From assembly GCA_900315065.1 (NCBI GenBank), contig OMXQ01000015.1:1-38278 (forward strand): a stretch of DNA of 38,278 nt, written 5' to 3'. The stretch comes from an uncultured Erysipelotrichaceae bacterium. GTDB taxonomy: Bacteria > Bacillota_I > Bacilli_A > Erysipelotrichales > Erysipelotrichaceae. How positions within the stretch are numbered: position 1 is the first letter of the stretch; each line of letters starts with the position of its first letter. This document shows, piece after piece, positions 1 to 38,278 of this stretch. The notes beneath the pieces are model-generated. The model saw only the letters and a list, made by a program, of their open reading frames with translations. It had not been told where the DNA came from and made no database searches. The translations under genes were made by a program, and so were the position numbers.

Positions 1-81
1 ATAGATCTCCGCACGGCCTACGAGGAATACCACTATGGCATATTTGCGGAGACTAATTCAGATACCGGGACCAACACTTAG
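1..81 (+). pseudogene. 3' end of an IS1595-like transposase gene (partial at window edge)
   Basis: The first 27 codons read in frame 1 to a TAG and encode 26 residues beginning IDLRTAYEEYHYGIFA. They match the C-terminus of the transposase at 3733-4826 almost residue for residue, with differences such as T/K and E/A. This is therefore the end of a second, diverged copy of the same insertion sequence in the same orientation. Similarity continues past the stop into roughly 20 bases of 3' flank. The rest of the copy lies outside the window, so I cannot say whether it is intact. Confidence 0.85.
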
Positions 82-122
82 CTCGAACATAGCGAAAAAG
101 TTTGATATACCCGAAATTGATC

Positions 123-156
123 ATGCGTAATTACTAAACCATCACAAGGTACGCAT
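123..156 (+). repeat. Inverted repeat upstream of the RiPP cassette
   Basis: ATGCGTA at 123-129 and TACGCAT at 150-156 are perfect 7-base inverted arms separated by 20 bases. They lie between the transposase remnant and the promoter of the peptide gene. The pair could be a regulator site or a weak terminator for the IS transcript. No T-run follows directly, so a classic terminator is not supported. Confidence 0.45.
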
Positions 157-173
157 TATTTCTGCAACGAAAG

Positions 174-192
174 TGCTATACTATTTATAGCA
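174..192 (+). promoter_or_regulatory. Promoter -10 with overlapping operator-like dyad for the RiPP cassette
   Basis: TGCTATA (174-180) and TATAGCA (186-192) form a perfect 7-base dyad with a 5-base spacer. The sequence TATACT (177-182) inside it is a good -10 hexamer. I see no convincing -35 element 17 bases upstream, as expected for an activated or tightly controlled promoter. The ribosome site GAAGGAGGG follows at 197-205, leading to the ATG at 213. No regulator gene is in the cassette. Confidence 0.5.
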
Positions 193-212
193 TAATGAAG
201 GAGGGAAAGCTC

Positions 213-314
213 ATGTATGTAACACCAGAGATAATTGAAATTGATATTTCTGAAATAGAAATCAATTCAATCCTTGGCTGTGTTTGTGCAACTGGAAAAT
301 CCACACATACATAA
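213..314 (+). CDS. Candidate RiPP precursor peptide, 33 aa with C-terminal CxC
   Basis: This short gene encodes 33 residues and has a strong ribosome site (GAAGGAGGG, 8 bases upstream of the ATG). The first 20 residues (MYVTPEIIEIDISEIEINSI) form an acidic Ile/Glu-rich stretch that looks like a leader peptide. The last 13 residues read LGCVCATGKSTHT, with Cys23 and Cys25 and several Thr/Ser, and look like a core peptide. A terminator follows directly, then genes for a radical SAM maturase, a PqqD-like protein and an exporter, which is the standard arrangement for a ribosomally made, radical-SAM-modified peptide. Thioether crosslinks from the Cys residues are plausible, but nothing in the sequence fixes the chemistry. 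I do not recognise the family. Confidence 0.75.
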   Translation: MYVTPEIIEIDISEIEINSILGCVCATGKSTHT

Positions 315-318
315 CAAT

Positions 319-342
319 AATGCTGCTTAAAGCAGCATTTTT
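319..342 (+). terminator. Intercistronic terminator/attenuator after the precursor gene
   Basis: AATGCTGCT (319-327) pairs with AGCAGCATT (331-339) around a 3-base loop, followed by a T-run ending at 342. It starts only four bases after the precursor stop codon and before the maturase gene. In RiPP operons such a partially read-through hairpin lets the peptide mRNA exceed the enzyme mRNA. Confidence 0.8.
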
Positions 343-356
343 GATGAGCTAACTTT

Positions 357-1631
357 ATGGTAATAAGATATAAAAACATGTATTTAGATACTGAAAATAA
401 CTTTTTCTCACATGACCATCCTACCGATAATCAAATGAAAGTGCCTTATAATTTTAATCTTACAAAAGTTAAAAAGTATTCACCTTACAAAATAAAGGAA
501 ATTGGACTGTGTGTATCAAATTGTTGTAATTTTCGGTGTAATTATTGTATCGATTCTGTTGATAACTCCTCACCTGCTTTTCTTTCTGTAAAGCAAGTAA
601 ATATTTTTCTTGATGAAATTTTTAAAATTTGGAAAATACGCAGTGTAGCTATTGAGCCTCATCCTCTTAAAGTATATTTTTCAGGCGCTGGAGAGCAAAC
701 TTTTTTATGGGATCGCTTTAAAGAAATTGTGCTATTTATTCTCGAAAAAAGCAAGAAACATAATATTCCAATACAGTTTGGAATAACAACTAATGGATAT
801 CTGAAACAAGATGAAATCGAATTTCTTTCTAACAATTTTGACTATATTACAGTTTCTTACGACGGAACACCACAGATTCAAAATACTAATAGAAAAACAT
901 CAACAGGTAATCCCACCAGCAATATTGTTGCAAAGACTATCAATTCATTATTACTTAGCAGGGCTAAGATAATCATCCGCACAACGATTTGGCCTCAGAA
1001 TTTTAAGAATATTGAATCTATTATTTCTTATCTCTATCTGACTTTTGGTTCAAATTTCATTTGGGAGTTAAATCCAGTAATACCTATTGGAAGAGCTGAA
1101 CAATCTTTAACCAGTTACACTGGTTCTTATGATTTTGCTGAGACTTACTCTAAAGCATTAATGCTTTGTAAGAAGTATGGTATTACCACGAATAATGTAT
1201 TTTTCCCAACGTCGCTAAATCAATTATCTTGCGGTGCATATGTAAAATATTGTCAATGTCCATGGCTTCTTCCCTCAGGAGAAATAGTTTCTTGTATTGA
1301 ATCCATGAAATATTCAGACAAGCTAGGGTATTTGAATGACTGTAGTGTAATTTGGAATGACCATATTAATCCTGTTCTAGAAGATAGCACCAGCAATGCG
1401 AATGCTGATTGTGTTTCTTGCTTTGCATATCCATTTTGCAAATGTGGTTGCCCAGCAAGGCGTTTAGAAGAAAAAAATAAAAACAGTATTTATTGGAAAT
1501 GTGAGCAGATTAAAAATTATGTTAGTCGAATATACGATGATTTACTTGCCGGCAAGCAGAACGATTTTATTAAGCTAGAGAAAGTAACGCAAGGCAATAC
1601 TTGCATATACAAATTGGAGAATATTATATGA
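357..1631 (+). CDS. Radical SAM/SPASM-like peptide maturase
   Basis: This 424-residue protein is a radical SAM enzyme. The [4Fe-4S]-SAM motif is CNFRCNYC (Cys57, Cys61, Cys64), followed by the SAM-binding segment FSGAGEQTF in place of the usual GGEP. The C-terminal third is cysteine-rich: CGAYVKYCQCPW, a lone Cys before IESM, then a CxxC...CxCxC cluster and a final WKCEQ. This resembles a SPASM/twitch domain holding auxiliary Fe-S clusters. With the adjacent 33-residue Cys peptide and PqqD-like protein it most likely installs a thioether or C-C crosslink. The ATG at 357 has only a weak GAGC ribosome site; the ATG at 378 is an alternative start. The gene is strikingly AT-rich compared with the rest of the window, which suggests transfer. 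Its TGA overlaps the next gene's ATG (ATGA). Confidence 0.85.
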   Translation: MVIRYKNMYLDTENNFFSHDHPTDNQMKVPYNFNLTKVKKYSPYKIKEIGLCVSNCCNFRCNYCIDSVDNSSPAFLSVKQVNIFLDEIFKIWKIRSVAIEPHPLKVYFSGAGEQTFLWDRFKEIVLFILEKSKKHNIPIQFGITTNGYLKQDEIEFLSNNFDYITVSYDGTPQIQNTNRKTSTGNPTSNIVAKTINSLLLSRAKIIIRTTIWPQNFKNIESIISYLYLTFGSNFIWELNPVIPIGRAEQSLTSYTGSYDFAETYSKALMLCKKYGITTNNVFFPTSLNQLSCGAYVKYCQCPWLLPSGEIVSCIESMKYSDKLGYLNDCSVIWNDHINPVLEDSTSNANADCVSCFAYPFCKCGCPARRLEEKNKNSIYWKCEQIKNYVSRIYDDLLAGKQNDFIKLEKVTQGNTCIYKLENII

Positions 1632-1927
1632 ATGCAGTTGTTATTACTAATCAATATTATTATTTGCAAAGCCTTATTAGTACTGAATATAATGACCAAA
1701 TTATTATTAAGAAACAAGATGGAAACATACTATTACTGAATAAAACAGCATCGGACATATATAAGTATTTATTTGATTCGATAAAATATGAAGATGTAAA
1801 AGTATCGATGATCAATCTATATTTACAAAAAAAATATAAGATAGATCGTGATTTATCAGACGATGTAACAAATTGCCTTCTGAATTTCATTGATAAGGGA
1901 ATTCTTTATGAAAAAACTCCAGAGTAA
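1628..1927 (+). CDS. PqqD-like RiPP recognition element protein
   Basis: A 99-residue protein starts at the ATG overlapping the maturase stop, with GGAG at 1615-1618 as ribosome site. An upstream in-frame start at 1601 has no ribosome site. The pattern DGNILLLNKTASDIYKYL followed by an amphipathic DDVTNCLLNFIDKGIL matches the PqqD/RRE winged-helix fold, which binds leader peptides and presents them to the radical SAM enzyme. No cysteine pattern or catalytic motif is apparent. Its place between maturase and exporter supports the role. The family is very divergent, so the call rests on fold-like pattern and context. Confidence 0.7.
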   Translation: MNAVVITNQYYYLQSLISTEYNDQIIIKKQDGNILLLNKTASDIYKYLFDSIKYEDVKVSMINLYLQKKYKIDRDLSDDVTNCLLNFIDKGILYEKTPE

Positions 1928-3671
1928 TTTAAAATGGCTTTTAGCCCCTTATTTGAAATATGCCAGGAACTATACAATCATTTCCATCCTGTTCTGGGGT
2001 ATCATTCTACCATCAACCCGCTATCTCAATGTCATTTTCCCCGAAGTAATGATCAATACCATTCTGAATACTGATACGTTTTCTAAGATCATAGGTGTCG
2101 TTCTTGGTTTCCAGATTATTTTCTTTCTCATCCCGGCCTTTGAGGATTTCTATAATGCCAGGATCCGTGATAAAGCAGAAGCACGGGTAGAGGCAATGCA
2201 GAAGAAGGAAATCTATGAATTCGCTTCAAAAGTGAAGTATGAGGCAATTGATCAGCCATCTTATTATGAGCACTTTACCTGGACCATTGAGAACTATTCT
2301 GCAAAGAGCCAGGAATGTTTTTCTTTGATGGAGCAGGCACTTTCTGCTGTCGTGATTATTCTTTCTATGTTTGTACTCTTAGCGAAGATCCACCCATTGA
2401 TCATTGTTTTAGCTGCGTTGAGTTCGGTCTTAAGAACCTATGGGTATTTTCAGTACAACAAATACTATGTTGAAAGAGACAAAAGTGTCCTGGAAAATGA
2501 CAGGCGGCTTGATTATTTTCATCGTGTTTTCTACATGAAAGATTATGCGGTTGATCTGAAAACAACCTGTTTGAAACACATATTGCATCGTAAATATGAT
2601 TACAATATCCAGGAAAAAGAAGACAAGATAGAGAACTTTTCATATGACCTGGTCCGATGGGCATGGTTCAGTGATGTCATTTATCATGTTTTCATGATCG
2701 GTATCATTCTTTATGTCGCCTATATGATCTACTCTGGAAAGATCTCGGATGCGGCTTCCTATATTACGATCATGTTATCCATTGAGCAACTGGACCAGAA
2801 TATGTATCAGTTATTTGAACTAATGCAAGACATGAACAAACTAGATATATACGCGGATGAAATCAAAGCATTCTATGACGCACCTGTCGAAGAACAGAAA
2901 ACCGATACAAAAGAACTTTCCCTGCCTTATTCCCTGAAGCTTGAGCATCTGTATTTCCATTATCCCAATTCTTCTTTTACCATTGAAGATCTGAATCTGA
3001 ATATATTACCAGGGCAGAAAATCGCTATTGTTGGAGAAAACGGTGCTGGAAAAACAACACTGATGAAGCTGTTACTGCGCTTGTATGAACCGGAACAGGG
3101 AACGATCCGGATCAACGGTATTGATATTAAAAACATACCACTGAAGCAGCTGAGAAATACCGTCGGCGCAGTACCGCAGAGCGCAAATATATATGCATTT
3201 TCCTGCCGGGAAAACCTGCAATTGTATGCAGAAAGCACGGATGACATGTTGTTGAAACATGCGGAATCTGTTGGATTAACAGATGTGCTGAAGAAAGACA
3301 ATGGAAATCTCAATTCAGAAATGACACGAGAATTTGATGACAACGGTATTGTTCTTTCCGGCGGTGAAGTTCAACGATTAGCACTGGCACGTGTATTGAC
3401 GGGCAAGTTCGGACTGCTGTTACTGGATGAGCCTTCCTCTGCCCTCGATCCGATTGCTGAAAGCAAACTGACAGAGGACTTCAACGAAAAGACGAAGGAT
3501 ATTACAACAATAACAGTCGCTCATCGCTTATCAACGATACGAAACGCCGACTGCATCTATGTTATGAGTAACGGTAAGGTTATTGAATCCGGAACTCATG
3601 AAGAACTGATGAAACAGAATGGGCTGTACAAAGAGATGTTCACAGATCAGGCAAAATACTATCAAACATAA
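1908..3671 (+). CDS. ABC exporter (fused membrane and ATPase domains) of the RiPP cassette
   Basis: A 587-residue half-transporter. Residues 1-330 contain hydrophobic membrane segments, and the C-terminal ATPase has Walker A GENGAGKTT, signature LSGGEVQRLALA, Walker B LLLLDEPSSALD and the H-loop TVAHRL. The ATG at 1908, preceded by AAGGGA, is a better start than the TTG at 1890. The gene overlaps the PqqD-like gene by 20 bases, so they are translationally coupled. There is no N-terminal C39 peptidase domain, so it can export the modified peptide but probably does not cleave the leader; no protease is encoded in the cassette. It may also give self-immunity. Base composition is less AT-rich than the maturase. 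Confidence 0.88.
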   Translation: MKKLQSNLKWLLAPYLKYARNYTIISILFWGIILPSTRYLNVIFPEVMINTILNTDTFSKIIGVVLGFQIIFFLIPAFEDFYNARIRDKAEARVEAMQKKEIYEFASKVKYEAIDQPSYYEHFTWTIENYSAKSQECFSLMEQALSAVVIILSMFVLLAKIHPLIIVLAALSSVLRTYGYFQYNKYYVERDKSVLENDRRLDYFHRVFYMKDYAVDLKTTCLKHILHRKYDYNIQEKEDKIENFSYDLVRWAWFSDVIYHVFMIGIILYVAYMIYSGKISDAASYITIMLSIEQLDQNMYQLFELMQDMNKLDIYADEIKAFYDAPVEEQKTDTKELSLPYSLKLEHLYFHYPNSSFTIEDLNLNILPGQKIAIVGENGAGKTTLMKLLLRLYEPEQGTIRINGIDIKNIPLKQLRNTVGAVPQSANIYAFSCRENLQLYAESTDDMLLKHAESVGLTDVLKKDNGNLNSEMTREFDDNGIVLSGGEVQRLALARVLTGKFGLLLLDEPSSALDPIAESKLTEDFNEKTKDITTITVAHRLSTIRNADCIYVMSNGKVIESGTHEELMKQNGLYKEMFTDQAKYYQT

Positions 3672-3672
3672 A

Positions 3673-3714
3673 AGGTCGCCGAATCTTAAATGATTCTGGC
3701 GACCGCTTTTGTAT
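3673..3714 (+). terminator. Terminator of the RiPP cassette
   Basis: GGTCGCCGAATC and GATTCTGGCGACC form a long stem with a single bulged T and a short AT loop, followed by CGCTTTT. It lies two bases after the exporter stop and marks the end of the cassette before the insertion sequence. Confidence 0.8.
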
Positions 3715-3732
3715 CCAGTCATCCCAATTCTC

Positions 3733-4826
3733 ATGAATAACCTGACTCCTGTTGAAGTTGAGTTCATCAATGCCTGTATTTCCAAGATTTACAAGCAGAA
3801 GATACTTCTGACACTCAGAACTTCGAGAATCTTGAAAGTGCTGTGTGTGAGTGTTCTCATTGCCATTCAAAGCATTTTATTAAGAACGGACACATCAGAT
3901 CTAATGGCAACCAGAGATACTTGTGCAAGAACTGCGGTGCTTCCTTCAGTGCCTCAACGAATACATTCTTCTCTCATTGCCGGAGTTCTTATGATACCTG
4001 GGCAGAATTCATTGCCTGTGAGTTAAATGATGACACTCTGAAGCAGGAATCTCTTCATACCCAGCGCAGTGTATCAACCTGCTTTAATATGCGTCATATG
4101 CTTCACGACGCTGCTTCCAGAAGAACTTCTGATCATCTTCACGGTCTGGTTGAAATTGATGCGACATACTCACCAATCAATCTCAAAGGAACCAAAGAAG
4201 AGAATATGCCGAGAATTTCAAAACCGAGAGGCAAGCACAAGACCAGTAGTATCAATAAGAAACTCAGCGGTATCAGCCATCACAAGGTTTGTATCATTTC
4301 AGCCATTGATGAAGATGACAACATGTTCTTCAAGATTGCAGGTCTTGGCCCTGAAAGCCAGGAAATGTATGAGAAATTCGCTGATCACTTTGAGAAAGAT
4401 GTCACCCTGGTTTCCGATGACAGGCCAGCCATTCTCAATTTCGCAGATAACCATAAGTTTTTCAAAGACACAATCCCTGTGATTGCCACAAAAGATACTT
4501 ACAAAACACCGAACGGCAATACCCTGGCAGAGAGCAATGAACTCCATCGGGAATACAAGGACTTTGTCCGTAAGAAACACGGCATCTCAATCAGACATAC
4601 GCAAGGATACCTTGACTGGCTTGTATTTAAAAAGCAGGTCAACTACTCATATGAACTCAGAAAGCAGAAATCAATATCTTACATGAAGGTAATGACAGAT
4701 AAATCGATGCTTAAATTCAAAGATATTTGTAAGTTGGAACTTCCGATAGACTTGCGGAAAGCGTACGAAGAATACCACTATGGTATATTTGCGGCTACTA
4801 ACTCAGATACCGCCAACAACACTTAA
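3733..4826 (+). pseudogene. IS1595-like transposase, frameshifted near the N-terminus
   Basis: The main frame is open from 3762 to a TAA at 4826. It encodes an N-terminal zinc ribbon (CSHCHSKHF...CKNCG) and an ISXO2/IS1595-type catalytic domain with EIDATY, VTLVSDDRPAI and LAESNELHREY...HTQGYLDWLVF. The natural N-terminus (MNNLTPVEVEFINACISKIY) is in another frame starting at ATG 3733, and the two join only by a -1 shift near 3795-3800. I see no slippery heptamer, and no ribosome site precedes 3733, so a deletion is more likely than programmed frameshifting. A GTG at 3843 could start a shortened protein, but this begins inside the zinc ribbon. No left terminal inverted repeat was found. Confidence 0.8.
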
Positions 4827-4864
4827 TGCGAATTTAGCGAGAAATTAACCCTAATTAAAATTCT

Positions 4865-4897
4865 CCCGTGAGAAATTAACTGCTCACGGGTGTTTTT
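4865..4897. terminator. Strong hairpin terminator after the transposase
   Basis: CCCGTGAG (4865-4872) and CTCACGGG (4883-4890) pair around a 10-base loop, with TGTTTTT following on the plus strand. It ends transcription of the transposase. The minus-strand side lacks a comparable T-run. Confidence 0.75.
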
Positions 4898-4913
4898 CAA
4901 TTCTCGGTTTTGA

Positions 4914-5390
4914 TTATTCATCCTCTTCGGATTTTGGACTTTTCAGGAAATTCATGATTTCTTCCACGCTCTTATCACTGCTTTTAATTGCGTTCAGGAG
5001 GTCTTCCTTCTGGATTGCTTTTCTCTTATCTGCAAGTTTCTTCAGCTTCTCCATCTCTGCGTCGTATTTCTACCTGGCGTTTATCACTTCATGCTGCTAT
5101 CTTTCAATTTTCTCATCCAACGATATTCTGCGGCTTGCCATTTCATTCTTTTCCTTCTTTGTCATAGTCACATTGAAGTCTGTATCCAAGTTTTCTGGCA
5201 TCGTCGTTTACATAAGTCTGATCCATATCAATGTAGCTAGACCCTCATCATGAATGATCTTCCGAATGACCAGCCAGGAACCAATGCGAAGACAACCGCT
5301 TCTGGATGATTCAAATTCATGCCTTTCCACTGACACAATTCTCTTAATATTTGGTAATACTAATAAAGAGCTTCCCTTTCCAGGAAACTC
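4914..5390 (-). pseudogene. Decayed minus-strand gene, probably mobile-element derived
   Basis: One minus frame from 5390 to the TAA at 4914 reads as protein but has internal stops at 5208-5210 (TAA), 5097-5099 (TAG) and 5070-5072 (TAG). The upper part begins FPGKGSSLLVLPNIKR and continues as a basic, DNA-binding-like segment; by memory this resembles IS4/IS1634-type transposase N-termini, which I cannot verify. The lower part is a charged coiled-coil tail ending KSSDKSVEEIMNFLKSPKSE. A neighbouring frame reads sensibly through the middle (DQTYVNDDARKLGYRLQCDY), so at least two frameshifts are likely as well. This fills the gap between the insertion sequence and the glycoside hydrolase gene. 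No function is expected. Confidence 0.55.
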
Positions 5391-5404
5391 TTATTTTTAT
5401 CAGA

Positions 5405-8128
5405 TTACTTTCTGTGATCCGGAATACCGGTAATAATTTCAGGCAGCTCGTCATCATCTTCTTCAAGGAAGGTAAACGGCGGCATTTCTGCATCCTCTTC
5501 TGTCTTTTCTTCCGGCTTTTCTTCAGCAGATTCTTCGACTTGTTCTGCAGGCTTTTCTGTTTCTGCAGCAATTTCTTCCGGCTCAGTTTCAGTGTCAGAT
5601 TCAGCTTCTGTTTCTTCTGGTTCTTCTTCCGCAATATTCAGAATCGGTTCTGCAGCAACAGGCTCGTCATCAGCCGGCTTTTCTTCTTCCTCAGCAGAAA
5701 CACTGACTTCTGCAGGTTCCTTTTCTTCTTCAGTTTCCTGCGTTTCAATGACAATTTCTTCTTCTGCTTCTTCTGCAGGAGCTTCTGTATCGACCTGTAC
5801 TTCTTCTTCAGCAGGTTCTGCTTCCGGTCTGATCGGATCAAGCTTGATATAGTCAATGCCAGGATTACGGTATAAGGAAGGATCAAAGACACGTTCCGGT
5901 TTTTTCTGCGGTTTTACTTCTTCCACAGGTTCTTCTTCTGTTTCTTCCGCATCCAGTGCAGCTTCTACATCATCTTCTGTTTCAGCCTTTTCATCATGGG
6001 TGTAATTTCTGGTGATAGCAGCCATCGGATCATCAACGTCACCGCCGCTTGTCAATTCATCCAGAACATCTCCCAGCTGCAGGACTTCGGTAGCACCCGG
6101 GTCTTCTTCACCCTGGAAACGGTAATCCGCAAACGGATCTACGACATCTTCTTCCGGCTTTTCTTCTTCAGCCTCTTCTTCTTCTGAAGTTTCTGTTTCT
6201 TTTTCAGCAGCTTCATTTGCTGCATTGTTGGCGAAGATCGGAACTTCGGTTGTATCATCATTGCCGCTTTCTTCAACCGGCATATTGAGGAAATCAGGAA
6301 CATCATCCACTGCTGGTTCCGGCGGGAAGTCAGGTGTTACCATCTTTTCTTCTGTTTCTGCTTCCGCTGTTTCTTCTGTCCTCTCTTCAGCTTCTTCGCT
6401 AACTTCAGCAGGTACTTCTGTTTCTGCTTCTGTATTTTCTTCAACCGGAATGCTTTCGGTTGTTTCTTCTTCTGTTTCTTCTTCAATGACCGGCTTTACC
6501 GTTTCAATTTTTTCAGTTTCAGCAGTCGGCGAAACATAAACTTCTTTCTTTTCTTCTATCTCTTCAACCGGCTCATCCAGATCATAATCGGCGACTTCAG
6601 CCTTTCTCAGACGTACGCAGATGTAAGGCTTTGCCGGTAAAGCAAGCCGGAAGGAACCATGATAGATGCCAGCCTTTCTGACCGTCATATCATAAGTATC
6701 GATAATTTCTGCAACATAGTCAGTATCTGCATCAACGGAATAATCACGATAAGAAGGTCTCATGAAACTGTAATAGAAGAGATACTGGCTCTTATTATTC
6801 TGTGCCCATTCGCTTTCCGGTACAGCTTCTATGCTGTCCCATTCATTTTCAATTCTCATCAGACCTGTACCAGGCACTTCTTCAAGAATCTTTCTCAGGA
6901 AAGCAGCCCGCTTCCAGCTTTCGCCCTGAAGCCTGCCGCCATGGGCCCACCAGATATGATCCTTGTCCGCAAGGAAAGTTTCACCATGAGTCGGATAGCC
7001 GCCCCGCATCGCAGTTTCCCACATGCGTCTGGTTTCTTCTTCTGCTGTCAGATTGCCCCAGCCGAACGGCAGATCACCTTCATAGCCAAGCTCTTCCATG
7101 ACGACTGGCTTCTGATACATTTCTCTGTAAGTATCGGTTAATTCTGCACCCTTGTAGAGATCTACTCTCTGCATGGAAACATGCGTGATCCATGGTCTGG
7201 TCTGATCATAAATTTCACGGCAGTTATGGATGGAACGCAGATGATGATTGACATCCTTCTTTACCAGAACGGAAGCCAGTGCTTCCCAATCTGCGATGGA
7301 CTTGCCTGCAACAAGATCCCATTCATTAGCCAGAGACCACCAGACATTATGATAAGCACTGAGACGATTGATCAGATACTTCAGATAGAAAGTATCTTCT
7401 TCTCTGCTCATCTTTGAGAAACCCCATCTGTCATACGGATGGAAAAGAATCAGATCTGCTTCAATGCCGGCTTCACCAAGTTCGGCAACGCACTTTTCAA
7501 GACGCTGGAAATAAGCCGGATTGAAACGATGGAAATCAAAATCATTTCCTTCGCTCTTACCCATATATGCCAGCATGTTATCGTCATTCAATACAGAAGC
7601 ATCCATTGCTTTTCCTTCATATGGGAAAAGAACTGGATCCTTGAGATTATAGAAATAGTGCTTCGGGAAAACACAGAAACGGACCTTGTTGAAACCGGAA
7701 GCCTTCAGGGACTCCAATGTCTCACTGACTGTTTCATCATCCTGCAGCCACCATACATAAGCAGTTGTGCCCATTGGTACATATTTTGTACCATCTTCAT
7801 AACTGAAGTGGAAAGTACCTGCCTTGCGTACAGGACCATGATTTTTTTCATCTGCTTCTTCAACAATAAAGGCACCGCTCAAAGCAGTATCCAGGAAGGA
7901 AGCCCTTAATACAAAGTGATACCTGCCCGCAAAGGAAGGCATAAAGCGGATCTTATATACGCCGTCACCATCGTAGAAACCTTCGACTGTGACGCTTTCA
8001 TTCTTACCGGAGAAAATACCAGTCAGTGACTGATCAATAAAAGGATTGCCTTCTGCCGGTCCGTGAAGAACGATCTCAAAGACATCCCAGCGTTTAACAC
8101 TTGATGCAAAATCCTGTTTATCTGTCAT
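5405..8128 (-). CDS. DUF5060/DUF4038-type glycoside hydrolase with long acidic tail
   Basis: This 907-residue protein starts with a beta-rich N-terminal domain (DUF5060-like, residues 1-100). A TIM-barrel of the DUF4038/GH140-like type follows (about 105-430), carrying WWSLANEWD (likely acid/base Glu) and VVMEELGYEG (likely nucleophile Glu). A DUF5605-like beta domain ends near residue 525. Relatives act on plant or host glycans, but the substrate cannot be inferred. There is no signal peptide, so it is probably cytoplasmic. The last 380 residues are an extremely Glu/Asp-rich, Lys-poor, low-complexity tail with a few ordered-looking islands such as DPFADYRFQGEEDPGATEVL. That tail is not part of the usual family architecture. 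The ATG at 8128 is preceded by AGAGAGG. Confidence 0.8.
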   Translation of the reverse strand: MTDKQDFASSVKRWDVFEIVLHGPAEGNPFIDQSLTGIFSGKNESVTVEGFYDGDGVYKIRFMPSFAGRYHFVLRASFLDTALSGAFIVEEADEKNHGPVRKAGTFHFSYEDGTKYVPMGTTAYVWWLQDDETVSETLESLKASGFNKVRFCVFPKHYFYNLKDPVLFPYEGKAMDASVLNDDNMLAYMGKSEGNDFDFHRFNPAYFQRLEKCVAELGEAGIEADLILFHPYDRWGFSKMSREEDTFYLKYLINRLSAYHNVWWSLANEWDLVAGKSIADWEALASVLVKKDVNHHLRSIHNCREIYDQTRPWITHVSMQRVDLYKGAELTDTYREMYQKPVVMEELGYEGDLPFGWGNLTAEEETRRMWETAMRGGYPTHGETFLADKDHIWWAHGGRLQGESWKRAAFLRKILEEVPGTGLMRIENEWDSIEAVPESEWAQNNKSQYLFYYSFMRPSYRDYSVDADTDYVAEIIDTYDMTVRKAGIYHGSFRLALPAKPYICVRLRKAEVADYDLDEPVEEIEEKKEVYVSPTAETEKIETVKPVIEEETEEETTESIPVEENTEAETEVPAEVSEEAEERTEETAEAETEEKMVTPDFPPEPAVDDVPDFLNMPVEESGNDDTTEVPIFANNAANEAAEKETETSEEEEAEEEKPEEDVVDPFADYRFQGEEDPGATEVLQLGDVLDELTSGGDVDDPMAAITRNYTHDEKAETEDDVEAALDAEETEEEPVEEVKPQKKPERVFDPSLYRNPGIDYIKLDPIRPEAEPAEEEVQVDTEAPAEEAEEEIVIETQETEEEKEPAEVSVSAEEEEKPADDEPVAAEPILNIAEEEPEETEAESDTETEPEEIAAETEKPAEQVEESAEEKPEEKTEEDAEMPPFTFLEEDDDELPEIITGIPDHRK

Positions 8129-8155
8129 AGTAACCTCTCTTGTATGCCTGTAAAT

Positions 8156-8161
8156 ATTATA
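8156..8161 (-). promoter_or_regulatory. Candidate -10 for the glycoside hydrolase gene
   Basis: TATAAT on the minus strand lies 28 bases before the start codon, with AGAGAGG as ribosome site between. No good -35 hexamer is visible 17 bases further up. Confidence 0.45.
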
Positions 8162-8172
8162 ACTTGTTTATA

Positions 8173-8826
8173 TCAATGGTGCTTGCCTGTTTTATCGGAT
8201 ACTTTCGGCAGTTTCCAATGGTAATGGGCAGACAGCAGACGGATGATCAGAATCACAGCTGCTCCGCCCCAGATAGCTGGTGTCTTCATGCCTGCCTGCA
8301 TGAGCCAGGTACAGATCATGCCGCCGATGATGCTGGCAATTGCATAAATATGACGGGTGAATATGTATGGCAGCGAAGTAACAAGAATATCTCTCACAAG
8401 ACCCCCGCCGACACCCGTCAGCACCCCGGCAAAAACACAAAGGAAGGCATTATCCGGCGCTGTATGGAAAGCTGTATTGACACCCATGACGGTAAACATG
8501 GCAAGGCCGGCAGAGTCCATGATCAATAACAAACGTTTTAATGTCTTGGCATCTTTTTCGCTCTTTGTATGAACGCCGATATAAACGACCAGGAATACAA
8601 TCAGGGAAGTCGCTGCCGCAACAGCTACATACATCGGGTTCACAAAAGCTTCCGGCGGGAAGGAACCAAGCACGATATCACGGAAAACACCGCCGCCTGT
8701 AGCCGTTACAACGCCTAAGGCAATAACCCCGAAAAGATCCAGATCAGCACCTAATGCAGTAATGGCACCGGAAATTGCAAATGCAACGGTACCTACCAAT
8801 TCAAGAAAGATAATGGACTGTTCCAT
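8173..8826 (-). CDS. TRIC/UPF0126 family membrane protein
   Basis: A 217-residue integral membrane protein with about seven hydrophobic helices arranged as two homologous halves. Each half carries the family signature: GVVTATGGGVFRDIVLG and GVLTGVGGGLVRDILV. Prokaryotic members are trimeric cation channels related to animal TRIC, and the E. coli relative YadS/YicG group has been linked to glycine transport, so the exact substrate is open. I chose the ATG at 8826 rather than 8832 because AAGGGG sits 8 bases before it, while it is only 2 bases from the upstream ATG. It stands between the his operon terminator and the glycoside hydrolase and is probably monocistronic. Confidence 0.85.
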   Translation of the reverse strand: MEQSIIFLELVGTVAFAISGAITALGADLDLFGVIALGVVTATGGGVFRDIVLGSFPPEAFVNPMYVAVAAATSLIVFLVVYIGVHTKSEKDAKTLKRLLLIMDSAGLAMFTVMGVNTAFHTAPDNAFLCVFAGVLTGVGGGLVRDILVTSLPYIFTRHIYAIASIIGGMICTWLMQAGMKTPAIWGGAAVILIIRLLSAHYHWKLPKVSDKTGKHH

Positions 8827-8856
8827 ACACATTTCCCCTTAACATGCATTCATTAT

Positions 8857-8882
8857 AAAAAAAGGTACGTCATTTGCGTACC
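8857..8882 (-). terminator. Terminator of the his operon
   Basis: On the minus strand GGTACG-CAAATGA-CGTACC is followed by a run of seven T. It lies just after the hisE stop codon. Confidence 0.85.
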
Positions 8883-8889
8883 CTTGGTT

Positions 8890-9213
8890 TTATAATTTTT
8901 CGATTGGCTTGCGTTCTGCCTTGAGATTATGGGTCTTTTCACTGCGGCGCTTCAATTCAGCTTCCACGTCTTCCATCGTGACACCTTTTTCAACCATCAA
9001 TACCTGCAGATGATACAGAAGGTCATTGATTTCACCAACCAGTTCTTCCTTGGATTGGGATAAAGATGCAATAATGACTTCGGTGCTTTCTTCACCGACT
9101 TTCTTCAGGATCTTTTCCAATCCCTTGTCAAACAGATAATTGGTATAGCTGCCCTGTTCCGGGTTCTGCTTTCGATCCTGGATCATGGCATATTGTTTTT
9201 CAAGTTCACTCAT
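8890..9213 (-). CDS. hisE: Phosphoribosyl-ATP pyrophosphohydrolase
   Basis: A 107-residue all-alpha NTP pyrophosphatase that hydrolyses PR-ATP to PR-AMP, the second step of histidine synthesis. The MazG-like metal-binding motif [14 protein letters not shown] followed by [13 protein letters not shown] is typical of HisE. It is a separate gene rather than the HisIE fusion. It overlaps hisI by four bases (ATGA) and is the last gene of the operon. Confidence 0.95.
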
Positions 9214-9539
9214 TCAATTTCTTCTCCTTCAATTGTTCTGTAGAAACAGGAATGATGACCGGTATGGCAGGCAGCCCCGTCCTGCTTTACCTTGAGCAGA
9301 ATTGTATCTTCATCGCAATCGATCAGTATTTCCTGTACATGCTGGTAATGCCCGCTGGTTTCCCCTTTTGTCCAGAGTTCCTGCCGGCTTCTGGACCAAT
9401 ATGTTGCTAACTTTGTATCGAGTGTTTTCTGAAAGCTTTCTTCATTCATATAGGCAAGCATCAATACTTCGCCTGTATCCGCTTCCTGCACGATGCACGG
9501 AACCAGTCCCTTCCCTTTTTCAAAATCAGGTCTGATCAT
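9210..9539 (-). CDS. hisI: Phosphoribosyl-AMP cyclohydrolase
   Basis: A 109-residue zinc- and magnesium-dependent hydrolase that opens the adenine ring of PR-AMP (third step). The motifs [25 protein letters not shown] and [11 protein letters not shown] carry the metal ligands. It is a stand-alone form, overlapping hisF upstream and hisE downstream by four bases each, so it is translationally coupled. Confidence 0.95.
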
Positions 9540-10297
9540 ACTCTTACCGGGATTCCTTTCTCATGGAGATATTTCTTGACATCCCCAACACTCAGTTCAT
9601 CATAGTGGAACAAAGAAGCTGCCAAAGCTGCATCTGCGGCATTTTCTCTGAATACTTCATAGAAGTCTTTGAGACTCCCGCAGCCTCCGGAAGCAATCAC
9701 CGGCACTCTGACTTCTTCTCTGACTGCTTTCAGGAAAGGAAGATCATATCCTGCTTTGGTGCCATCGGCGTCCATTGATGTCAGCAGTATTTCACCAGCA
9801 CCCTTCATTACGCCGTCTTTGATCCATTCCAGAGCATCAATGCCCGTATCGATTCTGCCGCCGTTAATAACAACGTTCCAGCCGCTTTTATCCTCTCTCA
9901 TTTTTCCATCTACTGCTAAGACCACGCACTGGTCGCCGAATTGTTCTGCAGCTTCTGAAATCAGATCAGGATTCCGGACGGCAGCCGAATTCAGAGAACA
10001 CTTGTCTGCCCCTGCTCTTAGCAGCTTGCGCATGTCATCTGTACTTCTGATGCCGCCGCCGACTGTAAAAGGAATGAAAATATTTGCGGCAACATCTTCG
10101 ACTACCTGCACCATTGTCTTACGGCCGTCACTGGTTGCCGTAATATCAAGAAAAACAAGTTCATCTGCGCCCTGCTCATAATACTTCTTTGCCATTTCAA
10201 CCGGGGAGCCGACTTCCTTCAGACCGACAAAATTAATGCCTTTGACAACCTTGCCGTCTTTCACATCAAGACAGGGAATAATACGTTTTGTCAGCAT
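9536..10297 (-). CDS. hisF: Imidazole glycerol phosphate synthase, cyclase subunit
   Basis: A 253-residue TIM barrel that, with HisH, converts PRFAR and ammonia into imidazole glycerol phosphate and AICAR. The catalytic aspartates are in [12 protein letters not shown] near the N-terminus and in VVLAVDGK mid-protein; phosphate-binding loops GGGIRS and ASGGCGS are present. It overlaps the end of hisA by seven bases. Length and motifs are canonical. Confidence 0.96.
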
Positions 10298-11013
10298 TTT
10301 CCTTCTCCTTCTGCCAATGCCTCTTTCAATGAAAGAGAACCGGCATAAATTGACTTGCCGCAGATAGCGCCGTAAAGACCCATTTCTGTCAGCTTCTGAA
10401 TATGCGTAATATCACGGATGCCGCCGGAAGCGATGATGTTCATATTGGTGCTTTTCTGCAGCTCAGCTAACATCGCAAAATTCGGGCCGGACAAGGTTCC
10501 GTCTTTGGAAATGTCCGTAAAGATCACAGTAGAAACACCGATCTTTTCCAGTTCCTTTGCAAAGTCCGTATAATACATGGAACTTCCCTTCAGCCAGCCG
10601 GCTCCCATCGCATAGCCGTCTTTACAATCAAGACCGACCGCAATTTTATTCCCGTACTTCTGCACAGCTTCTTTGAGAAGCACAGGATCCTCAATCGCAG
10701 CAGTTCCGAGAATGACTCTGGAAATTCCGTTATGAAGATAATACTCAATATCTGCCATGGTCCGGATGCCGCCGCCGACTTCTACCTTGCTGGAAATTGT
10801 ACGGGCGGTTTCCGCAATCAACTGGGAATTGATTCTTTTTCCTGCTTTGGCACCGTCAAGATCTACCATATGAACCCAGGAAGCACCCGTCTTTGCGAAA
10901 GTTTCAGCGGTAGTAAGAACAGACTCAGCAACCACTTCTTTCTTTCCGTAGTCGCCCTGATACAGTCTGACCGGAGAACCGTCAATAATATCAATTGCCG
11001 GAAGAATGATCAT
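10291..11013 (-). CDS. hisA: ProFAR isomerase
   Basis: A 240-residue TIM barrel catalysing the Amadori rearrangement of ProFAR to PRFAR. The catalytic Asp in [14 protein letters not shown] and the second in [16 protein letters not shown] are visible, as are the phosphate loops GGGIRT and ASGGIRD. It is paralogous to HisF, which follows it. It overlaps hisH by four bases. Confidence 0.96.
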
Positions 11014-11615
11014 AAATCAGCCTCCGTAAAATGCTGCAGAATCTTCAGTCCGTCCCTGCCGCTTTTTTCCGGATGAAACTGACAGCCCATGATATTTCCC
11101 TTTTTTACGATGCCGGTAATTTTCATATTCCCGTATTCACTATAGGCAACCAGATCTTCCGGATCGACATCCTGCGCATAATAGGAATGCACATAATACA
11201 CATAAGGACGCGGGGAAAGATCAATTGGAAGCTTCTTTGCAAAGACAAGTTCGTTCCAGCCGATTTCCGGAATCGAGACACTTGTGTCTTCCATGAAACG
11301 GACATGGCCCTTCAATAAGCAAAGACCTTCATGCATGCCTTTTTCCTCACTGTCTTCAAACAGCATCTGCATGCCCAGGCAGATTCCCAATAAAGGTTTT
11401 CCCTTCTGAGCACTTTCCCTGATCCAGTCAAAAAGACCTGCTTTTTTCAGATTCTCTGCACAGTCACCAAAAGCACCTACCCCAGGCAGAATGAGCCTTT
11501 CACACTGATCCAGCACATTTTTGTCAGAAGTGATGATATATTCCCTGCCGAGCTTGCAAAGGGCATTTTCCACGCTGCGCAGATTGCCCATGCCATAGTC
11601 AATAATGCCGATCAT
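11010..11615 (-). CDS. hisH: Imidazole glycerol phosphate synthase, glutaminase subunit
   Basis: A 201-residue class I glutamine amidotransferase that supplies ammonia to HisF. The triad is visible: the nucleophile Cys in [12 protein letters not shown], and His and Glu in [10 protein letters not shown]. The N-terminus [18 protein letters not shown] is standard. It overlaps hisB and hisA by four bases. Confidence 0.96.
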
Positions 11616-12193
11616 GCAATCACTCCCTTTGTACTTGGAAGGTCTGTGCCTTCCACTTTGACAGCAGCCTTCAGTGCTCTGCCGAAGGCTTTGAAGATTG
11701 CTTCTGCCTTATGATGATCATTGGCACCATAGCGTAAATTGACATGAACCGTCATGCCTGCCGCAACTGCAAAAGCACGGAAGAATTCCTCAACCATCTC
11801 AGTTGACATCATGCCGATCTGTTCTCTTGCAAAATCGCAGTTGAATACAAGATACGGCCTGCCGCTGATGTCGATATTGACATCTGCCAGTGCTTCATCC
11901 ATCGGTACCGTAAAGTTTCCGTATCTGGCAATGCCGGCCTTATCACCCAATGCTTCTTTGAAAGCTGTGCCTAAAGCAATACCGGTATCTTCAATCGTGT
12001 GGTGGTCATCTACATCCAGATCTCCGTCTGCCTTTACGGTAAGATCAAAGCCGCCATGGAAGGCAAACAGATCCAGCATATGGTCAAAGAAGCCGATGCC
12101 GGTGTCGATCTGACGCCTGCCGCTGCCATCCAGGTCCAGTGAGATTCTGATTTTTGTTTCCTTTGTTTCTCTTCTGACTTCTGCTTTTCTCAT
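11612..12193 (-). CDS. hisB: Imidazoleglycerol-phosphate dehydratase
   Basis: A 193-residue manganese enzyme that dehydrates imidazole glycerol phosphate. The repeated His-rich metal motifs [27 protein letters not shown] and [14 protein letters not shown] are intact. It is the monofunctional form without a histidinol-phosphatase domain. I prefer the ATG at 12193, with GAGGAG about 10 bases upstream, over a TTG at 12211. The gene begins inside the end of hisC. No histidinol phosphatase gene (HisJ, HisK or HisN type) is in this operon, so that step must be encoded elsewhere. Confidence 0.95.
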
Positions 12194-12197
12194 ATGC

Positions 12198-13226
12198 TCA
12201 TATCTCCTCAAAGTTTTTCAGAACTTCATACGCAGCCTGACATTCTGCTTCTGAACCAATGGTAATCCGGAAGGTATCCTTTCCCTTGTAATTGCGGATC
12301 ACAATGCCTGCGGCATCAAATGCTTCCAGCAGTTTTTCTTTATCAGCACATTTTCCATAGAGGAAATTTGCCTGGCTGTTGTGCATCTGAATCCGTCTGA
12401 AGTCTTTGACTTTCTCATAGAAAGCGTTGCGCCTTGCCTTGATTTCTTCAATTCTCTGCTTTGTCTCATCCGCGTGTCCAAGCACGATTTCAGCAATTTT
12501 CATAGACACGGAATTGAGGGCATAAGGAACTGCGGAAGCTTTCATCGTCTTCATGTTCTCCTGGCTGGAAACCATAAAACCGACTCTGACGCCTGCCAAT
12601 GCATAAGCTTTGGACAAGGTTCTGGTGACATAGAGATTCTTTTCTTCATTGATGAGGGTCAGCGCACTGACTTCATCAGAGAATTCCATGTAAGCTTCAT
12701 CTACGACTACCGGTACCGGGGCAAATGCTTCCGTGATTTTTCTGATTTCATCAACAGACAGACAATGACCAGTCGGGTTATTCGGATTGGAGAAAAGCAC
12801 AAGATCCACTTTGTCTTTCCTGCCCTGGGCAATGAAAGCATCGATATCCAGTCTTCCGTCTTCTTTCAGATCAAACTTTTCTACCCCTGCCTCATATGCA
12901 GAAGCGTAATAGTCATACATGGAAAAATCCGGATCGAAGGTAAAGAGCTTCTTCCCTTTGCCAAGATATGTACCGATCAATAAACCCAGCATCTGGTCGC
13001 TGCCGTTTCCTGCCAATAACTGATCCGGGGAAATTCCCATGACTTTGCCATAGGCTTCCAGCAAAGCTTCCTGGGAATTGTCCGGATAGCGGTTGAAATG
13101 AATAGAAGGAAGAGCCTGGGCAATTTCCTGAATGATTTCATCAGAAAGATTTGCATAGCCTTCATTGGCATTTAAGAGAATGCCCTTCTGAACGGCTGCC
13201 TGATATGCTTCAATTTTCTTTTCCAT
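12198..13226 (-). CDS. hisC: Histidinol-phosphate aminotransferase
   Basis: A 342-residue fold-type I PLP aminotransferase. SNPNNPTG binds the substrate, VVDEAYMEF contains the cofactor aspartate, and the PLP lysine is in [17 protein letters not shown]. Its position between hisD and hisB supports HisC over an aromatic aminotransferase. It overlaps hisD by 17 bases. Confidence 0.94.
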
Positions 13227-14508
13227 AATCTTTCATCCTGATTCTTGCGGCATTGGCATGAGCCCGCAGCTGTTCTTCTTCTGCCATCGTAACAATGTAT
13301 TTTCCATATGCATCCAGTGCTTCCTTTGTATAGTGAAGGAAGGAGGACTTCTTGATAAAGGCATCTACGCCTAATGCAGAGGAGAAACGCGCAGTTCCGG
13401 AAGTCGGCAGGACATGATTGGTACCGCCGAAATAATCACCGATCGATTCACATGTATAGTAGCCAAGGAAGACAGAACCGGCATTGACAACCTGTTCCAG
13501 ATACCGCATCGGATCACTGACGCAAAGCTCCAGATGCTCTGGTGCAATGGCATTGGCAAAATCAATGCACTCTTCAATGGAATCACACACAATTGCCTTG
13601 CCGTAATCCCGCAGAGAATTTTCTACAATTTCCTTCTTAGGAAGAACTGCACTCTGCTTCTTCAATTCTTCATTGACTCTCGCAAGAAGATCCCTGGAAA
13701 CAGTTAAGAGAATGGCAGAAGCCATCGGGTCATGTTCAGCCTGGGACAAGAGATCAGCTGCGACAAATGCAGGATCTGCCCCCTCATCCGCAACCACGAG
13801 AATTTCACTCGGACCGGCAATCATATCAATGGCAACCTTGCCGTAAACAAGCTTCTTGGCAGCTGCGACAAAGATATTGCCCGGACCGACAATCTTATCA
13901 ACCGAAGGAATGGATTCTGTTCCATAAGCCAATGCACCGACTGCCTGTGCCCCGCCGATCTTGTAAATCTCGGTAACACCGGCAAGTCTTGCCGCAAAGG
14001 CGATGTTCGGATTGATCTTTCCTTCCTTGTTAGGCGGGGTTACCATGACAATTCTTTTCACGCCGGCAACCTTGGCAGGAATGGCATTCATCAATACGGA
14101 AGAAGGATACTGGGCACGCCCGCCCGGTACATAAATACCAACGGATTCCAGCGGCAGAACTCTCTGACCAAGATAAATGCCCATCTCTTTCTGCAGAAGA
14201 TAGGACTGCTGAACCTGTGCCTTATGGAAATAAACGATGTTATCTGCTGCCTTGCGCATGGCCGTCTTGAAGTCTTCAGAACATAAGCTTTCTGCTTCAT
14301 CGATTTCTTCTTCTGATACTTTGAATTCTGAAAGATCAACACCGTCAAACTGCTTTGTATATTTTTTCAAGGCAGCATCTCCGTTTTCTCTGACGTCCGT
14401 CAGAATATTCATGGCTTTGGTCAGAATATCGGCAGAGATTTCCTGGCTTCTTGAATCCAGATACGTTCTGAGTTCCTTTCTGTTTTCCTTTCTGATTTCG
14501 GTTAACAT
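13210..14508 (-). CDS. hisD: Histidinol dehydrogenase
   Basis: A 432-residue zinc-dependent NAD enzyme carrying out the last two oxidations, from histidinol to histidine. Diagnostic segments are VGIYVPGGRAQYPSSVLM, IVGPGNIFVAAAKK, GPSEILVVAD, the SQAEHDP catalytic region and NHVLPTSGTARFSS. Length is typical. It overlaps hisG by seven bases. Confidence 0.96.
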   Translation of the reverse strand: MLTEIRKENRKELRTYLDSRSQEISADILTKAMNILTDVRENGDAALKKYTKQFDGVDLSEFKVSEEEIDEAESLCSEDFKTAMRKAADNIVYFHKAQVQQSYLLQKEMGIYLGQRVLPLESVGIYVPGGRAQYPSSVLMNAIPAKVAGVKRIVMVTPPNKEGKINPNIAFAARLAGVTEIYKIGGAQAVGALAYGTESIPSVDKIVGPGNIFVAAAKKLVYGKVAIDMIAGPSEILVVADEGADPAFVAADLLSQAEHDPMASAILLTVSRDLLARVNEELKKQSAVLPKKEIVENSLRDYGKAIVCDSIEECIDFANAIAPEHLELCVSDPMRYLEQVVNAGSVFLGYYTCESIGDYFGGTNHVLPTSGTARFSSALGVDAFIKKSSFLHYTKEALDAYGKYIVTMAEEEQLRAHANAARIRMKDYGKEN

Positions 14509-15137
14509 TCTTCTTCCCTCGCTTTCTTCAGATCATCGATCAATGCGTCGATTTCCTTTCTCTTCATTTTGAAACTGACTTTATTGGCAATCACTCTTGC
14601 CGAAATCGGACAGACAGTATCAAATACCTTCAGACCATTTTCCCGCAAAGTGGTTCCGGTTTCCATAATATCTACAATACCGTCGCAAAGACCAAGCACC
14701 GGACCAAGTTCAACTGACCCGTCAATTTTGATAATTTCAACTTCTTTGCCCAGCCGATGGAAATAATCAGCTGTCACATTCGGATACTTGGATCCGATCT
14801 TGATATGGCCGTCCATCAATAGGGGATTATGATCCGGCATGCCGGCAAGAATAAACCTGCAGATACCTGTTTTCAGATCCAGCAGTTCATAATAGCCGCT
14901 GCTGCCTTCCATCAATGTATCCTTGCCTACAATGCCGATGTCTGCGACCCCGTGTTCTACATACGTAATAACATCATTCGGCTTTGCCAGGAAGTATCTG
15001 ATGTCCTTCTTTGCGTCCTGGAAGATCAGAGCTCTTCCCTTATCTTTCAGGCTTTCTACGCCATAACCGCTTTTTTCCAGCATTTCCACTGCCTTTTTTT
15101 CAAGGCGGCCTTTTGTCAATGCGATTGCAAGACTCAT
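14502..15137 (-). CDS. hisG: ATP phosphoribosyltransferase, short form
   Basis: A 211-residue catalytic subunit for the first, committed step (ATP + PRPP to PR-ATP). It is the short HisG(S) form, lacking the C-terminal histidine-binding regulatory domain, and therefore depends on HisZ. The motifs DIGIVGKDTL and the PRPP loop GIVDIMETGTTL are present. It overlaps hisZ by four bases, matching the hetero-octameric HisGZ complex. Confidence 0.95.
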   Translation of the reverse strand: MSLAIALTKGRLEKKAVEMLEKSGYGVESLKDKGRALIFQDAKKDIRYFLAKPNDVITYVEHGVADIGIVGKDTLMEGSSGYYELLDLKTGICRFILAGMPDHNPLLMDGHIKIGSKYPNVTADYFHRLGKEVEIIKIDGSVELGPVLGLCDGIVDIMETGTTLRENGLKVFDTVCPISARVIANKVSFKMKRKEIDALIDDLKKAREEEC

Positions 15138-16231
15138 AGTGTTTCCTCTTTCTCTTCCTTTAATCTGACCGGACCAAGTTTGCGAAGTTCTCTTGCCTTT
15201 AACAAAGCGTCCAGTTCTTCACCAGACCTGTATGTTACTTCCCTTACTGGTATTTCTTTTTCTTTTGGCAAAGCATCGAGAATGGTATCCAGCTTGATGG
15301 AGAAACCGCATGCCGGCATGTCCTTGCCGAACTTTGCCAGCAGGCAGTCATATCTGCCCCCGGAAAGGAACGAAGTCCCGACCCCTTCTACGTAGCCTTC
15401 AAAGATAATGCCTGTGTAGTAATCAAGGTGCGGCGCTTTGCCGAAGTCGAAATATACCTGGCTGCCATAGCCGAGGACTTTGAGCTTTTCATACAAGGTC
15501 TTCATCTTTGCGACAGCTGCTTTGAGATCGTCTGTAAAGCTGATTTCTTCTGCCTTTTCAAATATGGAAGCATCCCCTCCCAAAAGCGGCAATGTACAGA
15601 AGAAGGATGCAGCTTTTTCTGATAATGACAAAGAAGCGACAAATTCACTCAGGTCTACCATGGACTTGCGGTCGATCAGCCGGGCCAGCTTGTCAATATC
15701 TTCCTTGTCCAGTTTTTCTGCTGTGCAGGCAGAGCGGAAGAAAGAAGAATTGCCAAGTTCCAGCTGCCATGGACCAGCACCAATGGCTGCCATTGTATCA
15801 AGCGCAATGCTGAGAACTTCAAGATCGCTCTCTTCGCCAAGACCTATGCACTCAATGCCGCAGTCCGTCGCTTCGTTGCGCTGGCCGGCAAAGGAATGCC
15901 TGACCTTGTATACATCTTCGCAATAACGGAAACGGAAAGGCGGTTTCCTGAGGGCAAAACGGGAAGCTGTCATTCTCGCAATCGGAACTGTCATATCTGA
16001 GCGCAAGGCAAGCACATGACCGTTGCGGTCAACGAACTTGTACATTTCATCATCTGTCAATTCATTATAGGCATTATCGAATGTCTGATAATATTCCAGC
16101 GCCGGCGTACTGACTGGTTCATAGCCCCAGCTGGCAAAGATGTTTTCAATTCTTTTTCTGAGTGCTTCTTTTTTTCTGAAATCGTCCGTAATCAGATCTC
16201 TCATTCCCTGCGGCACCTGAATCTGTTCCAT
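15134..16231 (-). CDS. hisZ: ATP phosphoribosyltransferase regulatory subunit
   Basis: A 365-residue paralogue of histidyl-tRNA synthetase that activates short-form HisG and confers histidine feedback. Class II synthetase motifs are recognisable (TPALEYYQTF, ALRSDMTVPIAR, FRYCEDVYKVR, LDYYTGIIFEGY), but the C-terminal anticodon-binding domain is missing, as in HisZ. It is the first gene of the operon. The ATG at 16231 has AGGAGGAAG just upstream. It is preceded by a T-box leader. Confidence 0.93.
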   Translation of the reverse strand: MEQIQVPQGMRDLITDDFRKKEALRKRIENIFASWGYEPVSTPALEYYQTFDNAYNELTDDEMYKFVDRNGHVLALRSDMTVPIARMTASRFALRKPPFRFRYCEDVYKVRHSFAGQRNEATDCGIECIGLGEESDLEVLSIALDTMAAIGAGPWQLELGNSSFFRSACTAEKLDKEDIDKLARLIDRKSMVDLSEFVASLSLSEKAASFFCTLPLLGGDASIFEKAEEISFTDDLKAAVAKMKTLYEKLKVLGYGSQVYFDFGKAPHLDYYTGIIFEGYVEGVGTSFLSGGRYDCLLAKFGKDMPACGFSIKLDTILDALPKEKEIPVREVTYRSGEELDALLKARELRKLGPVRLKEEKEETL

Positions 16232-16508
16232 ATCTTCCTCCTGATAACCAAAAAGACGCCCCTTATCGGGACGTCCTGTTCAAACGTGGTTCCACCTGAC
16301 TTCACTGCTACTTCACAATAGCAGCCTTACAGAGTACTAACATACTCTTGTGCTGTAACGGGCACAACCGTACAGACTTACTGATCTTTCAGCCTGTCAG
16401 TTCCAGGATGTGTTTTCCCTGTATGTCCTGCTCCTTCCTTTTCACCTGCCGGAAGTTCTCTGCAGCATTCTGTACAGCTACTTTTTCCCTTCGTTACCTT
16501 TTTAATTC
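16232..16508 (-). promoter_or_regulatory. T-box riboswitch leader of the his operon
   Basis: The leader RNA contains a T-box sequence AGGUGGAACCACG (16285-16297) and a terminator, GACGUCCC-GAUAA-GGGCGUC followed by five U (16250-16275), directly before hisZ. Upstream are Stem I elements: AGUA near the 5' end, the AGAGA...GGCAGGUG distal motif, and the region ...GGCUGAAAGAUCAGUAAGU where the specifier should lie. By eye the triplet before AGUAAG is AUC; no CAC or CAU is present there. The tRNA-pairing base is UGGA, which would pair with a U discriminator rather than the C73 of tRNA-His. Confidence 0.85.
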
Positions 16509-16552
16509 AAGAAAATATTATCACTCATTTTCAAGTCGTCAAGAAAATATTA
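16507..16552. repeat. Duplicated 14-base direct repeat in the his promoter
   Basis: TCAAGAAAATATTA occurs at 16507-16520 and 16539-16552, 32 bases apart or about three helical turns. The repeats overlap the -10 and -35 elements of the his promoter. The arrangement could be two binding sites on one DNA face or a small promoter duplication. Confidence 0.7.
16515..16542 (-). promoter_or_regulatory. his operon promoter
   Basis: On the minus strand TTGACG (16537-16542) and TAATAT (16515-16520) are 16 bases apart, giving a transcript start near 16508. The -35 lies at the end of one copy of a 14-base repeat and the -10 begins another. Confidence 0.7.
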
Positions 16553-16559
16553 CATGTCT

Positions 16560-19031
16560 TTATGAAAACCCATCATGTTTTTTTCTTTCAAGGATAACAA
16601 GCGGGAAAGCAACCATGACAAACAAACCAGCAGCCCCTGCTAACCACAATTCTCGTCCTTCTTTTGCCGGCGTTTCTGTCTGTGTTTTCACTTCTACTTC
16701 CGTTTCTTTTTCCGGCTCTTCTGCCGGGATGGAGAAGGTCATTTCTTCCTTTGCGGAACCGATCTCGCGGACTGTGTATTGTTTTCCTTTTTCCAGCCTG
16801 GAACTTTCAATAATCTGCGGCGTATCGGTGCTTTTCCATGTTTCAATCACCCTGCCTTCTTCATCTCTCAATTCCATGTTTCTGCCGGCAACGTTCTGAT
16901 TGTCATCGTTGACAAGATGGACCAGAGCCGAAGTATTTCTCACTTTGATTTCATGATCTTCATCCTGCTGCAGATCAATCTCTTCCATATCCTTTACATA
17001 GCTGTGCGTGTCAGAAAATATCTTCAGAAAATATCTGCCCGGCTTCAGATGAAAGGAAGCAGAATTATGGTCCAGATTGAATACGGTCGGATTGCCGTTG
17101 ATATCTGCAGCTGCTTTTTTCTCTTCCGTCAGAATCAGCCCATTGACTTTCTGCCCACAGGCAAGCTGCAGATCAAAATACGGTTCATAATGGAAAGCGT
17201 AGGAAAGATCTTCTTTTGCCTGCGGAATGGTAATGTTTTTTTCTTCTTCATATTTTGCTTTGCACGATACATCCACCGGCTTCAGCACATACGTAAAGCC
17301 TCTTTGCAGAGGAACATCTGTACCCGCTTCGACTGTATCGATTACCTTCCCGTTTTCAAGGATCTCGTACTTCGCTTCTGCGCCTTCCTGCGTAATCGTT
17401 CCCCTGACCGCTTCATTGGAAAAAGAAACTGATGCCTCTTCTCCTTTCTTACGGGAACATTCCACCCTGATTGTTTTTTCATTCAGCCAGTAATCAGGCG
17501 GACAGGAAGTCTGCCGCACATAATATGTGCCGTTCCAGACTGCAAACGACACACTGCCGCTTTCATCTGTGATTGCCTGCATGGCTTCTCCCTCCTGATC
17601 ACTTGCAGGCTGCGTGCATGCCTGGTCTGTATAGACAGCGATGCCTGAACCGGCAGGAGAATGAATCGTCAGTTTTACAAAAGGTCGATTGGCAAAGACC
17701 AGTTTATAGGTCTGGCTTTCTGAAGAAACAAGGGGCAGATGAATGATCTGTTCTTTGCTTTCTTCATATCCGGCCGGCACCTGTGTTTCTCTGATATGTA
17801 CGGTGTCTGAGGCATGGATTGTTTCAAGCGGGTTTCCGTCGTCATCAAAGTAAGCAAAGGAAGCAGGAATCATTTCGCCGCTTTCACTATCCTGTGCAAT
17901 GCATTGAAAAGTAAACGGCTGCAGTGTTATCGGGATGACTTCTGTGTATTTCTGCATGGATGGAATCGTGTATTCCTGATCCGGCGGATTGAACAAGCCT
18001 TCTCCTGCATCTTCAACATGAATTCTGATTTTTTCATTGCGGCTGCAGAAAAACTTTTCCCCTTTTTCCTGTTTTCCGTCTGCGTGCGTGATGGAAACCG
18101 AAGCAGAAGCACTGCTCTTGTCACTTCCATCCAGCAGGATAACTTGTGCCTGCATTTTTTCCAGAACAATGTCCTGTTTCTTCTCTTTTCCTTTTTCCGC
18201 TTCTATTCTGAGCGGATCTTTCCACATGTATTGCTCAGGCAGATCTTTGAAACAAAGCTGATAGGTACCGGCTTTGAGATCATAGGAAATTTCATTTTCA
18301 TCGTTTTCCTTCTGCAGAGTTTCATGATCATAGATATCCTTCACCGGCTTGCCTGTTTCATCTTTCAATTCCGTCTGAATATTCGGCTCATTAAATGCAA
18401 ATGTCACTCTGCCGTAAGGAATTGCATCAAATTCAAGGACAAGGGGATCCTGCTCAGCTTCATAACAAAGCGGAATGGTAAAGATCTGCGGCGGACAGTA
18501 ACGGAAAGATTCAGGTTCTTTTTCTGCTGCCTGATAGGTTTTCCCTGCTTCCAGCTGGTCTGCTGTTATTTCTTTTCCATCTTCCTGATAGAAAACAAGA
18601 TCGATGTACTCGTTCTTTTCTTCTTCCTTCGTATGATCTTCTGTATTTTTGGTGTCTTCGTCTTCTTCCTTATTCTTCCTGACTTTTCCTTCGACATGAA
18701 TATGGTGCAGAGTCAGATTTTCGTGATCAGCCGGATAAACAGAAGGATCATGATAGAAACCAGGCATACTCTGGATTCTGAGATACGGGGCAGCATCAGG
18801 ATCTGCTCTGCCTTCTTCATTGCTGGTAATGATGAGAGGCTGGTCATTTTCATCCATGAGAGGTTTCTTTCCCTCCATGTCCTGGTAAGCTTCCAGTTTT
18901 ACCCCGGCTAAAGGTTGTTTGTTTTCGTCCGTCACGAGAATTACCTGATCTGCTTTGCCTTCTGCCTTACAGGGCACCAGCAGAAAGGAACACACAAGGG
19001 CTGCTGTCAGAGGGATCAGAAAGGATCTCAT
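16560..19031 (-). CDS. Cna-B/SpaA-type multidomain surface protein
   Basis: An 823-residue exported protein. Residues 1-23 are a signal peptide (MRSFLIPLTAALVCSFLLVP...). The body is a series of prealbumin-like beta domains with the SpaA/Cna-B pattern, for example VTDENKQPLAGVKLEAYQD, DESGSVSFAVWNGTYYVRQT and NLDHNSASFHLKPGRYFL, suggesting six or more modules. A charged stretch at 110-140 interrupts the first part. The C-terminus is a Thr/Glu-rich stalk, one membrane helix (LWLAGAAGLFVMVAFPLVIL) and a basic tail, but there is no LPxTG motif. It is therefore probably membrane-anchored rather than sorted by sortase. Its start overlaps the end of the SSB-like gene (ATGA), so they are co-transcribed. 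Confidence 0.8.
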   Translation of the reverse strand: MRSFLIPLTAALVCSFLLVPCKAEGKADQVILVTDENKQPLAGVKLEAYQDMEGKKPLMDENDQPLIITSNEEGRADPDAAPYLRIQSMPGFYHDPSVYPADHENLTLHHIHVEGKVRKNKEEDEDTKNTEDHTKEEEKNEYIDLVFYQEDGKEITADQLEAGKTYQAAEKEPESFRYCPPQIFTIPLCYEAEQDPLVLEFDAIPYGRVTFAFNEPNIQTELKDETGKPVKDIYDHETLQKENDENEISYDLKAGTYQLCFKDLPEQYMWKDPLRIEAEKGKEKKQDIVLEKMQAQVILLDGSDKSSASASVSITHADGKQEKGEKFFCSRNEKIRIHVEDAGEGLFNPPDQEYTIPSMQKYTEVIPITLQPFTFQCIAQDSESGEMIPASFAYFDDDGNPLETIHASDTVHIRETQVPAGYEESKEQIIHLPLVSSESQTYKLVFANRPFVKLTIHSPAGSGIAVYTDQACTQPASDQEGEAMQAITDESGSVSFAVWNGTYYVRQTSCPPDYWLNEKTIRVECSRKKGEEASVSFSNEAVRGTITQEGAEAKYEILENGKVIDTVEAGTDVPLQRGFTYVLKPVDVSCKAKYEEEKNITIPQAKEDLSYAFHYEPYFDLQLACGQKVNGLILTEEKKAAADINGNPTVFNLDHNSASFHLKPGRYFLKIFSDTHSYVKDMEEIDLQQDEDHEIKVRNTSALVHLVNDDNQNVAGRNMELRDEEGRVIETWKSTDTPQIIESSRLEKGKQYTVREIGSAKEEMTFSIPAEEPEKETEVEVKTQTETPAKEGRELWLAGAAGLFVMVAFPLVILERKKHDGFS

Positions 19032-19399
19032 TTTACGGCGGCAGGCCGGTTGTCTGCCTCAAAGTGGATGACACCGAAGTCTTCCGTCTTTTCTTCCTGA
19101 TCAGGCGTATAGACTTTCTCAGCAACGACACGGGTGAAAAAACGGGTTCCTTCTCCTTCATGATAGGAAGAAATACGAATGCGGCCCTGTACGCCGATAC
19201 GGTCATCCTTGTGATAGTGATCATGAATTTCATCCGCAATTTCTTCCCAGGCAGTTACATAAATACGATCAAAAGTATTCGGGGTACGGTGAATCTTCAG
19301 GGCAAAGTCAATCTTGGAACGGCCGGTATTTTCCGTCTTCTTGAATTTCGGTTCTTCGGCAATCGTACCGACCAGTTCTGCTGCATTTTTGTCAAACAT
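19028..19399 (-). CDS. Single-stranded DNA-binding-like OB-fold protein
   Basis: A 123-residue protein with an SSB/PriB-like OB fold: ELVGTIAEEPKF, SKIDFALKIHR, DRIYVTAWEEIADEI and DRIGVQGRIRISSYHEGEGTRFFTRVVAEKVY. It lacks the acidic DDDIPF-type C-terminal tip used by replicative SSB to recruit partners. It is thus more likely an accessory paralogue than the main SSB. I chose the ATG at 19399, which has GGAGG 8 bases upstream, instead of 19414. It overlaps the surface protein gene by four bases, an odd pairing with no obvious functional link. Confidence 0.8.
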   Translation of the reverse strand: MFDKNAAELVGTIAEEPKFKKTENTGRSKIDFALKIHRTPNTFDRIYVTAWEEIADEIHDHYHKDDRIGVQGRIRISSYHEGEGTRFFTRVVAEKVYTPDQEEKTEDFGVIHFEADNRPAAVK

Positions 19400-19511
19400 A
19401 TGATTTTCCTCCATAGGGATCTATGTCCCTCTGCTTACTTATTCACAGGCGTACAGGGAAAGTCTAAAAATTGCCGAGAGGAAAAAAGGAAAAAGATAAA
19501 AAGAGGGAATT

Positions 19512-19544
19512 AAAAAAACATGCAGGTTTTTAGTTCCTGCATGT
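19512..19544 (-). terminator. Terminator after the orphan radical SAM gene
   Basis: ACATGCAGG and CCTGCATGT pair around AACTAAAAA on the minus strand, followed by a run of T. It lies 13 bases beyond the radical SAM stop codon. Confidence 0.85.
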
Positions 19545-19556
19545 TCTTCTAACAGA

Positions 19557-21077
19557 TTACTCTTCGATGTTGTTTCTCTGTTCCGGAGCATCGATGCTTG
19601 TATCGATGTGGTTTGTGCCGTCTGCGTGTTCGAAGGCAGCGAGTTCCGGATGCTGACGCTTTTCAGCTGTGAAGTTTTCATAAGAAGGTCTCTTATGTGT
19701 TTCTTCAGACCAGATACGATCAGCGACCGGCTTCCATGTCTTTGCATATTCAACTGTCTTTGCACAGAGGTGTTCAACTTCTTCAGGAGACTCTTCATTT
19801 GTCTGATGAGCACCTGTTTCATGAACCATCTGTACCAGCAGAGACGGATTTTCAAGCATCGGGCATGGTCTCAGGTGGTTGCGGTTAAACGGCTGGCCTT
19901 CATGATATGCCATGAACAGCGGAGACTGGAGCATTTCCAGAATTGTGTTGTCACGGATATTTGTATTGGAGAAGTGGATGAATACACACGGTTCAGCATC
20001 GCCGTTAGAGTTGATGTGGAAGTAGTTACGACCACCGGCAATGCAGCCGCCGACGAATTCGCCGTCGTTCTGGAAGTCCATCGGGAAGAATTCAATATCG
20101 GATTCTTCTGTACGGATGGAACGGATGCGGTTGATCATGTATTCTCTCTGTTCAGGTGTCGGCATCAGTTCAGGAACTGCGTTGTTTCCGACCGGCATCA
20201 GATGGAAGTAGAATCCATAATGAGCGCCCTTTTCTGTTAACAGCTTGAAGAAGTCATCAGATGTAACTGCTTCAACATTTGCCTTTGTATAGCAGATGGA
20301 TGTACCGAAGATAATACCATGAGCCTTCAGGAGGTCCATAGCCTTCATGACAGCTGCATAGTGGCCTTCACCACGACGGGCATCGTTTGTATCCGGTGTA
20401 CCTTCAATGGAAAGCATGAAGGACAGGTTGCCGAGCTTCTGAATCTTTTCACAGAGCTCTTCATCAATCAATGTAGAGTTGGAATATGCAACGAAGAAGC
20501 AATCCTGGTGTTCTTCACAAAGACGCAGAACATCATTCTTTCTGACCATTGGTTCGCCGCCTGTCAGCATATACAGGTGAGCACCCAGTGCCTTGCCTTC
20601 AGTAACGATCTTGTCCATCTCTTCATATGTCAGAGAAGACTTGTGACCATATGTACCGGACCAGCAGCCTACGCAATGCATATTGCAGGCAGAAGTCGGA
20701 TCAAACAGAATCAGCCAAGGAATGTTGCAATTGTACTTCTTGCGGTTTTCACGAATTGTCTTTGTGCCTCTGAAGAAGGATTCATAACCCAGATCCAGCA
20801 GCATCATCTTTGCATAATGAGGATCAGCATCATCAATGATGTGGTTGATCATGCGCATCCATCTGTGGTTAGGATCGGATACATACTTTCTGACGCCTTC
20901 AATCTTGTCATGAGCTTCCGGATAAAACTTTTCAGCCATGTCAACGATCTTCAGATACGTTTCTGTACGTTCGTTATAATCACCTTTTGTCTTCAGGGAC
21001 TTGATCAGCTGATCCGCAACAACTTCAACAGCCTTGCGTTCAGCAGCGTGTGTCAAATTTTCAATAGCTCCTGCCAT
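19557..21077 (-). CDS. Radical SAM protein of unknown substrate
   Basis: A 506-residue enzyme. An all-alpha N-terminal domain (1-115) precedes LILFDPTSACNMHCVGCWSG, the radical SAM CxxxCxxC motif (Cys131, Cys135, Cys138), followed by the SAM-binding MLTGGEPMVRK and LSIEGTPD. A C-terminal region with GGCIAGGRNYFHINSNGDAEPCVF is SPASM-like, with few further cysteines (RPCPMLEN, HLCAKT). The architecture is common in Firmicutes but I know of no assigned reaction. The ATG at 21077 has AGGAGGAG 5 bases upstream, better than 21092. It is monocistronic, between two terminators. No small peptide gene lies beside it, so it is probably not a RiPP enzyme. Confidence 0.8.
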   Translation of the reverse strand: MAGAIENLTHAAERKAVEVVADQLIKSLKTKGDYNERTETYLKIVDMAEKFYPEAHDKIEGVRKYVSDPNHRWMRMINHIIDDADPHYAKMMLLDLGYESFFRGTKTIRENRKKYNCNIPWLILFDPTSACNMHCVGCWSGTYGHKSSLTYEEMDKIVTEGKALGAHLYMLTGGEPMVRKNDVLRLCEEHQDCFFVAYSNSTLIDEELCEKIQKLGNLSFMLSIEGTPDTNDARRGEGHYAAVMKAMDLLKAHGIIFGTSICYTKANVEAVTSDDFFKLLTEKGAHYGFYFHLMPVGNNAVPELMPTPEQREYMINRIRSIRTEESDIEFFPMDFQNDGEFVGGCIAGGRNYFHINSNGDAEPCVFIHFSNTNIRDNTILEMLQSPLFMAYHEGQPFNRNHLRPCPMLENPSLLVQMVHETGAHQTNEESPEEVEHLCAKTVEYAKTWKPVADRIWSEETHKRPSYENFTAEKRQHPELAAFEHADGTNHIDTSIDAPEQRNNIEE

Positions 21078-21158
21078 AAAACTCCTCCTCAAAACAATCT
21101 ATAAAAAAACTGTTTCATTTTTGAACATGGTTACTTTACCACTTAAAACAACATTATG

Positions 21159-21188
21159 TCCATAAAGCCGCACTATACAGAATGTCAA
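21159..21188 (-). promoter_or_regulatory. Candidate promoter for the orphan radical SAM gene
   Basis: TTGACA (21183-21188) is a consensus -35. TATGGA (21159-21164) is a fair -10 at 18 bases spacing. The transcript would carry an untranslated leader of about 75 bases. Confidence 0.4.
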
Positions 21189-21259
21189 AAACGTAAATGA
21201 AAACTGCATTTTATCAATAATTATATGCTTCCGCAGGCAGAAACATGTCCACTGGACCC

Positions 21260-21284
21260 AAAAAAGAAAAGATCCCGAAGGACC
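21260..21284 (-). terminator. Terminator of tRNA-Leu
   Basis: GGTCC-TTCG-GGATC followed by TTTTCTTTTT on the minus strand, 8 bases after the CCA end of the tRNA. Confidence 0.8.
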
Positions 21285-21291
21285 TTATACA

Positions 21292-21378
21292 TGGTGCTCC
21301 CGGCCGGATTCGAACCGGCACGGTATCACTACCGGCAGATTTTGAGTCTACTGCGTCTACCAGTTCCGCCACGGGAGC
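21292..21378 (-). tRNA. tRNA-Leu (anticodon CAA)
   Basis: An 87-base cloverleaf with a long variable arm. The anticodon loop CTCAAAA gives CAA, the T-loop is GGTTCGAATCC, the discriminator is A, and CCA is encoded. The acceptor stem GCTCCCG/CGGGAGC is perfect. Confidence 0.97.
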
Positions 21379-21428
21379 AGATTCGTGTGCTTGAGTATTT
21401 TACTATAGGCTGTCTCAATTTTCAATAT

Positions 21429-21459
21429 AAAAACTGCAGAACGACACGTCCTGCAGTTT
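21429..21459 (-). terminator. Terminator of the EF-G paralogue gene
   Basis: CTGCAGGACG-TGTC-GTTCTGCAG followed by TTTTT on the minus strand, directly beyond the stop codon. Confidence 0.85.
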
Positions 21460-21470
21460 CTGGTTCATAT

Positions 21471-23549
21471 TTATTTTGCGGCTTTCTGCTTTGTCTGTTC
21501 AATGACTTTTTCAGCCACTTCCTTCGGTGCAGCCTGGTATTTTTCAAACTCAGCCGTGTACCAGCCTCTGCCCTGGGTCATAGCTCTGAGTTCATTCTGG
21601 TATGTCAGTACTTCTGCAGCCGGAACTTCAGCTTCAATGACCTGATCACCATCATCATTCAGGCTCATATCCAGAATAATGCCCCTGCGCTTGGAGAAGT
21701 CACCCATGATCGCACCGGTGTATTCATCAGGTGCAGTTACAGTTAACAGATCAATCGGTTCCAGCAAAACCGGATCTGCCTTCGGCATAGCGGCATTGTA
21801 AGCTAATCTTGCGGCTTCCTTGAAGGCAACTTCCTTGGAATCAACCGGATGATAGGAACCGTCAAACAACGTTGCCTTGACACCGACAACCTTGAATCCT
21901 GCTAACGGACCATGCTGCATGCAGTCACGCAATCCCTGTTCTGTCGGCGGGAAGAACTGCTTCGGCACTGCGCCGCCGAATACTTCTTCAGCAAATTCCA
22001 TTTCACCATCCGGATTGCCGCTTGGTTCAAATCTGACCCATACATCGCCATACTGACCAGCCCCGCCGTTCTGCTTCTTGTAACGGCCCTGGGCTTCTGC
22101 CTTGCCGCGGATGGTTTCTCTATACTGAACAGTTGGAACTGCCGTATCAACATCAACCTTGTACTTGGACTTGAGCTTGCTCAGAACAAGATCAATGTGC
22201 TGGTCGCCCATGCCGTAGAGAACCTGCTCATGGGTTTCATCATTATTGACGAAACGGATCGTGCCGTCTTCCTGGGAAAGATTGCGGATGCCGACGGACA
22301 TCTTGTCTTCATCTGCTTTGGTCTTCGGCTTGACAGCGTAGCCGAGCATCGGCTTCGGATATTCAATTGCCGGATAATGAACAACACGGGAACGGGTGCA
22401 CAAAGTATCATTGGTTTCTGTACTCTGCAGTTTGACAACAGCACCGATATCACCAGTGAACAACTTGCCGACACCGATCTGATATTTGCCCCTGATGACA
22501 TAGACCTGGGAAATCTTTTCAGTAAAGTCCTTCTTTGAGTTATACACCTGAGAATCCGTGTTCAGAACACCGCTCATAACTTTAAGATAGGAAACCTTGC
22601 CGACAAACGGATCAATGATTGTCTTGAAGACGAAAGCACTAAGAGCTTCTTCTTCATTTGTCTCCATGTCAATTGCTTCATTCTTTGCGTTGAGGGCCTT
22701 GACTCTGCCCTTTTCTGCATAAGAAGGCAGATATTCCGTAATCAGATCCAGCAATCTTTCAATACCGGTCTGGCTGACAGCTGATCCGCAATAAACAGGA
22801 TGAATATCACCGGAACGTACGCCGATTCTCAATCCCTTGGCAATTTCATGTTCATCAAACGGCTCGCCGGAGGAATACTTCTCCAGCAGATCATCATCCG
22901 TCATCGCGATGGCTTCTGCAATTTCGTTATAATACTCATCAACCTTCGGTCTGATAGCTTCCGGTACTTCACAAGCTTCACCCGGTTTGTCATAATACCA
23001 GGCTTTGTGACGCAGGATATTGACAGAACCTACAACCTTACGGCCGTCAATGATCGGCAATTCAAACAGGAAGACGCTCTTCCCGAACTTTTCACGCAGC
23101 GCATCAACGGTAGCTGAGAAGTCGGCATTTTCATCATCAAGCTTGTTGATGAAGAACAAAGTCGGCATCTTCTGCTTCTTAATGGCATTCTTCCAGGCTC
23201 TTTCCGTCCCTGCTTCAACACCGTCTTTTGCGGAAACAACGATCAGGGCATTATCCCCGACGGCAAGACCTGTTGCCTCTTCCCCGCCATAGTCCATATA
23301 ACCAGGCGTATCAATGAAGTTGATCTTGCAATCCTTCCACTCTACCGGTGCCAGGTGGCAGAAACAGGAAGTACCTCTCTTTCCTTCTTCTGCATCAAAA
23401 TCAACTGAAGTTGTTCCGTCGCCGTTACGGCCGAACTTATCAATATTCTTTGTATAGTAAAGACATGCTTCGATCAGAGAACTCTTTCCGGATCCGGAAT
23501 GACCAAGCACGACAACATTTCTGACAGCATTAGCAAGATAGTCTTTCAT
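21471..23549 (-). CDS. Elongation factor G paralogue (EF-G-like GTPase)
   Basis: A 692-residue five-domain translational GTPase of EF-G architecture. G1 is GHSGSGKSS rather than the AHIDAGKTT of canonical EF-G, the switch I segment reads GKRGTSC instead of RGITI, G3 is DTPGYMD and G4 is NKLD. Domain IV contains the tip-like GGAGQYGDVWVRFEP, and domain V is intact (RRGIILDMSLNDDGDQVIEAEVP). These changes match the non-canonical EF-G-like group found beside true FusA in many Firmicutes, whose role is unclear (ribosome rescue, late translocation or stress). It is not next to rpsL/rpsG, where the true fusA sits. It runs alone with its own terminator. Confidence 0.88.
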   Translation of the reverse strand: MKDYLANAVRNVVVLGHSGSGKSSLIEACLYYTKNIDKFGRNGDGTTSVDFDAEEGKRGTSCFCHLAPVEWKDCKINFIDTPGYMDYGGEEATGLAVGDNALIVVSAKDGVEAGTERAWKNAIKKQKMPTLFFINKLDDENADFSATVDALREKFGKSVFLFELPIIDGRKVVGSVNILRHKAWYYDKPGEACEVPEAIRPKVDEYYNEIAEAIAMTDDDLLEKYSSGEPFDEHEIAKGLRIGVRSGDIHPVYCGSAVSQTGIERLLDLITEYLPSYAEKGRVKALNAKNEAIDMETNEEEALSAFVFKTIIDPFVGKVSYLKVMSGVLNTDSQVYNSKKDFTEKISQVYVIRGKYQIGVGKLFTGDIGAVVKLQSTETNDTLCTRSRVVHYPAIEYPKPMLGYAVKPKTKADEDKMSVGIRNLSQEDGTIRFVNNDETHEQVLYGMGDQHIDLVLSKLKSKYKVDVDTAVPTVQYRETIRGKAEAQGRYKKQNGGAGQYGDVWVRFEPSGNPDGEMEFAEEVFGGAVPKQFFPPTEQGLRDCMQHGPLAGFKVVGVKATLFDGSYHPVDSKEVAFKEAARLAYNAAMPKADPVLLEPIDLLTVTAPDEYTGAIMGDFSKRRGIILDMSLNDDGDQVIEAEVPAAEVLTYQNELRAMTQGRGWYTAEFEKYQAAPKEVAEKVIEQTKQKAAK

Positions 23550-23570
23550 AGTAAATCCTCTTTCCTGTTT

Positions 23571-24239
23571 TTATTTCAAGACCGGCTTGAGATCTTCAAA
23601 GCACTCCTTTCTGACATAATGAATAGCAAGGTTGCCAGCATAGTCCTTCAGATTCTTATCTGCACCATGTGCTAACAGCTGGTTGACCAGTTCCGGAACA
23701 CCGCTGTATGCAGCTCTCATCAAAGCTGTGCATCCCTTATTATCCTGGGCATTGACATCTGCACCTGCCTTCAGCAGCATATCAATGATTTCACTCTTAT
23801 AGCCGATCACAGCTTCCATCAGAGCCGTACGCCCGCTTTCATCACGGGCATTGACATCTGCACCTTTGGAAATCAGATACTCTACAGTTTCTTCCTGGCC
23901 AAGCAATGAAGCTCTCATCAGAGAATTTCTGCCCTTATTATCACGAGCATTGATATTGGCACCTGCATGCAGAATCATCCGGCAGATTTCGGTGTGTCCG
24001 TTTTTGGCAGCACCCATCAGAGCAGTTTTATTATTATTGTCACGTGCTCTTGTGTCAGCGCCGTTATCCAGCAGGTAACGAACGATTTCCGTGTAGCCGC
24101 GCTTGGCACTTCTCATTAATGCGGTACGGCCGTCACCATTGGCGATGTTGACATCAGCACCCTTGGCGACCTGTGCACACAGCTTGCCGAAATCACCGGC
24201 AGCTGCAGCATCGAAGAATTCCTGATTAACCTGATCCAT
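23571..24239 (-). CDS. Ankyrin-repeat protein
   Basis: A 222-residue protein made almost wholly of about six 33-residue ankyrin repeats. Typical units are GRTALMRSAKRGYTEIVRYL, KTALMGAAKNGHTEICRMIL and GCTALMRAAYSGVPELVNQL. There is no signal peptide or membrane segment, so it is a cytoplasmic protein-binding scaffold of unknown partner. The start is the ATG at 24239, with AGGAGG at good spacing; the longer frame to 24326 would read through the upstream terminator. It sits 21 bases before the EF-G-like gene and is probably co-transcribed with it. Confidence 0.88.
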   Translation of the reverse strand: MDQVNQEFFDAAAAGDFGKLCAQVAKGADVNIANGDGRTALMRSAKRGYTEIVRYLLDNGADTRARDNNNKTALMGAAKNGHTEICRMILHAGANINARDNKGRNSLMRASLLGQEETVEYLISKGADVNARDESGRTALMEAVIGYKSEIIDMLLKAGADVNAQDNKGCTALMRAAYSGVPELVNQLLAHGADKNLKDYAGNLAIHYVRKECFEDLKPVLK

Positions 24240-24276
24240 AATTTTTTCCTCCTTTAATATGACTGAGTTAATAGAA

Positions 24277-24303
24277 TAAAAAAGCGTACGCATGCGCCCG
24301 CTT
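24277..24303 (-). terminator. Terminator/attenuator upstream of the ankyrin gene
   Basis: On the minus strand AGCG...CGCT arms around GGCGCATGCGTA are followed by six T. The 3' arm TGCGTAC can instead pair with GTACGCA further upstream (around 24370-24376), giving an alternative longer fold. Confidence 0.6.
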
Positions 24304-24403
24304 AAATCCCATATAAATTCCTGCATACCCCGCCGAAAAGAACTTCAACCCCTTCCGCAGGGCCGCTTGTGCGTACAGTAAAAAGACCATTTCTGTTTGC
24401 CAT
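24302..24403 (-). CDS. Small ORF (33 aa) or part of a structured leader RNA
   Basis: An ATG-started frame of 33 codons begins MANRNGLFTVRTSGPAEG and ends with Cys-Arg-Asn-Leu-Tyr-Gly-Ile, just before a terminator. Its ribosome site is poor (GGTGAT). The same DNA folds well as RNA: GTACGCA pairs with TGCGTAC, GCCC with GGGC, and CCTGC with GCAGG, all nested. It may therefore be a non-coding RNA or attenuator rather than a gene. I do not recognise either a protein or an RNA family. Confidence 0.4.
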   Translation of the reverse strand: MANRNGLFTVRTSGPAEGVEVLFGGVCRNLYGI

Positions 24404-24448
24404 GATTATCACCAGTTCTTTCAAGCAGGATGCTTTGCTTCGTAATTT

Positions 24449-24476
24449 CACTATAGCAGATTTCTGTTTTCATTCA
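24449..24476 (-). promoter_or_regulatory. Promoter for the small ORF/RNA upstream of the ankyrin gene
   Basis: On the minus strand TTGAAT and TATAGT are separated by 16 bases. Transcription would start about 40 bases before the small ORF. The short leader can form a GAAGCA/TGCTT hairpin. Confidence 0.5.
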
Positions 24477-24490
24477 ATAGAGTTTCCATG

Positions 24491-24522
24491 AAAAAAGGCA
24501 GAAATGCATCGGTATTCTGCCT
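24491..24522 (-). terminator. Terminator after the small membrane protein gene
   Basis: AGGCAGAA and TTCTGCCT pair on the minus strand around an ATACCGATGCAT-type loop, followed by six T. Confidence 0.85.
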
Positions 24523-24539
24523 CCGGCTTGTAAACGCTT

Positions 24540-24929
24540 TCAATTTACTGCTTTCCAGATCCGGTACTGCCTTTGAAAATATGGTTTCAATACAGTATTC
24601 CCGCACATAAACGTAACTTTGTTCTGACTCATTACCAGCAGCTGCAATGTCTGGCTCTGACTCATGCCTCTTTTGCAGAAACTCTGGCTGATATGGACAA
24701 TCACTTCATCGTCATCTTTGATTTCATATGTCACGGCATCAATTGTCTGATAAGGTCTTGTGGAAGAAATCTCCATGGTAATAATGTCACCATTGTCCTG
24801 AACAGGCCTGCCGGCGATGACGATGCCGCTGTCAGAAATGTTTCTTTCAACTCCCAGATAGCCTGCTGCGATGATCAGCAGAATGGAAATACTGAAGAAT
24901 ATTATCTCTTTTCCTTTCGTCATAATCAT
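24540..24929 (-). CDS. Small membrane-anchored protein of unknown function
   Basis: A 129-residue protein with one N-terminal membrane helix (IIFFSISILLIIAAGYLGV) and an extracellular, beta-rich remainder containing VTYEIKDDDEVIVHISQSF. It has two cysteines, at SFCKRG and FMCGN, that might pair. I do not recognise a family. Its ATG overlaps the stop of the MscS gene (ATGA), so the two are translationally coupled, hinting at a channel-associated role. Confidence 0.7.
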   Translation of the reverse strand: MIMTKGKEIIFFSISILLIIAAGYLGVERNISDSGIVIAGRPVQDNGDIITMEISSTRPYQTIDAVTYEIKDDDEVIVHISQSFCKRGMSQSQTLQLLVMSQNKVTFMCGNTVLKPYFQRQYRIWKAVN

Positions 24930-25780
24930 TGCAGAATCTGGACTTTGTTATAAGGAATCTCGATATTTTCTTTTGCGAATTCTTCCAGAAGCGAAGATCT
25001 TACAGAAGAACACACGGCAAAGGAAGAAATATAATCCGCACACGCAACAGGAAACTTCATTTCAACACCAGAATCCAGGAAATTCTCTACTCTCACATTG
25101 ACAAAAGGATTACCGGCTTTTTTCTGTGCCTGGCTTCTGACATCTATAACTCCTTCTGTTTCAGATAAAACTTTGTTAATAACGCTGCGCACTTTTTCAA
25201 TGTCGCTTTCATAGGCAACCGGAACACTGAGCATGCATACATATCCCTTTTCATTCCTGCGGCGATTATCAATGACAGCGCTGTTCATGACGGAATTCGG
25301 AATAACAAGCTGTGTATTTTCAAAAGTTTCCAGAACTGTATGACGGAAAGTAATCTTCCTGACCGTACCGGAAATTCCCTTGTCTTTAAGAACGATAAAG
25401 TCTCCTACTTCAAATGGTTCCGACAAGGACATGAAGAAGCCGGCAATAAAATTACCGAATGTTTCCTGGGCCGCAAGACCTAAAACTACTGAAGCAACCG
25501 AAGTAGCTCCTAATAATGTCCTGCCGACGCTGTCTAACGGAATAATCCAGGAAATAATATTCATGAAGGCAATCACATAAAGAATTGTCCTGATGATCCG
25601 GTTGAGATACTGCATGGATACAGCACTGGCATGTTTCTTTTCAACTGACTTTTTCAAACCGTGATAAGAAAGCTTTACCAGTATATGCGTAATCAGCAGA
25701 ACAACAAGTGTATATATTGCAAAGGCAATAAAGCCGTTTTTGAAGAATGTATTTCCAAATGTCCAGATTGTCTCTTCCAT
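24926..25780 (-). CDS. MscS-family mechanosensitive channel
   Basis: A 284-residue small-conductance channel that releases solutes on osmotic downshock. Three hydrophobic helices occupy residues 15-125. The pore-lining helix region reads GLAAQETFGNFIAGFFMSLSEPF, followed by the beta domain (DFIVLKDKGISGTVRKITFRHTVLETF) with the family segment LVIPNSVM, then the alpha/beta C-terminal cage. The length is typical for MscS. Confidence 0.92.
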   Translation of the reverse strand: MEETIWTFGNTFFKNGFIAFAIYTLVVLLITHILVKLSYHGLKKSVEKKHASAVSMQYLNRIIRTILYVIAFMNIISWIIPLDSVGRTLLGATSVASVVLGLAAQETFGNFIAGFFMSLSEPFEVGDFIVLKDKGISGTVRKITFRHTVLETFENTQLVIPNSVMNSAVIDNRRRNEKGYVCMLSVPVAYESDIEKVRSVINKVLSETEGVIDVRSQAQKKAGNPFVNVRVENFLDSGVEMKFPVACADYISSFAVCSSVRSSLLEEFAKENIEIPYNKVQILQ

Positions 25781-25792
25781 AAATGTGTTCTC

Positions 25793-26503
25793 CTATTTCA
25801 GAAGCCTGTTATACGACTTCCACTCAGGCATAAAGCGCTCTACTACATCATAAAATGCGGAAGAATGATTGGGAACCAGAATATGCGTATATTCATGCAG
25901 CAGAACATACTGCAGGCAGCCCAGAGGATAATGAATCAGCCGCAGAGAAATGCGGATCGTAGAACGCCCCGGCGTACAGGAACCCCAGCGGGAAGTCATA
26001 TACCGCAAAGATATGGAAGGCAGCTTCTTTCCATTCGCCATGCAGATTTCCCGGTCCCATTGTCCCCTTTCCTGCGCAATCAGACCAGCCAGTTTCTTTC
26101 CGGCTGCTTTATAGAACAAAGCATTTCTGACTTCTTCTGTATCATGCGCCAGGGAATAGCGGATAATCCTGTGCTCTTCATCCACGCTGATCCGATCCAG
26201 ATGAAAAGGAACAACCTCCACCTTGTAATTTTCGCCAAGCCAGGCAGCTGTCTTTGTGTCCGAGCCGGTTCTTGTACCGATGCTTTGTCTCTCATTGGAC
26301 CTGTCGCAGCGGGCAATCCACCTGCTTTTCGACTGTATGAAAGAAATGATGCTTTCTTCTGAAGTACGCCAGGGACAGGTAATATGAAGACTGCCGTCAT
26401 CATTCACCCGCAGGTACATATTCCGGTTACGTTTGTATTCAATCTGAACCAGGCGGTCTCTGCCTGCCGTGCTGATCTCAATGGTCTTGTCCATGCCACT
26501 CAT
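25793..26503 (-). CDS. YgjP/DUF45-family zinc metallopeptidase
   Basis: About 236 residues from the ATG at 26503. The zinc site HEYTHILVPNHSSAFYDVV gives HExxH plus a third His, and SLRYMTSRWGSCTP is the family signature upstream of it. Members are cytoplasmic gluzincin-like proteins often linked to restriction or repair loci, with unknown substrates. Alternative starts are at 26527 and 26494; the 26503 ATG has a GGGGG tract 5 bases upstream. It lies 12 bases from the MscS gene and may form an operon with it. Confidence 0.85.
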   Translation of the reverse strand: MSGMDKTIEISTAGRDRLVQIEYKRNRNMYLRVNDDGSLHITCPWRTSEESIISFIQSKSRWIARCDRSNERQSIGTRTGSDTKTAAWLGENYKVEVVPFHLDRISVDEEHRIIRYSLAHDTEEVRNALFYKAAGKKLAGLIAQERGQWDREICMANGKKLPSISLRYMTSRWGSCTPGRSTIRISLRLIHYPLGCLQYVLLHEYTHILVPNHSSAFYDVVERFMPEWKSYNRLLK

Positions 26504-26544
26504 TATACCCCCGATTTTCTCAGGCATCGGGATAAAAAAAGTAC

Positions 26545-26576
26545 TTGCATTTCCAGGATGACTGGGTTACTATACT
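26545..26576 (+). promoter_or_regulatory. Promoter of tRNA-His
   Basis: TTGCAT (26545-26550) followed at 17 bases by TACTAT (26568-26573), overlapping TATACT (26571-26576). The start point would be only a few bases before the tRNA. It is divergent to the metallopeptidase gene. Confidence 0.55.
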
Positions 26577-26585
26577 TAGGCACCT

Positions 26586-26663
26586 GGCGGTTATGGTGAA
26601 GTTGGTTAACACACTGGATTGTGGCTCCAGCACTCGTGGGTTCGAGTCCCACTAATCGCCCCA
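26586..26663 (+). tRNA. tRNA-His (anticodon GTG)
   Basis: A cloverleaf with anticodon stem CTGGA/TCCAG and loop TTGTGGC (anticodon GTG). G-1 is encoded and pairs with the discriminator C73; the T-loop is GGGTTCGAGTCCC and CCA is encoded. It is the only plus-strand gene between 5 and 33 kb. Confidence 0.97.
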
Positions 26664-26668
26664 TGCAG

Positions 26669-26695
26669 ATCAGCTTGCAAAAGCTGATTTTTTTT
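26669..26695 (+). terminator. Terminator of tRNA-His
   Basis: ATCAGCTT-GCAA-AAGCTGAT followed by a run of seven T. Confidence 0.9.
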
Positions 26696-26720
26696 GTACC
26701 TTCTTATCCATTATTTGTGC

Positions 26721-27461
26721 TTATTCTTTGTTTTCCTGATCATTTTTCTGCAATTGCTGCAGATAACGGACAGCCGGCGAATCTGTTTTCAGCTGGGCTT
26801 CTTTGCTTGTGTCATAGGGTGAGGATGCCGCAAACAAACGCAGCTTTCCAACGGACTCTCCCAAGGTGAGCAAAGCCAGATCTTCCCTGTTTACGGCCAG
26901 ATCTGCCTCTCCTGGTACTTTGTCGCTTTCTTTTCTGGAAAGATCCAGGCCCTGCCTGTCTTTCAACGCAGCTATTCTTACATTTTCCAATAAACATCCG
27001 GTCAAAGGAACATCGCCGTTTCTTTCAATTTCGATATAGACATCTGCTCTTTCCCCTGCCGTTAATGAACTCAGCGCCGTACTGTCCCCGTTCAAGGCAT
27101 AAATTGTCTGTCCCTTTTTCAACTGCAGGACAGGATTATCCGGCAGAGAAGAAGCATCATACAGCATATGCTTGTAAAACAAAGAGCCGGCTGGTATCAT
27201 CCCCTGAATTTCTGTATATTTCCCGATCATATCTTCCGGCTTGTTGTATGTATTATCCAGCAGATATGCAGAAGGCACCTGGATTTCAACCAGATCCTCT
27301 TCTTTGATTTCCGTACGAGGAGGTATATCATGGGCAGCTACATACGTTGTTGCCAGATTCATCTTCTGCTTTACTTCTGCACCTACCAGAAAGAAAAACA
27401 GAAAAAGCAGAATACATACGCAGCCAGCCAGGAACAATACTTTGGAAATGATCTTCTTCAT
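26721..27461 (-). CDS. SAF-domain protein similar to pilus assembly CpaB/RcpC
   Basis: A 246-residue protein with one N-terminal membrane helix (VLFLAGCVCILLFLFFFLVG) followed by a SAF domain (TYVAAHDIPPRTEIKEEDLVEIQVP...GMIPAGSLFYKHML) and a CpaB-like extracytoplasmic region with LQLKKGQTIYAL and AGERADVYIEI. CpaB/RcpC proteins belong to tight-adherence (Flp) pilus machines, but no other pilus gene is nearby. It may serve a distant locus or a different envelope task. Confidence 0.75.
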   Translation of the reverse strand: MKKIISKVLFLAGCVCILLFLFFFLVGAEVKQKMNLATTYVAAHDIPPRTEIKEEDLVEIQVPSAYLLDNTYNKPEDMIGKYTEIQGMIPAGSLFYKHMLYDASSLPDNPVLQLKKGQTIYALNGDSTALSSLTAGERADVYIEIERNGDVPLTGCLLENVRIAALKDRQGLDLSRKESDKVPGEADLAVNREDLALLTLGESVGKLRLFAASSPYDTSKEAQLKTDSPAVRYLQQLQKNDQENKE

Positions 27462-27492
27462 ATCTATCCTCCTGCTGTATTGTTCACGCCGA

Positions 27493-27523
27493 AAAGAAAA
27501 AGTCCGGAAATACTCCGGACATT
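27493..27523 (-). terminator. Terminator after the 65-residue protein gene
   Basis: GTCCGGAGTATTTCCGGAC followed by TTTTT on the minus strand, directly beyond the stop codon. Confidence 0.85.
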
Positions 27524-27525
27524 TT

Positions 27526-27723
27526 TCAATTCAATGGATTTTCGATGAGGTAGTAAACATTCTGCAGCGGCAGGAAACGATCCTGATCCCTGCAAGTTAC
27601 TACCATGATTGTCTTGCCGTTCTCATCCTTCATCCTGGTGAATCTGCCTTTGTAGATCTCGTGGTCGCCGGCATAAATCAATACATTTCTGCCGACAAAG
27701 CGTTCCACTTCGCATCGTTTCAT
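27526..27723 (-). CDS. Small SH3-like hypothetical protein
   Basis: A 65-residue protein with alternating beta-strand pattern (VGRNVLIYAGDHEIYKGRF, KTIMVVTCRDQDRFLPLQN), suggesting a small barrel of Sm/SH3 type that might bind RNA, DNA or peptide. It starts at ATG 27723 with a GGAGG-type ribosome site and has its own terminator. I cannot name a family. Confidence 0.65.
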   Translation of the reverse strand: MKRCEVERFVGRNVLIYAGDHEIYKGRFTRMKDENGKTIMVVTCRDQDRFLPLQNVYYLIENPLN

Positions 27724-27825
27724 ATGTCACACCTCCTTATACGCACATTTTATATCTGATTTTTGTGAAAGGAAGATGGCAGAGGGATGAATTTGAATTG
27801 AATTTACAATTGTGATGAAAAAAGA

Positions 27826-27855
27826 CCCTGCCGCAATGACAGGATCTTATACACA
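27826..27855 (-). terminator. Terminator of the rnf operon
   Basis: GATCCTG-TCATTGCGG-CAGGGTC followed by six T on the minus strand, just after the rnfB stop codon. It confirms that the short rnfB ends the operon. Confidence 0.85.
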
Positions 27856-28140
27856 TTATGCTTCAGCGTGTTCAGCAAGATACTTTCTGATAGCTTCCTT
27901 GGCATCTGCCTTGGACGGCTTGCACTGATCAATATTGCATTCACCGGAAACAAGCTTTTCAGCCATGCCGGCGCAGCCAGGGTTTCCGCAGCCGCCGCAG
28001 TTATAGCCAGGCAGCATAGCGAGAACATCAGCAACTCTTGTATCTTCCTTAACGTAGAACTTCTTGGATGCAAAGCCCAGAACGGCACCGAGAACAGCAC
28101 CAAGGACCAGCATCAGAACAAAACACTTTAAGATTTCCAT
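27856..28140 (-). CDS. rnfB: Minimal RnfB subunit (anchor plus one Fe-S motif)
   Basis: Only 94 residues: an N-terminal membrane helix (LMLVLGAVLGAVLGFA) and one Fe-S motif, CGGCGNPGC plus a distal Cys (Cys48, Cys51, Cys56, Cys73), matching the N-terminal domain of RnfB. The usual C-terminal part with two or more ferredoxin-type 4Fe-4S domains is absent. The stop is followed at once by a terminator and I see no continuation in other frames, so this is a genuinely short gene rather than a frameshift. In standard Rnf, RnfB accepts electrons from ferredoxin, so this complex may use another entry route. Confidence 0.85.
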   Translation of the reverse strand: MEILKCFVLMLVLGAVLGAVLGFASKKFYVKEDTRVADVLAMLPGYNCGGCGNPGCAGMAEKLVSGECNIDQCKPSKADAKEAIRKYLAEHAEA

Positions 28141-28141
28141 G

Positions 28142-28324
28142 TTATTTCTCCTCTTTCTGATATGGTTTGATTCTTGATCCGCAATCGGTGATACCGCAGG
28201 ACCCGCAATTAGGTGTCAGATTCTCACAGCCTTCCGGTACCGGTGTCTTTTTATTTGCGGCAAACAGCCAGGCATTCAGCCCGAGAAGTGCGACTGCGAT
28301 CAGGATTGCGATAACAGCCTTCAT
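28142..28324 (-). CDS. 60-residue membrane Cys-motif protein in the rnf operon
   Basis: A small protein between rnfA and rnfB. One membrane helix (AVIAILIAVALLGLNAWLFA) is followed by Cys33, Cys40, Cys43 and Cys48 in CENLTPNCGSCGITDC, and a basic tail. The CxxCxxxxC core mirrors the CGGCGNPGC motif of the neighbouring RnfB. Four cysteines could hold a 4Fe-4S cluster. It starts 1 base after rnfA ends and stops 1 base before rnfB begins, so it is clearly part of the operon. I do not recognise a named family; it might be an extra electron carrier of this Rnf. Confidence 0.75.
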   Translation of the reverse strand: MKAVIAILIAVALLGLNAWLFAANKKTPVPEGCENLTPNCGSCGITDCGSRIKPYQKEEK

Positions 28325-28325
28325 C

Positions 28326-28898
28326 TTAAACCAGACCTGCAAGAGCAGAGAATGCAATTGCCATAATACCAGCACAGACAAAAGCAATCGGGTTGCCCTT
28401 GAACGGCTTCGGCAGGTCATTGCCATTCAGTCTTTCACGAATTGTAGCGAAGATGACCAGCATCAGCATGAAACCGGCAGGTGTAGCAACGGAGTTAACC
28501 ATTGTCTGCAGAAGATTGTAGTTCTGTGTGATGTTATCCTGTGCTACGTAAAGAACTGTGCAGTTTGTTGTGATCAGAGGCAGATAGATACCTAACTGCT
28601 TGTACAGACCTGGAGAATACTTCTTCAGGAACAATTCAACGAACTGAACGAAGGCAGCAATCAGCAGAATGAAGGTGATCAGTTCCATGTATTCGAGCTG
28701 CAGCGGTACCAGAATGAAATGATACAGTGCCCATGAAAGAACAGATGCACCGAAGATAACGAAGATAACAGCCAGGCCCATGCCGAGAGCGGAATCCAGA
28801 TGAGTGGATACGCCCATGAACGGACACATACCCAGGAACTTAGTCAGGACAATGTTGTTGATCAGCATTGCACTGATAAACAGCGCAAATAAATTCAT
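28326..28898 (-). CDS. rnfA: Rnf complex membrane subunit RnfA
   Basis: A 190-residue, six-helix membrane protein, homologous to NqrE. The N-terminus LFALFISAMLINNIVLTKFLGMCPFMG and the symmetric INLPLITTNC-type segment (here IYLPLITTNCTVLYVAQ) carry the cysteines that hold the membrane-embedded iron-sulfur centre between RnfA and RnfE. Length is canonical. It follows rnfE after two bases. Confidence 0.95.
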   Translation of the reverse strand: MNLFALFISAMLINNIVLTKFLGMCPFMGVSTHLDSALGMGLAVIFVIFGASVLSWALYHFILVPLQLEYMELITFILLIAAFVQFVELFLKKYSPGLYKQLGIYLPLITTNCTVLYVAQDNITQNYNLLQTMVNSVATPAGFMLMLVIFATIRERLNGNDLPKPFKGNPIAFVCAGIMAIAFSALAGLV

Positions 28899-28900
28899 AC

Positions 28901-29554
28901 TTACTTAGCCTCCTTCTTGGAGTCCTTCTTTTCAAGGCCTGCCTTATAAGCAGCAACAGCAGCAGCCAGACATGCAAATGTGAAGAAGGAACCTGTCTGT
29001 TCCGTCATAAACGGAATTGTATATGCCTGCGGAATCAATCTTATAGAGAAGATGACAGCGGAACCGGCAAATGGATTTGTCAATTCAAGAACACCTGTAC
29101 CCAGGATTTCTCTGATCAGGGACATAGCCAGCAGGGAACAAGTATAAGCAAGACCCATCATCAGACCATCCTTGGCGGAATCAACAACATTATGAGAACA
29201 TGCATAAGCTTCAGCACGACCCAGGATAATGCAGTTGACAACGATCAGGGAAAGGAATGCACCCAATGCAGTATACAGATCCGGCGCATAAGCGTTCAGG
29301 AACATCTGCAGAATTGTAACCAATGTAGCAATAACAACGATATAAACCGGGATATGAATATCATCCGGTGTAATCTTGGCTACCAGGGAAACAACGACGT
29401 TGGATAATACCAGAACTGCAACAACGGAAAGGCCCATGCCCAATGCGTTATTGATTGAGGTGGAAAGTGCCAATGTAGAACAGATACCAAGATACAGACC
29501 AAAGACAGGATTATCTGTAATCAGTCTGGAAATGAAACTTCTCTTTTCTTCCAT
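28901..29554 (-). CDS. rnfE: Rnf complex membrane subunit RnfE
   Basis: A 217-residue membrane protein homologous to NqrD and to RnfA. It has LGICSTLALSTSINNALGMG and LSLIVVNCIILGRAEAYA, placing Cys residues at the equivalent Fe-S site, and six hydrophobic helices. A Lys-rich C-terminal tail is short. It sits between rnfG and rnfA with gaps of a few bases. Confidence 0.94.
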   Translation of the reverse strand: MEEKRSFISRLITDNPVFGLYLGICSTLALSTSINNALGMGLSVVAVLVLSNVVVSLVAKITPDDIHIPVYIVVIATLVTILQMFLNAYAPDLYTALGAFLSLIVVNCIILGRAEAYACSHNVVDSAKDGLMMGLAYTCSLLAMSLIREILGTGVLELTNPFAGSAVIFSIRLIPQAYTIPFMTEQTGSFFTFACLAAAVAAYKAGLEKKDSKKEAK

Positions 29555-29566
29555 ATTGTGACCTCC

Positions 29567-30826
29567 TTACTTGGCAGCCTTCAAAGCGGCAGCAGCCATG
29601 CCCTTGACAGCGTTGGAAGTGTATGTAGCACCAGAGAGACCGTCAATAGAAGAATCCAGAGTTGCCCCTTCGAAATCCTTCAGACCGCCGTCCTTGAAGT
29701 AGTCATCACCGACACCGTCGCCGTCATCAGCACCATCGAGATCTGTGATCGAAACAATCTTGCCGTCCTTGACAGTGATCGTAGCTGTGAGCTTGCCGGA
29801 GAAACCCTGGGCTGTGCATGCGAATGTACCGTCGCCGTTGTCCTTGGCTTCAGCCTTGGCAGAAGAATAATCTTCTGTACCAAGTGTGTTGCCGGCAGCT
29901 GCAGAAGCAGCCGGAGCAGCAGATTCACCGCTTGCAGCCTTCAGAGCAGCCTGTACCATAGCAGCTACGCCCTGGGAAGTATTTGTAGCACCGGATTCAA
30001 GATCCATCTCATCATCCAGTGTCTTGCCCTTGTAGGAATCAGTACGGCCGCTGAAGAAATCATCACCGACACCGTCGCCGTTTTCAGAACCGGAGACATC
30101 TGTGATGGAATCAACCTTGCCGTCCTTGACAGTAATGGTTGCCTGCAGATCGCTGGCAAAGCCTGCAGCCTTGCATGCATAAACACCATCACCCTTGTCT
30201 TCACAACTTGCCTTACGGGAAGAGAAATCAGCCTGGCCGAGAACTTCAGCCTTGGCTGCTTCCGGAGCAGCCGGCTTGGCGGCATCAGCATCGAAGGAAA
30301 TACCCTGGATGTTGTTGAAAATCTCTTCAGCCTGGGTGACAGACTCACCGACAGCTGTAGTTGTAATTGTTGCACCAGAGATCAGAGGCATAGCATCTGT
30401 AGAAGTCAGCTGCTTGACCTGATCAGCGTAATCATCATCGAAAGCCTTGGAACCCTTGCCCTGTGTTTCGTTGGACTCAAGACCCTTGTAACCTACGATC
30501 TTGCCGTCGTTATCGAAAGCGATCGCAAACTTGAAGCCGTCAGAAGAATAACCCTGGCCTGTCAATGTGAAGACATAACCTTCGCCCTTGGCTTCATAAA
30601 TACCTTCGACCTTGTCATATTCATCTGTCTTGTACTTGGAAGTAACATCTTCGAATTCACCATCCGGGAAGAATTCTTCCAATGTACCCTGAACAGCCTT
30701 TAATGAGTTGGCATCAATAATCGGCTTTGTAATCTTGTTGACGGAAGACAACAGAAGACCTGCAACTGCGCAGACAACTGACAGGAGGACTGCCTTATAT
30801 GCACTAGAATTCTTATCCATATTCAC
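29567..30826 (-). CDS. rnfG: RnfG fused to two extra FMN-binding domains
   Basis: A 419-residue protein, about twice the usual RnfG. Residues 1-175 are standard RnfG: one membrane helix (AVLLSVVCAVAGLLLSS) and an extracytoplasmic FMN_bind domain ending in the flavinylation motif LISGATITT (Thr153). Two further FMN_bind-like domains follow, at about 205-300 and 320-419, with ESGATNTS (Thr281) and LSGATYTS (Thr401). They are near-duplicates of each other, sharing DGKV/IxSITD and DGDGVGDDxF, and are joined by Ala/Pro-rich linkers. All three motifs are intact, so ApbE could attach three FMN. The start could be the first ATG (30826) or MDKNSS (30820). Confidence 0.9.
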   Translation of the reverse strand: MNMDKNSSAYKAVLLSVVCAVAGLLLSSVNKITKPIIDANSLKAVQGTLEEFFPDGEFEDVTSKYKTDEYDKVEGIYEAKGEGYVFTLTGQGYSSDGFKFAIAFDNDGKIVGYKGLESNETQGKGSKAFDDDYADQVKQLTSTDAMPLISGATITTTAVGESVTQAEEIFNNIQGISFDADAAKPAAPEAAKAEVLGQADFSSRKASCEDKGDGVYACKAAGFASDLQATITVKDGKVDSITDVSGSENGDGVGDDFFSGRTDSYKGKTLDDEMDLESGATNTSQGVAAMVQAALKAASGESAAPAASAAAGNTLGTEDYSSAKAEAKDNGDGTFACTAQGFSGKLTATITVKDGKIVSITDLDGADDGDGVGDDYFKDGGLKDFEGATLDSSIDGLSGATYTSNAVKGMAAAALKAAK

Positions 30827-30835
30827 ATTTCCTCC

Positions 30836-31966
30836 TTACATCACTTCGACGTTTCCGTCGTCAACTGTTTCTGTAACAACTGCCGCAGTACCGGAAGCAG
30901 AAGCATCCTTATGCTTCAGCAGACCTCCGACTAACAGAACCAGAGCAGCACAGATCACAGTGATGATGCAGACACGCTTTGCAAACTTGCCGGCATCCTT
31001 GATCTGGTTGCCGCTGAACACCTTGTCAATTGCCGGTGTCAGCATGTTCATCAGCAGAATAGAGAAGAGAACGCCGTCCGGAAGATTTGCTCTCCAGCGG
31101 ATCATCAATGTCAATGCAGCAGCACCGACCGCAAATACGACACGACCCGGAATTGTAACAGGTGTTGTAACCGGATCCGTCATCATGAAGACTGCTCCGA
31201 ACAAAACACCACCGGCCAGGACGTTGAACAATGCATACGTGAAACCTGCACCCTTCATCAGACCTACAATCAGAGAAAGAACAAAGACACAGACAACATA
31301 AGTAACGCTTAAGTGCCAGTCAATATCTCCTCTCCAGACAAGGAATGCGAAGCACAGGATCAGCAGCAATGCACAGGAACCGCCGATTACAGACGGATAA
31401 TTGCCTAACAGCATCTGGCCGAGACCGCCGAACTGGGAAACGAATGTACCCATTGCGGAAGAATCCATGATCCAGCCCTGTGCAGAAGCGGCAGTTACCG
31501 GTGTAGCACCTGTAACGATATCAGCTGCCGTGCTTGCACCGAAGGAATTCATAATCAATGCTTCGCCAAATGCAGCCGGGTTGAAGATATTCTGGCCAAA
31601 GCCGCCGAATACCAGCTTACCGAAGACAATTGCAACAACAGTTGCAACAATGACTGCGAAATAGCTGACGGAAAGACGGGTGATGAGAACCAGGATCAAA
31701 GCTGTAACCCATGCATAGGAATGGAAGATTTCCTTCCAATCCTTGCCGGTAGCCTTGAACCACAGAATTTCTGTAACTTCAGCAGCACACACTGCAAAGA
31801 CTGCCATCAGGGCAACTCTCAGCGCATATGCAGCACCATAGGAAACACCATACCAGACAATTGCAAACAGAAGAACAGCTAACAGGCAGGCTGTCAGATC
31901 AGCCATGATGCCGGATGTGCTCTGTTCAGTGCGATAGTTCGGGGACGGATTAAAACTGAATTTCAT
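30836..31966 (-). CDS. rnfD: Rnf complex membrane subunit RnfD
   Basis: A 376-residue membrane protein homologous to NqrB. About ten hydrophobic helices surround the covalent FMN site DIVTGATPVT (Thr155), the second known ApbE target in Rnf. VFGGFGQNIFNPAAFGEALI and LFGAVFMMTDPVTTPV are typical family segments. It overlaps rnfC by one base and precedes rnfG. Confidence 0.94.
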   Translation of the reverse strand: MKFSFNPSPNYRTEQSTSGIMADLTACLLAVLLFAIVWYGVSYGAAYALRVALMAVFAVCAAEVTEILWFKATGKDWKEIFHSYAWVTALILVLITRLSVSYFAVIVATVVAIVFGKLVFGGFGQNIFNPAAFGEALIMNSFGASTAADIVTGATPVTAASAQGWIMDSSAMGTFVSQFGGLGQMLLGNYPSVIGGSCALLLILCFAFLVWRGDIDWHLSVTYVVCVFVLSLIVGLMKGAGFTYALFNVLAGGVLFGAVFMMTDPVTTPVTIPGRVVFAVGAAALTLMIRWRANLPDGVLFSILLMNMLTPAIDKVFSGNQIKDAGKFAKRVCIITVICAALVLLVGGLLKHKDASASGTAAVVTETVDDGNVEVM

Positions 31967-33297
31967 TACTTCTTACCTCCCTTGGCAGCAGCTGCAGCAC
32001 GATCCCTGGCCATCTTTGCCATAACCTGTCTCTTGCCGCGTCTGACGTTTTCAGTAACATCAATTTTGGAAGGACATACATATGTGCACATGCCGCACTC
32101 GATGCAGTCCATAACACTCAGCTTTTCAAGACCTGGTTCATCGAACTGCTTGGCAGCACCTGCAATGACAACCGGTTCCAGACCAGCCGGGCAGTATTCT
32201 GTACACTTGCCGCATCTCAGACAAGGAACCTCTTCCTTCTTCTTATGAACAAGAACTGTCAGACCATTGTTCTGCGGAGCAATGACGAACTGATCATTCG
32301 GGATTGTACGACCCATCATAGGACCGCCGGCAATCAGCAGAACATCATCGACGCCATCCTTGTAGCCGCCGGCTGCTTCAATGATCTCATGAGCCTTTGT
32401 ACCAACCGGTACCAGAACATTCTGCGGCTTCTTCAGAGCATCACCGGAAACAGTGACATACTTGTGGGTAATCGGCATGCCGTTGACAATCGCATTGCCC
32501 AGCGCAATTGCTGTAGAAGCATTGTTGAGAATGCAGCCTGCCTGAATCGGCAGCTTGTCATATCTGCGGCCTGTCAATGTGTAGACCAGCGTTCTTTCCC
32601 AGCCCATCGGGTAGAGATTCGGAACAACTCTCACTTCGATCGGTGTACCGGCGAAAGTCTTCTTCAGCTGTTCGATCTGAACTTTCTTGTCTTCCTTGAT
32701 GGCAATGCAGCCCTTCTCAGCCTTGGAAAGCTTGAAGAATGCCAGCGTGCCTGTCTTGAGAAGATCCAGGTTAGCTTCAATGTTCTTATAATCAGCTGTC
32801 AGATATGGTTCACACTCAACTGCATTAACAATAAATAACTTGACGTTTTCAGGCTTGAGATACTTTACGTAAGACGGGAACCCTGCGCCGCCCAGTCCGA
32901 GCATGCCTGCATTCTTGACGAAATCCAGAAGCTCTTCCCAGCTTGCCTTTTCATAATCGAATTCAGCAAAAGCACGTTCCTTTGTACCCTGATGATCATT
33001 TTCAATCTTCAGATGATCAGCTTGTGTCATGCCTGAAGTCATGAACTTTTCAACCGCTGTTACAGTACCTGAAACAGGCGAGAACAGAGGCAGATAGAAA
33101 TGATCGTTTCTTTCTGCGATCTTTGTACCGACCTTGACCTTGTCGCCGACTTTCACACATGGTGTACATGGTGCATTGCCGTTAACAAGCGGTACCCAGA
33201 CGAAATCAGGATCAATCGACTTCAGAACTTCTGTGTTCATTGTCAGATCCTTATGTCCATCAAGGTGTCTATGCATCGGTCCTTGTAAAAATGACAT
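31966..33297 (-). CDS. rnfC: Rnf complex subunit RnfC (NADH-binding)
   Basis: A 443-residue peripheral subunit that carries FMN and NADH sites and two 4Fe-4S clusters. GMLGLGGAGFPSYVK is the nucleotide-binding loop, with NAVECEPYLTADY after it. The cluster motifs are CLRCGKCTEYCP and CIECGMCTYVCP. I chose the ATG at 33297, with GGAGGAG immediately upstream, over 33315. It is the first gene of the operon, transcribed from a promoter shared divergently with apbE. Confidence 0.94.
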   Translation of the reverse strand: MSFLQGPMHRHLDGHKDLTMNTEVLKSIDPDFVWVPLVNGNAPCTPCVKVGDKVKVGTKIAERNDHFYLPLFSPVSGTVTAVEKFMTSGMTQADHLKIENDHQGTKERAFAEFDYEKASWEELLDFVKNAGMLGLGGAGFPSYVKYLKPENVKLFIVNAVECEPYLTADYKNIEANLDLLKTGTLAFFKLSKAEKGCIAIKEDKKVQIEQLKKTFAGTPIEVRVVPNLYPMGWERTLVYTLTGRRYDKLPIQAGCILNNASTAIALGNAIVNGMPITHKYVTVSGDALKKPQNVLVPVGTKAHEIIEAAGGYKDGVDDVLLIAGGPMMGRTIPNDQFVIAPQNNGLTVLVHKKKEEVPCLRCGKCTEYCPAGLEPVVIAGAAKQFDEPGLEKLSVMDCIECGMCTYVCPSKIDVTENVRRGKRQVMAKMARDRAAAAAKGGKK

Positions 33298-33325
33298 ATA
33301 GTCTCCTCCAATCAAATCATGGCAA

Positions 33326-33331
33326 ATTATA
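33326..33331 (-). promoter_or_regulatory. -10 element of the rnf operon promoter
   Basis: A consensus TATAAT on the minus strand 28 bases before the rnfC start. The -35 region (GTTAAA) is weak, suggesting need for an activator; a palindrome lies just upstream of it. Confidence 0.6.
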
Positions 33332-33358
33332 CCATCATTTCACATTTTTTAACATGAG

Positions 33359-33375
33359 TTTTCAACAATTGAAAA
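33359..33375. promoter_or_regulatory. Palindromic operator candidate between rnfC and apbE
   Basis: TTTTCAACAATTGAAAA is a perfect 7-base inverted repeat with a 3-base centre, placed just upstream of the rnf -35 region. Two more CAATTG hexamers (33419-33424 and 33435-33440) lie toward apbE, one overlapping TTGATCAA. It does not match the Rex consensus as I know it. A factor bound here could control both divergent units. Confidence 0.5.
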
Positions 33376-33470
33376 GACCCTGCTGCATTATTTACAAAGG
33401 CTTGATTTTATCCTTAAACAATTGATCAAAGGGACAATTGTTAGGTCCTTTTACAAAACTGTGCTACAAT

Positions 33471-33476
33471 CCAAGA
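33471..33476 (+). promoter_or_regulatory. Candidate -10 of the apbE promoter
   Basis: A TACAAT-type hexamer in GTGCTACAATCC about 75 bases before apbE. The -35 region (TTAGGT at 18 bases) is poor. Position is approximate to one or two bases. Confidence 0.4.
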
Positions 33477-33542
33477 CGTTGCACAGAATAAAGAAGAAAA
33501 GAAAACCTATCCTTCTTTTATATAAAGTGAAAGGAGAACCAC

Positions 33543-34691
33543 ATGAAAAAACGATTCCTGACAAAAATTGCTCTGGCAGCTGTCCTCTTATGCGGCTGTA
33601 CCAGTCAGAAGACTTCCTCTTCCAGTAAAACAGACAGCAATTCTGTCTATCAGAACATGAATATCAATTCTGATATCTTCGATACAACCTATGCTTATCA
33701 GGAAGCACCGGAAACAGATGAAAGTGCTGATCACTACAACAAATCTCTTGATGAACTCACGGAATACAACAATCTCTTCGATATCTATAACGACTATGAA
33801 GGCATCAACAACCTCAAGACCATCAATGACAACGCCGGCAAACAGCCGGTCAAAGTAGACCAGAAGATCATCGACATGCTCAAGGAAGCAAAGAAGTTCT
33901 ATGAACTCTCCGGCGGTGAATTTGATATCACCATGGGTGCTTTGCTCAATGTATGGCACAATTACCGGGAAGCCGGCATCAAGATCAATGAACAGCAGGC
34001 CAATAACAACGAAACAGTTGGTGCGCCGGTTCCGACAAAAGAAGAACTGGAAGCAGCAGCTCCTCACAAAGGCTGGGACAAGATTCAGATTGATGAAGCA
34101 AACTCCACTGTCTATATCACCGATCCTGATGTCTCCATCGATGTCGGCGGCATTGCCAAAGGCTACGCTGCTGAACAGGTCGCAAAGGACATGGAAGCTA
34201 TGGGTATTTCCGGCGGCTATGTCAATGTCGGCAGAAACATCCGTCTATTAGGCGGCAAAATTGACGGCAAGACATGGAAAATCGGGGTAGCTGACCCGGA
34301 AGGATCCGGCAAATCCGTTGTCGTCATTGATGTCGACAATTCCTATTCCATCGTCACTTCCGGCGACTATGAACGCTACTATGTCGGTGAAGACGGAAAG
34401 AACTATCCTCATATTGTCGATCCTTCCACCCTCTATCCGGCTGACAAATATCACTCTGTGACCATTGTTACGCCTGATTCCGGCGCAGCTGACTGTCTGT
34501 CCACAACTCTCTTCACCCTTTCCATTGAAGAAGGAAAGAAAGTTCTGGAAACTTACACAAAGGAAACCGGCAATAAAGCAGATGCAATCTGGGTTATGGA
34601 TCCGGGCAAAGTGGAAGACAAAAACCTTCACACATCCGGGGACTTTGAAGTCACATACACAGATGGTCTGGAAGGAAAACTTACATGGTAA
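33543..34691 (+). CDS. apbE: FAD:protein FMN transferase (lipoprotein)
   Basis: A 382-residue exported flavin transferase that attaches FMN to Thr in SGAT-type motifs of RnfG and RnfD. Residues 1-19 are a lipoprotein signal with lipobox LCGC (Cys19), followed by a Ser-rich linker. Core motifs are GGEFDITMGALLNVW, DVGGIAKGYAAEQVA, GGYVNVGRNIRLLG, HIVDPSTLYP and AADCLSTTLFTLS, including the magnesium-binding aspartate. AAAGGAG sits upstream of the ATG. It is divergent to rnfC, and the multi-flavin RnfG across the promoter is the obvious substrate. Confidence 0.95.
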   Translation: MKKRFLTKIALAAVLLCGCTSQKTSSSSKTDSNSVYQNMNINSDIFDTTYAYQEAPETDESADHYNKSLDELTEYNNLFDIYNDYEGINNLKTINDNAGKQPVKVDQKIIDMLKEAKKFYELSGGEFDITMGALLNVWHNYREAGIKINEQQANNNETVGAPVPTKEELEAAAPHKGWDKIQIDEANSTVYITDPDVSIDVGGIAKGYAAEQVAKDMEAMGISGGYVNVGRNIRLLGGKIDGKTWKIGVADPEGSGKSVVVIDVDNSYSIVTSGDYERYYVGEDGKNYPHIVDPSTLYPADKYHSVTIVTPDSGAADCLSTTLFTLSIEEGKKVLETYTKETGNKADAIWVMDPGKVEDKNLHTSGDFEVTYTDGLEGKLTW

Positions 34692-35518
34692 TTGACATAC
34701 TCCTTGATTCCCTGATTGATGTGGTGAAGATTGTCCCTTTCCTGTTTGTGATCTACCTGTTTCTGGAATATATGGAACAGCAGGCCGGCCATAAGATGGA
34801 ACGCTTCCTTGAAAAACACAGAAGAATCAATCCATTGGCAGGAACCTTATTCGGCATGCTGCCAAGCTGCGGCTTTGCCGGTGCTGCTTCTTCTCTATAT
34901 GCAACCGGCGTTATTTCTGCCGGCACCTTAATTGCCGTCTATCTTTCTTCCAGTGATGAAATGCTGTCCATCATGATTTCTGAACAGGCACCATGGGATA
35001 AGGTATGGCCGATCTTACTGGTCAAGCTGATCTCGGGACTGATTGCAGGTTATCTGATTGATATTGTTTCCCGCCACAGAACCATCGATGTCGATGAATT
35101 CTGCCGGCGCGAACACGATGACCATTCCCACGGGATTTTCTATTCTGCTTTTCTTCATACTGCAGAAGTTGCCGTCTGGCTGCTGATCATCACGATTGTT
35201 TTCAATGGTCTGGTTGCCTTCATCGGTCAGGATACACTAAGAGCCTTTGTAGCCAATCATCCGCACCAGTCTGTATTGGCCGGCACCCTGGTCGGCATCA
35301 TTCCAAGCTGCGCTTCCAGTATTCTTTTAACAACCATGTATCTGGAAGGCGTCATTCCTTTTGCGGCAGTCTGTGCAGGCTTACTGGTCAATGCAGGCAC
35401 CGGCATGATGGTTCTCTTCAGAGTCAATCCGAAGTTGAGTGATAACTTCAGAATCTTATTCATGACCTGGTTCAGCGGCTTTGTCATCGGCCTGGTTCTG
35501 CAGTTCTTTGGTTTCTGA
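34685..35518 (+). CDS. ArsP_2-type putative metal/metalloid permease
   Basis: A 277-residue protein with about eight to ten membrane helices and two related halves, each with a Pro-Ser-Cys motif: LFGMLPSCGFAGAASSLY and GIIPSCASSILLTTMY. A His/Asp-rich cytoplasmic loop (REHDDHSHG) could bind metal. This matches the family annotated as 10-TM heavy-metal exporter or putative manganese transporter. The cysteines in the membrane could bind a thiophilic ion. It overlaps the end of apbE by seven bases, so the two are co-translated. The link between flavinylation and this permease is not explained by known biology. Confidence 0.75.
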   Translation: MVIDILLDSLIDVVKIVPFLFVIYLFLEYMEQQAGHKMERFLEKHRRINPLAGTLFGMLPSCGFAGAASSLYATGVISAGTLIAVYLSSSDEMLSIMISEQAPWDKVWPILLVKLISGLIAGYLIDIVSRHRTIDVDEFCRREHDDHSHGIFYSAFLHTAEVAVWLLIITIVFNGLVAFIGQDTLRAFVANHPHQSVLAGTLVGIIPSCASSILLTTMYLEGVIPFAAVCAGLLVNAGTGMMVLFRVNPKLSDNFRILFMTWFSGFVIGLVLQFFGF

Positions 35519-35537
35519 ACAAAACAATATGACAAAC

Positions 35538-35568
35538 AAAATGCGAAGCTCACCAGCTCCGCATTTTT
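35538..35568. terminator. Bidirectional terminator between permease and L,D-transpeptidase genes
   Basis: AAATGCGAAGCT-CACC-AGCTCCGCATTTTT: a stem with A/T-rich ends on both sides between converging genes. Confidence 0.8.
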
Positions 35569-35588
35569 CATGCATGTATGATATCTGA

Positions 35589-36728
35589 CTAGCAGGCAGC
35601 ATCGGTTGGATCACAACCTGAAGCAGGATCAATCTGCGGTGCAGCCGGCTTTCCCAAAGGGCCGGGATCAGAGGCATCATCATAGAAAGTAACGGTTGTA
35701 CCAATCGGACAATGATCATATATCCACTTTGCGTCTTTCACCTGCAGACGGACGCATCCCAAAGAAGCAGCCGTACCCAGTTTGTTGAATTCTTCCCCTT
35801 CCAGGGTGTTGACATCTTCTGCTTTATATGGCACCGAATGGAAAAGAATACTATCAACAATTCTGGTTGCATACTGCCCATAAACACCGCCGTATAAAAG
35901 ACGCCACCTGTACTTTACCAAAGTGTGATATGTTCCAAGCGGTGTCGCTGTGCCGGTAGAGCAGACCATTGCCTTCACGGGTGAACCATCCTGATCATAG
36001 ATTGTTACCGTATTTGCAGCCCGATTGACTTTTATCGTGTAAGAACCGTCTGTCTTCTGCTGTACGGCCGGCTTTTCCTTCACAGCAACCGTGAACGAAG
36101 AACTGGTCTCATTGCCGTGCTTATCTGCCGCAAGAATCTCAACCGTATAGTCTCCCGGTTTGTTCAGATCCAGATCCGTATTGATTGTATACGTTCCCCT
36201 GCCGCCTTCCGCCTGATAAGGAAGATCTCCGTCAACCGGATCCCTGACGCTCTGAACATGAGAAAGCGGATCATAATCATCACCGGCATAAACAGAAACT
36301 TCTTCTTCCTTCAGTGTAATCACCGGTGCAGCTGTATCTTCCAGCCTGATCGTCAGCGGAATCGTCTTTTCAAGTGTCTCTTTCTTATAGGGAACTGACA
36401 AGGTCACATTCACCGGATACTCTTCTTCCTTGTCCTGCATCTCTGCAAAAGAAAGCACTTGTGGATCTGCACTCACGCTGACATCTGCACTTCCATCCTG
36501 ATAGGAAACCTGAATCAGGTCACTGACCTGAATGGTCTTATCTGCATTGTATTCAATGACTCTGTCTTCCATCTTTACTTCTGCATTCAGAGATTGATAT
36601 GCCTCTTTTCTTTCTTCTTCTGCTGTTTTTGCGTGCATGTAAAGAAATACACTCACGCCGGCAGCAGATACCAGAACCAGAAAAGCAATAAAAGATTATT
36701 TCAGTCTTCTTCTTTTTTTCGTTTTCAT
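35589..36728 (-). pseudogene. L,D-transpeptidase with Ig-like domains; in-frame stop in the anchor
   Basis: The frame from ATG 36728 reads MKTKKRRRLK, then TAA (36696-36698), then SFIAFLVLVSAAGVSVFLYM and the full protein. The stop thus falls exactly before the membrane anchor. Downstream are two Ig-like beta domains (residues about 50-230) and a YkuD catalytic domain with SILFHSVPY and the Cys motif GTAASLGCVRLQVKDAKWIY, so the enzyme core that forms 3-3 peptidoglycan crosslinks is intact. A GTG at 36656 could restart translation but would leave a shortened anchor. Possible explanations are a recent nonsense mutation, a sequencing error, or stop readthrough. The rest of the frame shows no decay, so the change is recent. 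Confidence 0.8.
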
Positions 36729-36755
36729 ATTCTTTTCAACATTCAGCAGATCAGC

Positions 36756-38117
36756 TTATTGTCCCTTCTGATCTTCCGGCAGAACCGCAAAGAAATGGAC
36801 AAGGAAAGGAGCCGTGATCAAAGCGGAAAGAATTTCGCTCACTGCCTGGGCAGTTTCCAATCCCTTCAGCCCAAAGATCAGATTCAATAAAACTACACAC
36901 GGAATCAGGATAAGCCCGCTCCGCAAAGACGCAAGAAAAGTCGCAGCTTTGCTGTATCCGATGCTCTGAAACAACATGTTGCCGTACATCGTTACCGGCA
37001 TCAGTAACAAAGATATACACTGCCACCGGAGGGCAGCTTCCCCAATGACGATAACTTCTGCATCATTCCGGAAGAACTGAACGACAGCTACCGAATTGAA
37101 ATAGCACAGCACACTCAGAACTGCCATAATGATCGTACCGGTCTTCAAAGCAAAGAAGAATCCTTTTCTCACTCTGCTGTAAATCCCGGCCCCGAAGTTG
37201 AAAGCAGAAACCGGCTGAAAACCCTGGCCGATGCCGATGGCAATGCAGAAAAGGAAATTGATGACTCTGGTGACAATGGAAATTGCAGCAACTGCCGGAT
37301 CGCCATAGATCGCAGCTGTAGAATTCAGCACCATCGTAGAAATACTATTCAGGCCCTGTCTGGTCAGGGAAGGAAAACCGTTGGCAATAATATGCTGAAA
37401 AACTTCTTTACTTCTGGTGAAGTCCTGCAGGCGGAATCCTGACTGGGTCTTTCCCTGCAGATAAGGCAATAAAAGAATGCCCATGGAAATATACTGGGAA
37501 ATGGTCGTTGACAAGCCGGCACCGAAAATGCCCAGGTTGAAAACTCTGACCAGCAGGAAGTCACCGAAGATATTCAATAAGCCTCCTGCCGTCAGACCAA
37601 TCATGGCAAAGAAAGCTTTTCCTTCATAGCGGAGAATGTTATTCATGACGCAGGATGATGTCATTGCCGGTCCTGCAATCAGGATGCAATAAGCATAAAT
37701 TCTTGCATAAGGAAGAATGGTATCCGTACTTCCCATCAGGCGCATCAGAGGATCCATGAAAGCAATGCCGATTCCCATGATTACAAAACCTGCAAGAATG
37801 GAAGACCAGAAAGAAGTACTGGCATATTCTCTGGCTGCTCTGACATTCTTTCTGCCAAGCTGGGCGGCAATGTTGGTGCCGGCGCCATGACCGAACATAA
37901 AGCCGAAAGCCTGCAGAATTGCCATCAGACCGAAGACAATGCCGGTAGCCCCGGAGGCACTGGTGCCGATTGTACCGACAAAGTAAGTATCCGCCATGTT
38001 GTAGATACTCGTCACCAGCATGGAAATAATCGTAGGTACCGCTAAGGAAGTGATCAATTTACTGACAGGTGTTTCTGTCATTTTTTTATATTGGGCAATC
38101 TGTTCACTATTCTGCAT
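36756..38117 (-). CDS. MATE-family efflux transporter
   Basis: A 453-residue protein with twelve membrane helices in two related halves. It has the MATE N-terminal pattern ETPVSKLITSLAVPTIISMLVTSIYNMADTYFVG and the second-half IGIGQGFQPVSAFNFGAG. These exporters extrude cationic compounds using sodium or proton gradients; the substrate is not predictable. No ribosome site precedes the ATG at 38117. Instead TAGAAT lies only six bases before it, which would suit a leaderless transcript. MTETPVSK (about 13 codons in) is an alternative start, also without a ribosome site. Confidence 0.9.
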   Translation of the reverse strand: MQNSEQIAQYKKMTETPVSKLITSLAVPTIISMLVTSIYNMADTYFVGTIGTSASGATGIVFGLMAILQAFGFMFGHGAGTNIAAQLGRKNVRAAREYASTSFWSSILAGFVIMGIGIAFMDPLMRLMGSTDTILPYARIYAYCILIAGPAMTSSCVMNNILRYEGKAFFAMIGLTAGGLLNIFGDFLLVRVFNLGIFGAGLSTTISQYISMGILLLPYLQGKTQSGFRLQDFTRSKEVFQHIIANGFPSLTRQGLNSISTMVLNSTAAIYGDPAVAAISIVTRVINFLFCIAIGIGQGFQPVSAFNFGAGIYSRVRKGFFFALKTGTIIMAVLSVLCYFNSVAVVQFFRNDAEVIVIGEAALRWQCISLLLMPVTMYGNMLFQSIGYSKAATFLASLRSGLILIPCVVLLNLIFGLKGLETAQAVSEILSALITAPFLVHFFAVLPEDQKGQ

Positions 38118-38248
38118 GCGTAGATTCTACCACTCCCTGCTGGCAATAACACAAGTGCAAAAATAAAAAAAGCCGCAAAGTAAATTGGATCGCATGTCAA
38201 GTACAAAAGTCTGACAGTTCGATCTAATGGATCTAGAAGCCGAAAGAT

Positions 38249-38278
38249 GGGCAGTTCACGTGATGTGGGCTGCCCTTT
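38249..38278 (+). terminator. Hairpin at the window edge
   Basis: GGGCAG and CTGCCC pair around a 16-base loop, followed by TTT at the window end. It may terminate a plus-strand unit, but no plus-strand gene is visible in 38118-38248, which otherwise shows nothing I can assign. Confidence 0.4.

Follow-up and report, generated by a model that had tools for sequence, protein, structure and literature searches.

How is the peptide encoded by a compact four-gene locus near the start of this contig modified, and to which family of modified peptides does it belong? The window, by which we mean the whole stretch of 38,278 nucleotides that was analysed, is an entire contig of the 2.52 Mb, 144-contig genome of an uncultured Erysipelotrichaceae bacterium. 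Four intact frames can be read from the sequence, with overlapping 3' genes and a final terminator (Table 1). The radical SAM gene shares 4 nt with the PqqD-like gene, which in turn shares 20 nt with the ABC exporter gene, and these coordinates and overlaps confirm the three successive genes described in the earlier note. The 33-residue gene that it had placed behind a strong ribosome site is likewise found as described.

Table 1. Features of the cassette and its flanks (positions within the window).
Feature	Position	Strand	Evidence or remark
IS1595-family element, 3' end, cut by contig end	1..99	+	16-99 82% identical to end of 3843-4826 copy
Possible extended -10 promoter, TGCTATACT	174..182	+	Inferred from sequence reading only
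Ribosome-binding site AAGGAGG	198..204	+	8 nt 5' of precursor ATG
Precursor peptide, 33 aa	213..314	+	ORF and ribosome site; leader YVTPEI
Attenuator-like hairpin, precursor/maturase gap	319..339	+	-13.9 kcal/mol, z -3.2; short T tail
Radical SAM/SPASM peptide maturase, 424 aa	357..1631	+	Pfam PF04055, TIGR04085
Discrete PqqD-like RRE candidate, 99 aa	1628..1927	+	Class PqqD profile; weak scores
ABC exporter, MsbA-like, peptidase-free, 587 aa	1908..3671	+	Domain profiles; exporter of the relative
Strong hairpin terminator, operon end	3674..3704	+	-20.5 kcal/mol, z -6.0
IS1595-family transposase, right flank	3843..4826	+	NF033547 73.3 bits (cut-off 75); NF050000 over cut-off

The candidate promoter has no good -35 element and is absent from the output of the promoter scan. 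The immediate terminator that had been proposed behind the precursor gene is present as a hairpin, but as a terminator on the + strand it is weak: just four T are found in the eight bases past the full stem, and a terminator consensus scan scored it on the - strand only. Because of this short T tail, the role of an attenuator suits the hairpin better than that of a full terminator.

The precursor, MYVTPEIIEIDISEIEINSILGCVCATGKSTHT, starts with MYVTPEI, and its core, ...ILGCVCATGKSTHT, has two cysteines, C23 and C25. The calculated monoisotopic mass of the unmodified 33-residue peptide is 3578.76. Residues 2-7 (YVTPEI) fit the leader motif YxxPx[LIV]. The more general form [Y/W]xxPx[L/V/I/A/F/Y] is the motif bound by discrete RiPP recognition elements (RREs) of lasso peptides, and both the Tyr and the Pro of the leader are required for RRE binding in systems for linear polyphosphorylated peptides (LPP; PMC13381572). 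Among the 47 short ORFs of the window that carry a ribosome-site motif, the precursor is the only one with [YW]xxPx[LIVAFY] within the N-terminal 14 residues. At 15 other loci one of 112 short ORFs shows the motif. That ORF, MYRKPLILE..., resembles a precursor gene and belongs to a second RRE locus in the source genome, with genes for an ABC exporter, an NTP_transf_5 protein and a protein containing an RRE beside it. The full LPP leader consensus YxxPxVLxHQxIxFETxxS is not present in the precursor, with HQ and FET missing from YVTPEIIEIDISEIEINS, and the core contains no Trp, Tyr or Phe for the usual cyclophane chemistry.

The name PqqD-like, which the earlier note gave to the 99-residue protein, is not borne out by Pfam alone, where the match to PqqD stays below the cut-off (E = 0.15), but it does gain some support from a profile built from 24 PqqD-family proteins of the same bacterial class. 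This RRE profile gives 15.1 bits for the window candidate and 14.8 bits for that of the relative described below, against 13.4 bits for the best of 4000 shuffled controls, a small margin of 1-2 bits. The two short RREs could not be aligned on their own using MAFFT, and a joint alignment with the PqqD proteins of the class was used instead. It places N38 and D79 of the 99-residue protein at the LN and DV positions, where they may be equivalent to N33 and D70 of LppB. The order predicted for the protein is E-E-E-H-H-H after an N-terminal helix, where a PqqD-like RRE would have a three-stranded sheet and then three helices. The AF2 model is of low confidence (pLDDT 49). With this model Foldseek returns no significant match, while VIA-align places the lasso B1 protein (PDB entry 6jx3; Z 2.1, rmsd 6.1, 67 aligned) amid unrelated chains. 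A sequence search of the PDB with both RRE candidates gives unrelated chains only.

The maturase carries the radical SAM motif CxxxCxxC at C57/61/64 and seven SPASM cysteines (C292/313/352/355/361/365/382). It matches Pfam PF04055 with E = 1.3e-9 and scores over the cut-off of the SPASM model TIGR04085 of NCBIfam. The best subgroup model is that of PapB (NF047865; 87.3 bits, cut-off 340), followed by that of SCIFF (TIGR03974; 75 bits, cut-off 425). With such scores the enzyme belongs to neither group, and none of the curated subgroup models reaches its cut-off. CteB (PDB entry 5wgg) is the solved protein closest to it in sequence. The AF2 model of the maturase is good in the barrel only and its fold matches anSME, CteB, SkfB, ChlB and SuiB. 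Judged by its sequence, the enzyme is nearest to the thioether-forming enzymes and lies outside every curated group.

The search for close relatives of the maturase covered 273 genomes of the family and 316 of the order, two draws from the phylum and class and the family of the genome G522, as well as genome contigs, viral contigs, plasmids and phages. The sole clear relative found (32% identity, E 2.8e-53) is encoded in G522, an uncultured Bacilli MAG (CANQVC010000016.1), and all 3 + 7 Fe-S cysteines are conserved in it. Within the same order only weak matches to the maturase are seen, and no other genome searched there has the cassette. A search of 138 genomes from the Flintibacter class also gave no clear relative, but it shows little as it had no positive control. 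The plasmid matches that were inspected are distant radical SAM loci (24-33% identity) of other kinds.

In G522 the gene order is a 71-residue precursor, the maturase, a 106-residue PqqD-like protein, an AAA/HprK-like protein, the exporter, an S24/S26-like peptidase and an NTP_transf_5 protein, the peptidase and HprK-like readings having weak scores. The precursor, MENYVTPDMAVYEG..., starts with MENYVTPDM and contains six Cys, so that a YVTP Cys peptide adjoins the maturase in both the window and G522, which are two cases only. A comparison of neighbours, which the earlier note had suggested for the closest relatives, gives for this one a six-Cys peptide, the radical SAM enzyme and the PqqD-like protein, and then the exporter. 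Together with the anatomy of the genes, this shared order upholds the view of the locus as a RiPP cassette with a radical SAM/SPASM maturase, an RRE and an exporter.

The exporter is 32% identical over its full length to that of the G522 cluster and 30% identical to that of a second cassette, in the genome G024 of the same genus. The three group apart from generic ABC pairs with a support of 0.95, although with few sequences. The window exporter has no match to a C39 peptidase domain, in agreement with the earlier statement that a protease domain is lacking. The G024 cassette (L037, 4765-7989) encodes a 31-residue Cys peptide (MVVLKKGEVVKVHCYSIFVCGPCSHLGGCRG), a hairpin (z -5.5), a maturase and an exporter. 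It resembles the window cassette in its short Cys peptide, hairpin, radical SAM/SPASM enzyme and related exporter, but its maturase is of the TIGR04463/CefB type (below the cut-offs of both, aligned from the first profile positions), and it has neither a separate RRE gene nor a YxxP leader.

Among characterized systems, the SPASM radical SAM enzyme, the Cys core and the best profile and solved-structure matches recall PapA/PapB (freyrasin) and the SCIFF pair CteA/CteB. In contrast to PapB and CteB, however, the window maturase has only about 45 residues before its radical SAM domain and the RRE is separate rather than fused. The precursor differs from PapA in having no CX3D motifs and is not a six-Cys SCIFF peptide. 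PapB forms Cys-Asp/Glu linkages (PMC9413430), and this chemistry is inapplicable in that direction because no Asp or Glu lies C-terminal to the precursor cysteines. The sactipeptide system StsB/StsC pairs its radical SAM/SPASM enzyme with a discrete RRE, which recognizes a leader of the W/Y/LxxP type (PMC12710340). The cassette, with its candidate RRE, would share this set of parts with it and with PQQ (PqqA/D/E). The maturase nevertheless falls under the PqqE and StsB model cut-offs, and both the core and the hosts are different.

The core set of LPP systems consists of a leader motif, a discrete RRE, an HprK-like kinase, an SpI peptidase, an NTP transferase and an exporter (Popov et al. 2026; PMC13381572). 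The window has in common with it the YxxPx[V/L/I] leader, the discrete RRE candidate (weak score) and the MsbA-like exporter. The weak S24/S26-like peptidase, the NTP_transf_5 protein and the AAA/HprK-like gene are found in the G522 cluster, which apart from the maturase corresponds to the LPP core set. The window cassette differs from LPP systems in its radical SAM maturase and Cys core. Between its two IS sequences there is no gene for a kinase, a peptidase or a nucleotidyltransferase, and no lasso macrolactam cyclase (C) or B2 protease is found among its genes. A literature search for the combination of leader and RRE with a radical SAM enzyme, with most subscription papers outside its scope, returned PMC13381572 alone, which makes no mention of radical SAM. 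The earlier claim of a new family with an unmatched precursor is therefore only partly sustained: the precursor has zero matches in Pfam and NCBIfam and the maturase stays under all subgroup cut-offs, but the leader bears a motif to which discrete recognition elements of the lasso, LPP and PQQ kinds bind, and the relative is located in an LPP-like cluster.

IS1595 sequences are found on both sides of the cassette in the same orientation. About 35 such IS ends are present in the genome, many of them at contig ends. The GC3 values are 0.18 for the precursor, 0.25 for the maturase and 0.21 for the RRE, compared with 0.482 (sd 0.038) across 23 further genes in the window, and the first three genes look foreign because of this AT-richness. 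The exporter has a GC3 of 0.447, with its first 50 codons already at 0.48, and the composition breaks at the RRE/exporter border despite the 20 nt overlap. The earlier note was silent on both the flanks and the break. The cassette looks recently acquired, and it may have been mobilized by the flanking IS1595 copies.

Judging by its sequence, the locus is in all likelihood a genuine RiPP cassette, new in the way it combines known parts. We consider it fairly probable that it is an RRE-guided Cys thioether cassette that was horizontally acquired and whose product is exported. For RRE binding, thioether chemistry, acceptors and leader removal we infer the following course. The discrete RRE would dock onto YVTPEI in the leader, in the manner of lasso and LPP recognition elements, and would offer the C-terminal Cys core to the SPASM maturase. 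Most likely, C23 and/or C25 would then be joined to a carbon of nearby residues in thioethers of the ranthipeptide or sactipeptide type. The cores of the window and G522 precursors align over a short stretch only and share a unit C-x-[ST]-[GQ]-x-x-[TS], which occurs as CATGKST in the window and as CSSGAIT and CSSQAVS in G522. As this unit is common to the two precursors, and to two precursors only, Thr27 or Ser30/Thr31 are candidate acceptors and would be the most plausible ones. The ABC protein would export the modified product, and the leader would either stay in place or be cut by an enzyme that the cassette does not encode. As a guess, the product could be a secreted antagonist (bacteriocin) or a signal.

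The maturase may instead perform another kind of radical SAM chemistry, such as epimerization or the formation of a C-C or C-O crosslink, and leave the CxC for a disulfide or a metal. The chemistry is unreadable from sequence, the enzyme remains beneath every subgroup cut-off and the cysteines are followed by no Asp/Glu acceptor, all of which would fit such a product. We nonetheless regard it as rather unlikely, given that the top two profiles and the nearest solved enzyme by sequence are those of thioether-forming enzymes, that the core of the single relative contains six Cys and that the aromatic residues for cyclophane formation are missing.

A decayed insertion, or an inactive one, lying between IS elements is a very unlikely reading of the locus. 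The IS1595 sequences on both sides, the foreign composition, the contig edge and the absence from other genomes of the order could be read in this way, but the four frames are intact, with their overlaps and terminator, and the Fe-S cysteines are all kept. The leader motif, the RRE and the type of exporter, together with the AAA/kinase-like, S24/S26-like and NTP_transf_5 genes of G522, would also suit an LPP-type peptide that is mainly phosphorylated by a host kinase encoded elsewhere, the radical SAM enzyme being accessory. This is hardly probable for a cassette with no kinase, peptidase or nucleotidyltransferase of its own and a leader in which the remainder of the LPP consensus (HQxIxFETxxS) is missing.

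At the family level, we tentatively propose, as a possibility somewhat short of an even chance, a previously undescribed RiPP family in which leader-RRE docking of the lasso/LPP type is combined with a ranthipeptide-like radical SAM enzyme. The four genes of the window would be its minimal, mobile form, and the cluster of the uncultured Bacilli its full LPP-like form, in which proteins resembling a kinase, a peptidase and a nucleotidyltransferase are added. The precursor, maturase and RRE genes would be swapped together as one block in front of a host-like exporter. The surprise is limited, as each part is of a known kind. The four-gene form could be expressed as a whole thanks to its small size, and with a precursor of two Cys the leader dependence and the position of the crosslink would be easy to test. 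If the proposal is right, a Cys-modifying radical SAM enzyme in Bacilli makes use of the same leader-reading module as lasso, LPP and PQQ systems, and docking module and modifying enzyme would have been recombined in nature.

Short Cys-containing peptides are also encoded in exporter loci of other genomes. The two peptides of G463, MNNFNIVSPKEFVNFYPVCDCTINAFPGCGGTTNVGCI and MQNFSGLMRPMGINIVPKCSCEINVLKCLCTYS, are encoded immediately upstream of the ABC exporter gene, and no radical SAM gene adjoins these peptide and exporter genes. The 31-residue peptide of G024 matches no family model; its host belongs to the same genus as the source of the window.

Coordinates of the additional features
Feature	Location	Strand	Remark
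Apiosidase-like protein	window 5405-8128	-	
Second radical SAM/SPASM protein, 511 aa	window 19557-21092	-	model matches below cut-off
Second, frame-broken exporter copy of the related cluster in an uncultured Bacilli genome	L038 4525-6087 (G522:C31)		at contig end
LPP-like locus (linear polyphosphorylated peptide)	L079 499-5799 (G000:C80)		same genome as window, separate from cassette
Two short CxC-motif Cys peptides, ABC exporter	L041 6921-9023 (G463)		
31-aa Cys peptide, strong hairpin, TIGR04463/CefB-like radical SAM maturase, exporter	L037 4765-7989 (G024)		

The LPP-like locus encodes a 468-residue protein containing a RiPP recognition element, an ABC exporter, an NTP_transf_5 protein and two precursor-like genes, both with MYRKPL[IV]LE close to the start. 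It is adjoined by glycosyltransferase-like genes.

Within the window, the second radical SAM/SPASM gene lies 16 kb from the cassette. The closest models to its product are of the heme b synthase, mycofactocin and NirJ type, every one falling below the cut-off, and no convincing short precursor was found beside the gene. The apiosidase-like protein carries a long, low-complexity, Glu-rich C-terminal tail.

About 35 IS1595-type 3' ends occur in the source genome, window 1-99 being one of them. Most are situated at contig ends, which suggests that the element is present in many copies and interrupts the assembly.
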